DNA of 64,000 nucleotides, from NCBI RefSeq assembly GCF_016801985.1, contig NZ_JAEVLS010000004.1, positions 372,001 to 436,000 on the forward strand, in the 5' to 3' direction. The translations under genes and the position numbers were made by a program. Positions 1 to 64,000 of the stretch are shown piece by piece; the stretch's first letter is position 1; every line of letters starts with the position of its first letter. The notes under the pieces are model-generated. The model was not told where the DNA came from. It ran no database searches and saw only the letters and a list, made by a program, of their open reading frames with translations. Source of the DNA: Steroidobacter gossypii (lineage in GTDB: Bacteria > Pseudomonadota > Gammaproteobacteria > Steroidobacterales > Steroidobacteraceae).

Positions 1-352
1 ACACGCGCTTCTGAAACTCGGCCGGCACCGAAAAATACGTGAACACCATGAGGAACACGAACACGTTGTCCACCGCCAGCGCCTTCTCGACCAGGTAGCC
101 GGTGATGAATTCGAACAGCTTGGTATCTGCGACCGCGCGAATCGCCGCGTCAGGACTCGATGACAGTTGCCACCAAAGCCAGGTGGCGAACGCGGCGCTC
201 GCGGCGATCCAGATCAGCGACCACACCAGCGCCTCGCGCATCGAGACTTTGTGGGCGCCCTGCCGATTGAGCGCGAAGAAGTCGATGGCGATGGCGACCA
301 GGACGAAGACGCCGAACAAAGACCAAAGCAGTGGCGTACCGACCGAGCTCAT
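1..352 (-). CDS. TerC/Alx-family integral membrane protein (3' end outside window)
   Basis: The 117 codons present give a polytopic membrane protein. It begins MSSVGTPLLWSLFGVFVLVA, has a TerC-type acidic residue in the first helix (AIDFFAL), and later the family signature GYLVEKALAVDNVFVFLMVF with its conserved Glu and Asp. TerC/Alx proteins are inner-membrane metal-homeostasis proteins, and Alx/MntP-class genes are tied to Mn2+ export. The ATG at 352 is chosen because the membrane segment starts at once and a manganese-type riboswitch lies just upstream. The C-terminal part runs off the left edge. The family call is firm; the transported metal is inferred from the family and the leader. Confidence 0.88.
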   Translation of the reverse strand, partial: MSSVGTPLLWSLFGVFVLVAIAIDFFALNRQGAHKVSMREALVWSLIWIAASAAFATWLWWQLSSSPDAAIRAVADTKLFEFITGYLVEKALAVDNVFVFLMVFTYFSVPAEFQKRV

Positions 353-409
353 GAGGGCCTCTCATCGATGGGCAGTCGGCGCGCAACCGACGTGTAAGGG
401 AGCGACTCG

Positions 410-540
410 AAATAGCCATTTCGGTCTTGCCACCCACGTGTGGACGTGGACTGCAGCGCCGGGCGCCCTGTCACCCGCGCCGGCGACAAGACTCCGTATT
501 GACGACACTGCAGGAGCGAACGCTCCGGCTACTCCCCTCA
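410..540 (-). promoter_or_regulatory. yybP-ykoY-type manganese riboswitch upstream of the TerC gene
   Basis: Read on the minus strand the leader holds, in order, GGGGAGTAGCC (537-527), a GGAGCG/CGCTCC hairpin, GTCGTCAATACGG (506-494), GGGTGACA (476-469) and GGTGGCAAGACC (about 435-424). These are the conserved blocks of the yybP-ykoY element, which senses Mn2+ and typically precedes alx, mntP and terC genes. The element ends about 60 nt before the TerC start at 352. The match is by eye to remembered consensus blocks, so the boundaries are approximate. Confidence 0.78.
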
Positions 541-577
541 AGAGGCGTTGCGATTTAAACATGCATGGCGCTGGCGT

Positions 578-961
578 TCAACGGCCCAGGCGTGGGCACG
601 TACGGTTGAGCAGCGCGCTCACGGCTTCGAGCAGCACGGCGCGCCGGAATGGCTTGCGAAGATAGGCGTCGTAGACCACACACTCCACCTTCAGCGCATT
701 TTCGTCCATGACGCTCATGGCCATGATAGGCACGTCGGCGCCGGCCGGATCGCTGCGGATCTGCCTGCACATCGTGGCCCCGTCCATGAACGGCATCATC
801 AGGTCGCAGATGATCAGGTCGGGCCGCTGTTCCTGAAAGCGCTGCAGACCTTCACTGCCATTGGCGGCAACGGTAACGCGATGGCCTTCGTCTTCCAGCG
901 CCGCGCCCACCACGTCCGCGAGATCCAGCTCATCGTCCACGATCAGGATTGACTTCGACAT
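578..961 (-). CDS. Single-domain response regulator (CheY-like receiver)
   Basis: This is a 127-residue receiver domain with no output domain. The acidic pair is in ILIVDDE (Asp9, Asp10), the phospho-acceptor is Asp53 in LIICDLMMP, the conserved Ser/Thr position is Ser83 (MAMSVM), and the Lys is 103 in LRKPF. It starts 16 nt after the KaiC-like gene on the same strand, so the two are probably co-transcribed. It would pass a phosphoryl signal to a partner protein; no histidine kinase is in the window. The length is normal for a stand-alone receiver. Confidence 0.9.
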   Translation of the reverse strand: MSKSILIVDDELDLADVVGAALEDEGHRVTVAANGSEGLQRFQEQRPDLIICDLMMPFMDGATMCRQIRSDPAGADVPIMAMSVMDENALKVECVVYDAYLRKPFRRAVLLEAVSALLNRTCPRLGR

Positions 962-977
962 GGCAGCGCTATGGCAC

Positions 978-2423
978 TCAAGTGGTGGTGGCTCGCGGAT
1001 CCCGCCCGAAACCCGACATGAGCGCTTCGAAGCCTCCCATGGTGTCTCCGACCTTCAACCCCTGCGAGGTGATCTTGAACTCGCGCAAGAACGGATCGAA
1101 ATCGCTGTCGCGCAATTTGGTGACCGAGATCAGCCGGCGGATCTCGCCCTTGACTTCCGCATATCGCATGACGATCAAGCCTTCCAGCAGCGACGACAGG
1201 CCTCTGCTCGGCAACTCCATGTTCGCTCCGAGGATGTTGCGACTCTCGATCGACACCATCGTCATCGCCCCCAGCGCCCGGATCTCGTTGGCCAGCGAGG
1301 AAATGAAACGCGTCAGGCGCTCCGGACCGATGACCGACTCGACCAGTCCGCCGAAGCCGTCGATGAATACCCGCTTGGCTTTGCGACGATGGATCGCGTC
1401 GACGATCTCGTGCCCCAGCTCATCGAGCAGGCGTTCGCCTTGCGGGCGCCAGATGAGCTCCAACTGCTCGCGCCGTTCCAATTCCTGCAGGTCGATGCCG
1501 ATGGCTTGCGCCTTGGCCCGCAGCCGTTGCGGACTTTCGAACAAACCGAAGAACACGCCGGGCTCGGCCGCGCTCGAGCGCGACACATACTGCAGGCCGA
1601 ACGTTGTTTTACCGCTCCCGGTCGGCCCGAACAGTCCGTTCGTGGTGCGCGCGAGCAAGCCGCCGCCCAGCATGGCGTCCACGCCTTCGATACCGGTCGA
1701 GCGGCGAGACAATTCATATTCGTCCGGAACCGAAGGCGTGGAGAACAACGCCTCGACCCGGGGATAGATCACTAGTCCGTCATCCGTGATATGGAACGAA
1801 TGTTTGCCCGGCAGGAAACCTCTGCCGCGGAACTTCACGACCTGCAGCGTTCTCTCGGTCTGCCGGTCGACCAACTGGTGAGTCAGGCGCACGATGCCGT
1901 CGACCACCGTATGCGTCACTTCCATGGCGCCATCGGCGCCGCTCGTCAACAGCAGCACCACGCAATCTCCGGTGGCTGCGTGACTCTGGATCTCTTGCAC
2001 GAAACGTTTGAATTCAAGATTCGAGCTCGCGGCGTCTCGTGTAGCGGCGAAGCCGTCGATGACCAGCACACCCGGGCGATGCCGCTTGAGCTCCACTTTG
2101 AGCAGCTCCTGCAGCCCCGCCAGGCCCTCTCTCGCGAGCACGGCGCTGCCGCTCACGAAATACAACTGATGAGGCAACATGCGCTCGGTGAAAAAGGACA
2201 TGGGGCGCAGGTGCTGCAACATGCGCGTGTGCGACTCGGCCAGCAAAGTCACAAACAGCGCTTTGCCTTCCTCGGGGCGGCGATTGAAGCAGATCTGGCT
2301 GGAAAGGATGGTCTTGCCGGTGCCGGGCGCGCCGTCGATGATGTAAACGCCCCCCTTCAGGAATCCGCCGGGCAAGATCCGATCGAGGGTACTCACGCGC
2401 GTCGCAACGACTTCAAGTTGCAT
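978..2423 (-). CDS. KaiC-like tandem RecA-fold ATPase
   Basis: The protein has 481 residues and two KaiC/RecA domains. Walker A of domain 1 is GAPGTGKT at 31-38, and its Walker B is in GVLVIDGF near 117-123. Walker A of domain 2 is GPTGSGKT near 264, with a Walker B-like VFIDGF. Each domain keeps an acidic residue after the second strand (TLLAES, GLFES). It resembles the non-clock signal-transduction ATPases found in many proteobacteria; no KaiA or KaiB is present. A strong GGAGG lies 5 nt upstream of the ATG. The downstream receiver gene suggests a two-component link, but the output is unknown. Confidence 0.88.
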   Translation of the reverse strand: MQLEVVATRVSTLDRILPGGFLKGGVYIIDGAPGTGKTILSSQICFNRRPEEGKALFVTLLAESHTRMLQHLRPMSFFTERMLPHQLYFVSGSAVLAREGLAGLQELLKVELKRHRPGVLVIDGFAATRDAASSNLEFKRFVQEIQSHAATGDCVVLLLTSGADGAMEVTHTVVDGIVRLTHQLVDRQTERTLQVVKFRGRGFLPGKHSFHITDDGLVIYPRVEALFSTPSVPDEYELSRRSTGIEGVDAMLGGGLLARTTNGLFGPTGSGKTTFGLQYVSRSSAAEPGVFFGLFESPQRLRAKAQAIGIDLQELERREQLELIWRPQGERLLDELGHEIVDAIHRRKAKRVFIDGFGGLVESVIGPERLTRFISSLANEIRALGAMTMVSIESRNILGANMELPSRGLSSLLEGLIVMRYAEVKGEIRRLISVTKLRDSDFDPFLREFKITSQGLKVGDTMGGFEALMSGFGRDPRATTT

Positions 2424-2676
2424 CCAGCCTCCGCTTCGGCATCCAATGCATATGAACGCGCCATGGCCTCAGATGATCCCAAACTCCTCGCTGCGGTTCG
2501 GCTCGACAGCGATGCATTCGGAAATAAGTGCCACCGGCTGCCATCAGTTCCGAGGGAACTTTTTGGAATCTGGCCCGGAGACTGGCGCCGCCGTGGTAGC
2601 CAGGCGCGCATTGATGGGGCTAGGATCGGGCCATCGTGCGGTGTCGCGGTTCGGTAAGTCTGGCGGCGGGGGTCCG

Positions 2677-3699
2677 ATGGCGGTCGACGAACAGCTGCAG
2701 GATTGGCGGGCGCAGGCCCTGCGGGTCGAGATGGCAGTCGGCGAGGCCGTCATCGGTCAGCAAGACACCATCCGACTGATCAACGTCGCGCTGTTCGCCC
2801 GCGGCCACGTGCTGCTCGAAGGCGATGTCGGCGTGGGCAAAACCACCATTCTGCGGGCCTTCTCTCGCGCCATCGGTGGAGATTTCGAGCGCATCGAGGG
2901 CACCATCGATCTGATGCCCGGCGATCTCATCTATCACACCTACGTAGACGCCGAAGGCAAGCCGCGCATCGAGCCCGGTCCGCTGCTCCGGCACGGCGAG
3001 CGGCTGGCGACCTTCTTTTTCAACGAGATCAACCGCGCCCGCCCGCAGGTGCAATCGCTGCTGCTGCGGGCGATGGCCGAGCGCACCGTGTCGGCCTTCA
3101 ACCGCGAGTATCGGTTTCCGCACATGATCGTGTTCGCCGATCGCAACCGGGTGGAGAAAGAAGAAACGTTCGAGCTCGCCTCCGCCGCTCGCGATCGTTT
3201 CATGTTCGAGCTGCGCATGCCCTCGCCGGTCGCGCCGGATATCCGTCGCGCACTGGTGTTCGATCCCGGCTTCCACGATGTCGATCGACTGCTCGAGCGA
3301 GTGACACCCGGCATCCTGGCCTGGCAAGAGCTCAACGAGATCGGCGCGGCGATCCAGCGCGGTATCCAAGCGAGCCAAACGCTGGAGCGTTACGTATTGG
3401 ATCTGTGGGATGCAAGTCACGCGCCGGAGCGTTTTGGGGTGCGCCTGGAGGGCGTGGACATGGACAAGCTGATCCTCGCCGGCGTGAGCCCGCGAGGCAT
3501 GATGGCTTTGACTCGCGCCGCACGGGTCGTCGCCTGGCTGGCCGGGCGCACTCACATCACGCCAGCAGACATCCAGGCGGTGGCGCCATGGACGCTCGGT
3601 CACCGTGTGTTCTTTACACCGATTTATGAGTTGCGTCGTGCCCAGCTCGCACCGGCGCTGATCGAAAAGATCCTGGAAAACGTGCCGACCCCGCGCTGA
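2677..3699 (+). CDS. mxaR: MoxR-family AAA+ ATPase (MxaR-like)
   Basis: A 340-residue MoxR ATPase. Walker A is GDVGVGKT (49-56), the Walker B region is FFFNEINRARPQ (113-124), and a sensor-like ADRN follows near 154. The usual DE of Walker B is NE here; I recall the same form in other MoxR relatives. MoxR proteins act as chaperone-like ATPases with vWA partners. It heads a six-gene run (spacing to the next gene 2 nt) whose order matches mxaRSACKL. The ATG at 2677 follows a G-rich stretch and fits the normal family N-terminus; in-frame starts at 2446 or 2614 would add a non-conserved tail. Confidence 0.88.
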   Translation: MAVDEQLQDWRAQALRVEMAVGEAVIGQQDTIRLINVALFARGHVLLEGDVGVGKTTILRAFSRAIGGDFERIEGTIDLMPGDLIYHTYVDAEGKPRIEPGPLLRHGERLATFFFNEINRARPQVQSLLLRAMAERTVSAFNREYRFPHMIVFADRNRVEKEETFELASAARDRFMFELRMPSPVAPDIRRALVFDPGFHDVDRLLERVTPGILAWQELNEIGAAIQRGIQASQTLERYVLDLWDASHAPERFGVRLEGVDMDKLILAGVSPRGMMALTRAARVVAWLAGRTHITPADIQAVAPWTLGHRVFFTPIYELRRAQLAPALIEKILENVPTPR

Positions 3700-3701
3700 C
3701 C

Positions 3702-4556
3702 ATGAGCACCTCGCCCGAGTTTCATTACAGATTGCCGCACCGATCCGGCGGTTGGCGACCTGGCTCGCACCCCGGCTCGAGCCTGGGCGGCGGCCAGGAG
3801 TTCGTCTCGCATGTGAGCATCTTCGATCGCCCGGATCCGCGCCGACTGGATCTTCGCGCCAGTCTGCGCGAAGTGCGCGGTGATTGGCTGGTGCGAGTCC
3901 ATCGGCAGCGGGTCAGTGTGCCGGTGTATGTCGTGGCCGATGTTTCCGCATCGATGAGCTTCGGCCTTCCCAAATCCAAGCTGCACGTGCTGGCGGATTT
4001 TGTGACCGCGCTCGGGCACAGCGCATTCCGCGTCGGCGATGCGCTCGGCATGCTCGCGTTCGACGCTCGAGAGCGGCCCGACTTGTTCGTGCCGGCGCTG
4101 TTGAGCCGAGGCGTGGGCGAAGTGATGGCCTCGATGCTGACCAGTTGCAAAGGCGCAGCCGGAGGCAGCGACGGATTGGAACAAGCAGTACTGCATCTGG
4201 CGGGGCGCCACGGCTTGATCTTCCTGGCCTCCGATTTCCACTGGCCGCTGGATCGACTGGGCGGCGTGCTGGATCTGCTCGCGCACTGCTACGTCGTGCC
4301 GCTCGTGGTGTGGGATCCGGCCGAGATTCAGCCGCCCAGGCACGATGGACTCATGCCGCTGCGAGACGTGGAATCTGGCCGTCGAAGCACTCAATGGCTT
4401 CGGCCTGTCACCCGTGAACGCTGGCACGAAGCAGTGGAACGACGCCGCGCCGAGCTGAATCGAATCTTCTCGGCTCGCGGCATTCGTCCCTTTTTCATCA
4501 GCGGCGAATTCGCCGGCGAGGCGCTGTCGAACTACTTCCTCGAGGCCACTGCGTGA
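3702..4556 (+). CDS. mxaS: DUF58 protein, MxaS-like
   Basis: A 284-residue cytoplasmic DUF58 protein. The conserved N-terminal arginine-rich segment (residues 40-70) leads into a vWA-like core with a MIDAS-type DVSASM at 80-85. DUF58 proteins are regularly encoded beside MoxR ATPases and vWA proteins and are thought to form a MoxR-driven maturation machine. It begins 2 nt after the MoxR gene and overlaps the next gene by 4 nt (ATGA-type coupling). In methylotrophs the protein in this position is MxaS. Here the assignment rests on family and gene order. Confidence 0.85.
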   Translation: MSTSPEFHYRLPHRSGGWRPGSHPGSSLGGGQEFVSHVSIFDRPDPRRLDLRASLREVRGDWLVRVHRQRVSVPVYVVADVSASMSFGLPKSKLHVLADFVTALGHSAFRVGDALGMLAFDARERPDLFVPALLSRGVGEVMASMLTSCKGAAGGSDGLEQAVLHLAGRHGLIFLASDFHWPLDRLGGVLDLLAHCYVVPLVVWDPAEIQPPRHDGLMPLRDVESGRRSTQWLRPVTRERWHEAVERRRAELNRIFSARGIRPFFISGEFAGEALSNYFLEATA

Positions 4557-5431
4557 AGCGCGCGCGGCGAATGCCTCGGTTGGCGGCGCTACTCATCATG
4601 GCAGTCGCGGCCGCCGACACCCTCGCCGCCTCACAAGTCACAACCGCCGTCGTCGAGCAGCCACGCCCGTTCGGCTACGTCGTTGGAGATCTGGTCACAC
4701 AGCGAGTGCTGCTCACGTCCGCTGCTGTGAATTTCGATCCCGCCACGCTGCCGCCAGTGCAACGGGTGAACATCTGGTTCGAGCGCCGCTCTGCCAGGAT
4801 CGAACCAGCGCCGGACGGCAAGCGCTGGCTGATTGTGAATTATCAGCTGATCAACGCGCCGCCGGCGCTGGCTACGGTCAATTTGCCCGCCTGGGAGCTC
4901 GAGGATCAGGCCGGTGTTGCAAAGTTGCGAATCCCGGCTGCACCGATCAGCGTCGCTCCTTTGATTTCCCATTCCGCGTCGCCTACCGCCAGCGACCTGA
5001 GGCCCGACCGTCAAGTATCGATGCTCGATACGACGCCGACGCGTACGCGACTCCTGGCCTGCTCCCTCGCGTTGGGGGTCACCTTGATCGCGTGGCTCGC
5101 ATGGTGGCAATGGCGGAACTGGCGGGACAGTCTCGGCCGGCCCTTTGCACGCGCGCTACATGAACTGCGACGGATGGAAGACGGCGCGCCCGAGGCCTGG
5201 CAGGCGCTGCACCGTGCTTTCGATCAAACGGCGGGTCGTGTGCTGCAAATCGAAACGCTGCCGACCTTGTTCGAACGCGCGCCGCAGCTGCAGCCACGGC
5301 GCGCGGAGATCGAACGATTCTTCGCCGATTCCAACGAGCGATTCTTCGGCGCCGGGCCGCCGAGCAACGCTTTGTCGCTGCGTGCGCTCTGTCAGGACCT
5401 GCGCCGGATCGAACGGCGGCACGCGTCATGA
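4553..5431 (+). CDS. mxaA: MxaA-like membrane-anchored protein
   Basis: A 292-residue protein with an N-terminal signal or anchor (residues 8-25, LAALLIMAVAAADTLAA), a periplasmic beta-type domain containing RPFGYVVGDLVTQRV, a single membrane helix near 168-183 (LLACSLALGVTLIAWLAWW) and a cytoplasmic helical tail. This architecture, and the GY-VGD motif after the signal, fit MxaA, one of the proteins needed for calcium insertion into methanol dehydrogenase. It overlaps both neighbours by 4 nt, so translation is coupled. The function in a genome without a visible mxaF is uncertain. Confidence 0.72.
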   Translation: MKRARRMPRLAALLIMAVAAADTLAASQVTTAVVEQPRPFGYVVGDLVTQRVLLTSAAVNFDPATLPPVQRVNIWFERRSARIEPAPDGKRWLIVNYQLINAPPALATVNLPAWELEDQAGVAKLRIPAAPISVAPLISHSASPTASDLRPDRQVSMLDTTPTRTRLLACSLALGVTLIAWLAWWQWRNWRDSLGRPFARALHELRRMEDGAPEAWQALHRAFDQTAGRVLQIETLPTLFERAPQLQPRRAEIERFFADSNERFFGAGPPSNALSLRALCQDLRRIERRHAS

Positions 5432-6441
5432 GTGAAGCGCTCACATTCGAGCATCCGTGGTTGCTGGTATTGCTGCCGTTAGCGCTGCTTCCGCTTTTGC
5501 GCGGAAGGCGTGACACGCTCGCGTTTCCATCGGTGGCCTGGCTGCCGCGCGATCGTGTCGGTCAACTCGTGGGCTGGCTGTGGCCGCTGTTCGCCATCCT
5601 GGCGATCGCCAGCAGCATTCTTGCGCTGGCCCAACCGGGCCGCCCGCAAAGCTTCGTGCAGCGGACGGGCACGGGTGCGGAGATTCTCGTGCTGCTGGAC
5701 CGTAGCCGCAGCATGGACGATCGGATGTTGCCCGCCAACTGGCGAGAGATCGATCCCAGCTCGCTGCTGTATCACACGGGCCGTGGCCGCAAGAAGGCCG
5801 ATGTAGCGCGGGAGCTCCTGTCACAGTTCGTCGCACAGCGACCCGACGATCGCTTCTCGTTGATGTACTTCAGCAATCGCCCGCTGAGCGTCGTTTCATT
5901 CACTCAACACGACGCAGTCATGCAAGCAGGAATCTCGGCGGGCGTGACTGGCCGTGGGCTGGCGGACACCGAGGTCGGTCGCGCACTCGTCGCGGGTATC
6001 GCCGAGTTCGATCAGCGCGCTTACTCTGGAAGTCGCATCATGCTGCTGGTTTCCGATGGTGGCGCGCACCTGGACGAAGAGACCAGGGAGCGCATCCGCA
6101 TCGGTCTTGCGCGCAATCGGATCGCGCTCTACTGGATGTATCTTCGCTCCTACAACAGCGCAACGCTCGATACGACCGATGATCGTTGGGCGAATGCGCC
6201 CGAGTTGGCCCTGCATCGTTTCTTTCAATCCTTGCCGACGCCTTACCGGGCCTACCAGGCCGAAGTGCCGGAGGACCTGTCCAGAGCCGTCGCCGAAGTG
6301 GGCCGACAGCAGAATCTGCCGCTGGACTTCCTGGAGCAGATTCCACGGCGCGACTACAGCCGTCATTTCATCGCCGTCGCGGCGTTCGCCTGCGCGATGC
6401 TGCTGTTGTATCGATCGATGTTGCTGCGGAGCTGGCAATGA
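5428..6441 (+). CDS. mxaC: vWA-domain membrane protein, MxaC-like (BatA-type)
   Basis: A 337-residue protein. Helices at 11-24 and 48-70 precede a vWA domain whose MIDAS motif is DRSRS (Asp91, Ser93, Ser95), and a final helix lies near 312-333. That topology places the metal-binding domain in the periplasm or at the membrane face, as in BatA/MxaC proteins. It starts with a 4-nt overlap and ends in an ATGA overlap with the next gene. Position four in the mxaRSACKL order supports the MxaC label, while the family alone would only say BatA-like. Confidence 0.8.
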   Translation: MSEALTFEHPWLLVLLPLALLPLLRGRRDTLAFPSVAWLPRDRVGQLVGWLWPLFAILAIASSILALAQPGRPQSFVQRTGTGAEILVLLDRSRSMDDRMLPANWREIDPSSLLYHTGRGRKKADVARELLSQFVAQRPDDRFSLMYFSNRPLSVVSFTQHDAVMQAGISAGVTGRGLADTEVGRALVAGIAEFDQRAYSGSRIMLLVSDGGAHLDEETRERIRIGLARNRIALYWMYLRSYNSATLDTTDDRWANAPELALHRFFQSLPTPYRAYQAEVPEDLSRAVAEVGRQQNLPLDFLEQIPRRDYSRHFIAVAAFACAMLLLYRSMLLRSWQ

Positions 6442-6974
6442 AGCGTGCCGCCGTGCATGGCGCCTTCGCTATCGCCGCGCTGACGTGCGCCAGCTTGGTG
6501 GCGTACTACGCGGTACGCCTGAATCGAATCGAAGGCACCAACGTGGCCATCGCCAGTGCCCGCGTGTCGGCGTTCGATGCCGACGTGCCGGAAGCGCGCT
6601 TGGCACGCGCGCTCGCGCTGGCCAACGCCGGCGAGTCCGAGGCGGCGATGAAAGCATACAAGGCGCTGATCGAAGGCGACCGCCGCGATCTCAAGCAAGC
6701 CGCGCTGTATAACCTCGGCAACTTGTATATGCGCGACGCGCTCGAGAACGGCGCCGAGCAGGCATTCCGGTCGCTGCCGCTGATCGAGCTGGCGAAACAG
6801 CGCTATCGCGAGGTGTTGCGCCATCAGCCGACGCACTGGGACGCCCGATACAATCTCTCGCGCGCCTTGCAGCTCGCGCCGGAGCTCGAGCAGGAGATCG
6901 AAGAGAAAGAAGACCCTCCGGAAAAGGAACAAAGTGTCAGCACCCTGCAGGGGGCAAGGATCGATCTGCCATGA
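6438..6974 (+). CDS. mxaK: MxaK-like TPR protein
   Basis: A 178-residue protein starting at the ATG that overlaps the MxaC stop (ATGA at 6438-6441). It has one N-terminal membrane helix (residues 7-24), then helical repeat-like sequence (LARALALANAGESEAAMKAY, YNLGNLYMRDAL, ARYNLSRAL) typical of TPRs, and a very acidic Glu/Lys-rich tail. TPR proteins sit between vWA genes in both bat and mxa clusters. Its job is probably to hold partner proteins at the membrane. It overlaps the next gene by 4 nt. Confidence 0.74.
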   Translation: MKRAAVHGAFAIAALTCASLVAYYAVRLNRIEGTNVAIASARVSAFDADVPEARLARALALANAGESEAAMKAYKALIEGDRRDLKQAALYNLGNLYMRDALENGAEQAFRSLPLIELAKQRYREVLRHQPTHWDARYNLSRALQLAPELEQEIEEKEDPPEKEQSVSTLQGARIDLP

Positions 6975-7930
6975 GATGGCGGCCGTCGCTCAGCCTCGCC
7001 ACGGACAAGCAGTCGCGCGCCATAGCGCTCGCGTTCCTGTTGTTGCTGGCGGGTCTCTTGATGCCGCCTGTGAACCTGCCGCGAGACGCCTACGACTACA
7101 TCGTGGTGTTCGACATCAGTCAGAGCATGAACGTCGAGGATTACCAGCTCCATGGCGCGCCCGTCAGCCGTTTGGCTTATGCGCACGAGGCCGCCCGCCG
7201 CACACTGCGCGATATGCCGTGTGGCTCTCGAGTTGGCTGGGCGGCATTCACCGGGTATCGCACCATCCTGTTGCTGGCGCCGGTCGAGGTCTGCGCTCAT
7301 TACAGCGATCTGCTCGCCTCGCTTGAAAAAATCGACGGCCGCATGCGCTGGTCGAATGCCAGCGAAATCACCAAAGGGGTGTACTGGTCGGTGCTGACGG
7401 CCCAAGAAACTCAGCTGCCTGCCGATGCGAAGCCCGACATCGTTTTCATCAGCGACGGACAGGAAGCGCCGCCGCTGGATCCCGCCTACCCGCCCCGAGT
7501 GATCGAAGACCTGCCCGAACATTCCATTCGCGGCTGGTTGATCGGCGCAGGCTCCGACGAGCCCAGCCCGATTCCACGAGTCGATGAAGATGGACATCGC
7601 ACGGGCTATTGGCGCGCCGACGAGGTCGTACAGATGAGCGCCTTCGGGGGCACCAATGCTCCCGCGACGGAGCACCTCTCGGCTGTGCGCGAGCCGCATC
7701 TGCGTGCGCTCGCGGACCAGCTCGGATTCGACTACGCGCGCCTGACCGGGCCTGCATCGCTGAGCGAAACCTTGCGAGACCCACGATTCGCTCGCCGGCG
7801 CCCCACGCCGACCGATCTTCATTGGCTGCCTGTAGCGCTCGCCGTGTTGACACTGGCGCTGAGATTCCGGCCGGACGGATCGTGGCGTAGTCTCGTCTTT
7901 ACTCGAAGCGCACGAACGAATTCACCGTGA
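6971..7930 (+). CDS. mxaL: vWA-domain membrane protein, MxaL-like
   Basis: A 319-residue protein. A helix near 18-32 precedes a vWA domain with MIDAS motif DISQS (Asp48, Ser50, Ser52), and a second helix lies near 281-295. In the mxa cluster MxaL is the second vWA protein and works with MxaA, C and K. The start overlaps the preceding stop (ATGA). The gene ends the run: its 3' end overlaps the opposite-strand gene that ends at 7899 by 32 bp. No mxaD follows. Confidence 0.78.
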   Translation: MRWRPSLSLATDKQSRAIALAFLLLLAGLLMPPVNLPRDAYDYIVVFDISQSMNVEDYQLHGAPVSRLAYAHEAARRTLRDMPCGSRVGWAAFTGYRTILLLAPVEVCAHYSDLLASLEKIDGRMRWSNASEITKGVYWSVLTAQETQLPADAKPDIVFISDGQEAPPLDPAYPPRVIEDLPEHSIRGWLIGAGSDEPSPIPRVDEDGHRTGYWRADEVVQMSAFGGTNAPATEHLSAVREPHLRALADQLGFDYARLTGPASLSETLRDPRFARRRPTPTDLHWLPVALAVLTLALRFRPDGSWRSLVFTRSARTNSP

Positions 7931-8594
7931 GGCGCGCCGCTCGCGGCGCCACGTCTGGCGATGAAACGCGGCGGATGTCTCCAGAGTGCAGCACGTTGCT
8001 CGGATAGATGAGCGCCCGATTGCAGCGGGCCTGATAGCTCGCGATGCGCGTGAACAAAGAATCGTCTCCGTCCATGTACTTCGCCGGCGGCGGATTCGTC
8101 ACCACTTCTCGCTTGAGGGTGGCGGAGTATGCCCGGATGCGTTGCTGGCTGATCGTTTCGAAACCGGTGCTGCGATGTCGATAAAACGACGTGCCGCCGT
8201 GTTCCGGCCCGCACAGATAATGGACGATCGCGAGCTGATTCGCTGCGCTGGTGTCGAAGTGCGGCACCCTCTGCACCGGGCGCAGCCGGTGCGGCTCGGT
8301 GGTCGTGATCGATAGCGCGCAGTAGATGACTCGCGGCGTGGTGTGCGTGGGCATCCCGAAACGCTCACGAAGCAAATCGCCAAATCGCGCCAGGTCTTCC
8401 ACGTACTCGTGCGGCGCGCGCTTGCGAATGCCTGGATAGAAGTCGCCGAATGTCGCTCGCAGCGGCGCACCGCTTTCCGCATAGGCGAACAACGCTTCTG
8501 GATCGAGCGCGAAATCCTCCACCACGGCGAGCGGCCGCTGCTCCTCGCCCAGAGACTGCATCGAGAACGAAGCCGCCTGATTCAGAGTAAACAC
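7899..8594 (-). CDS. DUF6445-type 2OG-Fe(II) oxygenase-like protein
   Basis: A 231-residue protein with a likely iron-binding facial triad: His112 and Asp114 in PHFDTS, His203 in NVLHSGD, and a downstream Arg in PRAARLTVN that could bind 2-oxoglutarate. I recognise it as the oxygenase-like family that travels with SapC and tryptophan halogenase genes behind TonB receptors. It is the last gene of that operon, 3 nt after SapC. The substrate is unknown; a hydroxylation of a captured ligand is possible but not shown by the sequence. Confidence 0.72.
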   Translation of the reverse strand: MFTLNQAASFSMQSLGEEQRPLAVVEDFALDPEALFAYAESGAPLRATFGDFYPGIRKRAPHEYVEDLARFGDLLRERFGMPTHTTPRVIYCALSITTTEPHRLRPVQRVPHFDTSAANQLAIVHYLCGPEHGGTSFYRHRSTGFETISQQRIRAYSATLKREVVTNPPPAKYMDGDDSLFTRIASYQARCNRALIYPSNVLHSGDIRRVSSPDVAPRAARLTVNSFVRFE

Positions 8595-8597
8595 GTT

Positions 8598-9305
8598 TCA
8601 GAGCAAGCACTGGTTCTTTCGTTGCACGAGCGAGTAGATGTGCCCGAGCGAGGCCAGCATCGTATAGAGGGGCGCGAGCCAGTCGAGCGCATGCAGCTCT
8701 GCAACGCTCTCGCCGGGCAAGCCTTTCAGCCGCTCTTCATCGATGCTGTACAACCCTTCGACCCGCTGCTTCCGTCGATCCACAAACTCGATTTCCAGGC
8801 GCATCGGCCGGATCAATTCCAGAGCGAGCAACTTGCCCACGAAGCGCTCGGTCTGCTGCTCGCCTTCCAGCAGGGCGGCGAGCATTTGCTTCACCTGGCG
8901 CAGATAGCCGGTCTCGGCGCCGTGCTCGTCGAAAAGCAGCTCGCCATGCGTCTGCGTGACCGCGACATTCTGCGTATCGATGCAGACGACTTTGTCCTGA
9001 TCGTTGGCGCCGTCGCCCAGGAAGAACGGCTGGCGGGTCACCTGCAGCGGCACATAGATGGCGTCCCAACGGCCCTGTTGCCAGAACAGATTCTCGTGCT
9101 TGTCGAAGCCGAACAGAGCGATGCAGCTGAAACGCCCGGTGGCGGCGTTCTTGGTCAGCACGATGGGATATTGCACGCATAGCTTCAGGAACTCGCCCAG
9201 CACCACCGGCAGCATGTTGAGCTGCGCCGCTTGAGCCAGCACCTGCGCCTGGTCCACGCGCAGTTGTCGATGAGCTGCGCTGTTGAGCGCGACCAATCTG
9301 TTCAT
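8598..9305 (-). CDS. SapC family protein
   Basis: A 235-residue SapC-family protein. The N-terminal part (LVALNSAAHRQLRV, then VVLGEFLKLCVQYPIVLTKN) and the central GYLRQVKQMLAALLEGE segment are typical. SapC was first linked to surface-array secretion in Campylobacter, but in Xanthomonas/Caulobacter-type genomes its homologues sit beside flavin-dependent halogenases and TonB receptors and have no proven role. No signal peptide or membrane helix is visible, so it looks cytoplasmic. It lies 3 nt from both neighbouring genes. Confidence 0.85.
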   Translation of the reverse strand: MNRLVALNSAAHRQLRVDQAQVLAQAAQLNMLPVVLGEFLKLCVQYPIVLTKNAATGRFSCIALFGFDKHENLFWQQGRWDAIYVPLQVTRQPFFLGDGANDQDKVVCIDTQNVAVTQTHGELLFDEHGAETGYLRQVKQMLAALLEGEQQTERFVGKLLALELIRPMRLEIEFVDRRKQRVEGLYSIDEERLKGLPGESVAELHALDWLAPLYTMLASLGHIYSLVQRKNQCLL

Positions 9306-9308
9306 GCG

Positions 9309-10847
9309 CTACACGGTCTGAAAGCCATACTGTTGCACCTTGCGCAGCAGCTCCCGATGTTTCGGCAAAGTCGCCAGCGCTTGCTGGATGACCCGATCGT
9401 TCTGCTGGAATTGCTCCCGCGCCCGATCCGCCTGCCTCATGGTATGGGCATGCCAACGAGTCTCGGTGCGAAAGCCCATGCCATACAGCACATATTGATA
9501 GCTGGCCGCCGGGAACACTTCCTTGTTGCTGGTGAAATCGTGATCGCCGGGCGGACAGTACCGCCACAGCTGGAGCTGCTCCTGCAGGCCGTCTGGCACG
9601 CTGGCGGCGGTTCGATTGTCGCGCCAGAACGGCTCGTCGCGCTGGCTGAGCAGATAATGCAGCTTCAGAAAGTCGATGATGCGATCCCAGCGATATGCGA
9701 ATGTCTGGTTGAAGCGCCTGGCGAGCACATCCATGACCTCGCGACACGGGGGCAGTTGTTCGGTGATCATCTCGGCAGCCAACTCCACCAACACCAGCGC
9801 CGAGGCTTCGAGCGGCTCGAGGAAACCGCCGGAGAGCCCCACGGCCACGCAGTTGTTCTGCCAGAACAGGCGTCGATGACCGGAGCGAATCGGGATGCGT
9901 CGGACGCTGAGCGCCTCGAGCTTCGGCCCGACGTATTCTCGCAGCGTGGACAGGGCGGCTTCGTGGTCCGTATGGCGACTGGAATAGACGTAACCTACGC
10001 CGCGTCGGGATTGTAGTCCGATATCCCAGATCCACCCGGCCGCCTGCGCCGTCGAGATCGTATGACATGCAACGGGTGCATCGGTATCGTCATACGGGAC
10101 CTGAACCGCAAGCGCGTTGTCCACGAACAGCACGTCGCTACGATCGATGAACGGCACGCCGAAATGTTTGCCGATCAGCAACGCCGAGAACCCGGTGCAG
10201 TCAACGAAGAGTTCGCCGCCGATTGCGCCGTTCGCGGCGGTCGCCACGGATGTGATATCGCCATTCGGCGCAGCGTTGACGGCTGTGACATCGTCCAACA
10301 CATGCCGCACACCGAGCTGCTCGACGCAATGTCGTTGTAGCAGCTCAGCGAACTTGCCCGCGTTCAAGTGATAGGCATAGTTGGCCACGCCAGCGTACTC
10401 GGGCGTGGTGATGAGCTTTGGCGCCAGCCCGTGCTCACACACCGCTTCCTGGAAGCAGACCGCCGACGAGAACGACCGCCCGCTCGAGTCCTGATGCCAG
10501 TAAGGAGCCAGGTTGATCTTGGGAAAACCCTGCGGCAACACCAGCGGGTGATAGTAAAAATCCTCCGCGCCGCCGTTCACCCAGCGTGCAAACTTCGCTC
10601 CCTGCTTGAACGCCGCGTCACATTCGCGGATGAACTGCGTCTCGGCGATACCGATCTTGCGCAATGTATTCCTCATCGTCGGCCACGTGCCCTCTCCCAC
10701 GCCGATCGTCGGTATCGACGGCGATTCGATGAGGGTCACGCGCACGCCGCCGGATTTGGTGTTGTGCCCGGCGGCGATGCGCGCGGCGGTGATCCAGCCT
10801 GCAGTGCCTCCTCCAACGACGACGACTGACTGGACGGGTGTCACCAT
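9309..10847 (-). CDS. Flavin-dependent tryptophan-halogenase-family enzyme
   Basis: A 512-residue protein of the tryptophan halogenase family. The FAD-binding GGGTAG is at 12-17 (VVVVGGGTAGWITAARIA), the catalytic lysine is probably Lys81 in AAFKQGAKF, and the halogenase motif is WIWDIG at 272-277 (the family's WxWxI, with Gly in place of the usual Pro). These enzymes use FADH2, O2 and halide to halogenate aromatic rings. The receptor-linked subgroup in plant-associated bacteria has few known substrates. The gene lies 4 nt after the TonB receptor stop, within a six-gene operon. Confidence 0.9.
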   Translation of the reverse strand: MVTPVQSVVVVGGGTAGWITAARIAAGHNTKSGGVRVTLIESPSIPTIGVGEGTWPTMRNTLRKIGIAETQFIRECDAAFKQGAKFARWVNGGAEDFYYHPLVLPQGFPKINLAPYWHQDSSGRSFSSAVCFQEAVCEHGLAPKLITTPEYAGVANYAYHLNAGKFAELLQRHCVEQLGVRHVLDDVTAVNAAPNGDITSVATAANGAIGGELFVDCTGFSALLIGKHFGVPFIDRSDVLFVDNALAVQVPYDDTDAPVACHTISTAQAAGWIWDIGLQSRRGVGYVYSSRHTDHEAALSTLREYVGPKLEALSVRRIPIRSGHRRLFWQNNCVAVGLSGGFLEPLEASALVLVELAAEMITEQLPPCREVMDVLARRFNQTFAYRWDRIIDFLKLHYLLSQRDEPFWRDNRTAASVPDGLQEQLQLWRYCPPGDHDFTSNKEVFPAASYQYVLYGMGFRTETRWHAHTMRQADRAREQFQQNDRVIQQALATLPKHRELLRKVQQYGFQTV

Positions 10848-10851
10848 GGCC

Positions 10852-13800
10852 TCAGAACGTCGCGCGCACGCCTAGCGCCCAGCGCCGGCCGCTGTCTTCG
10901 GCCAGCAGGAAATGATTGCGGAACCGGCCGTGCTTGGTCACGACCTCCTCGGTCAGATTCAGTCCCTCGAAAAACACCGTGAGATGATCGTTGATGTCGT
11001 AGCTGCCGCTGATGTCCCATTGATAATAGTCGTCGACGAACACCACCCCGTCGCCATTGGTCTGGGTGAGCCGCTGCAGGAACTCCTCGCGCTCGTTGTA
11101 AGCGAGGCGCACCTGGTACGGGCCCTTCTCGAAAAAGGCGACCGCGTTCAGCGAGTCGCTCAATCCGGTGACGGCGAATGTTTGAGTGATGTCGGCCACG
11201 TCGAGCTCGGCGTCGCTGTCCACGAACGTCGCGTTCGCCATGATTCCAAAGCCGGACTCGCCGAACGTATGCAGCGCCGACAGCTCGAAGCCCGTGACCT
11301 TCGCGGTTTCGCCATTGCTCGGCAAGGTCACGGTAAAGACCGCCGGCGTGTCGGCAGGATCGGGATTGTTCACGTCGGTGCCGGTGGAGGGATCGAGCAG
11401 CAGTCCGCCGCCGGGCAGCTCGAAGGTGCGATCCTCCGTGCCGGTGATGATGAAATTGGTCACGTCCTTCTGGAAATAGCCGGCGGCGACGTAACTGGAG
11501 GGGTTGTAGTACCACTCGAGCGACAGATCGATGTTGTCGGACTCGAACGGCACCAGCTCCGGGTTGCCGCTGGCGGCGGCCAGGTTGCCGCCCTGACGCG
11601 TGGTCACCAGCGTCGTCACTGGCGCCATGTTTTCCAGCGTCGGGCGCGTGATGGTCTGCGAGACGGCGAAGCGCGCAACCAAGGTATCCGTGATGTCGAG
11701 CTTCAGACTGAAGTTCGGCAACAACGCGTCGTAGTCCGACTCGGCCCCGATCGGGGTCGCAGGACCGAACGCGGCCAACATCTCGGTTGCATCCAGAATA
11801 TCCAGGCGAATCACCGGCGCTTGGGTGCCCTTGACCTTCACATCAGTGCTCTCATAGCGAGCGCCGGCGGTCGCGCTGATCGGCATTCCCGCGAGCTCGC
11901 CCGCGAAGTCCAGCTCGATATAGACCGCGCTGGTGTCTTCGTCCACGACGAAGGAGTTGTCGCGTCTCACCGCGTCGAAGCTGACGCCACTGACGCTCTC
12001 CAGATAGGCGAACTGCGCCTCGCCGTTGTGTCTCAGCCAGCGATGCGGCATTCGGCCGCTGCCACTCACGCCACTCAAGAAATCGTCGCCCGCGTTGAAC
12101 ACCCATTGATCCGTCATGGGCAGCGGACTGTCCGGATAGCCACAGAAGGTGCAGTGAATACCCACGCCTTCGTTGTCCCAGCGCTCCAGGGCTTTAGTCT
12201 CCTGCGACAGCATCGCGCCGAATCGCGCTCGCGTAAGCCCGCTCGTCTGGCCCTCGTTCCAGGTGGCGTCGATGCGGAATTGATCGATATCGTCTTCCAC
12301 TGCCCAGCCCCGGCGCAGCATCACATGCGCCCGGCTGTTGGACGTATCCAGATAATCGGACACGCCTGCGGGTGTCACCGCCGGGTTGTACGCGACACCG
12401 TCGATTTCCTGTTGGCCGCTGTAGATGTTGGGATTGGCGCTTTCGAATCCGCTTGCGTACGGCAGAATCTCGCCCGGCATCAGCTGCAAGCGCACGCGAT
12501 TGGCGTAGCCAATGAGCGAGAGCTGATCGCCGCCGCCGTTGTTGGGCTCGCGCTCGGCGTCCGACGTGTTCACATCGAAGGAAAGGTTCAGCGAATCGCT
12601 CACGTCCCAGCTGACGTTGAAGCCGTACGAAGCCGTCTCGGTCAGACGATCGAACTTCTTCGCATGCATGTCGGTGGCAAGGCCCACTTCCTGATACAGA
12701 TCGATGATCGTACCGTTCTCGTCCGTGACCACGTCCTCGAGATTGGGCGCCGTGAACCAGTGGCCGAAGGAAGTGGCGTCGGTCTCGATGTCGAAATCCG
12801 AGTACAGCGCGTCGGCGGTGACGCGGACGCTGTCGGAAGGAGCGAACTGCAGCACCAGGTTGCCGCCTTTGCGCGTGCGCTCCTCGAAAGTCACTTTGTG
12901 ATCGTAGTTGCGCGCCAGAAAGGTGTTGCCGCTCCACCCCGCGCCGCCGTTGATCTCGCTTTGCGGGATGTCGGTATTCTCCAGCCAGCCGTCGGTCTGC
13001 GCCTGGTTCAGTCGCGTCTGGCGCTCCTGATACGACAACGCCAGCAGCACGCCGAAGCGGTCCTCGGCGAAGGTATCGGAGATCAGAAGAGACGCCTGCG
13101 GCGTGGTGTGCTCGCTGTTTTCGTCATGCAGCTCCTTGATGCTGCCTGCGATCCTGAATTCGCCGATGTCGAGCGGTCGCGCCGTGGTGATGTTCACCGT
13201 CGAACCGATGCCGCCGGATTGCATGCTCGCGGTCGAAGTCTTATGCACCACGATGCCGCTCACCAACTCGGAGGCGAGCGTGTCGAAGCTGAAGCCGCGC
13301 GACAGATCTTCGGATGCGATCTGCCGGCCGTTCACCAGGACAGTGTTGAACTCCGGACCGAAGCCACGCACCGTGATGGCCTGGCCTTCGCCGCCGGAGC
13401 GGTCGATGGAAACGCCGCTGATGCGTTGAAGCGATTCGGCGAGATTGGTGTCCGGAAATTTGCCGATATCTTCCGAGGAGATCGCGTCGACGACGCCACC
13501 GGCTTCGCGTTTCATGTCCCTGGATCGGGTCAAGCTCGCGCGAATGCCCGTGACGGTGACCTCTTCGATCACGCCCTGCTCGACTTCCTCTGCCAGCCCC
13601 TCGCGCGCGCCAAAAGCGGCGGCCATGAAGGTCATGAGCGCCCGTGACCATTTGTTTCTGTGCACGATCCCCGACTCCCCCGCATGCTCCGTGACGATGG
13701 AGAGCCGACCGTTCGAGTTGAGCGCCATGGTGACCGGGGTGTTCTCGAGCAGGCGTGCGATGGCCTCCTCGATCGAATACACCCCGACCAGCCGGTTGGC

Positions 13801-14091
13801 CGTGATCTCGCTGACTTTCTCATAAGGAAAGATCAGCGTGAGATCGGCCTGTTCGGCCAAGGCAGTCAACGCCAGGTCGGCTCGCTGCCGAGGGATGTCG
13901 AAATAAACCACTTCGTCGAGCCTGCCGGCCCACGCCGGCACAGCGGGACTGGCAAGCAGCCCCGCGGCCAGCAGGGCTCGCAGCAATTTCGCATCGGCCT
14001 CGGGTGCGAATTTTTTCCTCGCACGCTCAAGGGACGATTGCCGCGCGGTTTTCCTCCATAGGCGCCGGCGGTTCCCGAACTTGCAGCGCAT
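10852..14091 (-). CDS. TonB-dependent receptor with N-terminal STN signalling domain
   Basis: A 1079-residue outer-membrane receptor of the large Xanthomonas/Caulobacter type. After an unusually long N-terminus (hydrophobic signal core near residues 39-55) comes an STN domain (about 63-132: YFDIPRQRADLALTALAEQA), a TonB-box-like EEVTVTG, a plug (SLQRISGVSIDRSGGEG, ITVRGFGPEFNTVLVNGRQI) and a beta-barrel ending in Phe (RWALGVRATF). STN domains pass ligand occupancy to a FecR protein; the FecR gene ends 3 nt upstream. It should import the substrate handled by the downstream halogenase operon. Confidence 0.92.
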   Translation of the reverse strand: MRCKFGNRRRLWRKTARQSSLERARKKFAPEADAKLLRALLAAGLLASPAVPAWAGRLDEVVYFDIPRQRADLALTALAEQADLTLIFPYEKVSEITANRLVGVYSIEEAIARLLENTPVTMALNSNGRLSIVTEHAGESGIVHRNKWSRALMTFMAAAFGAREGLAEEVEQGVIEEVTVTGIRASLTRSRDMKREAGGVVDAISSEDIGKFPDTNLAESLQRISGVSIDRSGGEGQAITVRGFGPEFNTVLVNGRQIASEDLSRGFSFDTLASELVSGIVVHKTSTASMQSGGIGSTVNITTARPLDIGEFRIAGSIKELHDENSEHTTPQASLLISDTFAEDRFGVLLALSYQERQTRLNQAQTDGWLENTDIPQSEINGGAGWSGNTFLARNYDHKVTFEERTRKGGNLVLQFAPSDSVRVTADALYSDFDIETDATSFGHWFTAPNLEDVVTDENGTIIDLYQEVGLATDMHAKKFDRLTETASYGFNVSWDVSDSLNLSFDVNTSDAEREPNNGGGDQLSLIGYANRVRLQLMPGEILPYASGFESANPNIYSGQQEIDGVAYNPAVTPAGVSDYLDTSNSRAHVMLRRGWAVEDDIDQFRIDATWNEGQTSGLTRARFGAMLSQETKALERWDNEGVGIHCTFCGYPDSPLPMTDQWVFNAGDDFLSGVSGSGRMPHRWLRHNGEAQFAYLESVSGVSFDAVRRDNSFVVDEDTSAVYIELDFAGELAGMPISATAGARYESTDVKVKGTQAPVIRLDILDATEMLAAFGPATPIGAESDYDALLPNFSLKLDITDTLVARFAVSQTITRPTLENMAPVTTLVTTRQGGNLAAASGNPELVPFESDNIDLSLEWYYNPSSYVAAGYFQKDVTNFIITGTEDRTFELPGGGLLLDPSTGTDVNNPDPADTPAVFTVTLPSNGETAKVTGFELSALHTFGESGFGIMANATFVDSDAELDVADITQTFAVTGLSDSLNAVAFFEKGPYQVRLAYNEREEFLQRLTQTNGDGVVFVDDYYQWDISGSYDINDHLTVFFEGLNLTEEVVTKHGRFRNHFLLAEDSGRRWALGVRATF

Positions 14092-14094
14092 GGC

Positions 14095-15111
14095 CTATGG
14101 CGCCTTCAGCAACACTCTTTCGGCGTCGAGCCGCTCGGAATCGATATTGAAATTCTCTTTCAGGGTGGCGAGCAGGCCGTCGACGTCACCGGCCTTGAAC
14201 AGCCCGCCGATGCGCAATTGTTTCAAACGCTCATCGGCAATCTCGAATTGGATCGGCGTGTAGCGACTCACCTCGGCGATCGCCACCGCCAGGGTCTCGC
14301 CCCGGAAAACCAAATTGCCCTGGCGCCAGGACAGCTCCGCCGACAACGCCGAGTCGCTGACCTTGGAGATGGTCTCCCGATCGACACCGAGCAGCACTTT
14401 TTCACCCTTGGTGACGGTTCGTGGGGTGGTGGGCGCGGAGCCCGCGCGCTCGATGTCCTCGTCGACCACGACCGTGCCTTCGGTCACGATCAATTCGACC
14501 TGCGCGTCATCGATGATCTGAACATTGAACGCCGTGCCCACCGCACGCACCCGCTTCTGCCCGGCAATCACGCTCAGCGTGCGTCGAGGATCGTGCGCGA
14601 CCTCGATGCTCATTTCACCCCGCTGCAGCACCAGGACGCGCTGAACGGAGTTGTAAGTCACGTTCACCAGGCTGTTGGTGTTGAGGGTCAGCACCGATTG
14701 GTCGGGCAGCCGGACCGTCGAGCGCTCGCCGATGGCCGTTTCATACAAATGAGTGACCTCGGCGAACGTGGGATCCGCGGGCGCGCTCGGCGGCTCGGCC
14801 GAGTACTGCACGGCGAGCCAGCCAACAACAATGACCATGGCCAGCGAGGCTGCGATGGCGGAATGGCGCAACCTGCGCCGCTGACGTGGGTGAGCCGAAG
14901 GAAACAACTCGCTCAGGCGCGACAGAGTGTCCATCTTGTCCCACAAGGCCGCGAGCCGCAGCAGCGACCGGCGATGCTCCGGATGTTGCGAGAGCCAGGC
15001 TTGGAGCTCCTGCTGCTCGGCGGCCGACAAGCCTCGATCCAGTTTCGCGAGCCACTCGCTCGCCTCGTCGACGTTGCGCTTCTGGGGTGGCAATGGATAA
15101 ACGTTGGTCAC
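14095..15111 (-). CDS. FecR-type anti-sigma/transmembrane sensor
   Basis: A 338-residue FecR protein. The N-terminal DUF4880 segment (EASEWLAKLDRGLSAAEQQE) binds sigma, a membrane helix follows near 90-107 (AIAASLAMVIVVGWLAV), then the periplasmic FecR domain and a C-terminal STN-like segment (LVFRGETLAVAIAEVSRYTP). The GTG at 15111 is chosen because it overlaps the sigma stop as GTGA and gives the normal N-terminus; the longer in-frame extension to 15204 lies inside the sigma gene. It relays receptor signals to the sigma factor and precedes the receptor gene by 3 nt. Confidence 0.9.
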   Translation of the reverse strand: MTNVYPLPPQKRNVDEASEWLAKLDRGLSAAEQQELQAWLSQHPEHRRSLLRLAALWDKMDTLSRLSELFPSAHPRQRRRLRHSAIAASLAMVIVVGWLAVQYSAEPPSAPADPTFAEVTHLYETAIGERSTVRLPDQSVLTLNTNSLVNVTYNSVQRVLVLQRGEMSIEVAHDPRRTLSVIAGQKRVRAVGTAFNVQIIDDAQVELIVTEGTVVVDEDIERAGSAPTTPRTVTKGEKVLLGVDRETISKVSDSALSAELSWRQGNLVFRGETLAVAIAEVSRYTPIQFEIADERLKQLRIGGLFKAGDVDGLLATLKENFNIDSERLDAERVLLKAP

Positions 15112-15689
15112 TGTTGGCCCCTTTCGCGCGCACGTTTTCGCCTGCGCTGTTCGAGGTCGGCGACCTCCCCGGGCTCGGTTCGCTCGGCGACAAAAGAGCT
15201 GCAACGCTTGATTCCGTACGCGATATGCTTCTCCACGGTGCTCTCGCTGATGTCGAGCGCTCGCGCAATCTCCTTTTGCGAGTAGCCATACACCTTACGC
15301 AATACGAACACGCGGCGGCATTGCAGCGGCAGCTGCTGCACGGCTTCGCAAAAAATCTCGAACTCCTGCTTCGCCGCCAGCTGATCGTAAACATCGCGTC
15401 CGACCTGCGACAGATCGGCCTCGCCGTCTTCGTCATCGTTGTCCGGCAGATGGACGGTGCAGCGCGAGGCGCTGCTTTTGATGTGATCGAGCGCCAGATT
15501 GCGAGCAGTCCGATAAAGGAACGAGCGCGGATGCCGGATGTCGCTCACCCGATCGAACTGGCACACCCGAACGTAGGTTTCCTGAACGATGTCTTCGATC
15601 TCCGGCGGCGGCACGATCCTGGACACCGCTCGCGCCAGTCGGCGCCGAAGCGCGACGAAGAGTTCCAACAGCTTGTGTTCGTTCGACAT
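15108..15689 (-). CDS. FecI-type ECF sigma factor
   Basis: A 193-residue ECF sigma factor from the ATG at 15689, which has a GGCAGG-type ribosome site; a start at 15773 would add 28 residues. Region 2 is seen in EIEDIVQETYVRVCQ and HPRSFLYRTARNLALDHIKS, and region 4 in QLPLQCRRVFVLRKVYGYSQKEIA with DISESTVEKH as the recognition helix-turn-helix. It is the first gene of the operon reading to 7899 and is coupled to FecR by GTGA. It should direct RNA polymerase to the receptor operon on ligand binding. Confidence 0.9.
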   Translation of the reverse strand: MSNEHKLLELFVALRRRLARAVSRIVPPPEIEDIVQETYVRVCQFDRVSDIRHPRSFLYRTARNLALDHIKSSASRCTVHLPDNDDEDGEADLSQVGRDVYDQLAAKQEFEIFCEAVQQLPLQCRRVFVLRKVYGYSQKEIARALDISESTVEKHIAYGIKRCSSFVAERTEPGEVADLEQRRRKRARERGQQ

Positions 15690-15840
15690 GTAACCTGCCG
15701 AATTGTCTGTGATATACACAGGAACACACGCGTCCATGCCAGCTGTGACACGACTCCGTGTGGGTGCGCCCATTCCTCGATCCCCCGGGCGCTGGGTGCA
15801 TTGTTAATCGTCCGCTCAGCCGAGAGCAAGACGACGCCGG

Positions 15841-16168
15841 CTAATAGCCGACCGCCTTGTCGCGCTCGTTGCGCCCATCGCTCGCCGACGACCGACGCTG
15901 GTTCGGTCCGACCAGGTGGGCGTCGCTCTGGATCAAACCGAACATGTTGAGCAGGCCGGCCTTGGAAGAAAAATCATCCATTTCGTGTTGGGCCAGAACC
16001 CCAACGAGCGCGATAACTGAAATAGCCGACACTGGACTGAGCGATCATGCGTAGTCGCGCTCAGGCGCGGTCTTAGCGCCTACGCAGGCTCGACAATCCC
16101 TGCTGGTTGGCCTCAGGCGCTTTGCCCGTCTTCCACCGCGCGCCATGAGGGGCGGTCGGATATTTCAT
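15841..16168 (-). other. Two possible small peptides upstream of the sigma gene
   Basis: One open frame at 16168-16073 encodes 31 residues (MKYPTAPHGARWKTGKAPEA, then an Arg-rich end) and has a good GGGGAG ribosome site 4-5 nt before its ATG. A second, GTG-started frame at 16032-15841 encodes 63 residues, with no clear ribosome site. I recognise neither. They may be short genes or chance; no other gene is visible between 15690 and 16196. Confidence 0.3.
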
Positions 16169-16196
16169 TTTTCTCCCCGGCTGCACAATGTCCGCC

Positions 16197-16302
16197 GTCG
16201 AGTAAGGGCATACCCGTCGAAAGACGGCGACGCAAAGCCTCCGGTCCTCGGATGCCGCTGCAGAAGCAGCCGCATCACGGATAGCGGGGTTGCCGCTTCG
16301 AA
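16197..16302 (+). promoter_or_regulatory. c-di-GMP-I (GEMM) riboswitch
   Basis: The aptamer is recognisable by AAGGGCATACC (16204-16214), the hairpin CGTC-GAAA-GACG (16215-16226) with its GNRA loop, the invariant GCGACGCAAAGCCTCCGG (16227-16244) and, after a variable stem, ATAGCGGGGTTGCC (16281-16294) as loop receptor and 3' strand. Order and spacing match the GEMM-I class, which binds cyclic di-GMP. A CGAACCGC/GCGGTTCG hairpin (16298-16315) follows and may belong to the expression platform. About 160 nt of leader separate it from the gene at 16462. Confidence 0.9.
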
Positions 16303-16461
16303 CCGCTTGCGGTTCGTGGCGTGAAGTGCAGGACAGCGACCCGCGTCTCCAGCGCCGGCTCCGCAACGCCAGCTTCCCTTGCCAGACACAGGAACCCGCA
16401 CCGCCCGCGAACACCGCGTGGCGCGGGCTGGCATCGAAGACTGAGCTTGCTGGAGTCCATC

Positions 16462-17367
16462 ATGCGCATCGCTACCTCGTTCGTGGCTGTTCTCGCCGCT
16501 TACGCTTGTTTCGCCACTACCGCCCAGGCCCAGAGCGTCAATCAGCCGCCCACCATCAGCGGCTCGCCGGCCACCGCGGTCTACACCAACACCACTTATG
16601 AGTTCCGTCCTACGGCGCGCGATCCGGAAGGCCGCACCCTGCGCTTCTCGATCGTGAACAAGCCGGGCTGGGCCGCATTCAGCCCGAACAGCGGCGCTTT
16701 GGTGGGTTATCCGAAGTCGGCGGGCAGCTGGAGCAACATTCGGATTCGCGTGACCGATGGCGTGAATGTCGCGACGCTGCCTGCTTTCTCGATCACTGCG
16801 TCGGTGCGTGGCACGACGACGACTGCGAATCGCGCTCCCACGATCTCCGGCACGCCGATTCGCTCCGTCAGCGCCGGCAGCTCCTACAGCTTCCGCCCTA
16901 CGGCCAGCGATGCTGACGGCAACACGCTTGCCTTCTCGATCGCGAATCGTCCGAGCTGGGCGACGTTCAACACCGTCACCGGCCAGCTTTCCGGCACGCC
17001 GACGGCCGCGCAGGTCGGCTCCTACGGCAACATCACCATCAGCGCGAGCGATGGCCGCGCCAGCGCAACTTTGCCGGCATTCTCGATCGCGGTGGTGGAC
17101 GTGTCGAGCGGTGGCGCCCAGTTGTCCTGGACGCCGCCCACTCAGAACACCGATGGCAGCACGCTGACCAATCTCGCCGGCTATCGCATCTCCTACGGCA
17201 CCTCGCCGCAGGCCATGACGCAGACGGTGCAACTGGCGAACGCGGGCATGACGCGCTACACCTTCGACAATCTCTCTCCCGGCACTTATTACTTCGCGGT
17301 GCGCGCTTACACCTCGAACGGCACGGAGAGCAGCAACTCGAATCTGTACAGCAAGGTGGTGCAGTGA
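16462..17367 (+). CDS. Secreted protein with two Ig/cadherin-like domains and a fibronectin type III domain
   Basis: A 301-residue exported protein. The signal peptide spans residues 1-24 (ending ATTAQAQ). Two homologous putative-Ig repeats follow (about 28-118 and 122-208; RAPTISGTPIRSVSAGSSYS, TGQLSGTPTAAQVGSYGNI), then a fibronectin type III domain (about 215-301) ending at the last residue. The ATG at 16462 has GGAG 7-8 nt upstream; longer in-frame starts lack a signal peptide. The c-di-GMP riboswitch in its leader suggests a matrix or adhesion role switched with biofilm state. No membrane anchor or type I secretion repeat is visible. Confidence 0.85.
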   Translation: MRIATSFVAVLAAYACFATTAQAQSVNQPPTISGSPATAVYTNTTYEFRPTARDPEGRTLRFSIVNKPGWAAFSPNSGALVGYPKSAGSWSNIRIRVTDGVNVATLPAFSITASVRGTTTTANRAPTISGTPIRSVSAGSSYSFRPTASDADGNTLAFSIANRPSWATFNTVTGQLSGTPTAAQVGSYGNITISASDGRASATLPAFSIAVVDVSSGGAQLSWTPPTQNTDGSTLTNLAGYRISYGTSPQAMTQTVQLANAGMTRYTFDNLSPGTYYFAVRAYTSNGTESSNSNLYSKVVQ

Positions 17368-17421
17368 TCGTCGGACCGAAGTAAGACGCTACGTGAGCTT
17401 GGCCCACGTAGCGATCCAGAG

Positions 17422-17451
17422 ACGGCGATCGGGAAACCGATCGCCGTTTTT
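17422..17451 (+). terminator. Rho-independent terminator after the Ig/Fn3 gene
   Basis: A perfect 11-bp stem (ACGGCGATCGG / CCGATCGCCGT) with a GAAA loop runs into TTTTT. A second, 9-bp hairpin (CGCTACGTG / CACGTAGCG, 17387-17413) precedes it. Confidence 0.93.
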
Positions 17452-17522
17452 CTATCTGCTGTCGACAGGAGAACTTCAAGCGTCCCGCCAGCAGGTCGAC
17501 ATCGATCTCACGACTCGGGAAA

Positions 17523-19367
17523 TCAGTTCGGCTGATAGCGCAGTCGCCAGGAGATCGTCAGGGGCTCATCGAACGTGAACGCATTCCGAGTACAGCGCAC
17601 CGTGGTCGCAAAGGAACCCGTGGATACGCGGTACCGCGCGTCGCCGGCGACGGCGCTGGACTCGCACGCGTCGAATCCCGTCACTTGAAAATCCCGGATC
17701 GTCCCATTCGCGAAGCGGGTAACGAGGCCATCGGTCGACGCTGGCGCCGAGAACGACGCCAGCTCCATGATCACTCGGTCGACCGAGACGCGTTGCTTGG
17801 GCGTGTAAACGTCGGTGCGAACGATCGTGCCCCGCTCGAATGAATAAGTGGTACGCACCGAAATTCTGTCATCGGCGATCGGCCCGACGCTTCCCATGCG
17901 ATCCATCTCGCTCTGGCGATAGCGGACCTCGGTGCGACCACCCTTGACGTCGAACTCGATGTTACGGAAGAAAGCCAACGGCATCAGCGCCGTGCCGTCG
18001 GCCAACTCGAATCGCGGCGCCAGCAATGGCTCCTGACCGTCCGGCACGCCGCTCAACAAACCGTTGGAAAACGGGATGGGGAAGTAAGGGCTGTGCATGT
18101 GCTGCCCTGCCCCGCCGTTGATCAGCGGCAAACTGATGATCCGGCCGCGATCACGCAGGGTCAGCAAAGCGCGATCATAAGCGCCGCGTTCGAACCAAGT
18201 CACAGTCCGCGACGGCAGACGTGACAGCGCCTCTGCAAAGTTCTGCATCGGCGGCTTGTTCCTGTAGCCGAGCCGGTTCCAGGCAGCGTTGGTATAGATG
18301 TATTGATGCCCCAGCGAGAAATTCTCGCCGAGGATGCGAAACTTTCCTCGGTAGGCGTCGGTGCGCCGGCCACCATCCCAAAGGTTCACCGAGCCGGTCT
18401 GCGAGTCGAGCCAGAAATCCACATAGCGCTGCGCGACGCGCGAAGCGAACGCATAGGCCAACGCCTTCTGTTCCTCATCCAGCAGGTCGAGCACAGCGCC
18501 AGCGGTCAGCACTTCGACAATCGCGGTCTCGCTGTAAGGCCCGAGGCTGCGACCGTACTCGAACCCTTCGCCGCTCGGATTGAGCCGGATCAGCATCACA
18601 TCGATCGACTTGCGCAGCCACTCTACGACTTGCGACGGCGGCGCATCCCCTGTTTCCAGGAAGCGCTGTGCGATCTCGCCGGCAAGCAGCACGCTGTAAC
18701 GATCGTATCGACCTTCGCCGTCCGTCTCGTCGGAGAAGCCATACGGACCCGAGTATTTCGCATAGTGCGCTGTGATGGCCGAGAACAATCGCTCCGCACC
18801 GCTCGCATCCTCCCAACCGAGCTTGTGGCGCAAACGCGCGATTGCGAAAGCCACACAGTAGTAGTTGCTGGGATGCTCGATCAGCTTGAATGTTTCCACA
18901 TCCACGAAGGTGCGCCAGTCCAGACGCACGCGCAGTTTCGCGAAGGTCAGCGGATCGACCGCCCGCTGCAGCATGCCATCGCGATTGAGGGCATTGAGCG
19001 CCGATAGATAGTAATAGATGCCCCAACTGTCATTGGGATCATCGATGGTGAGCTTGGCCAGTCGACGGAAATCCTCGAGCGCTTTGGGCAAGCGCGGATC
19101 GTCCGGCTGCAGGGTCGTGATCAGGTCCGAGAATGCGAGCGCGATCTTGCCAGGCAGAAAACGATCCGAGCCGTTGAACACGGGAGTGCCGCCCAACTGC
19201 ATCTCGCGTCCGTCCTCGACCAACTGCGTCAGCAATCGTTCCAGTTGCGGACGGATGCGCGTCTCGACGATTTGATTGTACGCCGCGCCGGGGTGCGGTC
19301 GATCCGCACTCGCCGGCAGCGACACGATCACAGCGGCAATCAACAAACAGACTCGGTGAAAACTCAT
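17523..19367 (-). CDS. Secreted protein, possible alpha/alpha-toroid polysaccharide lyase (unassigned)
   Basis: A 614-residue protein with a Sec signal peptide (residues 1-22, ending LPASA). Residues 25-400 are mostly amphipathic helices with Trp/Tyr-rich loops (SNYYCVAFAIARLRHKLGWE, GRSLGPYSETAIVEVL), and the last 200 residues look beta-rich (MHSPYFPIPFSNGLLSG). Helical toroid plus beta-sandwich is the plan of several lyase families, and the neighbouring alginate-lyase gene supports that idea, but I cannot name a family or catalytic residues. The ATG at 19367 directly precedes the signal peptide and has GGAAAG upstream. It follows the terminator of the receptor gene, so it may need read-through or its own promoter. 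Confidence 0.6.
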   Translation of the reverse strand: MSFHRVCLLIAAVIVSLPASADRPHPGAAYNQIVETRIRPQLERLLTQLVEDGREMQLGGTPVFNGSDRFLPGKIALAFSDLITTLQPDDPRLPKALEDFRRLAKLTIDDPNDSWGIYYYLSALNALNRDGMLQRAVDPLTFAKLRVRLDWRTFVDVETFKLIEHPSNYYCVAFAIARLRHKLGWEDASGAERLFSAITAHYAKYSGPYGFSDETDGEGRYDRYSVLLAGEIAQRFLETGDAPPSQVVEWLRKSIDVMLIRLNPSGEGFEYGRSLGPYSETAIVEVLTAGAVLDLLDEEQKALAYAFASRVAQRYVDFWLDSQTGSVNLWDGGRRTDAYRGKFRILGENFSLGHQYIYTNAAWNRLGYRNKPPMQNFAEALSRLPSRTVTWFERGAYDRALLTLRDRGRIISLPLINGGAGQHMHSPYFPIPFSNGLLSGVPDGQEPLLAPRFELADGTALMPLAFFRNIEFDVKGGRTEVRYRQSEMDRMGSVGPIADDRISVRTTYSFERGTIVRTDVYTPKQRVSVDRVIMELASFSAPASTDGLVTRFANGTIRDFQVTGFDACESSAVAGDARYRVSTGSFATTVRCTRNAFTFDEPLTISWRLRYQPN

Positions 19368-19410
19368 GAGAGACGACTTTCCTTGCGACAGGCTGGCAAC
19401 AGCAGGCGAC

Positions 19411-19447
19411 AAAAAGAAGGCGACCCCGACCCGTTGTCGGGGTCGCC
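19411..19447 (-). terminator. Rho-independent terminator after the TonB receptor gene
   Basis: A 12-bp perfect stem (GGCGACCCCGAC / GTCGGGGTCGCC, 19419-19430 with 19436-19447) is followed on the minus strand by TTCTTTTT. It lies 41 nt beyond the receptor stop codon. Confidence 0.9.
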
Positions 19448-19450
19448 AAA

Positions 19451-19482
19451 CAGGAAACGTCGAATGGGGTGGACGTTTCCTG
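19451..19482. repeat. Inverted repeat adjoining the terminator
   Basis: An 11-bp perfect inverted repeat (CAGGAAACGTC / GACGTTTCCTG) with a 10-nt spacer lies between the receptor stop at 19489 and the terminator hairpin. The two hairpins stand in tandem, 3 bp apart. Confidence 0.75.
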
Positions 19483-19488
19483 ACTTCG

Positions 19489-22206
19489 CTAGAAATTGAA
19501 CGAGGCACGCAACCCGAAATAGCGGGCGCTGTCGCGACCGGGCTTCCAATTGATGGCATTGCCGCCGGCCGGTACGTTGATGTTGGCGGAGCGACCCATG
19601 GTGAGCGCATAGCTCTTGTCGAACACGTTGTTCACGAAGCCGGTCAGCTTCCAGCGCTCGCTGCGCAGCCCCGCCGCCAGGTTCGCGATGCCATAGTCGC
19701 CTTGCACCGAGTCGGGATCCTGCAGCAGATTGAATACGACTTCGGTCTGCCAGCGACAACCGGCGGTGACAAACGCATTCCAGGCGCTGTCGCCGAGAGG
19801 AATGTCGTATTGCAGGTTGGCGTTGAGATTCCACTTGGGCACGTTGAACAGCGGCTTGCCCGACAGATCCTGCACGCCGCCGACGCAGCCTTCCGCCGCG
19901 GTCTGACGCGGGAAGCAGCCCGCGTTCGGGAAGTCTTGCATCACAGCGCGGTTGTAAGCGCCGCCACCGTTGACGGTGAAGTTGCCGAAGCGCGCGGCGA
20001 TCTCGGTCTCCACGCCCTCCGACGTGACTTTGCCGATGCTGTTGAGCAAGTTCTGATTCAGCGTCTGATCGCGGCTCTGGGCCTGGAAGCCTGCGAAGAT
20101 CATATGGAACGCGGTCATGTTCCAGATCAGACGCTGATCGAAGAATGAGCCCTTGAAGCCGATCTCGTAGCTGTCCACCGTTTCCGGCGGCACCGGTTGG
20201 TTGGCCGCGATCGCATCGGCGAGGGGCACACCGCCCACCAGGCTGCGCGTCGTAAGCGTGCTCGTGAGATCGTAGGCGAGCCCCTTATAACCACGCGAGT
20301 ATGTTACGAACGTCATGATGTCGGGCGTGAATCGATACTGGAAACCGAGGCGGCCCGTCACCGACGTATCGTGATTGCACGTCTGGATCCGCAAGCCCGA
20401 GGGCGAGGTATTGGAGCACTTCGGGCTGCCGAAGGTCAGGTCGTTGCCGAGATCGTAGAAGGTGTATTCGATCTCCTCGCGGTTCAGGCGCAGACCGACG
20501 AGCAGATCCAGGCTATCTGTGAGACCGTAGTTGCCTTGGCCAAACAACGCATAATTCGTGGCTCGCGCCGTTGATAGATACCGCGCATACGTAGTGCTGT
20601 TGGTGGTCGGCAAGTTCGGCGGCGTCCGCGACGGAGCCTCGGCCACGTTGTAATCATCCAGCGTGTTCGAGCCGCGCACGAAGTAACGTCGCGAGCGTGT
20701 GTCGCTGAAGAATGCGCCGGCCACATAGCGCAAGCGCTGCTCCGGCGAGGTGAGCCGGAATTCCTGCGTGGTCGAGTTGATTTCGAAGAAGCCGCCATTC
20801 GCCGAGCCGCCCGGCGGAGAGATGGGCTGATACACCGAGAAGTCGATATCGGTGGAGTCCGTGTCCTGTCGATCGATCAGTTCATAGCGATCGTATGAAG
20901 TGATCGAGGCCAGCGTGAAATCGCCGAAACGCCTGACGATCTTCAGCCCGGCGCCATAGTCTTCTGCATCGCCCTGCGCATCCACGTCCATGCGCAGACG
21001 ACGATTGTCGGGCCCGGGGGTGATGCCCGCCAGGAATTCGGACATGGGAATACGCCCTGGGCCAGTCGCGGCGCCGCCGGTGGTCGACCCGGGCGATACA
21101 AAATACTCAGCCCCGGCACAGCACGACGCATCGGTCTCGGTGTAATACGGCGACAGCGTCACCGTCCAATCCTCGGTGGGCGTCCACACGAGCTTGCCTC
21201 GTAAGGTCGTATCCCGCTGACCGTTCAACCAATTGCCGGTGGCAAGATTGCGAACATTGCCGCGATAGTCGCTGGCATTGGCGGCAAGGCGAAACTTCAG
21301 CGTGTCGCTGATCGGGCCTGAAACCGTCCCGGCATAGCGCTGCTCGCCATCGTCGGTCGCCATCGCATCGACTCGGGCGGTGAACTCATCGGTGGGCGGC
21401 TGCGTCGTGATGTTGATGACGCCCGCGGACGCCGATTTGCCGAACAAGGTATTCTGCGGACCGCGCAGCACTTCGATCTGCTGGACATCGACCAGCGCCG
21501 CGAACGCCGCGGCCTGAAATGCCTGCGGCACATCGTCGATGACCACGGCCACGCTCGGCTCTGTGGCAATGCTATAGGCGTACGTGCCGATGCCACGAAT
21601 GTTGATGCTGTTGTTGCCCGGCTGACTGGTCTTGGTGATCGTGACCGATGGCGCGACTTTCACGATGTCGTCGAAGTCACGAACCGTTGCCCGCTCGAGC
21701 GCGGATTGGGTGACGACCAGCACCGACGCGGGCACATCCTGGATGTTCTCGGCGCGCTTGCCAGCGGTGACGATCACCTCTTCCACGATGCCGAAGTCCG
21801 CTGGCGTTGCGACGGGCGGCCCGACCGGTGGCGCCACAATCTGCGCGAGTCGCGGCTGATCGACCTTCTTCGCCTGAGTGATCAGAATCACGTTGGACGC
21901 CGTGCGTCGATAGGTCAGCTCGGTGTTGGACAAGAGTTGGTCCATCGCCTGGGTAATCGACAACTTGCCGCGTAACGCCACACTGCGCCGACCGTGGACG
22001 AGATCGGGAGCAAACAGAATCTGGGTATCGGACACAGTGCCAAAGGCGCGCAACGCGTCTCCGAGATCGGTCGAGGGAATATTGAGCTCGTAAACAGGTT
22101 CCGCCGCGCCGGCGTACACCGGCGACAACGCGACGATCACCGCCGCACACACCGCAGACGTTGCCCGCCGCAAGAAGCACCGTTGCTTCGAGGTCGTGAC
22201 CGACAT
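19489..22206 (-). CDS. TonB-dependent receptor with STN domain
   Basis: A 905-residue receptor. The signal peptide (about 1-34, ending GAA) is followed by an STN domain (about 38-95: LNIPSTDLGDALRAFGTVSD), a TonB box-like EEVIVTAGKR, a plug (VPASVLVVTQSALE, INIRGIGTYAYSIATEPSVA) and a barrel ending FGLRASFNF. The plug and barrel differ from the other two receptors and resemble siderophore/vitamin-type receptors. The ATG at 22206 has AGGGGGAGGGTG before it; the longer frame to 22257 has no such site. With the FecI/FecR pair upstream it forms a second surface-signalling unit. Confidence 0.9.
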   Translation of the reverse strand: MSVTTSKQRCFLRRATSAVCAAVIVALSPVYAGAAEPVYELNIPSTDLGDALRAFGTVSDTQILFAPDLVHGRRSVALRGKLSITQAMDQLLSNTELTYRRTASNVILITQAKKVDQPRLAQIVAPPVGPPVATPADFGIVEEVIVTAGKRAENIQDVPASVLVVTQSALERATVRDFDDIVKVAPSVTITKTSQPGNNSINIRGIGTYAYSIATEPSVAVVIDDVPQAFQAAAFAALVDVQQIEVLRGPQNTLFGKSASAGVINITTQPPTDEFTARVDAMATDDGEQRYAGTVSGPISDTLKFRLAANASDYRGNVRNLATGNWLNGQRDTTLRGKLVWTPTEDWTVTLSPYYTETDASCCAGAEYFVSPGSTTGGAATGPGRIPMSEFLAGITPGPDNRRLRMDVDAQGDAEDYGAGLKIVRRFGDFTLASITSYDRYELIDRQDTDSTDIDFSVYQPISPPGGSANGGFFEINSTTQEFRLTSPEQRLRYVAGAFFSDTRSRRYFVRGSNTLDDYNVAEAPSRTPPNLPTTNSTTYARYLSTARATNYALFGQGNYGLTDSLDLLVGLRLNREEIEYTFYDLGNDLTFGSPKCSNTSPSGLRIQTCNHDTSVTGRLGFQYRFTPDIMTFVTYSRGYKGLAYDLTSTLTTRSLVGGVPLADAIAANQPVPPETVDSYEIGFKGSFFDQRLIWNMTAFHMIFAGFQAQSRDQTLNQNLLNSIGKVTSEGVETEIAARFGNFTVNGGGAYNRAVMQDFPNAGCFPRQTAAEGCVGGVQDLSGKPLFNVPKWNLNANLQYDIPLGDSAWNAFVTAGCRWQTEVVFNLLQDPDSVQGDYGIANLAAGLRSERWKLTGFVNNVFDKSYALTMGRSANINVPAGGNAINWKPGRDSARYFGLRASFNF

Positions 22207-22282
22207 CACCCTCCCCCTGACTCGTTCTGTTCGCCTGCGTTTCGCAGGTCTGCTCATTACGACGCGCTACTCGACACTTTCC

Positions 22283-23284
22283 TCAACGCGCCGGCTCGCC
22301 AGCCTCGTTCAGCCGCAGCGTGACCGCATCGGCGCGGCGCTCATCCGTCACTGGAAAGTAGGCCTTGATCGCTTCAAGGAAGGCTGCCGTATCGCCGGCT
22401 TTGAACACGCCGCTGACGCGCAGCTCGGCTGCGGCGCCTTCGGCAACAATGGGCGTCGCGATGTAGTTGTTCATGCGGGACACGACCGTCCGCAGCGGCT
22501 CGTTGTCGAAGATCAGCTTGCCTTCGCGCCACGCCAGCGCTTGAGACGGATCGATGTCGTCGCGCAGGGCGACTTCACCGCCAGCCAGCATCCGCAGTTG
22601 CTGTCGCGGTCGCAGTTCGATCGGGTTTTGCGCCTGGTTTCCGGTAGAGACGGCGACCCGGCCTTCCACCAATGTGACCACCACCTGGCTCGGTTCGCGC
22701 TCTACAGTAAATACCGTTCCGATTGCGGTGACAGTGCGAGGCCCGACCTTCACCTTCAGCGGCCGGGTGATGTCCTTGGCCACTTCAAAATTCGCTCGCC
22801 CGGCCAGCAGCTCGATGTTGCGCACGTCCGGCGTGTACTGCACGGTCACCTGCGTCACTGCATCCAGCGACATTCGGGTGCCGTCATCGAGCACGATCAT
22901 GCGCTGCTCGGCATGAGCGGTGTTGAACCGCTGCTCCTCCGGCATGCGCCACTGATACACACCGATGGCGAGCAGCGGGGCGACAATCATCGCTGCAACG
23001 GCCGCTGCGATGGCGCGACGTGACCAACGATTCTGCGACCGACGTGCTCGCTCCAGTGTGTCTCGGCGCATCGCCAGCAGTCGCGGGTCCGAAGCATGCT
23101 CGCCCACAGCGAGCCACGCGGCCATCGCCTGATCGAAGGCACGCTCGTGCTGTGCGCTTTGATTCCGCCACTGACTGAAACGATCCAGATCGATCTCGCT
23201 CGGGCCGGAGTTCAGGCGCACGACCCAGGCAGCCGCCTGCTCGCGCAGCTCGTCCGACAAGTTTCGCCGTTCACCCTGGCTCAT
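22283..23284 (-). CDS. FecR-type anti-sigma/transmembrane sensor
   Basis: A 333-residue FecR protein. The DUF4880 segment (REQAAAWVVRLNSGPSEIDL) lies near 14-60, a membrane helix at about 90-109 (AIAAAVAAMIVAPLLAIGVY), then the FecR domain (DDGTRMSLDAVTQVTVQYTP) and an STN-like C-terminus (LIFDNEPLRTVVSRMNNYIA). Its start overlaps the sigma stop by 4 nt (ATGA), so the pair is translationally coupled. The receptor start lies 76 nt further on. It should control its sigma partner in response to the STN-bearing receptor. Confidence 0.9.
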   Translation of the reverse strand: MSQGERRNLSDELREQAAAWVVRLNSGPSEIDLDRFSQWRNQSAQHERAFDQAMAAWLAVGEHASDPRLLAMRRDTLERARRSQNRWSRRAIAAAVAAMIVAPLLAIGVYQWRMPEEQRFNTAHAEQRMIVLDDGTRMSLDAVTQVTVQYTPDVRNIELLAGRANFEVAKDITRPLKVKVGPRTVTAIGTVFTVEREPSQVVVTLVEGRVAVSTGNQAQNPIELRPRQQLRMLAGGEVALRDDIDPSQALAWREGKLIFDNEPLRTVVSRMNNYIATPIVAEGAAAELRVSGVFKAGDTAAFLEAIKAYFPVTDERRADAVTLRLNEAGEPAR

Positions 23285-23811
23285 TTGCTTCCTGCCGATC
23301 GCGCCATCAGCCGGGACAGCGCCTTGATGATGTACTTCTCCACCGAACTGACCGAGACACCCAGCACTCGAGCGATCTCGGCCTGCTTCATGCCTTCGAG
23401 TCGGTGGAGGATGAAGGCGTCGCGGGTCTTCTGGTCGAGCTCGTCGAGCACGCTGAGCACCATGTTCAACGACTCCTGGCCGTCGAACAGCCGCTCCGGC
23501 GAGAGTTCCTCGAGCCCGTCCTGCTGATGCGCCAGCTCGCTCAAATGACTGCGCTGAGCCTTGCCCCGCCGCGAGCGATCGCGCAGCAGGTTCACGGCGG
23601 TGCAGAAGACGAACGCCTCCGGATTGTCGATCGACTCGACTTCGAATCGTCGCACCAGGCGCAGGAACACTTCCTGAGTCAGATCCTCTGCCTCGATTCG
23701 CGAATGGACCCGCCGCAGGAAGTAAGCCGTGAGCGGCTGGCGATAGCGCTCGGAAAGCGCGCGCAGGAACGAGTCCCGCTCGGTGGTGGATGGCAGCTCA
23801 CTCGGTCGCAT
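23281..23811 (-). CDS. FecI-type ECF sigma factor
   Basis: A 176-residue ECF sigma factor. Region 2 shows IEAEDLTQEVFLRLVRRFE and NPEAFVFCTAVNLLRDRSRR, and region 4 shows DELDQKTRDAFILHRLEGMK followed by the helix-turn-helix AEIARVLGVSVSSVEKYI. The start lies within the last codons of the alginate-lyase gene (14-nt overlap), so in this locus the sigma gene sits mid-operon rather than at the head. It overlaps FecR by 4 nt. Confidence 0.9.
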   Translation of the reverse strand: MRPSELPSTTERDSFLRALSERYRQPLTAYFLRRVHSRIEAEDLTQEVFLRLVRRFEVESIDNPEAFVFCTAVNLLRDRSRRGKAQRSHLSELAHQQDGLEELSPERLFDGQESLNMVLSVLDELDQKTRDAFILHRLEGMKQAEIARVLGVSVSSVEKYIIKALSRLMARSAGSK

Positions 23812-25069
23812 ACGGCGCGATGATCAACTGAATCCGGCTGCGAGGATTGTGGCGAGCAAGCATGGCGGCGGCGTTGCGATATTCGCGCTCACCATACGCC
23901 CATGCCGCGCGCGAGAACAACTCGAAGATCTCTTCGTTCGGACCCGCTTTTGGGTCCGGATAAGGGAACTCGCGCTCTCGGCCCACATAGGGCAACAGGA
24001 AATCGATGCCGAGCTTCAAGCCCCGACCGTCGCGAGTCGTCGAGCGCCACAGGTCTATGTCGAGACAACGACCAAGATCGGCAAGGCCGGCCGCGGCGCG
24101 GAGCGCGAACACGGTGTAATGAAACGCGCGTGTGCGCCCCAGCTCGTGAGGCATTCGGCCGTCGTTCTCGATCTGCGTAGCGAAGCGTCGCTGCACGACC
24201 TGCCCCAAAACCTCTCTGGCCACCGCTTCTCGCCGCGAGAACAACGCATACTGAACGATCTGGTAGTCGTACCAGAGCGCGTGATTGTTATGCGCGTCCC
24301 GCTCCTCGCGTCCGGTGGGACTCGTCATCATCCAGGTGACGTAATCACCGAACCACTTCTCGAGCGCGCCCTGCTCCTCGCCGCTCAGGACCTTCGCTGG
24401 CCCGATCAATCCGATGCCTTCAACCACGCGCATCAGACGAAAGGTATCGAGCACGCCTTCCGCCCTTCCTTCAGTTCGGCCCGGAATGCCTTGCGAAAAG
24501 GACGCATTTGGATTCATGCGCGTGGCCGGCGCCACGAACCAGACGCGGAGCAGCTCGGCTGCCTTGCGCGCATAGCGCACATCGTCGCTCAGATAATAAG
24601 CAAGCGACAACGCCTCGACCGCCGCGCTCATTCTGTCGAGCGCGGTCGTATCGAAGGCCGACGAATCGCGCTCCGGATTGACGACGCCGTCGCGTCGCAC
24701 GTACGGCTCGCCGTTCGGTTGCTTCGGGTCGGGCCACCAATACGGCCCCATGCTCATGTAATCGTGCTTGTCGCCGCTGGGAGGAACGCGCGTTTTGTTC
24801 ACCACGCTGTACGTCGGTCCATCGAGCGCATCGTCTGCACGCGCCATCACGTCCTGCCAGGCAGCGGCGAGCGCAGGATCTTTCGCGCCACGCGCCTTGG
24901 TCGTCGCCAGCCAATCGGGACGCCAAAGAAACGTCCGACGCGAATCGAACGCCGCCGAGTAACCCTGCGAGGCGTTACACAGCGGCGCTGCCGGTGGCGG
25001 AGCCTCCTGCGGCATTGCTGCCGCAGGGCTCAGCAGGCTGGCTAAGAACAGAATCTTCGCTAGGTTCAC
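23798..25069 (-). CDS. Alginate-lyase family (PF05426-type) secreted enzyme
   Basis: A 423-residue protein with a Sec signal peptide (1-18, ending SPAAA). It carries the family signature SMGPYWWPDPKQPNGEPYVR (106-125) and the active-site region DAHNNHALWYDYQ (258-270), where Asn262 and His263 are the likely catalytic pair. Family members depolymerise alginate or related uronate polymers by beta-elimination with an (alpha/alpha)n barrel. The gene starts 7 nt after the TonB receptor stop and overlaps the sigma gene. The exact polymer cannot be read from sequence, since the family has drifted beyond alginate. Confidence 0.85.
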   Translation of the reverse strand: MNLAKILFLASLLSPAAAMPQEAPPPAAPLCNASQGYSAAFDSRRTFLWRPDWLATTKARGAKDPALAAAWQDVMARADDALDGPTYSVVNKTRVPPSGDKHDYMSMGPYWWPDPKQPNGEPYVRRDGVVNPERDSSAFDTTALDRMSAAVEALSLAYYLSDDVRYARKAAELLRVWFVAPATRMNPNASFSQGIPGRTEGRAEGVLDTFRLMRVVEGIGLIGPAKVLSGEEQGALEKWFGDYVTWMMTSPTGREERDAHNNHALWYDYQIVQYALFSRREAVAREVLGQVVQRRFATQIENDGRMPHELGRTRAFHYTVFALRAAAGLADLGRCLDIDLWRSTTRDGRGLKLGIDFLLPYVGREREFPYPDPKAGPNEEIFELFSRAAWAYGEREYRNAAAMLARHNPRSRIQLIIAPYATE

Positions 25070-25076
25070 GGCGATC

Positions 25077-27932
25077 TCAGAATCTCAAGCGTGCGCCGAA
25101 ATAATAAGCCGGTCCGCTCTCGCTGACCTCGGTGATGGCGTCCTCGCCCGGCTTGTACATGATGTCGCGCGTGTCGGTGAGGTTGAGCGCCTGCACCTTC
25201 AGCTGCAAGTAGTCGGTGACATCGTACTGCGCGGACATGTTCAAGTAGCCCGAACCATCGACGCTGCGATTGGTGTTGCTGTTGGGCTTGGAATAGTCCG
25301 AGCGGTACACGTACGAGGCGCGAATCGAGAACCTGTTCTTCTCCCAGTACACCGAGCCGTTCGCGCTGTGCCTGGAAAGGCCGCGCAGATTCGCCGGCGA
25401 CACATAGGGGCCGACCGCCGACGGATCGGGGAACTCGAAATCCGCATCGACGTAGTTGTAGCCGCCGCTGACGCCGAAGCCATCGAAAGGCGACGGCAAC
25501 CAGGTGAACGCGTGGCTGCCCGTCAATTCGAAGCCGTAAAGACGCCGCCGTTCCGGATCGTTGGCCGGCGCGATGGCGTTGAACGTCACTGGGACGCCGT
25601 TGGCGATGATGGTGGTCGGCAACGGTTGAACGGCGTCGAACGCCGCGCCCTTCAGCCATTTGTAATAAGTCGCGAACGACACCAGCGTGTCTTGCGACAG
25701 GTACAGTTCCAGCGAGGCATCGAGATTCCAGCTGGTGAGCGGCTTCAGATGGGGATTGCCCGTCGTGGAGTTCGCAAGCACGCCTTCGACTGTCGTCGCG
25801 TTCGCATCGGCAACCGGAGTGATGCCGACGTTGAACTCCTCGATGCCGACCCGCGACAGCGCTCGATAGGCCGCGAAGCGCAGCTTGGTGACATCGGACA
25901 GATCGAAGCTCAGGTTCAAGCTCGGCAGGAAGTAGTCGTAGTCCGCCGAATCGCTGATGGTCGACAACGTGCCGGGAATCACCGTGATGGTCGCAGCGGC
26001 TCCGCCGACAGACGGAGTGACCGCCACTTCCGAGCGATAACCGGTCGCATCGACTGTCGTGGTCACGTAACGCACGCCGATGTTGCCCGTCATCGGCACG
26101 GACCAGTCCAGCGCGGCAAACTCGGACATCACATAGAACGCTGTGATTTTCTCGGTGACGTTGGTGTCCTCGGGACCGCGCGAGTCCGCTTGCAACGGCA
26201 GCGAGTCCGCGCCGGTGTAGGTGCGGAACACACAGTCGTTGTCGAACAGCGCCCAGCCGCCCACGTTGGTCGACGACTCGTCCATATAAGAAGAAGTCGG
26301 GAACGGGCGGCGGCAATTGGCGTTGGCGTCGGCCGTAAGCTGCGCCGGCGTGCGGCCGTCATAAGCGATGGGGATAGGTCGATCCGCATTGTTGTTCGCG
26401 TCGTTGGTGCGCTCGTGCTCGGAGTAGCGGCCACCGACTTTCACGGCCTGCACGAAACCATCCAGCGCATACTTGAAATCGAGCCGTGCGGCGCTGATTT
26501 CGTCAAAGCGGTCGGTGGTCTTGCGATAGCGCGCGTAGTTGGTGTTGTTGGCTGGCGTCGCGATCAGGAAGTTGTCCGGGTCCGTGATGTCGAAGTCGTC
26601 GAACACGACGGTCGGCACCTCGTCGCCTGAACCGTCCAGCGTGTACAGGACCCGGCGCAGCGAGCGCATGTTCGTGGCCTTCTGCAATTCCGTCCGGCGC
26701 GATTCGGAATAGGACAGGTCGCCCACCACGGTGAGCCGCTCACCCGTCCAGGTCACGGCCGCGCCGCCGCCCTTGTACTCTTCCTCACGCAGCCGCCGCT
26801 CCATCTGCACTTCGAGATTGGAGTTGCCGGTGTAGCGGATCAGCGAGCCAGGGCTGTAACCGTTGCCGTCGCCGCCGATGATCTCCGGTCGAATGCCGCG
26901 AGCAGCTTCGGTGATCGCCAGCATATTGCGCAGTTCGAGGCTGTCGCGCTTGGAGTACTGGCCGTCGATGGTGATGTCGAGCGCGTCGGTCGGCTTCCAC
27001 TGCAATGTGCCGATTGCGCCGTCGCGAATTTCGCTGGTTTCCTTTTGCTGGAACGAGCGTGACGAAGTCGCGAAATAGCGCGGCCCTACGCTGGTGCCGG
27101 CTGCGGTGGCGGCGTTGCTGCAATTGAAGCTCGTGCCCGCGGCTGTTTGCTCAGCTGCCGAACCTGTGATCGTCGTCGGGCTGTTCGCGGACGTGACGCA
27201 CGGGATGAACGAGGAGTTGGTGATGTAATAGTCCTCGGGCGCGGCCTGGTCCTGGTGCTGATAGCCGATGCTCACGCCGAGCTGGCCGATCGCGGTATCG
27301 AAGCTGTCGATATAGGAAATGTTGGCGCGATCGCCGAGCCCGTCCCGGCCATCGATGTCGTCGTCCTTGGGCAGATACACGCCGCGCACTTCGCTCTGGA
27401 AGCGCCGCTTGCCGAACTCGATCGGCTTGAGCGAGCGCAGCTCGATCACGCCCGCGATGCCGCCTTCGGCGAAGTCGGCCTGCTGAGATTTGTAGACCAG
27501 CACGCCGTTGACCAGCTCGGAGGGGAACTGCTGGAACGCCACCGATCGATCCGGGCCCGCGGTGCTGACTTCGCGTCCATTGAACGTCGAGAAACTCAAC
27601 GCCGGACCCAGACCGCGCACCGACAGTTCGTTGGCGTTGCCCTTGAAGCGATCGGCCGCGACGCCGGTGATGCGCTCGAGCGTGTCGCCCACGGAGTTGT
27701 CCGGCAGCGCCCCGATCTCGTCGTTGACGATGCCATCGACGATCACCGGCGCCATGCGCTTCATCTCGATCGAGCTGCGCTGAGTCTCGCGCACCCCCGT
27801 CACGACGATCTCTTCGAGCTGCGGCGCGTCCCCGGTGTTCGCCGCCCCTTGTCCCAGCGCCGGAAGCGCGATGCACAGACCGATGGCCGCCGGACAGAGC
27901 CGCGCCCTGATCGCGGCATGCGTGTATTTCAT
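25077..27932 (-). CDS. TonB-dependent receptor (Xanthomonas/Caulobacter carbohydrate type)
   Basis: A 951-residue receptor without an STN domain. The signal peptide ends near residue 28 (ALPALGQG), the TonB box is EEIVVTGVRE, and the plug has NELSVRGLGPALSFSTFNGR and FPSELVNGVLVYKSQQADFA, features of the large receptors tied to plant and algal carbohydrate uptake. The barrel ends YYFGARLRF. The ATG at 27932 has GGGGGAGAAC just upstream, better than the start at 27986. As first gene of the 27.9-17.5 kb run it probably imports oligosaccharides released by the lyase encoded 7 nt downstream. Confidence 0.92.
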   Translation of the reverse strand: MKYTHAAIRARLCPAAIGLCIALPALGQGAANTGDAPQLEEIVVTGVRETQRSSIEMKRMAPVIVDGIVNDEIGALPDNSVGDTLERITGVAADRFKGNANELSVRGLGPALSFSTFNGREVSTAGPDRSVAFQQFPSELVNGVLVYKSQQADFAEGGIAGVIELRSLKPIEFGKRRFQSEVRGVYLPKDDDIDGRDGLGDRANISYIDSFDTAIGQLGVSIGYQHQDQAAPEDYYITNSSFIPCVTSANSPTTITGSAAEQTAAGTSFNCSNAATAAGTSVGPRYFATSSRSFQQKETSEIRDGAIGTLQWKPTDALDITIDGQYSKRDSLELRNMLAITEAARGIRPEIIGGDGNGYSPGSLIRYTGNSNLEVQMERRLREEEYKGGGAAVTWTGERLTVVGDLSYSESRRTELQKATNMRSLRRVLYTLDGSGDEVPTVVFDDFDITDPDNFLIATPANNTNYARYRKTTDRFDEISAARLDFKYALDGFVQAVKVGGRYSEHERTNDANNNADRPIPIAYDGRTPAQLTADANANCRRPFPTSSYMDESSTNVGGWALFDNDCVFRTYTGADSLPLQADSRGPEDTNVTEKITAFYVMSEFAALDWSVPMTGNIGVRYVTTTVDATGYRSEVAVTPSVGGAAATITVIPGTLSTISDSADYDYFLPSLNLSFDLSDVTKLRFAAYRALSRVGIEEFNVGITPVADANATTVEGVLANSTTGNPHLKPLTSWNLDASLELYLSQDTLVSFATYYKWLKGAAFDAVQPLPTTIIANGVPVTFNAIAPANDPERRRLYGFELTGSHAFTWLPSPFDGFGVSGGYNYVDADFEFPDPSAVGPYVSPANLRGLSRHSANGSVYWEKNRFSIRASYVYRSDYSKPNSNTNRSVDGSGYLNMSAQYDVTDYLQLKVQALNLTDTRDIMYKPGEDAITEVSESGPAYYFGARLRF

Positions 27933-27970
27933 GTTCTCCCCCAATGCGTTACGCGCCGCCCAGGTTGTTC

Positions 27971-27993
27971 GCGCCCGGCGATTCACCGGGCGC
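27971..27993. repeat. Inverted repeat in the TonB receptor leader
   Basis: An 8-bp perfect inverted repeat (GCGCCCGG / CCGGGCGC, spacer CGATTCA) lies between the gene ending at 28089 and the receptor start at 27932. There is no T-run, so it is either a weak terminator or a leader hairpin. Confidence 0.5.
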
Positions 27994-28088
27994 GTGGCGG
28001 CGTCATTGGGTTACGACGCAGAGGTGGGGAGGATCCTCAATCGAGGCTCATCGTCGCTGGAGATCGGGTCCGCTCGCGGTTCTGCGGG

Positions 28089-29132
28089 TCACTGGGCGGC
28101 CCCTGCGACGGCGATGGGCGGAGGCGCGACGTCTGCTGTCTGACATGTCGGAGCATGCGCCAGCAGCCGAGCGCCATTCAGAAGCACATCGACGGCGGAT
28201 GTCACCCGCAGATGAATCTCCGTCGCACTCGGATACCCTCTGGACCCAAACAGAATCTCCAGATGAATGTCCCCACGCAGCATCGCAAAGAACTGCCGTG
28301 CGACGGCTGCCGGATCTTCAACGTGGATCTCGACCCGGCTTTGCGCCTGTTCCAACACTTTGCGTACGGCCTCGATGGCACGCTTGGGAGCAAATTCCCA
28401 GTAGGCATTCGCCGCCGCCTCGAAGCGACCGGATTCGGAAATGGCGAGCTTGTACAGCGCGAGGCCGGAGCGGGATAGCAATGCGGTCATGATGCCGTTG
28501 CCGAGTTGGAGCAAGGCGCTTCGCAGTGACGTGTCCGCAGTGGCATCCAGTTCCGCCAGGGCTTGATCGGAATTGCGAGTGGCGACAGCACGAACGTGCT
28601 CGGCGAGCCACTGTGCGAGATCGATCGGCCGCGCGCCGGGCTCGGTTGACAGTCGACGATGCAGCCCATGAGGCGTCCACGTCCAATAAGCGCGTCCGAG
28701 CAGGAAGGCGGTCAGCACCGCACAGTTCGACCAGCCGCGCGCTTGATTGCCGGAGCCCGGGATAGCTTCGCGGATCTGCAGAATCTTGCCGGACGCGCCC
28801 CAGCGCAGGAACTTCACCGCCTCATCCAGGGTGAGCACGTTCACCAGCATTCGCGTCCACCACGGCTCGACCAGAATCCACGAGCTGTCGTCCACCCTGC
28901 GCATCACGAACACGTGCTGGTACTTCGCAGCGGCGAAGCGATGCCACCATTGTTTCTGCAGCCCGGGTACGAAACAAACAAACCAGTCCGCCGCCGGAAA
29001 GCTCACCGGCGAGCCGTCCGAATCGATTTCGATGGCCAGCTCGTCGGGCACGCCGCACACGTGCGACCGGCCGTCCGTAGTTCCTCGAGGGATGCCGCCG
29101 GGCACACCCGCACGCCGAAGCAGATTCAACAT
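28089..29132 (-). CDS. Fusion of a permuted-papain-like domain with a TetR-type C-terminal domain lacking the HTH
   Basis: A 347-residue protein with two parts. Residues about 45-165 (DWFVCFVPGLQKQWWHRF, KYQHVFVMRR with His73, GWSNCAVLTAFLLG with Cys137, WTPHGLHRRL) resemble phage-type proteins with His-before-Cys order as in circularly permuted NlpC/P60 folds. Residues about 175-325 (SGLALYKLAISESGRFEAAA, ARQFFAMLRGDIHLEILFG) look like the ligand-binding/dimer domain of AefR-type TetR regulators, with no DNA-binding helix-turn-helix before it. The start overlaps the stop of the TetR gene by 7 nt. Function unknown; it could modulate that TetR by heterodimerising. Confidence 0.6.
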   Translation of the reverse strand: MLNLLRRAGVPGGIPRGTTDGRSHVCGVPDELAIEIDSDGSPVSFPAADWFVCFVPGLQKQWWHRFAAAKYQHVFVMRRVDDSSWILVEPWWTRMLVNVLTLDEAVKFLRWGASGKILQIREAIPGSGNQARGWSNCAVLTAFLLGRAYWTWTPHGLHRRLSTEPGARPIDLAQWLAEHVRAVATRNSDQALAELDATADTSLRSALLQLGNGIMTALLSRSGLALYKLAISESGRFEAAANAYWEFAPKRAIEAVRKVLEQAQSRVEIHVEDPAAVARQFFAMLRGDIHLEILFGSRGYPSATEIHLRVTSAVDVLLNGARLLAHAPTCQTADVAPPPIAVAGAAQ

Positions 29133-29752
29133 GGCGCTGTCCCTCCATCGATGCCCTCACAAAACAACTCCACCGCGTTCCGAACGTACACGGCTCGGGC
29201 GACCGGATTGGTGGCAAGCTCGTGTGGAAAGGTATTGGCGGACTCGACGTTCGCTCGCAGCAACGCGAGGAAGTGACTCGCCAACAAATGAGGATCCGCG
29301 GCGCGCAGCGCACCTTCGGCTTGCGCCACCTGCAGGAAATCGGCGAGCCGTTGTGACAAACGCCCTGGCCCCACCTCGTAGAAGTCACGACCCAGTCCGG
29401 TGTGACGGATCGCCTCGGTGACGGCGATTCGATACAGGCCACGCAGATGTGAGGTGGCGTAACTGTCCATTACGCGCTGACCAAACGCGAGCAGGCGCTC
29501 TCGCAACTCGGATCGGGACGAATCGTCGGTGAGCGGAGCGGACATCGATTCCGATAACTGCGCGACCATCGCCACCAGCAGTTGACGGCTGCCACCGAAC
29601 TCCGCGGTCACCGCCTCCTTGGAAACATTCGTTCTGGCAAGCGCGGATTCGATGTTGGTGGTGCTCGCATCGGCATCGCGAAGCACGCCAGCCAGCTGCT
29701 CCATGATGGCGACGCGCGTGGGTGGTGGGCTGACGGCAAGTTTCAGGTTCAT
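29126..29752 (-). CDS. TetR/AcrR-family transcriptional regulator
   Basis: A 208-residue TetR regulator. Residues about 12-60 form the DNA-binding region (VAIMEQLAGVLRDADASTTN, then ALARTNVSKEAVTAEFGGSR), somewhat divergent from the consensus. The C-terminal region (HLRGLYRIAVTEAIRHTGLG, LASHFLALLRANVES) is the AefR-like ligand domain. The ATG at 29752 is chosen because it gives the canonical N-terminus and has AGGGGAG upstream. It overlaps the downstream fusion gene, whose C-terminal half is of the same family, and it is divergent from the large regulator at 29995. Confidence 0.8.
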   Translation of the reverse strand: MNLKLAVSPPPTRVAIMEQLAGVLRDADASTTNIESALARTNVSKEAVTAEFGGSRQLLVAMVAQLSESMSAPLTDDSSRSELRERLLAFGQRVMDSYATSHLRGLYRIAVTEAIRHTGLGRDFYEVGPGRLSQRLADFLQVAQAEGALRAADPHLLASHFLALLRANVESANTFPHELATNPVARAVYVRNAVELFCEGIDGGTAPC

Positions 29753-29994
29753 GACAGGAGCTCCCCTTGATCGCCCGAGTTTCTCCAGCGCCTTCAGTGT
29801 CGAAGAAATCACGCTGGCATTTCTTGGACGGGTCAGCGCCCGGTTGGATGAAACCAAGCTCAGCTGTAGCCGCTCTGTCACCTCGCTCCCCAAGCAACCC
29901 ATGCTCAGCCGCCGCGGTACATGCCAGTCAAGACTTGCAACGTTTTTAGATAGGAATATTCTCGCCTCAAACATGCCGCGGTCGGAGTTGACCC

Positions 29995-32931
29995 ATGCAC
30001 GGCTCAGACAGCGGAACCATTTCATTCGGGCCATTCCGTCTCTCGCCTGCGACACGAGTCATCGAACGAGACGGCGTGCCTGTCGCTCTGGGCGATCGTG
30101 CGCTCGATATTCTGATCGCACTGGTCGAGCGCGCCGGCGAGGTGGTGAGTCAACGAGATCTGACCGCGCGAGTCTGGCGCGACCTGGTCGTCAGCCCCAG
30201 CAATCTGAGAGTTCACATGAGCGCGCTTCGCAAAGCGCTCGGCGACGGTGAAAACGGCACTCGTTACATCGAGAATGTGACCGGTCAAGGCTATTGCTTC
30301 GTTGCTCCGATCGCTCGCGCAGTCACGGCCGCATCGACGGCAAAATTGCCGGAACTTCCTGATGCCGTCCGTAAGCGACTGGTCCTGCCGCCGAAGCTGC
30401 CCCGCATGCTGGGTCGGGAGCCGGTCGTGCGTTGCGTCGCCGACGACCTCCTGAAACATCGGTTCATCACGATCATCGGCCCTGGCGGGATGGGCAAGAC
30501 CACCGTCGCCATCGCCGTTGCGCACGCCATGCGGGATGGATTCGCTGACGTCGCGTGTTTCGTCGACATCGGCGCGATCGCCGATCCGAAACTGGTCGGC
30601 GCGACCATCGCCGCGTCGCTGGGTCTTCAGGTACAAACCGAAGACGCGACGCCAGCGCTGCTCGAACACCTGCGAACGTTGCGACTGCTGCTGATCCTGG
30701 ACAATTGCGAGCACGTGATCGAGCCGGTCGCCACGCTCGCGGAAACATTGTTCAAGGATGCGCCGGCGCTGCATATCCTCGCCACGAGCCGCGAAGCATT
30801 GCGCGTCGAGGGGGAACGCGCGTACTGGCTGCCTGCCCTGGCGAGCCCGGCGCCCGACTCCAGCATGAAGGCCGCCGATGTGCTCGCCTTCCCGGCCGTG
30901 CAACTTTTCATGGAGCGCGCCGCCGCCAGTGGCGGGCATTTCGAGTTGAACGACGAGAGTGCGGCGCTCGTGGCCGGCATCTGCGGCCGGCTCGAAGGCC
31001 TGGCGCTGGCAATCGAACTGGCCGCCGGTCGAGTGGGCAGTCACGGCCTCGCCGCGACCGCGGATCTGCTGAACAAGAATCTCGGTCTGGACTGGCATGG
31101 GCGACGCACCGCCCTGCCCCGCCATCAAACACTGCGCGCCCTGCTCGACTGGAGCTACTGGTTTCTGCCCGCGGACGAACAGGCAGCGATGCGTAGATTG
31201 TCCGTGCTGGTGGGCGATTTTACCTTGGAGGCCGCGAGCACCATCATTCGTGGCGAATCTGGAAACGATGCGGCCACGCTCAACACCCTCGATGCGCTGG
31301 TCGCGAAATCCCTCGTCTCGGTTCACTCCGGCGATGCAGGCACTGTGCGGTACCGACTGCTCGAAACGACTCGAATCTACGGATTGGAGAAACTGCACGA
31401 GAGCGGTGAAGCGGACAGCGCCGCCCGATGCCATGCGGAATACTTCAAGCGGCTGCTCGATGAGCGGCATGGCGGACTCATCGACCTGGAGTACACCGGC
31501 CGCGCGCACGCATTGCGAGAACATCTTGGGAACATCCGATCCGCGCTAGAGTGGTGCTTCTCACGCAGCGGTGGAGATTTCGACGTAGCCCTCGCGGTTG
31601 ACCTGGCGGCCGCGGCGGCTTCGGTGTTCTTAGAGCTGTCCTTGTTGGGTGAATCCTACCGATGGAGTTCTGCCGGTCTCGCGGCGCTCGATGATTCCAC
31701 TCGCGGCGGCAGGCGCGAAATGCTCCTCCGCAGCTCTTGGGCCATCTCCTCGATGTGGATCCGCGGCGGCCGCGATGACGTGTTGTCCGCCATCGCACGC
31801 ACTCTAGAGCTCGCCGACCCGTTGGCCGAACCGTCACAGCGGCTGCGCATGCTTGCCACACGGCACTTATTTCTTACGCGTGTCGCCGATTTCCGCGGCG
31901 CTCTCGTCGCGGCCGAAGAATGGGATGTCGCTGCGAGACAGGTGAATGACGTGTCATGTCTCGCCATCTCGGAGTTGATGCAAGGCGTAGCGCGACATTT
32001 CCTTGGCGATCAGGCCGGGGCCAACAAACTTTTCGATGCGGGCTTTGCTCGCGCCGGCGAACGGAACCTGCAATTGTGTGGCAACGACCATCGGGTGCGC
32101 GGGTTGGTCGTGATGTCTCGTGCCCTCTGGCTCTCCGGCTTCCCGGAGCGAGCGATTGCCACCGCGCGGCAGGCCGCCACGACGGCGATGAAGTCAGGCA
32201 AACCGCTCGACACCTGTTTCGCCCTGCTCTACACGACGCCGGTCTACCTATGGTGCGGTCATTGGGACGCGGTCCAGAGCGCGCTGGATCAACTGGTCCG
32301 CCACACTCACTGGCCGCTGCTGAAACCTTTCCACCCGGTGGAGCGCGCGATGCAAGGAACGTTGTTGATCGGCCGTGGCTCTGCCGAAGCTGGCGCGTCG
32401 CTGCTCAACGGCGTTTTGCAACAGATGCGTGACGAGCGGCAGGATGTAGCGAGAACGTTTGTCGCCTGCGCGATCGCGGACGGCTTGACCCTTGCCGGAC
32501 GGCCAGAGGAAGCGCTCACTATCCTGCGCACGATCAGGCGCAATGCAGTGCCCGGCGCGGAGTCGGTGCAGCTGCCCGAGCTGTTGCGCCTGCAGGCCAA
32601 TGCATTGCTATCTCTCGAACAAACAAACGAGGCGCGTGCCGAGCGCCTGCTGCTTCGATCCTCACGGATCGCCCGTCGTCAATCCGCGCTGGCATGGGAG
32701 CTGCGCACCGCTATGACGCTGGCGCGCCTCCGATACAAACAGGGGCAAAGCGAACAGGCACGCGACCTGCTCGCCGGCACCTACGGTCGATTCACCGAGG
32801 GCTTCGGCACTCAGGACTTGCAGCAGGCCGCGCAATTGCTGCGAGACCTGGGTCACACGGAGGGCTTCCTCATGAGAGACAAAGCTCTGAGCCAGATCCC
32901 CGCAGCGGAAGCCACGCAGCGCCTGATGTGA
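29995..32931 (+). CDS. Winged-helix/NTPase/TPR transcriptional regulator
   Basis: A 978-residue regulator. Residues 8-105 are an OmpR-type winged helix (FGPFRLSPATRVIERDGVPV ... IENVTGQGYCFVAP). An NB-ARC-like NTPase follows, with Walker A GPGGMGKT at 162-169, Walker B LLLILDNCEHV and the HILATSREALRVEGE sensor region. The C-terminal half is helical TPR-like sequence. This is the layout of signal-transduction ATPases with helical repeats that act as one-component regulators. The targets are unknown; the divergent TetR pair upstream is the nearest candidate. It ends 3 bp from the convergent orphan FecR gene. Confidence 0.85.
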   Translation: MHGSDSGTISFGPFRLSPATRVIERDGVPVALGDRALDILIALVERAGEVVSQRDLTARVWRDLVVSPSNLRVHMSALRKALGDGENGTRYIENVTGQGYCFVAPIARAVTAASTAKLPELPDAVRKRLVLPPKLPRMLGREPVVRCVADDLLKHRFITIIGPGGMGKTTVAIAVAHAMRDGFADVACFVDIGAIADPKLVGATIAASLGLQVQTEDATPALLEHLRTLRLLLILDNCEHVIEPVATLAETLFKDAPALHILATSREALRVEGERAYWLPALASPAPDSSMKAADVLAFPAVQLFMERAAASGGHFELNDESAALVAGICGRLEGLALAIELAAGRVGSHGLAATADLLNKNLGLDWHGRRTALPRHQTLRALLDWSYWFLPADEQAAMRRLSVLVGDFTLEAASTIIRGESGNDAATLNTLDALVAKSLVSVHSGDAGTVRYRLLETTRIYGLEKLHESGEADSAARCHAEYFKRLLDERHGGLIDLEYTGRAHALREHLGNIRSALEWCFSRSGGDFDVALAVDLAAAAASVFLELSLLGESYRWSSAGLAALDDSTRGGRREMLLRSSWAISSMWIRGGRDDVLSAIARTLELADPLAEPSQRLRMLATRHLFLTRVADFRGALVAAEEWDVAARQVNDVSCLAISELMQGVARHFLGDQAGANKLFDAGFARAGERNLQLCGNDHRVRGLVVMSRALWLSGFPERAIATARQAATTAMKSGKPLDTCFALLYTTPVYLWCGHWDAVQSALDQLVRHTHWPLLKPFHPVERAMQGTLLIGRGSAEAGASLLNGVLQQMRDERQDVARTFVACAIADGLTLAGRPEEALTILRTIRRNAVPGAESVQLPELLRLQANALLSLEQTNEARAERLLLRSSRIARRQSALAWELRTAMTLARLRYKQGQSEQARDLLAGTYGRFTEGFGTQDLQQAAQLLRDLGHTEGFLMRDKALSQIPAAEATQRLM

Positions 32932-32934
32932 AAT

Positions 32935-33258
32935 CTATCGCCGGTGCGGTCGCGCCCTTGCTTGCGCGTCGCTTCTGGCATCGAGCTCGACGATGTTGCT
33001 GTCTGCGGAAAGCGTCGAAGCGATCAGTTGCAACTTTCTGAGCTTCCCGATGTAAGCAGCAACCTGCAACATTTCTGCAATGTTGTTCGGGCTGTGCCTG
33101 AGCCATCGCAGGTACTCACTGCGATCCGCCGCATCCAGCTGTTCGTCGGTTCCTCGAATAAACCAGTAGGCAGCCTGCTCCACCACCCGCCTTTCCGTGG
33201 CGGCGGATGTCTGCAAACCGTCGTGATCTGTGGACCCTTTGCTCACGCAACGCTGCAA
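32935..33258 (-). CDS. Orphan FecR N-terminal (DUF4880) domain protein
   Basis: A 107-residue protein whose residues 20-75 match the sigma-binding N-terminus of FecR proteins (RRVVEQAAYWFIRGTDEQLD, EYLRWLRHSPNNIAEML). The membrane helix, FecR domain and STN-like end are absent, and no sigma or receptor gene adjoins it. It is either a truncated remnant or a free cytoplasmic anti-sigma fragment. The tail is Arg-rich (DAQARARPHRR). It is divergent from the catalase-peroxidase gene. Confidence 0.7.
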   Translation of the reverse strand: MQRCVSKGSTDHDGLQTSAATERRVVEQAAYWFIRGTDEQLDAADRSEYLRWLRHSPNNIAEMLQVAAYIGKLRKLQLIASTLSADSNIVELDARSDAQARARPHRR

Positions 33259-33319
33259 CCTGACTTTCTTCTATAGAGGACTGGATCAAAGGCGGCTTTT
33301 ATCCCCCTCGGGGTTCAAT

Positions 33320-33334
33320 CGATAGCGGCTATCG
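33320..33334. promoter_or_regulatory. Palindrome upstream of the catalase-peroxidase gene
   Basis: CGATAG-CGG-CTATCG is a perfect 6-bp inverted repeat 95 nt before the katG start. It shares ATAG...CTAT with OxyR half-sites, but the 3-nt spacing is shorter than the OxyR 7-nt spacing. It may be an operator for an unknown regulator. Confidence 0.35.
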
Positions 33335-33357
33335 GCCGCATCCAAACCACTCATTAG

Positions 33358-35652
<2,295 letters not shown>

Positions 35653-35667
35653 CCTTGCGAGGCGGCG

Positions 35668-35691
35668 GGGGTCAGCAGCGATGCTGGCCCC
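35668..35691. terminator. Hairpin after katG, between convergent genes
   Basis: A 10-bp stem (GGGGTCAGCA / TGCTGGCCCC, one G-T pair) with loop GCGA lies 15 nt after the katG stop and ahead of the convergent gene's end. There is no clear T-run. Confidence 0.5.
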
Positions 35692-35705
35692 TGTTGCCAG
35701 CCCGA

Positions 35706-36074
35706 TCAGTCCATCGCGTAGAAGAACTGTTCGCGCACGATCTTGTCGTTTCTGACTTCGTACACGCAGATTTCCCGCATCGCTCGCCGCCCGCCCTCTT
35801 TGAACGTGGCGTCGAAAGCCATCACGATGCTGAAGAACGGATCCGCGATCAGCGGATCGCTGACCTCGACACCGTGCACTTCGGTATAGGATTCCGAGAA
35901 CTTCCGCCCTTTCTCGCGAATCGCCTCCAGGCCCTGGACCGATCCCAACTCCCCGATCATCCCTTCCATCTCGATGCTGCGGGCGTCAGGCGCATACAAC
36001 TCGTCCTGCGCACCATCGAACTTGCCTTCCCTGCACAGCTGGACCAGCCGACGCGCGACACTTTCAGTAGACAT
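35706..36074 (-). CDS. SnoaL/NTF2-like fold protein
   Basis: A 122-residue single-domain protein typical of the SnoaL-like (NTF2 fold) family: an N-terminal helix (VARRLVQLCREGKFDGAQDE), the LYAPDARSIE strand, EAIREKGRKF, and a C-terminal beta-meander (REICVYEVRNDKIVREQFFY). Such proteins bind or isomerise small hydrophobic molecules, and many have unknown ligands. GGAG lies 8 nt before the ATG. It is convergent with katG and has no obvious operon partner. Confidence 0.8.
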   Translation of the reverse strand: MSTESVARRLVQLCREGKFDGAQDELYAPDARSIEMEGMIGELGSVQGLEAIREKGRKFSESYTEVHGVEVSDPLIADPFFSIVMAFDATFKEGGRRAMREICVYEVRNDKIVREQFFYAMD

Positions 36075-36195
36075 GGCACGACTCCTTCATTGCAACTCGC
36101 GCGGTACGGTAGCGCGCTTACATGACAGCGCGTGCCGAGTTTGTCTTTGCTCTTCGCCTCGGCACGCGCGCAAGCAACGCCCTGATGGTTTGGGT

Positions 36196-37260
36196 TTAGC
36201 GCATCTGCAGGACGTTTCTCATCGTCGACGCTGTTGCCCGGGCCAGCCGCGCGACCGAGGCGCTGCTTTCGAATCCCTGCGACTCGGTCGATTGCGCCCG
36301 ATCCACGGCGGCGAGCACGGTTTCACGACGCGACTGCAACGTTTCGATCTGCGACACAACCCCCGGATACAGCAGCTGCAGTCCACGCTTGTCGCCTTCA
36401 GAGAGCGATTCACCGTCGCCCTGAGGCGCACAGGCGCTCGGCACGTTCTTATAAAACAGCGGCGGAAAGCGATACAGCATCACCGAGTGTGGATCGAACG
36501 GACCGACCACTACATCGGGATGGTCCTCGGTCCGTAAATTGAAATCGACCTTGGTCTTGTCCCAGAAGTTCGGGAACCCGGAAAGATACGTGTAGATGCC
36601 GGGCCGCCGTCCCTCCGAATCGTTCACGAACGCACCGCGCGCATCCTCGGTGCGCTGGTAGCCTTCGTCATCTTCCCAACGAAACTCCTGCTCACAGGGC
36701 CCGCGCAAGTTCTGATGCGCATGATGAAACGACAGCGCGTGCAGAAATTCGTGGCGCACAACGCCGCGCCAGTTGTTGGGGCGATTGATGGTGAAGCCGC
36801 CGAGATTGAGACTGCATTGCCCCGGCCCACCGCCGATGGGCCCGCCCGATATCTCAGGATTGACGCTGTCTGTGCCGACAAGTGAGAAGTAGCCGTCGTG
36901 CTCGAATGACACGCGTATCTCACCGGCGTACTCGGCATCCGTCGAAGACCAGGTTCGGAATTGACCGGCCGCCGTGTTCGGGCCGAAATCAAGCGTCAGG
37001 TTACAGCTGTCCGTGATCTCGCGCGTAGCGTCCATGACATCTCGACGCAGCGCCGCGTCGCCACCGTCGAACGCCACGCGCACATGCTGCCCAGGATTCC
37101 AGCGGCTCACGTCAACGAGCACAAACTCGAAGCCCTGGCTCGATGCTCTGAGGTTTCGCAACCACGTATTGCGCTGTCTGATCGATCGCTCTACGTCCGC
37201 CGGAAGCGCATCGAGCACCAGATCGTGCGACGCGAGTTTCGCAGCCCATTGGCTCGTCAT
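36196..37260 (-). CDS. Metzincin-type zinc metalloprotease
   Basis: A 354-residue protein with the zinc motif HEFLHALSFHH (His170, Glu171, His174, His180; the usual Gly is Ser) and a Met-turn SVMLY (Met261), together diagnostic of metzincins. The nearest fold groups are astacin- or matrixin-like. No signal peptide is visible at the ATG, unusual for this class, so export may depend on another route or on the small coupled gene upstream. Its ATG overlaps that gene's stop (ATGA). Cys-rich positions (CEQEF, SACAP) suggest disulfides. Confidence 0.82.
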   Translation of the reverse strand: MTSQWAAKLASHDLVLDALPADVERSIRQRNTWLRNLRASSQGFEFVLVDVSRWNPGQHVRVAFDGGDAALRRDVMDATREITDSCNLTLDFGPNTAAGQFRTWSSTDAEYAGEIRVSFEHDGYFSLVGTDSVNPEISGGPIGGGPGQCSLNLGGFTINRPNNWRGVVRHEFLHALSFHHAHQNLRGPCEQEFRWEDDEGYQRTEDARGAFVNDSEGRRPGIYTYLSGFPNFWDKTKVDFNLRTEDHPDVVVGPFDPHSVMLYRFPPLFYKNVPSACAPQGDGESLSEGDKRGLQLLYPGVVSQIETLQSRRETVLAAVDRAQSTESQGFESSASVARLARATASTMRNVLQMR

Positions 37261-37592
37261 GGCTCATGCCCCCTGTTCTGAGATGGTGCGATCGAAGGGA
37301 GCGAGACCTTCTTGAGTGCAGCAACACGATGACTCTCGCCCTTCGCCGTGCGTGATCGGATCTTCGCGACCGACCCGATCAGGCCGTAATCGATCTGTCG
37401 CGAGGGAACGTTTGCTCCCAGTGGTGACGCATGCGGCGCGGACCGGTTGCAAGGGTCCTGATCGTCGGGATTACTCGCGCGATGCGGCCTTTGAACTATC
37501 AGCCAGGGCCGCCAATCCGCTAGAGACTGCGTGATCAATCCAACCGACAAGAAGCGATTCTCGAGCAAGGTCTGAAACTTCGGAGCCGCCAT
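37257..37592 (-). CDS. Small protein coupled to the metzincin gene
   Basis: A 111-residue frame beginning MAAPKFQTLLENRFLSVGLI, basic and Pro/Ser-rich, with no recognised domain. It ends in a 4-nt overlap with the metzincin start, and GGAGAG lies 10 nt before its ATG. Position and coupling suggest a real gene, perhaps an inhibitor or helper for the protease; sequence alone does not show this. Confidence 0.5.
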   Translation of the reverse strand: MAAPKFQTLLENRFLSVGLITQSLADWRPWLIVQRPHRASNPDDQDPCNRSAPHASPLGANVPSRQIDYGLIGSVAKIRSRTAKGESHRVAALKKVSLPSIAPSQNRGHEP

Positions 37593-38151
37593 CACGTGCA
37601 TCTCTCCGAGGATGTTTTCGCCACCCGGTTTGCAGCGGCCTTGCCGGAAGACTGCTCACTGCGAACGCCGCAGGCCCAACAGCGCATGCAGCGGACCCCG
37701 CAGCAGATCGCCGCGCAGACGGGCGGCGCCCTGGGCAAGCTGCTGTTGCCGCAGCAGAGGCGCTGATCTTGAGACCACTTTAGTACCACATCAGGCCCAC
37801 CGCTCTCCTCAACCGGCTGATTTTACAGACCATAGACTGCCCTGAGTCTGTGGCCACCGACACCCCTTGGCTTTTGGCCTGCATTGGTACTATATTGGAT
37901 CTACCGTGGTACTAGCCCGCGGGCAGCGGCGATGGACCCGCCGTAGGTACTTGTGGAGGGATCGACATGGACGGTTCGCGTGGCCAGGAAGCCAACTCTC
38001 TTTCTGTTCGTGCAGTCGGATTCCACGCCGACCTTCAAGCGACATCAGATCGCCGTTCTTTGCACCACTGCTTCCGGGACCCCGATGGCCTCTTCCGGCT
38101 GCGCCGGTCGATCCGCCTGACCAGCAACTTAAATTTATGGAGGAATTTGCA
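37593..38151 (+). other. Intergenic region and leader of the chitinase gene
   Basis: No convincing gene is visible in these 560 bases. One open frame reads through 37541-37766 (ending GALGKLLLPQQRR) without a start or family match. The stretch holds the TGGTACTA repeats at 37781-37914 and then a leader of about 240 nt before the chitinase. The AT-rich CAACTTAAATTTATGGAGGA (38126-38144) sits at its end. Confidence 0.5.
37781..37914 (+). promoter_or_regulatory. Three TGGTACTA sites upstream of the chitinase gene
   Basis: TGGTACTA occurs at 37885-37892 and 37907-37914 as direct repeats 22 bp apart (two helical turns), and inverted at 37781-37788. Spacing on one face of the helix and location before a sugar-polymer gene suggest binding sites for a regulator. 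No cognate regulator is nearby. Confidence 0.55.
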
Positions 38152-38154
38152 GTG
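38139..38154 (+). promoter_or_regulatory. Ribosome site fixing a GTG start for the chitinase
   Basis: GGAGGA (38139-38144) lies 7 nt before GTG at 38152. The in-frame ATG at 38137 overlaps this site and is therefore unlikely to be the start. Confidence 0.75.
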
Positions 38155-39951
38155 ACAGCATCAATTGCGCGCGTGCCTCTGGGCATCGCGGCGGTGTTTC
38201 TCTGGCTGTTGTATTCGTCTGCCAGCCTGGCGCAGGCACAGCCGTGTCCGTTCCCGGCCTGGAGCAACAGTGCCGTCTATGTGGGCGGCAATCGCGTCAC
38301 CTACCAAGGCTCGGCATACGAGGCGAAATGGTGGACGCAGAACGAGATCCCCACCCAGTCCGGTGAATGGGGAGTATGGCGCAAGCTGCACGAGTGCAGC
38401 GGCGGCTCGAACCAGTCGCCGACGGCGAACGCCGGCGCCGATCGTTCGATCGCGGAAGGTTCGGCAGTGAGCTTGCAAGGCTCCGGCTCGGATCCGGATG
38501 GAACGATCGCTTCGTATCAGTGGACACAGACAGCGGGACCTTCTGTGTCGCTGAGTGGAGCCAACACCGCGAACGCAAGTTTCACAGCGCCGCAGGTGAA
38601 TGCGAACACGGCGTTGACGTTCCGTCTCACCGTGACCGACAACCAAGGCGCGACCGGCAGTGACGAAGTCACGATCACTGTGACCAATGGCACCCCCGGC
38701 GGCGGCGGCGACAAGCAAGTCGGCGCCTATTTCACGCAATGGGGCGTGTACGGCCGCAACTATCATGTGAAGAATATCGATCAGAGCGGCGCGGCCGCGA
38801 ACTTGACGTTCATCAACTATGCGTTTGGCAACGTGTACGACGATGGTCGCTGCGGCATCATCAACCGCGCCGAGAGCGGCAACGGCGATGGTGGCGATGC
38901 GTACGCGGACTATCAAAAGTCGTATGACGCAGCCACTTCAGTGGACGGCGTCGCCGACCGGTGGGATCAGCCGCTGAAGGGCAACTTCAATCAGCTGAAG
39001 AAGCTCAAGACGCGTCATCCGCAGATCAAGTTGTTCATTTCGCTCGGCGGCTGGACCTGGTCGAAGAATTTCAGCCGCTTCTCCATGACGGCGGCGGCGC
39101 GCCAGACCATGGTGGCCTCGTGCATCGATATCTATCTCAAGGGCAATCTGCCGGTGGGCGACGGCGCCGGTGGCCCGGGCGCGGCGGCCGGCGTGTTCGA
39201 CGGCATCGATATCGACTGGGAATTCCCGGGCGGCGGCGGCATGCCGTACAACTCGGTCAGCCCCGAAGACAAGCGCAACTTCACGCTGCTGCTGGCCGAA
39301 TTCCGTCGGCAGCTGAACGAGCTGAGCGCACAAACGGGTCGCCAGTATCACCTGACGGTGGCGATCGGCGCGGGCGCCGACAAGATCGACAACACCGAGC
39401 CCGCGCAATACTCGCAGTCGCTCGACTGGATCAACTTGATGAGCTACGACTATCACGGCGGCTTCGAACCGCAGGGTCCGACCAACTTCCAGTCGAACCT
39501 GCACATGGATCCCAACAATCCGGCGACTGGCGTAGCGAAGACTTATGCCACCGAGACGGCGGTGAACAAGCTGCTCTCGGCAGGCGTGCCTCCGCAGAAG
39601 CTCGTCATCGGCATTCCGTTCTATGGCCGCGGCTGGACCGGCGTGCCGAACGGCGGCACCAATGGTCTGTATCAGCCGGCGACGGGTCCAGCGCCTGGCA
39701 CGTGGGAACCGGGCATCAATGACTACAAGGTGCTCGCGCCACGCAACGCGCCGAAGTTCTATCACCCGGTGACCAAGCAGCTGTGGACTTACAACGGCAC
39801 CGAGTTCTGGAGCTTCGACGACCCGGTGGTCATCGCGACCAAGACCGCCTACGTCAAGAGCCTCGGGCTGGGCGGCCTGTTCTCCTGGTCCCTCGATGGC
39901 GACGACGCCAACGCGACGTTGGTGAAAGAAACCGCCAAGGTCCGTCAGTGA
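38152..39951 (+). CDS. Secreted GH18 chitinase with chitin-binding and PKD-like domains
   Basis: A 599-residue enzyme. A signal peptide (1-28, ending SLAQAQ) precedes a CBM5/12 chitin-binding module (about 31-80: FPAWSNSAVYVGGNRVTYQG ... EWGVWRKL), a PKD/Ig-like module (about 88-178: PTANAGADRSIAEGSAVSLQ) and the GH18 barrel (about 188-599). The catalytic motif DGIDIDWE has Asp350, Asp353, Asp355 and the acid Glu357. It cleaves chitin outside the cell. The GTG start is set by the strong GGAGGA. It stands alone and ends in a terminator. Confidence 0.95.
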   Translation: MTASIARVPLGIAAVFLWLLYSSASLAQAQPCPFPAWSNSAVYVGGNRVTYQGSAYEAKWWTQNEIPTQSGEWGVWRKLHECSGGSNQSPTANAGADRSIAEGSAVSLQGSGSDPDGTIASYQWTQTAGPSVSLSGANTANASFTAPQVNANTALTFRLTVTDNQGATGSDEVTITVTNGTPGGGGDKQVGAYFTQWGVYGRNYHVKNIDQSGAAANLTFINYAFGNVYDDGRCGIINRAESGNGDGGDAYADYQKSYDAATSVDGVADRWDQPLKGNFNQLKKLKTRHPQIKLFISLGGWTWSKNFSRFSMTAAARQTMVASCIDIYLKGNLPVGDGAGGPGAAAGVFDGIDIDWEFPGGGGMPYNSVSPEDKRNFTLLLAEFRRQLNELSAQTGRQYHLTVAIGAGADKIDNTEPAQYSQSLDWINLMSYDYHGGFEPQGPTNFQSNLHMDPNNPATGVAKTYATETAVNKLLSAGVPPQKLVIGIPFYGRGWTGVPNGGTNGLYQPATGPAPGTWEPGINDYKVLAPRNAPKFYHPVTKQLWTYNGTEFWSFDDPVVIATKTAYVKSLGLGGLFSWSLDGDDANATLVKETAKVRQ

Positions 39952-39969
39952 TCGAGCGGTAGATGCCAA

Positions 39970-40008
39970 GGTCGGCCGCGGGTGAGCTCGCGGTCGACCC
40001 CTCTTCTT
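39970..40008 (+). terminator. Terminator after the chitinase gene
   Basis: An 11-bp stem with one mismatch/wobble (GGTCGGCCGCG / CGCGGTCGACC) with an 8-nt loop is followed by CCTCTTCTTAT. It abuts the convergent SDR stop. Confidence 0.65.
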
Positions 40009-40765
40009 ATCTCACATACGAGCCGGCATTCAGATCGATGCTCGTGCCCGTGGCGTGATCCGCCAGGCCGCTCAACAGAAACACCACGGTGGGCGCGATG
40101 TCACTCGGCTCCGTCAATCTTTCCAGCGCGATGTCGTTCAGCGCGAAGCCCTCGCCGTACTTGTCGATGAAGGCTTGAGCCATCTCGGTTCGGGTGAAAC
40201 CGGGCGCGAGTACGAACGACTTGATGTTTGCTTTGCCGAAGCCGCGAGCAATAGACCGGCTGAGAGCCACCATGCCGCCTTTCGAGGCCGCATAGGCCAG
40301 ATAGTCCGGCGTGTCGCCGCGAAAGGCGGCTCGTGAAGCGATGTTGACGATGCGGCCGCCGCCAATCTTCTGAAAATGCGCGATGGCCGAGCGGCACAAC
40401 AGCCCCGTCGCTGTGAGGTTGATCGCCAGGGTCGATTCCCAGGCGGCGTGCCACTGGTCGGTCGGCTGATCGAGCGGCGACTCGAGAGCGACGCCTGCGT
40501 TGTTGACCAGCGCATGCACAGCGCCGCAGCGCTGCTCCACCTGCTCCCACAATGAGATGCAGGATTGTCGATCGGCCAGGTTGGCGCCGACGGCGAACGC
40601 ACCGTTGCCGATCTGCGCCGCCAACCTTTCCGACGCAGCCTTCTGAATCCCGTAGTGGATACAAACACGCGCGCCGGACGCCGCCAACGCTCGAGCGATA
40701 GCGGCGCCGATGCCGCGGCTCGCGCCGGTGACTAGAACGTTCTGTCCGGTAAGGTCGATTTGCAC
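40007..40765 (-). CDS. Short-chain dehydrogenase/reductase (FabG-like)
   Basis: A 252-residue classical SDR. The cofactor motif is TGASRGIG (13-20), NNAG is at 88-91, and the catalytic set is Ser144, Tyr158 and Lys162 (YAASK). The lack of an Asp after the second strand (ARVCIHYGI) leaves NAD/NADP choice open. It resembles 3-oxoacyl-ACP reductases, but single SDRs often act on sugars or alcohols. It is monocistronic, between the chitinase and the di-heme gene. Full length, no oddities. Confidence 0.88.
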   Translation of the reverse strand: MQIDLTGQNVLVTGASRGIGAAIARALAASGARVCIHYGIQKAASERLAAQIGNGAFAVGANLADRQSCISLWEQVEQRCGAVHALVNNAGVALESPLDQPTDQWHAAWESTLAINLTATGLLCRSAIAHFQKIGGGRIVNIASRAAFRGDTPDYLAYAASKGGMVALSRSIARGFGKANIKSFVLAPGFTRTEMAQAFIDKYGEGFALNDIALERLTEPSDIAPTVVFLLSGLADHATGTSIDLNAGSYVR

Positions 40766-40957
40766 GACGCTGTCTCCATGGGCCGCGTGATTGGCACGCT
40801 GTCAAGACTGAAAGCATATGATGCAGCGGCGGAAACGCGATAGCGGAAGTTGTCTTCAGTGAGTGACGTCGCCTAACGGCGACGCGCCAGAGGCGACAGG
40901 TCTCCTCTTACGATGCACTGGCAGTCGTCTGCACAGTTCATCGAAAAGGAAATCTGC

Positions 40958-43864
40958 GTGTATAGGAACTCACTCATCGGGATCGCGATGGCAACGCTAT
41001 TGGTTGCTTGCGGCGGAGGTGGCGGATCATCGGACTCCACTTCTCCCCCGCCGACGTCGACGGACCCACCGACCAATCAACCTCCGACCGATCAGCCACC
41101 CACCAACCAGCCGCAGCAGCCGATGCCCGAGCCGGAACTCGAGGCGCCGCCGGTCGCGACGCTTCCGGATATGCCCTCCGGCGGGCCCGCCATGCCGCCA
41201 CCTCCGCCTGAGCTGCAACTGCCTTCGGGCGTCGATGTGAGCAACCCCGGCGTGGTGGTGAAACCCGTCGCGGCGACAGCGTCGAGCTTCCAGGGCGGCA
41301 ACACCGCGGCCCGGGCGATCGACGGCGTCGGCAACACTCGTTGGGAAAGCCAACGCAGCGACGAGCAGTGGATCCAGTTCGATTTCGGCGCCAAGACCCA
41401 GCTCGGCTCCATGAAGCTCACCTGGGAAAACGCATACGGCAAGGAGTATTCGATTCTGGTCTCCGACGATGGCGACACGTGGTATCAGCTGCGTTACGTC
41501 GCGGGCGGCCGGGGCGGCGTGGAAGAGTTCATGAATCTGACTTCCAACGTTCAGTACGTCCGCATCAACGGCGTCAAGCGCGCCACGACGTTCGGCTATT
41601 CGTTGTACGAGGTCGAGTTCAAGTCGCCCGGCAGCGATAACTCGCTCGGCGGTCGGGTGACGACCTCGATCACGCCCTTCCCCAGCAGCGGTGAGCAACT
41701 CGCGCCGCCGGCGGCGGAGAAGCCGCCGCTCGAAGGCATTCAGTTCACGCTGGCCGACGGCACCATAGTGACGCGCTTCGGCGTGATCGGCCGTTCGCGC
41801 CATGCTCGCGAGCGCGGCGAAGAATGGAACGAGATGGGCCAGGGACCGAACGAAACGGTCGACGCCAACGGCAATCCGGTGGACAAGGGACCGGGCGCGC
41901 ACCTCAACTTCGTGGCCAACTATTTCAAGAACCGCACCTGGGGTTTTGAAATCATCGACAACAGCCGCGTGGCCGGCGTCGACCGCCCGACCCTGCGCGT
42001 CAATCAATATTTCCAGCAAGCGCAGCGCGCCGGCGGTCATTCGTTCTTCCGCGCCTTCGATCGGCCCGGCGTGACGGGCTTCGGCTGGATGGCGCCGGGA
42101 CGGCTGGTCGATCCCTCGTTGTATGGCAACGATCGCGCCAGCTGCGAGGTCGTGCCGAAACCGCCCGAAGGCCGACTGGCCAACGCGAGCGGCCTCAACG
42201 ACGGCTGCAGCGTGACGGTCGACAACTACCCCGGTCATGCCGAGCTCAGTCCCGACGCCAATGGCATTCTGCTGCCCAACGGTCGCAGCGTGCCGTCGCG
42301 TGCGTTGAGGGTCGGCGACGTGATCGAAGTGTCGACTTCGTTCTTCTCCACGCCGGAGGCCATGGCCGCCGTGGGCGACTCGGGTGGTCTGCGCTACTAC
42401 ACCAACGAGTGGACCTATGTCGTGGGCACGGGCTTGCGTCCGTGGTACGGCGTGCAGCCACGACTGATGAACGCGCCGTTGCCGGAGGAAACGTTGCAAG
42501 GCGGTCTCGGCTCCGTCTCTTACGACTACGCCGACAACTCCACCTTCATCTTCCAGCAGCCGTTCAACAACATCGGCATGCAGAACATGCAGCGCTTCGT
42601 GGAAGGCCGACGCTGGTTCCACACCAACATGCGCACCGGCGACCACAACGAGCCGGGCAACGATCGCAATCTGGACGCGGTCGGGTTGCAGGGCATGTTC
42701 TATAACCAGTCGACCTGCTTCAGCTGTCACATCAACAACGGCCGCGGCCTCGCGCCTCAGGTCGTGAATCAGAAGCTGGATACGATGGTCGTGCGCACCG
42801 CTCAGACTGACGGCAGCGGCCAGCAACTGCCGCATCCGGTGTACGGTATGGCGGCACAGATGAATTCGCAGCCCGCGAGCGGCGGCGTCCGCACCGACTG
42901 GGGCACCGCGGTTCGAGTGTCGGGATTCGAATCCAGGACCGTGACGCTGCCGGATGGCACGACGGTCGAGCTGCGCAAGCCCAAGGTGCAGTTCGATGGA
43001 CCGACTCCGAGCGTGTACTCACTGCGAAGTGCGCAGCCTGTCATCGGTATGGGGCTGCTCGAAGCCATTCCCGATGCCGACATCATTGCGCGCGCTCGCG
43101 TGGCTCCAGACACGGATGGCGTGAAGGGCACGGCCAACTATGTGTACGACCCGGAAACCGGCGACGTGCGCCTCGGCCGCTTCGGCTGGAAGGCGTCGAA
43201 GGCCAGCTTGCGCCATCAGGTGGCGGTGGCGGCGCTCCAGGATATGTCGGTCACCTCGCCGCTGTATCCCAACCGCGATTGCTTGTTTGGTCCGGCGCGG
43301 TGCACGACCGACAAGGTCGAGCCCGGCATTTCTGAAGACGTGCTCAAGCTGATGACCCGCTATGTCGCCATGCTGGGCGTGCCCGCTCAGCGCAGTGTGC
43401 CCAGCGGCTTTCCGAAAGGCGTGGCGCCGCTGTCGTATCTCGATGTGAATCCGGCGCAGGTGGCTGCCGGCGCCCGAGTGTTCGAAACCACCAAGTGCGC
43501 GGCCTGCCATGTCAAGGAAATGAAGACCGGCACACATTCGGAACTGGCCGAAGCGCGCAATCAAACCATCCGGCCGTACACCGATCTGTTGTTGCACGAC
43601 ATGGGGCCCGAGCTGGCCGACAACCTGGTCGAAGGTCAGGCCACCGGCAGCATGTGGCGCACCTCGGCGCTGTGGGGCATCGGTTACACCGAGAAGGTGG
43701 CCGGCGCCGGCGTCAGGGTCGGCTACTTGCATGACAGCCGTGCACGCACGCTGACCGAGGCCATCCTGTGGCACGGTGGCGAAGCGACCACGAGCCGGCG
43801 ATTGTTCGAGCAGTTGAATACGCAAGATCGTACGGCGCTGCTGAGCTTCTTGAGCTCACTATAA
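40958..43864 (+). CDS. Di-heme oxidoreductase lipoprotein with discoidin-like domain
   Basis: A 968-residue lipoprotein. The GTG at 40958 has AAGGAAAT upstream and gives a lipobox LLVAC (Cys18). A Pro-rich linker with NQPPTDQPPTNQP repeats follows, then an F5/8-type C (discoidin) domain (about 100-225: AARAIDGVGNTRWESQRSDE, WIQFDFGAKTQLGSM), then a di-heme oxidoreductase domain with two CxxCH sites (CFSCH at 587-591, CAACH at 847-851). The family is often annotated as thiol oxidoreductase or putative peroxidase. The sugar-binding-type N-domain is an unusual addition and may dock it to polysaccharide. Confidence 0.88.
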   Translation: MYRNSLIGIAMATLLVACGGGGGSSDSTSPPPTSTDPPTNQPPTDQPPTNQPQQPMPEPELEAPPVATLPDMPSGGPAMPPPPPELQLPSGVDVSNPGVVVKPVAATASSFQGGNTAARAIDGVGNTRWESQRSDEQWIQFDFGAKTQLGSMKLTWENAYGKEYSILVSDDGDTWYQLRYVAGGRGGVEEFMNLTSNVQYVRINGVKRATTFGYSLYEVEFKSPGSDNSLGGRVTTSITPFPSSGEQLAPPAAEKPPLEGIQFTLADGTIVTRFGVIGRSRHARERGEEWNEMGQGPNETVDANGNPVDKGPGAHLNFVANYFKNRTWGFEIIDNSRVAGVDRPTLRVNQYFQQAQRAGGHSFFRAFDRPGVTGFGWMAPGRLVDPSLYGNDRASCEVVPKPPEGRLANASGLNDGCSVTVDNYPGHAELSPDANGILLPNGRSVPSRALRVGDVIEVSTSFFSTPEAMAAVGDSGGLRYYTNEWTYVVGTGLRPWYGVQPRLMNAPLPEETLQGGLGSVSYDYADNSTFIFQQPFNNIGMQNMQRFVEGRRWFHTNMRTGDHNEPGNDRNLDAVGLQGMFYNQSTCFSCHINNGRGLAPQVVNQKLDTMVVRTAQTDGSGQQLPHPVYGMAAQMNSQPASGGVRTDWGTAVRVSGFESRTVTLPDGTTVELRKPKVQFDGPTPSVYSLRSAQPVIGMGLLEAIPDADIIARARVAPDTDGVKGTANYVYDPETGDVRLGRFGWKASKASLRHQVAVAALQDMSVTSPLYPNRDCLFGPARCTTDKVEPGISEDVLKLMTRYVAMLGVPAQRSVPSGFPKGVAPLSYLDVNPAQVAAGARVFETTKCAACHVKEMKTGTHSELAEARNQTIRPYTDLLLHDMGPELADNLVEGQATGSMWRTSALWGIGYTEKVAGAGVRVGYLHDSRARTLTEAILWHGGEATTSRRLFEQLNTQDRTALLSFLSSL

Positions 43865-43873
43865 AGGCGCACA

Positions 43874-43905
43874 TCACGCCGGCAGCGTTGCTGCTGCCGG
43901 CGTGA
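43874..43905. terminator. Bidirectional hairpin between convergent genes
   Basis: A perfect 13-bp stem (TCACGCCGGCAGC / GCTGCCGGCGTGA) with loop GTTGCT lies between the di-heme gene and the M36 protease gene. There is no T-run on either side. Confidence 0.7.
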
Positions 43906-43910
43906 CTCAA

Positions 43911-46900
43911 TCACCTCCGCTCAGCGTACATGCTGGAGAACACTGGCATGGCCGCGCCTCTGATCTCAATGCGCGACAGGGCCCAGTGGATGGGCTGAGG
44001 ATCGAAGCCCTCTCCTGCCATCAGGCGCCAACGCAGTTGTATCGAGTGTCCGCCGAGCGCTTGGCCGAAATCCAGAATGTCTGTTTCCCATCCGCTGCTA
44101 TTCCCTGAGTACGTGGCGCTGCCAGCGACCAGGTGAGTTGCGATACTTTGCCACGCGCCGCCGTCTACGCTGATTTCGATCACGCCTTCGGTGGGTCCGC
44201 CGAACAGTGACGTGCGAGTCAGGTCGTAGTCATGCGTGAGCATGATGCGCAGTGGAACGTCGGTGCGCACGTCGAACGGGACGGTCGCGAGATGCGCATC
44301 GAGGCCGATGTGTTCGCTACCGATGCGATATGCATATTGGCCGCGATGCTTCAGGCGTTGCCAGTTGGTCAAGTCGCTCTCGCAGGTGACCGGGCAGCCG
44401 TGATCCAGCTCGAAACCGGTGGTCCAGTCGGCGGCGAAGCTCTGCTCCGAGGACAGCCGGTCGGTCGTGAGATCGCGCCGGAGGTCGTAGTTCACGGTGA
44501 AATCTGCGTGCTGGCGCGCGTGTACGTCAGATCGCTGTTCATCGCGCGCCGTGAGTTTGAACGTCACTCTGGATGCGCCCGGCGCGAGCCGCACATCGAA
44601 GCCGGTCGTGTACTCCTCATTCGGCTGCAAGGCGATGCCGGCAGCTGAGGCGCCGGCGGGGAATACATAGGCGCCGGGCATTGCGGGCACCTGGATGCCC
44701 GACTCGGTGAGTGGCGTGAGGCCCGTGTTCTTCAAAGTCACGATCAGCTGTCCCGTCTCGCCAGCGTCCAGCACCCCGTCACCGTCGCCACTGGTCTCCG
44801 TGAGCTGCCAGTCCACGAAGGTCAGCGCCGCATCGGAGTTCGAGAAGCTTTCCTTGACGCTGTCATTGCTGGCGTCGTTCCGTTTGGGAGCGAGCGCGCC
44901 GGCACCGAAGCCGCGCTTCGCAAAGCCGCGCCGGCATAACTCATAATCGGTGAGATCGCTGGCGCGCATGGCGAACAGCACCGCGTTGCGCGCCTCGATG
45001 AAATCGGCATCCACAGGAAACATCTTCAGACCGGTGACGAGGTGCGCCAGAATGCGTCGCTTGCGGTCGTCGAAGGCGAATCGGGACTCGTCAGCGAGAA
45101 TGTTTCGTGCGCACTGCCATAGCGCACTGGCCCACACCTCACCCGCGCTATGAATCTGCGGATTCGCAAGCGAACGGAATTTCCAATCGAACGGCCGCGA
45201 CCTGGCGGCTGGCAAATCGTTGCTGTAGCCGATGTGACGCAGCGTCAGCGGGTTGATGGACAGGTCCGCTGAATACGGAAAGCGCCGGACGCCGTGATAG
45301 TAAGCATTGTCTGGATAGCCTGGCGAGCCTGCGGCGGGCAACGTGTCCCACGGCAGATCGTAGTCCAGATTCGTGTATGCGCCCGCCGCGTAGGCGCCGC
45401 TGAACGGCGTCGAATTCGGCGCGGCATTCCGATCGGACGCGGTTGCTGACAACAGCGTGGCGACGAAATCCGCGGTACCTTCATTCAACGCCTGGTTCTG
45501 CGCGCTCGGGCCGGCCACCGCCAGCCGGCCGAACAAAACATGCGTCCACTCGTGCGACAGCACCGAGAAATCGAACGCCGAGGGATCCCGCAGCGAACCG
45601 CTGAAATTGTTCGGCCCGAGGTACAGCTGCGGGCTTTCGCCATCCGCTGGAGCGAACGTGAATGAGCCAAGAAAGGCGGGATTGACGACGACGCGATCGC
45701 CGGCGAGACCGCCGCGGCCGTAGTTGTCATGCTGAGCATTGCCGGCCGCTTCGTCGAAGCCCAGGTCGTAGAACAGGTCGTGGAGATAGTTGACCGCGTA
45801 GAAGGCCTGGACGATCTTCGCATTCAACTGAGTGGAGGTCGTCGGCACCGGCGTGGCAGGTTCGCCCGGGATCTGCACATAGTCGGACGCGCTGGCAGTC
45901 ACGTCATAGAAATAATCGAACCTCGCCGGGCCGCTCAGCGGAGCGCGGAAATCGCCCTCGTCGGGACTGAACATCGGACCGTCACCTTGAAAGTCCCAAA
46001 CGCCGCCGACGGCGACCAGGCTATTGAAAAAGGCATCGGCGTTGTTACCGACGGTGTGGGTCGCGCCGACCGGCAGCCAAGGATCGCCGGTCGAGATTCC
46101 CGCATGATCGAGCGTCACGAGTTGCATGGGCGCCGGCGCGGTCGGCTGCCAACCGTCGGGAGCTGCGGTGGGATGAGGCGCGGTATCGCCGAATGCGTTT
46201 TCGAGCGGCGTGCCATCGGTGTCGCTGAAAACGCGATAGGAGTGAGCGTGATCGTGAGTCAGCCGGGTTCGTTGCAGAATGCTGCCGTCTTCCGCGGACA
46301 CAACGGCACCCCACCCCTCGGCATGCGCTTGATTGGAGCGCCAGCCGAAGATCTCGACATAGTAGGCGGCGATCAACCGGCCCCGGGCGGGGAAATACAC
46401 CGGCTTGAGTCGCGACGGACGCAGCGTTCGAAACGACGCCGACTGGACCGAGAAATACGAATATCCGCCGCGCTGTTCCAGCGCCGTCGGCGTGCCCGCT
46501 GCGATGCCGCTGTTCCTCAGCAATGCTTGCAATGCCGAGGCTGCATCGAGCCTGAACGCCGTGCTGCTCGCGGAACTCACATTCGGGCTGAAGCCGCCTG
46601 TCACCGCACGAACGACTCCGCTGCTATCCAGGACCGCGGCGATACGGCCTCCCCAGACTTCATGAGCACCGAGTGCTTGCGTGTAAGTGACTACGGTGGC
46701 GCCGTGTGGTGACGCATGCACGCTTGCTGGTTGCAACGGCTGCCCGCTCGCGACCCCAAGCTGGGTCGCGTGCGATGTGACAGCCCGGTGGGCCGAATGT
46801 AACAACTGCTGCCTGGAAACATTTTTCGCTGCCGCGGGCGTTGCGCTCTCTACGGTCAGCACAGTCGCGCGAGGCAGGTCCATCCGATCCCGCGCGACGG

Positions 46901-46952
46901 CCGACGAGGCCAGCGTTAGCAATGCAAGCGTCAAAGACCAGCGGTGCTTCAC
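43911..46952 (-). CDS. M36 (fungalysin-type) secreted metallopeptidase
   Basis: A 1013-residue protease. The GTG at 46952 is preceded by GGAGGGCAGGGC and opens a signal peptide (HRWSLTLALLTLASSAVARD). An FTP-type propeptide follows (about 60-250, including GAHEVWGGRIAAVLDSSGVV). The zinc site is HEWTH (467-471) with third ligand Glu491 in ALNEGTADF, as in M36 enzymes. The C-terminal 280 residues contain a CARDB-like domain and a jelly-roll-type module. The propeptide implies self-activation outside the cell. Longer in-frame starts lack a signal peptide. Confidence 0.9.
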   Translation of the reverse strand: MKHRWSLTLALLTLASSAVARDRMDLPRATVLTVESATPAAAKNVSRQQLLHSAHRAVTSHATQLGVASGQPLQPASVHASPHGATVVTYTQALGAHEVWGGRIAAVLDSSGVVRAVTGGFSPNVSSASSTAFRLDAASALQALLRNSGIAAGTPTALEQRGGYSYFSVQSASFRTLRPSRLKPVYFPARGRLIAAYYVEIFGWRSNQAHAEGWGAVVSAEDGSILQRTRLTHDHAHSYRVFSDTDGTPLENAFGDTAPHPTAAPDGWQPTAPAPMQLVTLDHAGISTGDPWLPVGATHTVGNNADAFFNSLVAVGGVWDFQGDGPMFSPDEGDFRAPLSGPARFDYFYDVTASASDYVQIPGEPATPVPTTSTQLNAKIVQAFYAVNYLHDLFYDLGFDEAAGNAQHDNYGRGGLAGDRVVVNPAFLGSFTFAPADGESPQLYLGPNNFSGSLRDPSAFDFSVLSHEWTHVLFGRLAVAGPSAQNQALNEGTADFVATLLSATASDRNAAPNSTPFSGAYAAGAYTNLDYDLPWDTLPAAGSPGYPDNAYYHGVRRFPYSADLSINPLTLRHIGYSNDLPAARSRPFDWKFRSLANPQIHSAGEVWASALWQCARNILADESRFAFDDRKRRILAHLVTGLKMFPVDADFIEARNAVLFAMRASDLTDYELCRRGFAKRGFGAGALAPKRNDASNDSVKESFSNSDAALTFVDWQLTETSGDGDGVLDAGETGQLIVTLKNTGLTPLTESGIQVPAMPGAYVFPAGASAAGIALQPNEEYTTGFDVRLAPGASRVTFKLTARDEQRSDVHARQHADFTVNYDLRRDLTTDRLSSEQSFAADWTTGFELDHGCPVTCESDLTNWQRLKHRGQYAYRIGSEHIGLDAHLATVPFDVRTDVPLRIMLTHDYDLTRTSLFGGPTEGVIEISVDGGAWQSIATHLVAGSATYSGNSSGWETDILDFGQALGGHSIQLRWRLMAGEGFDPQPIHWALSRIEIRGAAMPVFSSMYAERR

Positions 46953-47073
46953 CACGCCCTGCCCTCCGTGAGCCTCTGTTCGGCGAGGCCAGCAACTTAC
47001 TGCGGGGAGCAGCTCGGAACAACCCCAAAAACCCGGCGTTAAGCCTGCATAGGCCGTGTCGGGGGGAGTCTTT

Positions 47074-47460
47074 ATGATCACTCGTGACGTTGTGGCGGCT
47101 GGATGGGTCGTGTTGGGGATCGCCTGGGCGGCGCCCCCCGCGTCAGCCGCGGAGCCGGCGCCCGCAGCCTTCAACAATCACTGCCGGACCTGTCATTCGG
47201 TGAAGGAAGGCGACCATCGGCTGGGACCGTCGCTGCATAAGATCCACGGCGCCAAAGCCGGCGCCTCTTCCGGCTACGGCAACTACTCGCAAGGCCTGAA
47301 AAGCTCCGGGATCACCTGGGACGATGCGACCCTGGACAAATTCATCCAGAATCCCGACCAGGTGGTTCCGAACAACAACATGAAGCCCTACAAGGGCATC
47401 GACGATCAGGCCGTGCGCCAGCAGATCGTCGACTACCTGCGCTCGCAAAGTTCCAGCTAG
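47074..47460 (+). CDS. Class I cytochrome c
   Basis: A 128-residue periplasmic c-type cytochrome. Signal peptide 1-26 (ending ASA), heme motif CRTCH at 37-41, and the distal ligand Met103 in NNNMKPYKGI. GGGGGGAG lies 5 nt before the ATG. It resembles cytochrome c2/c550-type electron carriers and could accept electrons from periplasmic PQQ or heme dehydrogenases. Its stop overlaps that of the convergent gene at the palindrome CTAG. Confidence 0.92.
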   Translation: MITRDVVAAGWVVLGIAWAAPPASAAEPAPAAFNNHCRTCHSVKEGDHRLGPSLHKIHGAKAGASSGYGNYSQGLKSSGITWDDATLDKFIQNPDQVVPNNNMKPYKGIDDQAVRQQIVDYLRSQSSS

Positions 47461-48101
47461 TGAGGAGCGCGACGCTCCGAGCTCGAGCTCCGGCGCGAAC
47501 GTTTCGGGGTTTGCTGCACCTCGTCCTCCTCCTCGATGGCTTCGTCGGCGTCTTCATCGGCGAGCAGGTTGGGCAGAATCGACTCTTCGGCCAGCTGCGT
47601 CAGCTGTTGATCCAGGTCCCTGCCCTCGTCCAGCGCTCGCGTCATCGACTCCGTCACGGACCGGATACCCAGCGCCGCGGCCAAGGCGCGTGATGTGCCC
47701 CAGGCAGCGATGCAGTAGTGTTCGAGCTTCTGAACGCCGGCGATCAACACCGCGTCGCGCGCCGAACCCGGAGCGATCTCCTGAATGTGCTGACGCACGT
47801 CGTTCAGCAGACCTTCGGCCGCCACGTTCTTCTTGCGGCTGGGGCCCTGCTCCAATTCCTCGAACGCTTGCTCGATATCTTCGATGAGCTGCATTCCGGT
47901 CTCCATGCGCCGATCCAGATACTGCTGCAGCTGGGGCGACTGCGCCGCCTTGATGAACCGCGGCGCGATGCGCATCAGCTGATTCTCGGCGCTATGGATC
48001 TCCTGCAGCTCCAGGGTCAGCAACTCGGTCGCACCCGGCGACAGTTGCTTCGGCCGCGAACGTGTCTTCGCGCGCGCACGCGACTTTTTCTTGGTTGCCA
48101 T
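47457..48101 (-). CDS. DUF892 (YciE/YciF-type ferritin-like) protein
   Basis: A 214-residue protein. A very basic N-tail (MATKKKSRARAKTRSRPKQL) leads into the DUF892 four-helix domain (ELLTLELQEIHSAENQLMRI, RMETGMQLIEDIEQAFEELE, VQKLEHYCIAAWGTSRAL), followed by an acidic then Arg-rich tail. The His/Glu positions (Glu in IHSAE, Glu-His in LEHY) fit a di-metal ferritin-like site. The family is stress-linked. The ATG at 48101 has GGAGG upstream; the ATG at 48116 overlaps that site. Confidence 0.87.
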   Translation of the reverse strand: MATKKKSRARAKTRSRPKQLSPGATELLTLELQEIHSAENQLMRIAPRFIKAAQSPQLQQYLDRRMETGMQLIEDIEQAFEELEQGPSRKKNVAAEGLLNDVRQHIQEIAPGSARDAVLIAGVQKLEHYCIAAWGTSRALAAALGIRSVTESMTRALDEGRDLDQQLTQLAEESILPNLLADEDADEAIEEEDEVQQTPKRSRRSSSSERRAPH

Positions 48102-48331
48102 CGAGCGTCCCTCCAATCATTGCCGAATCGTTGACCAGCATTGCAATGCATGCCGCGTCCGCAACGGACGCCTGCTCGCAACGACTCGAGCGTTGCGATC
48201 GTTCCGGCGGATCGATCCGTAGTGCACGCAGTACACAGCTCGATCTGTTACACTTCGCGCCGGGTGTCGCCGAATCAGGTCGCGCGATAGGTTCATGCGC
48301 TGGTCGGGCCGCCGCGCGACTTGACTGCGCC

Positions 48332-49597
48332 ATGAATATAGAGACCGATCCGCTGCTGCAGAAGATTGCCGCCGTATTGTTCGCGCTGGCTCTGCTTCAC
48401 ACTTTCTCCGTCAAACACTTCGAACGGCTCGCGGTCCGCTCGCCGCGTCATGCCGGTCTGTTCCATCTGCTCGGCGAAGTGGAAGTCGTGTTCGGCTTCT
48501 GGGCCATCGTGCTGATCGCCTCCATGGCGTTGATGGCGGGCGGCGAGAATGCTGTGGCCTACGCCGAATCGCGCAACTACACCGAGCCGCTGTTCGTCTT
48601 CGTCGTCATGGTGATCGCGGCCTCGCGGCCCATCCTCCACGCGGTTCAGGCCAGTCTGCGAGCCGTCGCGCACCTGGCGCCCTTACCCACCCCGGTGATG
48701 CTTGCCTGGTTGAGCCTGGCTATCGTGCCGCTGTTCGGTTCGTTGATCACCGAGCCGGCCGCCATGACCATCGCGGCCTTGATGCTCGCTCCACAGGTGT
48801 TTCGGCCGCAGGTGCCAGAGCGCGCCAAATACCTGGCGTTGGGCGTGCTGTTCGTGAACATCTCCATCGGCGGCACCCTCACCTCCTATGCGGCGCCGCC
48901 AGTGTTGATGGTTGCCGCCACCTGGGGCTGGGACTCGACGTTCATGCTGCTCAACTTCGGCTGGAAGGCGGCGCTGGTGGTGATGATCAATGCGACCGTG
49001 GTGACCGCGTTACTGCGCAAGCAACTTCCCTCGATCGAGGGTGATCCCACGCTACAGGGTCCGGGCACTCCGCTGGTGGTAGTGTTCGTGCACTTCCTGT
49101 TCCTGGGCGCGGTGGTCATGTTCGCCCATCACCCCATCATCTTCCTGGGCCTGTTCCTGATGTTTCTGGGCTTCGCGCAGGCCTACGAGGAGTATCAAAG
49201 CCCGCTGATCGTGAAAGAGGCGCTGCTGGTCGGCTTCTTCCTCGCTGGCTTGGTATTGTTGGGCGGCATGCAGCGCTGGTGGCTGCAGCCCATCGTATCG
49301 AGCCTCGAACCGCTGGCGCTGTTCGTCGGCGCGACCTCTCTCACCGCGATCACCGATAACGCCGCGCTCACCTATCTCGGCTCGTTGATCACGGACATCA
49401 GCGACGAATCGAAGTACATGCTGGTCGCCGGCGCCGTGGCCGGTGGCGGCTTGACTGTCATCGCCAATGCTCCCAATCCTGCGGGAGCCTCCCTGCTGAA
49501 ACGCGGCTTCGCCGATGAAACGATCGGTGCAGGCGGCTTGCTTCTCGGCGCCCTTGGCCCGACGCTGCTGGCCGCTGCAGCGTTCCTGCTCCTGTGA
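48332..49597 (+). CDS. Putative Na+/H+ antiporter
   Basis: A 421-residue, strongly hydrophobic protein with about ten to twelve membrane helices. Conserved-looking charged motifs lie inside helices: PLFGSLITEPAAMTIAAL, VNISIGGTLTSYAAPPVLM and TAITDNAALTYLGSLI, the last with an Asp in a broken-helix-like region typical of ion transporters. I recognise it as the putative Na+/H+ antiporter family (PF07399-type). The ATG at 48332 is chosen because the residues encoded before it are not membrane-like and lie in the upstream promoter region. Monocistronic. Confidence 0.8.
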   Translation: MNIETDPLLQKIAAVLFALALLHTFSVKHFERLAVRSPRHAGLFHLLGEVEVVFGFWAIVLIASMALMAGGENAVAYAESRNYTEPLFVFVVMVIAASRPILHAVQASLRAVAHLAPLPTPVMLAWLSLAIVPLFGSLITEPAAMTIAALMLAPQVFRPQVPERAKYLALGVLFVNISIGGTLTSYAAPPVLMVAATWGWDSTFMLLNFGWKAALVVMINATVVTALLRKQLPSIEGDPTLQGPGTPLVVVFVHFLFLGAVVMFAHHPIIFLGLFLMFLGFAQAYEEYQSPLIVKEALLVGFFLAGLVLLGGMQRWWLQPIVSSLEPLALFVGATSLTAITDNAALTYLGSLITDISDESKYMLVAGAVAGGGLTVIANAPNPAGASLLKRGFADETIGAGGLLLGALGPTLLAAAAFLLL

Positions 49598-49602
49598 CGT
49601 CG

Positions 49603-49631
49603 CTGCGCTCCGTGCGATGCACGGAGCGCAG
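49603..49631. terminator. Hairpin after the antiporter gene
   Basis: A perfect 13-bp stem (CTGCGCTCCGTGC / GCACGGAGCGCAG) with loop GAT starts 6 nt after the stop. No T-run follows on the plus strand. Confidence 0.65.
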
Positions 49632-49663
49632 CTCGTGATTCCATCAAGGATATCGAGTCAACA

Positions 49664-49948
49664 CTAACGGTCGGTCACTGGCCGATCCGTGTTCTCACTG
49701 TTTTCGTACTCCAGCTTGCTGAGGAAGCCGTCGGAGTTCGAGTCTACCTTGGAGAAGCGCGCGCTCAGCACGTCCTCGCTTTGCGCCTCGGCTTTGCTCA
49801 ACTGGTTATCGCCATCGCGATCCAATTGTTTGAACTTCACTTCCGAAGTGCGCATCGACGAGTCGCGGGTCTTGTCCCGTTTCGACTGGTCGTCCGCAAC
49901 CGCGGTCGTGAACAGTGCCGCGGCGAACAATGCGATCAAAGCTTTCAT
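49664..49948 (-). CDS. Small exported EF-hand protein
   Basis: A 94-residue protein with a signal peptide (1-18, ending TTAVA) and two EF-hand loops, DRDGDNQLSKAE and DSNSDGFLSKLE, each with Asp/Asn/Ser at ligand positions and Glu at position 12. It should bind Ca2+ in the periplasm or outside. The ATG at 49948 gives the signal peptide; a longer frame does not. Confidence 0.85.
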   Translation of the reverse strand: MKALIALFAAALFTTAVADDQSKRDKTRDSSMRTSEVKFKQLDRDGDNQLSKAEAQSEDVLSARFSKVDSNSDGFLSKLEYENSENTDRPVTDR

Positions 49949-50088
49949 GTATGCCTCCACCTGAAACGACGGTCCTGTAGCGGGGAACGGCGCAGCCCCA
50001 CTGCAGTTCCAACCGAGCCTGCAGGAATGGGTGACGGTAAAGGTAGCCGCCACCGCACACAGCGTCAGCCAGTGACGCGTCGAGCGGG

Positions 50089-50313
50089 CTACTGAGCCGG
50101 ATCCGGTGGCGCGGCAGTGGTCTGCTCGGTCGACTGGTCGTCGGCGTAGGGGCGTTGTTTGTTTTCTGGCACCTCGGTGGAGCGATCACGCACCGAGGGG
50201 CTCGAATCCATCGGCTTGCCCTCGAACGGTCCCTCGTTGTTCCGGTTCGGATCGTCACCGGTGCAAGCCGCGAGCACGCCGAAGGCAGCAATCGAAACAA
50301 ACATTTTGCGCAT
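50089..50313 (-). CDS. Small lipoprotein
   Basis: A 74-residue protein with a lipobox near VLAAC (Cys16) after a short hydrophobic stretch. The rest is hydrophilic, rich in Asp, Pro, Ser and Thr, and likely disordered. GAGGAAAGGG lies just before the ATG. No family recognised. It is upstream of, and in the same direction as, the EF-hand gene (140 nt apart). Confidence 0.65.
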   Translation of the reverse strand: MRKMFVSIAAFGVLAACTGDDPNRNNEGPFEGKPMDSSPSVRDRSTEVPENKQRPYADDQSTEQTTAAPPDPAQ

Positions 50314-50629
50314 GGCCCTTTCCTCGACGTTTCCCGGTGAATGCCTGTTCAACCGGAGCACGGCCGCGCAAGTTCCCATGAGAATGTTTCCGACGTCGCG
50401 CATGAGCGACGCGCACGCCTGCCGGATGTCGCCTTTAGGGTGCAGGTAAAGGCTCCACCGGGCTGCGGGTACACTCCGCCCGCGTTCAGGGCATCTCCGA
50501 TGGGATCGCCGCCAGCGGGCTTGTAACTTTATTCGTGCTCCCGGCCCTGAGGCACGACTCATGCGGGTGGCCAGAGATGGCGACTCACGCAGACGTAAGA
50601 GGAAACCCATTCATGACCGAGATTCTCCG

Positions 50630-52027
50630 ATGATGAAATCCAACCGCCTTTCCGCAGCCGGCGCTGTGCGTCACTGCCTGCTCGCCGCGGTTGCCGTCGC
50701 GTCCGGTGCTGCAACTTTTACCGCAGGCGCCGTTCCCGTGATCCCAGGGGCCTCTACCCATGGAATCACTACACCCGCCGGTCGGGGTGGCACCGTCCAC
50801 CGCGTCACCAACCTCAATGACTCCGGCGCCGGCTCGCTGCGCGCCTGCGTGGACGCCACCGGCCCGCGCGTGTGCGTGTTCGAAGTCTCGGGCACCATTC
50901 GAATGAGCGGCGACCTGGTGCTGCGCAATCGAAACATCACGATCGCGGGTCAGACCGCACCCTCGCCCGGCATCATGCTTCGCGGCGGCGGCTTGTTCGT
51001 GAGAACGTCGGACGTGCTGGTTCAGCACCTCGCCGTGCGTCCCGGCGACGATCCCCAGGGCGAACCTGCCGGCAATCGCGACGCTCTGAAAATTTCGGGC
51101 GCGCCCGGCACCACCATCAGCAACATCGTGATCGACCACTGCTCCTTCAGCTGGTCCATCGACGAGGTGGCCAGCGCCTGGCAGAACTGGAACAACGTCA
51201 GCCTGACCAACAACATCTTCGCCGAGCCGCTGCATCAGTCCATCCACCCCGAGGGCGAGCACGGCTACGGCGTGATCATCGGCCCGGTGGACGGCAGCAT
51301 CACGCTGGCCGGCAATATCATGAGCGGCGCCAAGTCGCGCAATCCGCTGACCAACGGCACGCGGACCGCCATCGTCAACAACGTGATCTACAACTGGTCG
51401 AACAAAGCGACCGAGATGCAGAGCCAGAGCGGCGAGCGGACCAACAACTCGGTGGTCGGCAATGTGTACGTCAAGGGCCCCGAGTATCGGCAGGACGGGC
51501 CGATCCTGATCCGCGGCGACTCGACGCGACTGCCCTCTGGCAGCCGGATATTCCTGGCCGACAACGATGCCGAAGGGATGACCTCGGATCAGTGGTCGAT
51601 CGTGCAGTCGGTGTACGGCAGCGTGAACGTGCAGAACTTCAAGTCGACCTCTCCGGTCGCCTGGCCCGCCGGCTTCACGACCTTGCCGACCGCCGGCGGC
51701 GTAGCGCTGAATCATGTGCTCAAGTTCGCGGGCGCGCGGCCTGCGGATCGCGATTCAGTGGATCGCCGCGTCGTGCAGCAGGTGCGTGATCGCACCGGCT
51801 CGTTCATCAACTGCGTGGCGCCGAACGGCACCTCACGTTGTAACAGGAACGCGGGCGGCTGGCCGAACTATCCGGAGAACCGTCGTGCACTTCAGCTGCC
51901 GGCCAATCCGAACACCGTGACGGCGAGCGGCTATACCAATCTGGAGCTGTTCCTGCACGGCATGGCCGCCGACGTCGAAGGCCGTTCGCGTCGCTCGCCC
52001 GAACCGCCGGTGCTCAGCAGCCGATAA
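50630..52027 (+). CDS. Secreted pectate-lyase-like parallel beta-helix protein
   Basis: A 465-residue protein with a signal peptide (about 1-35, ending FTAGAVP) and the opening typical of bacterial pectate-lyase-like proteins: GGTVHRVTNLNDSGAGSLRA, VFEVSGTIRM, ITIAGQTAPSPGIMLRG. Repeated beta-helix coils follow (NIVIDHCSFSWSIDEVASAW, NVSLTNNIFAEPLHQSIHPE, TAIVNNVIYNWSNKA). The family cleaves pectate by beta-elimination, usually with Ca2+. Catalytic residues cannot be fixed by eye. It fits the plant/algal polymer theme and is followed by a strong terminator. Confidence 0.87.
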   Translation: MMKSNRLSAAGAVRHCLLAAVAVASGAATFTAGAVPVIPGASTHGITTPAGRGGTVHRVTNLNDSGAGSLRACVDATGPRVCVFEVSGTIRMSGDLVLRNRNITIAGQTAPSPGIMLRGGGLFVRTSDVLVQHLAVRPGDDPQGEPAGNRDALKISGAPGTTISNIVIDHCSFSWSIDEVASAWQNWNNVSLTNNIFAEPLHQSIHPEGEHGYGVIIGPVDGSITLAGNIMSGAKSRNPLTNGTRTAIVNNVIYNWSNKATEMQSQSGERTNNSVVGNVYVKGPEYRQDGPILIRGDSTRLPSGSRIFLADNDAEGMTSDQWSIVQSVYGSVNVQNFKSTSPVAWPAGFTTLPTAGGVALNHVLKFAGARPADRDSVDRRVVQQVRDRTGSFINCVAPNGTSRCNRNAGGWPNYPENRRALQLPANPNTVTASGYTNLELFLHGMAADVEGRSRRSPEPPVLSSR

Positions 52028-52057
52028 GTTCTACGTCCCGGGTGAAAGATCCCGCAA

Positions 52058-52095
52058 GCGTCTGCACGCCTCACGGCGCGCAGACGCTTTTTTTT
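52058..52095 (+). terminator. Rho-independent terminator after the pectate-lyase-like gene
   Basis: A stem GCGTCTGC / GCAGACGC (52058-52065 with 52080-52087) is followed by eight T residues. Confidence 0.95.
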
Positions 52096-52102
52096 GCGCG
52101 CT

Positions 52103-54421
52103 CTAATTGCAGCTCGACAGCGAGTTGATCCATTCGCGAATCAGCGCTACGCCCGCCGTATCGACCTGCGCGCCAAGGCCGTTCGGCGGCATCGCGTCCG
52201 GATGATCCCGCAGATTCATACGCGCCGGGATAACGGAGCGATCGGCGGCGCCAGGCGCAATGAGTCGAGCGTCGGCAATGCCGACATCGCCGAGGGTTGG
52301 AGCGACATCGCAGGCGCCGGTACTCGCGAGCGGCGTCGAGTACTGCAGATCCATGCTGGCCGTCGTCGGTCCGTTCGGGCGATGACATAGCGAGCAGTTG
52401 GTATGCAGGTAGGAACGAGCTCGCTCGCTCAACGTGCCCGCGGTGCCAGTGGGATCGGGGTATGCAACCTCCGCAGCCGGAGCGGCGATCGGCGGCGACA
52501 GCGTGTTGATGGTGTTCAACGTCAGCAGTTGATGCCCCTGTCGACCGGTTTGCGGATACGTGATGCTGGTCGCGAGCTGTTTCGTTTCCAAGCCAAGCGA
52601 GCGCCCCGCAGCTTCGGTGTGACACTGCAGACACTGCGCCTCGCTCGGATAGATCCACTCCTGCGCGCCGACAGGCACACGCTTGCCACCGCGGACCAGC
52701 GTCGCGTCGCTGCCCTGAGCATTCCATTCATAGGTGTAGCCCGCCCAGACTCCGTCGGGGTGTCGCATGAACAACCGCGTTTCGATCAGGCGATTATCGA
52801 GGCGGAAGTTCTTCATCAACACCGTGCCGTTGGGGAAATCCCAATCACCGTTGGCGCCGACTGCGATGTTCTGGCCGTCTGGCAATGCCATCCAGCGCTC
52901 CTTGGCCGCGCCGTCGGACCAGAATGGCGCGCTGGGCGTGTACGGAATGAGGCCGCTGGCCGGCGCTGTGGGATCAGTCGCACTCACGCAGCCTGTGGCG
53001 GACAGCTGCTCGGGAACGCCGGGCGCACTGCTACCGCCCGTGGCCACGATGCGATGTAGGGTGCCTCGCATGTTGACTACATAAAGCTCGCCATCTGGAT
53101 CTTCAGCAAACGACGACGGGTTCAAGCCCGAATCGAAGCCCTCAGCGGCGGTCATGTTCAGGGTCGGCGCGCTGCCGTTCGGGATGCTCCAGATGCGTCC
53201 GCTCACGAAGTCGGCGAAGAAGTAACGACCGATCAGGTTCGGGAAAGCGCTGCCGCGATACACATAGCCGCCGGTCACGGCCTGACCGAGCTCGTGGGTG
53301 TACTGCGCGATTGGCGGCAACATCGCACCGACCGGCGTGCCGCAGCCGCCCAGCTGGGGATCCTGTGTACCTTCGAAACAACGCCAGCCATAGTTGCCGC
53401 CGCGGACCACGCGATTCACTTCCTCGATGTCTCGCTGGCCGACATCGCCCAGCCACAGATCGCCGGTGTCCCGATCGAAACTCCAGCGCCAGGGATTGCG
53501 CAGACCCCAGGCCCAGATCTCGGGACAGTTCTGCGGGCCGGCGCCGTTGACGTTACAGAGCGTGGTGCTGTCGGCAAATGGATTGTCCGAGGGGATGCGA
53601 TACCGCGCCGAACCCGTGGTTCCGCTGATATCGATGCGCAGCACCTTGCCAAGCAAGGACCGCAAATCCTGCGCGTCGTTCCGGCGCGCCGAGTTGCCGT
53701 CGCCCGTTGCGAAGTACAGATAACCGTCGGGACCGAAGATGATATTGCCGCCGTGGTGATGCACCGAGTCCTTGGCGATCGTGATCACGACCTGCTCCGA
53801 CGCTGGATTCAGCGTCAGCCCGCCGTCGGGTGATGTGAACTCGGACAGATGGGTGTCCGGGCCGCGGCCACCGCTGTAGTTCAGGGTGGTATAGACGACG
53901 TAAGCCCTCGGCGTCGCAGGGAAATTCGGGTGGAACGCCATCCCCAGCAAACCGCACTCGGCGCACGAGGATTCGACGCGCGCGCCGATGTCCAAAAACA
54001 TCGAGGCGGTGGTCACTGCCGGATTGTTCTCGAACACTTTCACTGTGCCGAAGCGTTCGACCACGAACCAGCGGCTGCGATCGCGCGGCGCCTGGATCAG
54101 CAGCAGCGGATTCCTGCTGGTGCCATTGGGATTGGCGAACCTGAGGTTTGGAAACACTCGCTCAGTGGCGAAGCTGGCGTTGCCGGTCGGGCGAGGTGGC
54201 GCGATACAAGTCGTGTTGCTGGGACGCGCGTCCAATCCCGCGGTCGCGGCCGGCGGCTCGGGATCCGGATTCGGTGGCGCCGGCGGATCCGGCGGTCCCG
54301 GTGAAGTGGGCGGCGGCTCCTGTGCAGCCTGCCCGCCACCATCGCCGCCGCTGTCGCAAGCGGCGATCAGCAGCAATGCCAATGACAGCAACATCCCTGT
54401 TGAGAGCTTCGCCTGGGGCAT
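52103..54421 (-). CDS. Lipoprotein PQQ sugar dehydrogenase fused to a di-heme domain
   Basis: A 772-residue lipoprotein (lipobox LIAAC, Cys22) with a Pro-rich linker (35-60), a soluble-glucose-dehydrogenase-type beta-propeller (about 85-465: LGMAFHPNF, HHHGGNIIFGPDGYLYFATG, GNYGWRCFEG) and a C-terminal region with two heme c sites, CLQCH (597-601) and CSLCH (676-680). The propeller family oxidises sugars with PQQ, and the fused hemes could carry electrons onward, for instance to the nearby soluble cytochrome c. Cysteines in the propeller (CAECG, CNVNGAGPQNC) may form disulfides. Confidence 0.9.
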   Translation of the reverse strand: MPQAKLSTGMLLSLALLLIAACDSGGDGGGQAAQEPPPTSPGPPDPPAPPNPDPEPPAATAGLDARPSNTTCIAPPRPTGNASFATERVFPNLRFANPNGTSRNPLLLIQAPRDRSRWFVVERFGTVKVFENNPAVTTASMFLDIGARVESSCAECGLLGMAFHPNFPATPRAYVVYTTLNYSGGRGPDTHLSEFTSPDGGLTLNPASEQVVITIAKDSVHHHGGNIIFGPDGYLYFATGDGNSARRNDAQDLRSLLGKVLRIDISGTTGSARYRIPSDNPFADSTTLCNVNGAGPQNCPEIWAWGLRNPWRWSFDRDTGDLWLGDVGQRDIEEVNRVVRGGNYGWRCFEGTQDPQLGGCGTPVGAMLPPIAQYTHELGQAVTGGYVYRGSAFPNLIGRYFFADFVSGRIWSIPNGSAPTLNMTAAEGFDSGLNPSSFAEDPDGELYVVNMRGTLHRIVATGGSSAPGVPEQLSATGCVSATDPTAPASGLIPYTPSAPFWSDGAAKERWMALPDGQNIAVGANGDWDFPNGTVLMKNFRLDNRLIETRLFMRHPDGVWAGYTYEWNAQGSDATLVRGGKRVPVGAQEWIYPSEAQCLQCHTEAAGRSLGLETKQLATSITYPQTGRQGHQLLTLNTINTLSPPIAAPAAEVAYPDPTGTAGTLSERARSYLHTNCSLCHRPNGPTTASMDLQYSTPLASTGACDVAPTLGDVGIADARLIAPGAADRSVIPARMNLRDHPDAMPPNGLGAQVDTAGVALIREWINSLSSCN

Positions 54422-54638
54422 GAGGGCGTCCTCGTTATAAGTGTCACCCGCGTTTTCCCTAGTGCTACGCCCAACTCCCCTGGTTCGTTCCCGCGGAGGG
54501 TGCGGCGGATGTTTATAAAGATTCGGACGCGTTCAAGCGTGTACTCCGAATACTACGTCGGATTTTTTATCAGTTATTTCGGAGCCGGCGAGCTGCCGCC
54601 GACGCGATCGAATCGCGCCGGTCAGCCGCCCGGACTGT

Positions 54639-55256
54639 TTAGAAGTGGAAGCCGACGCCGAAGGTCGTTTCGAACGTGTTCAGCGAATCGTCGAAGCGAT
54701 CCACCACTTTGTCGAGATAGCGATAGCGCGCATCCAGCCGCAACGACACCTTGTCGGTTACGAAATACTTGGCGCCGACGCCCGCGTTCGCGGTGAAGCC
54801 GTTGTCGTCACCGATGCGCACCGACCCGCCGTTCACCGCTCCGATGATCGGGCGATCGAGATCCGCGCTGGCGTAACCGAGACCCGCAACCACGTACGGC
54901 ACGAAACGTCCGCTCGGATTGAAGTGATAAACCGCATCGACATCGAACGTGGTGAGGTCCAGATCGATATCGCGTCCGGGCAGACCCGTGACCGCACTAT
55001 TGGTCTGTCCCAACGACAATTCAAGGCCCCACGCATCGGTGAAGTTATAACCATAGCGCAGGCCGTAAGTCACATCGTCATCGAGCTCGGGCGTGCGTCC
55101 GGAGATTCTGCGATCGGTCAGGTCGTCGCCGAATGTTTCGCCCACGTACGCATGAACTTCCTGACTGCCCGCGGTCACCTGCGCCATCGCCGGCACGGCG
55201 TTGAGCGCAAGCGCGCCCAGTGCAGTCAGTCCAATCAGACTCTTCTTCGTCAACAT
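54639..55256 (-). CDS. Outer-membrane beta-barrel protein (OmpA-like barrel family)
   Basis: A 205-residue protein with a signal peptide (1-25, ending VPAMAQ) and alternating amphipathic strands typical of an eight-stranded barrel (VTYGLRYGYNFTDAWGLELS, RFVPYVVAGLGYASADL, GFTANAGVGAKYFVTDKVSL), ending in the Phe required for barrel assembly (FGVGFHF). GGAGAG stands before the ATG. No peptidoglycan-binding domain follows. It is divergent from the AraC regulator gene. Confidence 0.9.
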   Translation of the reverse strand: MLTKKSLIGLTALGALALNAVPAMAQVTAGSQEVHAYVGETFGDDLTDRRISGRTPELDDDVTYGLRYGYNFTDAWGLELSLGQTNSAVTGLPGRDIDLDLTTFDVDAVYHFNPSGRFVPYVVAGLGYASADLDRPIIGAVNGGSVRIGDDNGFTANAGVGAKYFVTDKVSLRLDARYRYLDKVVDRFDDSLNTFETTFGVGFHF

Positions 55257-55489
55257 CGTTCTCTCCTAAAGATTCATTCACGATCGCATCGCTGCGACGT
55301 GGGAGAGAGATTGCGCTCGCAAGCGATGTCGATAAATCGGCCGACGCAGAAGAACGTGTTGCTTGGGATTCAACAATGCTTGGGGAACTCGAAGCCAGCA
55401 CTGCCCTCGTCGTTCAAGACAACGCGACGCCGTTTGTGATTGCGCCGGTTCGTTCTGGACATCATCGCGCCGCGCTCTAAGATGAGCGC

Positions 55490-56425
55490 ATGCATGGCTC
55501 GAATCTCGACAGCCTCGCCGCACCCTCGCTGATTCGCGAGGAAATGAGCTATTGGCTGCTGCAGCCGACCCCTTTGCTTCGAGCGGAGGTGAAGTCGTAC
55601 TACGTCGTCGACGTAGCGGCGCGCGCCATGGACAAGCACGAACTGCACATGCCTGACGGCTACGCGGAGCTTGTCTTCGTGTTTGGCGAAGGCTACCAAC
55701 GCGCCGATCTCGAGCCAGCCGCAGCAGCGGCGAATATGCGCCGCAGTTACGTCATCGGTGGGCGCAGTCGATCCATTGTGACTTGCGACCGCGGGCGCAT
55801 TCGAGTCATCGGAGTGAAGCTCGAGCCCCGCTCGTTGCGAGGATTGCTTCGTTCGCCACTGACAGACTATCGCGACTGTACAGTGGAGCTACCCGATTTG
55901 AACGATCGCCGCCTGCTCGCGCTGGAAGATCAGCTGGCGAATTGCGCCGATCCGCATGAGATCGCCGTGGCGCTCGATCGCTTCCTGCTCGCGCGCCATG
56001 CCACGATGAACGAGCGGGATCCGATCATCGAGCACTTGATGCACAGGATCCGCGCAGAGTACGGCGGCACGCTGCTGACCCAGGCGGCGCGGGATTACGG
56101 GATCGATCCACGAACGTTGGAGCGACGTTTCATCGCGTGGTCGGGCATGTCCGCCAAATCGTATTGTCGCATCGTGCGCTTCAAGCTCGCATACCACGCG
56201 TTCCTGCAGCGCTGTTCGGGCTGCGTCAGGGATGCAGACCCGCTGCGGGGCTATTACGATCAGTCGCACTTCATCCGGGAATTTCGCTTCTTTACTGGAA
56301 CGTCGCCGCGCCAGGTGGCTGCGCAGCGGACATCTGCGTCGACTGATGTGACGAATCTTCTGCTGGCCCGGGATGTGTCCGCCGCGTCAGGCGCAGGACC
56401 TGTCCGGAACGCGGCTCGCCTTTGA
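55490..56425 (+). CDS. AraC-family transcriptional regulator
   Basis: A 311-residue regulator with an N-terminal sensor region (about 15-165: SYWLLQPTPLLRAEVKSYYV, HMPDGYAELVFVFGE) of the DUF6597 type and a C-terminal AraC DNA-binding domain (about 180-280: TLLTQAARDYGIDPRTLERR, GYYDQSHFIREFRFFTGTSP). The last 30 residues extend past the usual end and are encoded opposite the 3' end of the convergent PQQ gene (134-bp overlap). Targets are unknown; the divergent OM barrel gene is the nearest. Confidence 0.88.
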   Translation: MHGSNLDSLAAPSLIREEMSYWLLQPTPLLRAEVKSYYVVDVAARAMDKHELHMPDGYAELVFVFGEGYQRADLEPAAAAANMRRSYVIGGRSRSIVTCDRGRIRVIGVKLEPRSLRGLLRSPLTDYRDCTVELPDLNDRRLLALEDQLANCADPHEIAVALDRFLLARHATMNERDPIIEHLMHRIRAEYGGTLLTQAARDYGIDPRTLERRFIAWSGMSAKSYCRIVRFKLAYHAFLQRCSGCVRDADPLRGYYDQSHFIREFRFFTGTSPRQVAAQRTSASTDVTNLLLARDVSAASGAGPVRNAARL

Positions 56426-57482
56426 CCGATTCGATCACCACGTAGAGCGCACCATCGGCGCCGACTTCGACCTGGCGAAAGCGCGCGTCCATATGTTCTA
56501 GCAAGCGCTCCTGCCTGAGGACTTTGTCGCCGTCCATATCGATGCGCCGCAGATGTCGATGACCGAGCACGGCCACGAACAGGTCGCCCTCCCACTCCGG
56601 AAACATCTCGCCGCGATAGAGCGCGACACCGCCTGGGCCGATCGATGGCGTCCAGTAGACCAGCGGTTCTCGCATGCCCGGGTATGTTTCGAAGGGCGAG
56701 ATACGTGCGCCGGAGTAATCGAGGCCGTGGGTGGCGATGGGCCATCCATAGTTGGCCTGCTTCTCGATGACATTCACTTCATCGCCGCCGCGGGGCCCGT
56801 GTTCGGCGAGATACACGACGCCGCTCATTGAATCCACGAAGAGGCCCTGCGGGCTGCGGTGGCCATATGACCAGATCGCCGGTTCGGCGTCCGTGCGGCC
56901 GACGAATGGATTGTTCTGCGGGATACTGCCGTCGTCGTTGATGCGAACCACCTTGCCCAGCAGACTGTCGAGTCGCTGAGCGTGCTCGCGGAAATCCGCA
57001 CCCTCTCCTGTCGTGACCAGCAGCGTGCCATCGGGCATGAAAGCGAGGCGGCCGCCGTAATGCACGGAGCTACTTTTGGGTGTCGTGTCGAAGATGACCG
57101 TCACGTCGGTAAGCGCGTTGTCACGTAGCACGGCGCGTACGACGCGAGTGGTGTTGTGCTTCTGACTGCCGTGGGCGAGCGATAGATATAGCGTCGCGTT
57201 GGTTGCGAACTGCGGATGCGCCACCACGTCGAGCAGGCCGCCCTGCAACTTCACGAACGCGGGCGGCACATTTGCGATCTTCGCGAGTCGTGTGCCGTTG
57301 GCATCCAGTAGATACAGCGCGCCGGAACGCTCCGTGACCAACATGCGGCCATCGGGCAAGATCTCCAGCCCCCAAGGCGTGTCCAGGCCTTGAGTGATGA
57401 CATCCACTTGCATGTTTGTCGCCGCGGTGCTTTCGAGCGCCACCGCCAGCATAGCTATTTCGACCCAACGTTTGAGACTCAA
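56292..57482 (-). CDS. Exported PQQ-dependent sugar dehydrogenase
   Basis: A 396-residue protein of the soluble aldose-sugar-dehydrogenase type. The TTG at 57482 has GGAGG 7 nt upstream, overlaps the preceding stop as TTGA and opens a signal peptide (SLKRWVEIAMLAVALESTAA); the next ATG at 57452 would cut it. Propeller motifs are LDTPWGLEILPDGRMLVTER, SVHYGGRLAFMPDGTLLVTT, YGHRSPQGLFVD and EHGPRGGDEVNVI. It oxidises sugars in the periplasm with PQQ. No PQQ biosynthesis gene is in the window. Confidence 0.9.
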   Translation of the reverse strand: MSLKRWVEIAMLAVALESTAATNMQVDVITQGLDTPWGLEILPDGRMLVTERSGALYLLDANGTRLAKIANVPPAFVKLQGGLLDVVAHPQFATNATLYLSLAHGSQKHNTTRVVRAVLRDNALTDVTVIFDTTPKSSSVHYGGRLAFMPDGTLLVTTGEGADFREHAQRLDSLLGKVVRINDDGSIPQNNPFVGRTDAEPAIWSYGHRSPQGLFVDSMSGVVYLAEHGPRGGDEVNVIEKQANYGWPIATHGLDYSGARISPFETYPGMREPLVYWTPSIGPGGVALYRGEMFPEWEGDLFVAVLGHRHLRRIDMDGDKVLRQERLLEHMDARFRQVEVGADGALYVVIESVKGEPRSGQVLRLTRRTHPGPAEDSSHQSTQMSAAQPPGAATFQ

Positions 57483-57967
57483 GCGCGTGCCTCCGATGGC
57501 TGCATCAGGACTTGGAACAAATAACCGGCGCATGCGCCCGCAAAACATTGCGCCAGGTTGCCGAGCCAGCCTCGCGCGCCAGCAAAGGCGTAAACCTCGT
57601 ATGTCTGGAAGCTCAGCACCAGAATCGTGGCGATGGCGGTAGCGCCGGCAAGTGGGTATAGGAATGGCTCGATCTTCGCGGTACTCGTCGCGCGCAAAGC
57701 GGCGTAGCGAAGCAACGCTGCGATGGGAAATGCGATCGCCAGCCCGATGAAGATCAGGCTGCCGTACTGAGTCCATACCAGGGACGGCGCCAGGCCGCGA
57801 ACGTCGAACCAGAAGGTGCGTGCGGCATCGGCGAATGAGATCTGCGCGCCGACCTCGCTGAGACGCCACAGATTGGCCGCCGTAAACAGAAAGGAAGCCA
57901 GCAGGTAACCGGCGCAGCCGGCGATGACGAAGGCGAACGCGATGCGGACCAGGCGAGCGGCTTGCAT
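57479..57967 (-). CDS. Four-helix inner-membrane protein
   Basis: A 162-residue protein with four likely membrane helices (about 6-27, 60-80, 98-120, 128-150), ending in a short hydrophilic tail. The ATG at 57967 has GGAG 5 nt upstream; an ATG at 57997 also exists. No family recognised. Its stop is overlapped by the TTG start of the PQQ dehydrogenase, so the two proteins are probably made together; a membrane electron acceptor or helper is conceivable. Confidence 0.7.
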   Translation of the reverse strand: MQAARLVRIAFAFVIAGCAGYLLASFLFTAANLWRLSEVGAQISFADAARTFWFDVRGLAPSLVWTQYGSLIFIGLAIAFPIAALLRYAALRATSTAKIEPFLYPLAGATAIATILVLSFQTYEVYAFAGARGWLGNLAQCFAGACAGYLFQVLMQPSEARA

Positions 57968-58059
57968 TGCTACTCCATTGGCAATGCGCCGGAGCATGCT
58001 GCGGAGGGCGGCGCCGGTATTGTATTTTTCCGGCGCCGCCGTTCAGCTCGCTTTCTGGG

Positions 58060-59883
58060 TTACAGATAGTTCAATCGGCGCAGCCTCGGCACCAGGAACT
58101 GATCCAGTTTCGCGGCGTGCGTCTTCAATGCGCTCGAAGCGAAGGTACGCGATGGCTTTTCGGATGTGCGACTGCCCTCGCCCTGCTGGAACGTGCGGAG
58201 GAAGCGCGGCGCTCGATGGACAGCCGCGGCTGCTTCGAACCCGGACGCGACGCGTATCAATGTCGGCTCGCTCCAGGCCGATGCCATGAACGTGATGCCC
58301 ACGGGCAGCCCGAACACATAACCGGCAGTGACACTCACGAGCGGGTAGCCCGCAACGGCCGCGAAGCCGGAGCTGCCGAACAGGAAGGCATCGCCGTTGA
58401 TGAGATCGGTCGGCCACGCCGGTGAGTTGGTCGGCGCGACGATCGCGTCCAGATTGTGAGTGGCGAGCACCGCATCGATGCCCCGCTCGGCCGCGAGCTG
58501 CCGACCGCGTACCAGCGCCTGCTGATATTCCGCTTCGCTGAATACGTCCGATTCGGCAAGCTCCATCAACTCCTGTCCGAAGAACTTCAGTTCGCGCTCG
58601 GCGTGCTCGATGTTGAACTGAATCACGTCCGCCAGCGTGCCCACCGGCACGCCAGAGCGCGTCGCAAGATAAGCGTTCAGATCGCGCTTGAACTCGTAGA
58701 TCAGCACGATGAGCTCGGATTGATCGGCGTTGAACTCGTCGAACGACGGAAACTCCACCGGATCGATCACCACGGCGCCGGCATCGCGGAGCACTTGAAC
58801 GGCTTCCTCGAAGACTTCATCCGTTTCAGTGGTGGCTCCGGTGAACTGCCTCGCGATGCCGATGCGTGCGCCTTTGAGGCCGGTCGAGCTCACGTACTGC
58901 GCGTAGTTACGTGAGAAATTGCCAGCGCTCGCCGCTGTCTTCGCGTCGCGTTGGTCGACGCCGGTCAGTGCACCCAGCACTGTCGCGGCGTCGGCCACGC
59001 TCCGGCCGTGCACGCCGACTGTGTCTTGAGTATCGGAAATGGGCACGACGCCTGCGCGACTTGTCAGTCCCACGGTGGGCTTGATCCCGGCCACTCCGCA
59101 TTGTCCTGAGGGGCAAACCACCGAGCCGTCGGTCTCTGTGCCGAGAGCAACTGTTGTGAGTGCTGCCGCCACCGCCGCCGCCGAGCCCGAGCTGGAGCCG
59201 CAGGGATTTCGATCTAGCACATGCGGATTGCGACACTGGCCGCGCACGCCACTCCAACCGCTGGAGCTTTGAAAGCCGCGGAAGTTTGCCCACTCGCTGA
59301 GATTGGCCTTGCCGAGAATGATGGCGCCAGCATCACGCAATCTTCTCGCCACCGTTGCATCCTGCAAGGCCGACGCCCCGGCGAGCGCCAGCGAGCCTGC
59401 CGTCGTTTGCATACGATCGGCGGTGTCGATGTTGTCTTTCAGCAGAACTGGAATCCCATGCAACGGCCCTCGCGCTCCTTTGCGTCGACGCTCCTGATCG
59501 AGCTGCATGGCAATTCGTCGTGCGTCCGGATTGAGCTGCACGATACTGCGCAGGTCGAGCCCTTTGTCTATGGCCGCGATTCGCCGCAAATAGATATCGA
59601 CCAACTCCGCCGCGCTGATCCTCCCCGCCGCCATTCTCGACTGCAGCTGCGCTATGGAAGCTCCCGCGACATCCCGATCCCCACCCGGATCGCCACCCAG
59701 TTCCTGGCCCGCTTCGGCTGCGACGCTCCCATTCCCCCACCCCGCCAGCGCCGCCCCTCCCGCCATCGCCCCGACCCGCAGAAACGATCGCCGGCTCACC
59801 CCACCCTGCTCAGACTCCCGATCCTGCGTAGGCGAACCCGACTCTGCCTCTTGTCGACCCGCATGCCCCTCTCGCTTTTGCAT
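58060..59883 (-). CDS. Tat-exported amidase-signature enzyme
   Basis: A 607-residue amidase. The Ser-cisSer-Lys triad is Lys149 (LLKDNID), Ser231 (CGSSSGS) and Ser254 (GTETDGSVVCPS). A twin-arginine signal SRRSFLRVGAMAGGAALAG (30-48) lies after a charged N-tail, so the folded enzyme is sent to the periplasm. The family hydrolyses amides or amidated compounds of many kinds; the substrate is not predictable. The length is slightly above the family norm because of the long signal region. It has no clear operon partner. Confidence 0.9.
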   Translation of the reverse strand: MQKREGHAGRQEAESGSPTQDRESEQGGVSRRSFLRVGAMAGGAALAGWGNGSVAAEAGQELGGDPGGDRDVAGASIAQLQSRMAAGRISAAELVDIYLRRIAAIDKGLDLRSIVQLNPDARRIAMQLDQERRRKGARGPLHGIPVLLKDNIDTADRMQTTAGSLALAGASALQDATVARRLRDAGAIILGKANLSEWANFRGFQSSSGWSGVRGQCRNPHVLDRNPCGSSSGSAAAVAAALTTVALGTETDGSVVCPSGQCGVAGIKPTVGLTSRAGVVPISDTQDTVGVHGRSVADAATVLGALTGVDQRDAKTAASAGNFSRNYAQYVSSTGLKGARIGIARQFTGATTETDEVFEEAVQVLRDAGAVVIDPVEFPSFDEFNADQSELIVLIYEFKRDLNAYLATRSGVPVGTLADVIQFNIEHAERELKFFGQELMELAESDVFSEAEYQQALVRGRQLAAERGIDAVLATHNLDAIVAPTNSPAWPTDLINGDAFLFGSSGFAAVAGYPLVSVTAGYVFGLPVGITFMASAWSEPTLIRVASGFEAAAAVHRAPRFLRTFQQGEGSRTSEKPSRTFASSALKTHAAKLDQFLVPRLRRLNYL

Positions 59884-61142
59884 GTCCGTCTCCCCCGGTC
59901 GTGTGAGAAACGGCTGTTATATCTCGGGGCGCAGCAGGAAAATATCAGGAACTGATTGACAGCAACTTGACAGCAACCGGGGCTACGGCGTTGCTGCCGA
60001 AATGTTCGTGTGGTCATGCCGCGACCGCCGAAGTCGACGCTACATCCCTCCGCCGAATGCAGATCGGGGCCCTACACCTCGTTGAACATCTCGATCTCCC
60101 TTCTTCGCGAGTTGGAGCGCAACGCCGTATTTACTGGCTTCCCGCCAGAGGCATTGGTCAGGTTGCAGCGAATCCTCGGTCGCCATATAGAACCAGAAGC
60201 GCACACACCAGGTCGTGAGCTTCGAGCTGGCGGCCGCCGTCCTGCGCGACCCGCTCGCCATACAAGACGCGCGATCTCGCAAAAGCAGACCGCAATATCC
60301 ATCATCGTCTGTGACCATGTGGCGCAGACAAGGCGGCGAGATGATTCCCTAACGCCTCCCTCAGCTCCCCCGCATTCGAGGGGGCGAGTGCCATCGAACG
60401 CTCAAAGTGCGTTCTGGCCTCCGAAACCTGGCCAAGCAACTCACTCATCGCCCCTTTGAAATATTCATCGTACTCAGGGAAACTAGCAAAGTATGTGGCA
60501 GTCATGTTCAGCGCCGCAGCTTCGCTTGCAAGCAGCCCCTCGAATCTCCAGCGCATGAGCACGTTCATGCGGCCTCGAAGTTCGAGCGGCGAACCGTCTC
60601 TAGCGGCCATTTCCCTCAGGCTTTTGCGCGCGATTACATCGTCGCCAAAGATGAGCGCAGTCTCGAACAATTCTTTCAGGAACCGCGTCGAAGTTTCCTT
60701 CCACGGAAACTCCATGCTGGGGTGTGGAGCATCGCCAGCACCCGGTCATAGGCCCGACGGGACAATGCGTTGCTCACTGCATACACGCTAGCGTAAGGTC
60801 TCGACCATCCAGGCAACTTATCCTCAGAGATCATCGAGAACACGGATACGTAGAACTCGCTAGCGTTGCTTGACGGCATGCGTAAGGAGTGTTTGATCAG
60901 TTCGAACACCAGCAACAGTGCACTTGCAAGTTTTATGAGCATGTTGATGAGTGGCTATGCACAGTTCGGCGCTCCCGCGCGATCGCCCAAGGTCGCCGGC
61001 ACCGCCAAGCTGATGCCACCTGCGTGGCGCTGGTGGGGCCCGATGACCGGGGTAGGGTCCAGGTCAATATCATTTGATATTTTGAGAATCTTCTTGATGC
61101 CTGCTCGATCCGCCCAGCGCATCATGCCTCGAACACAGCCAC
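59884..61142. other. Region without an intact gene
   Basis: Short open frames appear in all frames. Minus-strand pieces at 60302-60942 look like a broken gene (separate entry). A further minus-strand stretch near 60180-60290 reads LYGERVAQDGGRQLEAHDLV in a frame without a start. 60943-61142 shows nothing I can support. Confidence 0.45.
60302..60942 (-). pseudogene. Frameshifted helical-repeat gene (possible)
   Basis: Two overlapping frames encode consecutive protein-like pieces. 60942-60676 gives MLIKLASALLLVFELIKHSL ... YDRVLAMLHTP, and 60715-60302 gives MEFPWKETSTRFLKELFETA ... ARTHFERSMALAPSNAGELR, the latter TPR-like. They join naturally in a 40-bp overlap around 60680-60715, which suggests one protein of about 210 residues split by a frameshift. 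Alternatively these are two short genes. No family is named. Confidence 0.45.
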
Positions 61143-61173
61143 CGCTCCCGGAGGCCGCATGCCTCCGGGAGCG
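61143..61173. terminator. Hairpin after the serine carboxypeptidase gene
   Basis: A perfect 13-bp stem (CGCTCCCGGAGGC / GCCTCCGGGAGCG) with loop CGCAT lies 8 nt beyond the stop at 61182. There is no T-run on the minus strand. Confidence 0.65.
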
Positions 61174-61181
61174 TTCCTTCC

Positions 61182-62741
61182 TCAGTTCGAGTTCTCGACG
61201 ATAAACGTCTTGGTGGTCTCGCCGAACTTGCCCATGGAGTCGGTGTGCACGTACATCATGTGGCCGGCTTCGTAATATTCGATGTGAATGTTACGACGTA
61301 GCTCCGGAGTGATGTTGAGGTGGTCGACGGCGTGCTGGACGGTGCCGTACGGGCAGGCGAGGTCGAAGTAGCCCTGCTGGATGAGGACCTTCATTTTCGG
61401 GTTCATGGTCATCGCGTACGAAAGGTCGGGCAGCACGTTGGCGTACGGGATCGGGCGGCCGTTGGAGTCCGGCTGTACGTGAGTGTTGTCCCAATCTTTG
61501 TAGAGGCCGGCCGAGAGCACGTACTTCAGATCGGTGACGACGCCGAGTTCGCGGCGGGCATAGTCGTTGAAAGTGGCGACGACGGCCGGAGCGACGGCGC
61601 TGGCGTAAGGATCGAACGCGGTGGTCTCACCGATGCGGCTGGGCATGCCGGCGGAGAACCGTGAATCGATGCGGCCGATGGTCTTGCCCTGCGCGCGCAT
61701 CAGCTCCTGCAAGAAATGATTCTCGTCCATCCGCAGATTGGCGGCGTCCCAATACTGCGCGCTCACGCCCGTGTAGCGCTGCAGACCTTCGAGCGCAGCC
61801 TGACGCTCTTGGGCAGTAGCGCGTGCGCCTTTGAACAGCACCGGGTGATAAACGGTATCGATCCACTGCTCCACCTCGCGCAGGAACGGCACCAACTCGG
61901 GCGGCTGCGGATTCAGCGCCTTGTGATACCAGGCCGTTGCGGCGTACGTGGAAAGGAAGTTCGCGTCGCCCGCGTCGCTGTTCAATCCCGCGGTCGCGGT
62001 GAGGAAGTCCATGTAAGGCGACACCAGCACGATGCCGTTCAGCGACACGTTGTGACGGGTCAGCAGATCGTAAGTCACGCCGCCGGTGCGAATGCCGCCG
62101 TAGCTTTCGCCGATGATGAACTTCGGGCTGGCCCAGCGCTGGAATTCGCCCAGATAGCGCACGATGAAATCGGACACCGACCGGATGTCGTTGTCGACGC
62201 CCCAGAACTGCTTGCCCTCGGCCTTGCCGACCGGGCGCGAAAAGCCGGTGCCGACCGGATCGATCAGCACCAGATCGGCGCGATCGAGGAAACTGTATTC
62301 ATTGTCCACCAGCTTGAACGGACCGCGCGTATTGCTCTCGAGATCCTGGATCACGGCGCGACGCGGGCCGAGGATGCCCATGTGCAACCAGGCTGAGGCC
62401 GAGCCCGGGCCGCCGTTGTATGCAAACACGATGGGCCGGGTGGTCGTGTCCTGGCCGGTGCGCACATACGAAGTGAAGCCGAACAGAGCGATCGGCTCGT
62501 CCTTCTCATTCTTCATGAGCAGCGTGCCGGTCTTGGCCTCGTAGTCCACCGCCTTGCCGCCGATCCGGATCTGGTGTCGCGTGGTCCACACCTTGGGCTC
62601 GGGCGCCGGCCTTTCCTGCTTTTCTTCCTGCTGTTTTTCCTGCTCCACCGGCAGCGTGGTCTGAGCGGCGCCGGCGAGTGTCGGCGTGGCGAGCGACAGG
62701 AATGCAGCGAGTACAGCGACGAGGCGATAGTTGGTCATCAT
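61182..62741 (-). CDS. Peptidase S10-type serine carboxypeptidase
   Basis: A 519-residue exported protein. The signal peptide ends near residue 25 (ATPTLAGAA), then a Gln/Glu/Lys-rich linker (33-46). The oxyanion motif is NGGPGSAS (109-116), the nucleophile Ser213 is in GESYGG, the acid is probably Asp460 (GYFDLACPYG), and the base is His494 (EAGHMMYVH). The order and spacing fit S10 carboxypeptidases, which trim C-terminal residues of peptides. The ATG at 62741 (or 62738) precedes the signal peptide. It complements the M36 and metzincin proteases. Confidence 0.92.
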   Translation of the reverse strand: MMTNYRLVAVLAAFLSLATPTLAGAAQTTLPVEQEKQQEEKQERPAPEPKVWTTRHQIRIGGKAVDYEAKTGTLLMKNEKDEPIALFGFTSYVRTGQDTTTRPIVFAYNGGPGSASAWLHMGILGPRRAVIQDLESNTRGPFKLVDNEYSFLDRADLVLIDPVGTGFSRPVGKAEGKQFWGVDNDIRSVSDFIVRYLGEFQRWASPKFIIGESYGGIRTGGVTYDLLTRHNVSLNGIVLVSPYMDFLTATAGLNSDAGDANFLSTYAATAWYHKALNPQPPELVPFLREVEQWIDTVYHPVLFKGARATAQERQAALEGLQRYTGVSAQYWDAANLRMDENHFLQELMRAQGKTIGRIDSRFSAGMPSRIGETTAFDPYASAVAPAVVATFNDYARRELGVVTDLKYVLSAGLYKDWDNTHVQPDSNGRPIPYANVLPDLSYAMTMNPKMKVLIQQGYFDLACPYGTVQHAVDHLNITPELRRNIHIEYYEAGHMMYVHTDSMGKFGETTKTFIVENSN

Positions 62742-62893
62742 GCATCCACCAGTCTTGCAACGGAGGGCGGCAAGTATAGGGCGACTGCCGCTGGGACACA
62801 TGAAGGTTGTGTCAGACCTCGAAGCTGCTGCCGAGTGCCTGCACGGCGGCTCGGCAGTCCCCGTCCAGAATAGAGGATTTCGCGCAGCGTAAC

Positions 62894-63754
62894 TCAGCCT
62901 TCCAGAAAATCGGTCACCGTCTGAATGAACTGCTCCGGTTGTTCGATGTTCGAAAGGTGCACCACCGGCAACACCACCAAACGGGCACCCGGAATCGCAG
63001 CGGCGATCGCCTCGCCATGGCTAGCCGCCGTGACCGTGTCATGGCGGCCAGCGATCACCAACGTGGGACGGTTGATGAGCGCAATCGTGCGACGCAGGTC
63101 AGCATCGCGCACCGCCGCCCAAGCGCCGGCAATGCCGTGACGGTCCGTCGCTAACAACATCGCGCGGAACTCCTTCACAACCGGCGCATCCGATTCCATC
63201 CACTGCGCAGGGAACCAGTTGCGAAGAAACATTTCGGCCGTTTCCTTCATGTCGGGCGCTTGCTCCACGGCGTGGATCGCCGCATCCCACTGCCTGGCCG
63301 GCCCGAGGTACGGCGAAGTGTTGGCGAGCACCAGCCGATCGATGCGCTCGGGCGAGTGAATACCCAACCATTGCCCAACGAAGCCGCCGAGCGAGAGCCC
63401 CAGAAAATGAGCTCGGTCGATCTGCAGCTCATCCATGAGCTCGATCACGTCACGTCCGAGACGGTCGAGCGAATACGCGCCGAGCGGCGCTCCCGATTTG
63501 CCATGACCGCGCGTGTCGTATCGAACCACGCGATAATTGCGCGCGAGGGCATCGATCTGCCCGTCCCACATATGCAGCGATGTGCCAATCGAGTTGGACA
63601 GGATGAGCACCGGCCGATCCGCCGGACCGTCGATGCGATAGGCCATGCGCATGCCGTCGCCGGTCGTGAAGAAAGATTCGGTGGAAGAATGCGCAGGCGA
63701 CCCGCTCAAAGCGGCAGTCGCGGCGATTGCGGTCAAGGCTGTTTTGAGGCTCAT
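62894..63754 (-). CDS. Exported alpha/beta hydrolase, 3-oxoadipate enol-lactonase-like
   Basis: A 286-residue alpha/beta hydrolase with a signal peptide (1-24, ending GSPAHS). The triad is Ser121 (GLSLGG), Asp239 (AGRHDT) and His266 (PVVHLSN). The core (LILSNSIGTSLHMWDGQIDA, VRYDTRGHGKSGAP) is close to PcaD enol-lactonases, but those are cytoplasmic, so the exported form probably acts on another ester or lactone. It is divergent from a LysR gene 98 bp away, a common regulator arrangement. Confidence 0.85.
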   Translation of the reverse strand: MSLKTALTAIAATAALSGSPAHSSTESFFTTGDGMRMAYRIDGPADRPVLILSNSIGTSLHMWDGQIDALARNYRVVRYDTRGHGKSGAPLGAYSLDRLGRDVIELMDELQIDRAHFLGLSLGGFVGQWLGIHSPERIDRLVLANTSPYLGPARQWDAAIHAVEQAPDMKETAEMFLRNWFPAQWMESDAPVVKEFRAMLLATDRHGIAGAWAAVRDADLRRTIALINRPTLVIAGRHDTVTAASHGEAIAAAIPGARLVVLPVVHLSNIEQPEQFIQTVTDFLEG

Positions 63755-63852
63755 CGAAACATCTCCTGGCTGGTCGTCGTGGGAAATCGTAGCCAGTCCG
63801 CTGTTCGATGGATATTATTAACTTCGGACAGACTCTGTAACTTCTTCTGACA

Positions 63853-64000
63853 ATGGCTCAGTTCACTCTCAACGAGCTTCAATGCTTCGACGCGGTAGTG
63901 CAGGCCGGCGCGTTTCAAGCGGCGGCCACACGTTTGCATCGATCCCATCCCGCGGTGTTTGCAGCCGTCGCGAAGCTCGAACAGCAACTTGGCGTGCAGC
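63853..64000 (+). CDS. LysR-type transcriptional regulator (3' end outside window)
   Basis: The first 49 codons encode a LysR helix-turn-helix: MAQFTLNELQCFDAVVQAGA followed by FQAAATRLHRSHPAVFAAVA and KLEQQLG. The gene is divergent from the hydrolase gene and probably controls it; the 98-bp gap is AT-rich near 63810-63830. The effector domain lies outside. Confidence 0.88.
   Translation, partial: MAQFTLNELQCFDAVVQAGAFQAAATRLHRSHPAVFAAVAKLEQQLGVQ

Follow-up and report, generated by a model that had tools for sequence, protein, structure and literature searches.

A TetR-core protein pair bearing a Cys/His domain of permuted papain-like order as a possible ligand-gated effector

Few kinds of chemical sensor are as common in bacteria as TetR proteins, which are by default read as repressors. 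In the AefR-like family, the TetR core holds both the ligand pocket and the dimer interface, and AefR-like repressors often adjoin efflux pumps. A second type of described protein relevant here is the circularly permuted NlpC/P60 enzyme (YiiX/YaeF, LRAT, PPPDE). In one solved permuted enzyme, BcPPNE, a His49-Glu64-Cys154 triad is combined with a five-stranded N-subdomain and a Cys at the start of a helix (PMC3142127). In a second paper (PMC10318531), the His is assigned to the second strand and the remaining residue of the three to strand three, in a strand numbering that may differ from the one used below. The term TetR occurs 0 times in these two papers on permuted enzymes (PMC3142127, PMC10318531).

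Here, we describe a pair of overlapping genes, A and B, of Steroidobacter gossypii that combines features of both types of protein. The genes lie within the window, i.e., the whole stretch of 64,000 nucleotides that was analyzed (Table 1), and a purine-rich GGAGGG is located 8 nt 5' of the start codon of B. Both proteins have the same C-terminal core as AefR-like TetR repressors (PF14246 together with PF00440), as judged by sequence and by predicted model. As is often the case for repressors of this family (MexL, NalC and FrrA being examples), many relatives of the pair lie next to efflux pumps. Unlike these repressors, A has no match to the TetR DNA-binding domain (TetR_N, PF00440), and the head of B is replaced with a different domain.

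Table 1. Features of the A-B locus in the window, and paired operator-like sites in related loci (L numbers).
Feature	Position	Strand	Description
Gene A	29126-29752	minus	208 aa; degenerate DNA-binding head ~13-62, TetR_C_7 core 85-198
Gene B	28089-29132	minus	347 aa; protease-like N-domain fused to AefR-like TetR core
B residues 32-166, Cys/His domain	28635..29039	minus	His73, Glu89, Cys137, permuted papain-like order
B residues 172-326, TetR core	28155..28619	minus	TetR_C_7 at 206-318
Overlap of A end and B start, 7 nt	29126..29132	minus	read from sequence
Inverted repeat, candidate operator	29799..29829	no strand	between gene A and divergent gene at 29995
Divergent neighbor	29995-32931	plus	OmpR-type DNA-binding domain and ATPase (NB-ARC/STAND-like) domain, weak TPR matches
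Paired GGTAA-N6-TTACC	L019/L039 6002-6047		beside canonical AefR-like TetR gene
Paired GGTAA-N6-TTACC	L020 7193-7236 and 9325-9369		beside canonical AefR-like TetR gene
Paired GGTAA-N6-TTACC	L046, L047, L049, L050, L051 ~4582-4629		beside canonical AefR-like TetR genes

We propose, with a probability of roughly 0.45, that A and B form a ligand-gated two-protein effector in which a thiol enzyme resides on B and the two proteins are paired through their TetR cores. Both would have derived from AefR-like TetR proteins, of which they retain the TetR core; the head of A has lost its sequence signature, and that of B is replaced by a His-Glu-Cys domain of permuted papain-like type. The proteins would be made by coupled translation, and a small hydrophobic compound bound in the pockets of the TetR cores would switch the thiol enzyme, a putative hydrolase or acyl transferase. 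Such a device could act in a chemical-stress response and, in many relatives, is encoded with tripartite efflux pumps. On this view, the pair may act as an enzyme under chemical control and not as a gene switch.

The C-terminal half of B matched PF14246 (2.9e-20), a Pfam scan yielded no TetR_N match for B, and in a PDB fold search the predicted model of this half matched TetR structures. TetR chains filled the matches of that search, so its outcome bears on the C-terminal half. For the N-domain, neither Pfam nor PHROGs nor NCBIfam contained a matching family, and a search of PDB sequences gave no match of weight. Its putative active-site residues were highly conserved: His73 and Cys137 were present in all 30 aligned sequences, residue 89 was always acidic (28 Glu and 2 Asp), and Gln130, seven residues ahead of Cys137, was kept in 28. 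This alignment comprised 24 fused, 3 stand-alone and 3 viral-contig sequences, and omitted L040 and L044 (contig edges) as well as L054, L055 and L058 (broken frames). In the predicted model of B, in which pLDDT averaged 82.6 over the full chain, residues 49-56, 72-79, 84-91, 94-101 and 116-121 formed strands. His73 lay on the second of these and Glu89 on the next, and the strands were followed by helix 137-144 with Cys137 at its start. Rough dN/dS values between the window and Steroidobacter agaridevorans, which is grouped in the same genus and whose B is 77% identical to the window B, were 0.10 for the N-domain and 0.19 for the C-terminal half of B. The N-domain had the lower value in three of four genome pairs, and the reverse was observed for L046/L050. 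The original prediction had described the second gene as an AefR-like TetR C-terminal half without a DNA-binding domain, preceded by a domain with His and Cys in the order of permuted papain-like folds. Both parts of this description held, the C-terminal half having a TetR fold in the structure prediction proposed as a check, and the N-domain having the residue order and predicted topology of such folds.

The N-domain shares with the permuted NlpC/P60 enzymes the order of His, acidic residue and Cys, as well as a predicted arrangement of five strands followed by a Cys at a helix start. The spacing from His to Glu is 16 residues in B and 15 in BcPPNE (PMC3142127). In contrast to these enzymes, B has no sequence match to them, is joined to a TetR core and lacks a counterpart of the catalytic tyrosine before Cys137: residues 93-136 of the window protein do not include a Tyr. 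Members of PF04970 and PF05708 were collected for comparison with LRAT and C92 (YiiX) proteins. Four of eight LRAT loci gave sequence under the motif filter, which no C92 sequence passed. These four LRAT sequences had no hhalign match to either the N-domain profile (a comparison of shallow profiles) or the phage-only profile, and sequence homology to LRAT was set aside. The domain may work like a permuted papain-like enzyme, but since neither sequence homology nor a tyrosine before Cys137 was found, we do not class it as a member of that group.

Relatives of the N-domain were also found in phages. A tblastn search of phages with the N-domain was weak (49 records, all from Vibrio phages, best E 0.03). 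A profile built from 14 bacterial sequences alone ranked one frame per phage-type locus first to tenth among 570 frames from ten phage-type and four control loci, with E values of 3.8e-10 to 4.5e-4 for these ten and 0.73 for the next frame. Comparison of this profile with a profile of four phage sequences gave a match at 95% and E 3.8e-8 over 133 columns. No relative was found when viral contigs were searched with the bacterial profile. The phage protein, exemplified by CAH9011351.1 of Vibrio phage 121E34-1, is a small protein of ~130-180 aa whose gene lies next to that for the terminase; it shares with the N-domain of B the His, acidic residue, Cys and a TP..L motif at 20-26% identity, and is not joined to TetR. 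Its gene comes after the terminase gene in two annotated Vibrio phages, and terminase- or portal-like genes, as read from the genes, adjoin it in three viral contigs and several genomes. In a viral structure library, the model of B matched small phage proteins (best E 2e-5, TM 0.76, 123-residue target), and the length of these targets suggests that they match the N-domain. In a tree of 34 N-domain rows, the phage rows formed one side of a fully supported branch; four of them were on long branches, and with this tree either the fused or the stand-alone form may have come first. Neither A nor B matched any PADLOC model at E up to 0.1, and an anti-phage role was dropped on this ground.

Stand-alone bacterial forms of the N-domain were observed in L053, L056, L057, L058 (broken), L089, L090 and L093. 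Those of L089, L090, L093, L056 and L058 are surrounded by genes interpreted as stress genes, among them ion antiporters and metal ATPases, and L056 and L057 contain an extra Cys-rich tail.

It is conceivable that the N-domain is a non-catalytic module which binds a peptide, lipid or protein on a TetR scaffold, with the Cys and His having a structural or metal-binding role. The missing tyrosine in window B and the further Cys in the tails of L056 and L057 fit such a role, and we know of no enzyme role for the phage relatives. However, all three kinds of form (fused, stand-alone and phage) have an invariant Cys, His and acidic residue whose order and predicted positions are the right ones, and we consider a purely binding function unlikely.

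Another set of observations concerned A. In a Pfam scan, A matched PF14246 (8.6e-21) and had no TetR_N match. Among its relatives, TetR_C_7 was detected in all 24 A proteins and TetR_N in none, even at E up to 10, whereas six of six canonical AefR-like proteins matched TetR_N (1e-11 to 3e-16). Five of these controls share their locus with an A-B pair, and the sixth comes from G011; the alignment of A proteins omits L040 (no upstream sequence), L044, L054 and L055. The mean net charge of the A head was -4.3, being below -1 in 20 of the 24 members, compared with -1 to +2 in the six canonical proteins. The head of window A has a charge of -1, which is within the canonical range, and the charge argument thus bears on the relatives more than on the window. 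With regard to sequence, gene A is not a normal TetR regulator and has no recognizable TetR DNA-binding domain. Yet its predicted model is a whole TetR fold with three head helices that aligns to whole TetR chains. Given this fold and the charge of the window protein, A may retain some DNA binding. In Sphingobium plasmid pCHQ1 and Sphingomonas zeae (L019/L039, 6736-7923), gene A encodes ~180 extra N-terminal residues, for which no Pfam match was found when the L039 protein was scanned.

We scanned 30 fused loci (27 from the genome scan and three plasmid loci) and the window for GGTAA-N(4-8)-TTACC. Canonical AefR-like TetR genes were present in 11 of the 30 loci (8 of the 27, and all three plasmids). 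GGTAA-N6-TTACC sites occurred in 8 of these 11 loci and in 0 of the other 19; no GGTAA-N(4-8)-TTACC site was found in the window, and shuffled sequence yielded 0.06 sites per locus. As L019 and L039 look the same, the eight site-bearing loci represent seven different ones. The sites come in pairs, 28-30 nt apart and with N6, and are a likely operator. In the three loci without sites (L021, L038 and L042), the nearest canonical TetR is of another subtype. In L019, L039 and five Bradyrhizobium loci, the site pairs are flanked by the canonical TetR gene on one side and the pump operon on the other. In Microvirga L020, one pair is located between the TetR gene and A-B and a second pair precedes the pump genes, and here the canonical repressor seems to target A-B.

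These data bear on the possibility that A-B is a heterodimeric DNA-binding regulator, in which the head of A reads DNA and the Cys domain of B serves as a thiol or acyl sensor. The three head helices of the model, the alignment to whole TetR chains and the unremarkable head charge of window A would agree with this, as would the inverted repeat upstream of A, which has 11-nt arms (10 of 11 paired) and a 9-nt spacer and was equaled in quality in 2 of 200 shuffles. However, the repeat was not found upstream of A in S. agaridevorans, and we dropped it as a conserved operator. The absence of TetR_N from all 24 A proteins and the association of operator-like sites with canonical TetRs also speak against a DNA-reading pair. 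In addition, in three of four genome pairs the head was under less constraint than the rest of A (in the window versus S. agaridevorans comparison, dN/dS was 0.27 for the head and 0.13 for the C-terminal half). On balance, such a regulator has a low probability. The original view of the first gene as an ordinary TetR regulator with a headless partner is weakened by the TetR_N counts, by the operator-like sites and, for most relatives though not window A, by the head charge. The proposed regulator with a built-in peptidase or acyl-transfer sensor was supported with respect to its headless TetR half and Cys/His domain and was not supported with respect to the ordinary regulator. With no TetR_N in A proteins, and with operator-like sites accompanying a separate canonical TetR, a sensor with a built-in enzyme looks likelier than a regulator with a built-in sensor.

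The canonical AefR-like TetR genes near 8 of the 27 fused loci and in all three plasmid loci would also be compatible with A and B acting as dominant-negative partners, or anti-repressors, that form mixed dimers with the canonical protein and so induce the pump. We find this quite improbable. No canonical AefR-like TetR was present in the fetched flanks of 19 of the 27 fused loci, some of these flanks being cut by contig ends, and the Cys domain would be left unexplained. Moreover, in the genome of the window (97.6% complete) the only TetR_C_7 proteins found are A and B, so the window pair cannot depend on a canonical AefR-like partner, which rules out this role in that genome.

A scan of 84,980 species genomes yielded 31 loci, 27 fused and 4 not fused; two of the fused loci (L054 and L055) had broken B frames. 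Fused forms occurred in Steroidobacter, Variovorax, Bradyrhizobium, Sphingobium, Sphingomonas, Sphingopyxis, Aurantimonas and an Acidobacteriales MAG, and also, with A and B overlapping, on three plasmids of Sphingobium, Sphingopyxis and Microvirga. In all 26 fused loci with upstream sequence (the 27th, L040, has none), A overlapped B by 4-20 nt, as measured at the start codon nearest the stop of A, which was our choice. Such pairs are rare: in a set of 98 genomes, 2 (one of them its own) had a match over the N-domain of B. The N-domain profile had hits in 4 of the 369 genomes searched in the class and in 7 of the 398 searched in the phylum, several of these being stand-alone or phage-like. 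The dN/dS values in three Bradyrhizobium pairs were also low (0.03 to 0.52, with the maximum in the A head stretch). The frames of A and B are real and not an artefact, as indicated by the low dN/dS against S. agaridevorans. A sequencing error or a chance join of unrelated frames, for which nothing in the window speaks and only the broken B frames of L054 and L055 could be cited, has a negligible probability, given that 27 contigs and three plasmids share this architecture. With regard to the original prediction, both frames and their 7-nt overlap were recovered, a sequencing error was not behind them, the overlap from which coupled translation had been suggested is conserved, and the search for other genomes with the same pair was successful. 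Likewise, in agreement with its knowing of no described system of this form, the architecture was not found in the open-access literature searched (PMC).

The RefSeq entries WP_013041697.1, WP_173949676.1 and WP_152522514.1, named TetR/AcrR family transcriptional regulator C-terminal domain-containing protein, are B itself on the Sphingobium, Microvirga and Sphingopyxis plasmids, respectively; this name describes the C-terminal half of B only and implies a regulator. If the effector reading is true, a TetR sensor can be wired directly to chemistry, database names that call B-like proteins regulators need correcting, and the pair gives initial cellular access to an otherwise uncharacterized family of phage proteins.

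Same-looking stretches were shared by L019 (Sphingobium UT26S plasmid pCHQ1) and L039 (Sphingomonas zeae), and by L021 and L038 (Sphingopyxis indica pMC4 and Sphingobium ummariense), a likeness suggestive of recent transfer.

Gene neighborhoods were examined with pump queries of our own choice, which recovered the pump genes annotated in L019 and L020. MFS pump genes were present in 22 of the 27 fused loci, 21 of which also contained HlyD; an ABC-type pump was present in L028, and none was detected in L038, L040, L042 or L052. Among the 7 stand-alone loci, the sole comparison set for pump neighbors, none had MFS. None of the tested pump families was found in positions 16000-44000 of the window. 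In eight Bradyrhizobium loci (L036, L037, L041, L043, L044, L045, L048 and L055), the MFS frame continues in frame into A with no stop. In four others (L046, L047, L049 and L050), a stop codon lies one base ahead of A, and in L051 the MFS frame ends within A in a different frame. In those Bradyrhizobium MFS-A loci that were inspected, A keeps a ribosome-binding-like stretch and an ATG, which leaves its production as a separate protein possible. In a more specific form of the effector reading, A and B would be an obligate heterodimer, a TetR sensor rewired from DNA to an enzyme, whose TetR pockets take up a drug-like ligand that gates a phage-related cysteine enzyme. In some Bradyrhizobium it may be tethered to the efflux transporter, and control of detoxification would be post-translational instead of transcriptional; this version is possible, though we hold it to be doubtful.

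Other genes near the pair in the window were also inspected. A 354-aa frame on the minus strand (36196-37260) had a sub-threshold astacin match only. A gene for a TonB-dependent receptor is located downstream of the pair on the same strand. On the other side, the domain composition of the divergent neighbor makes it a possible regulator of A-B.
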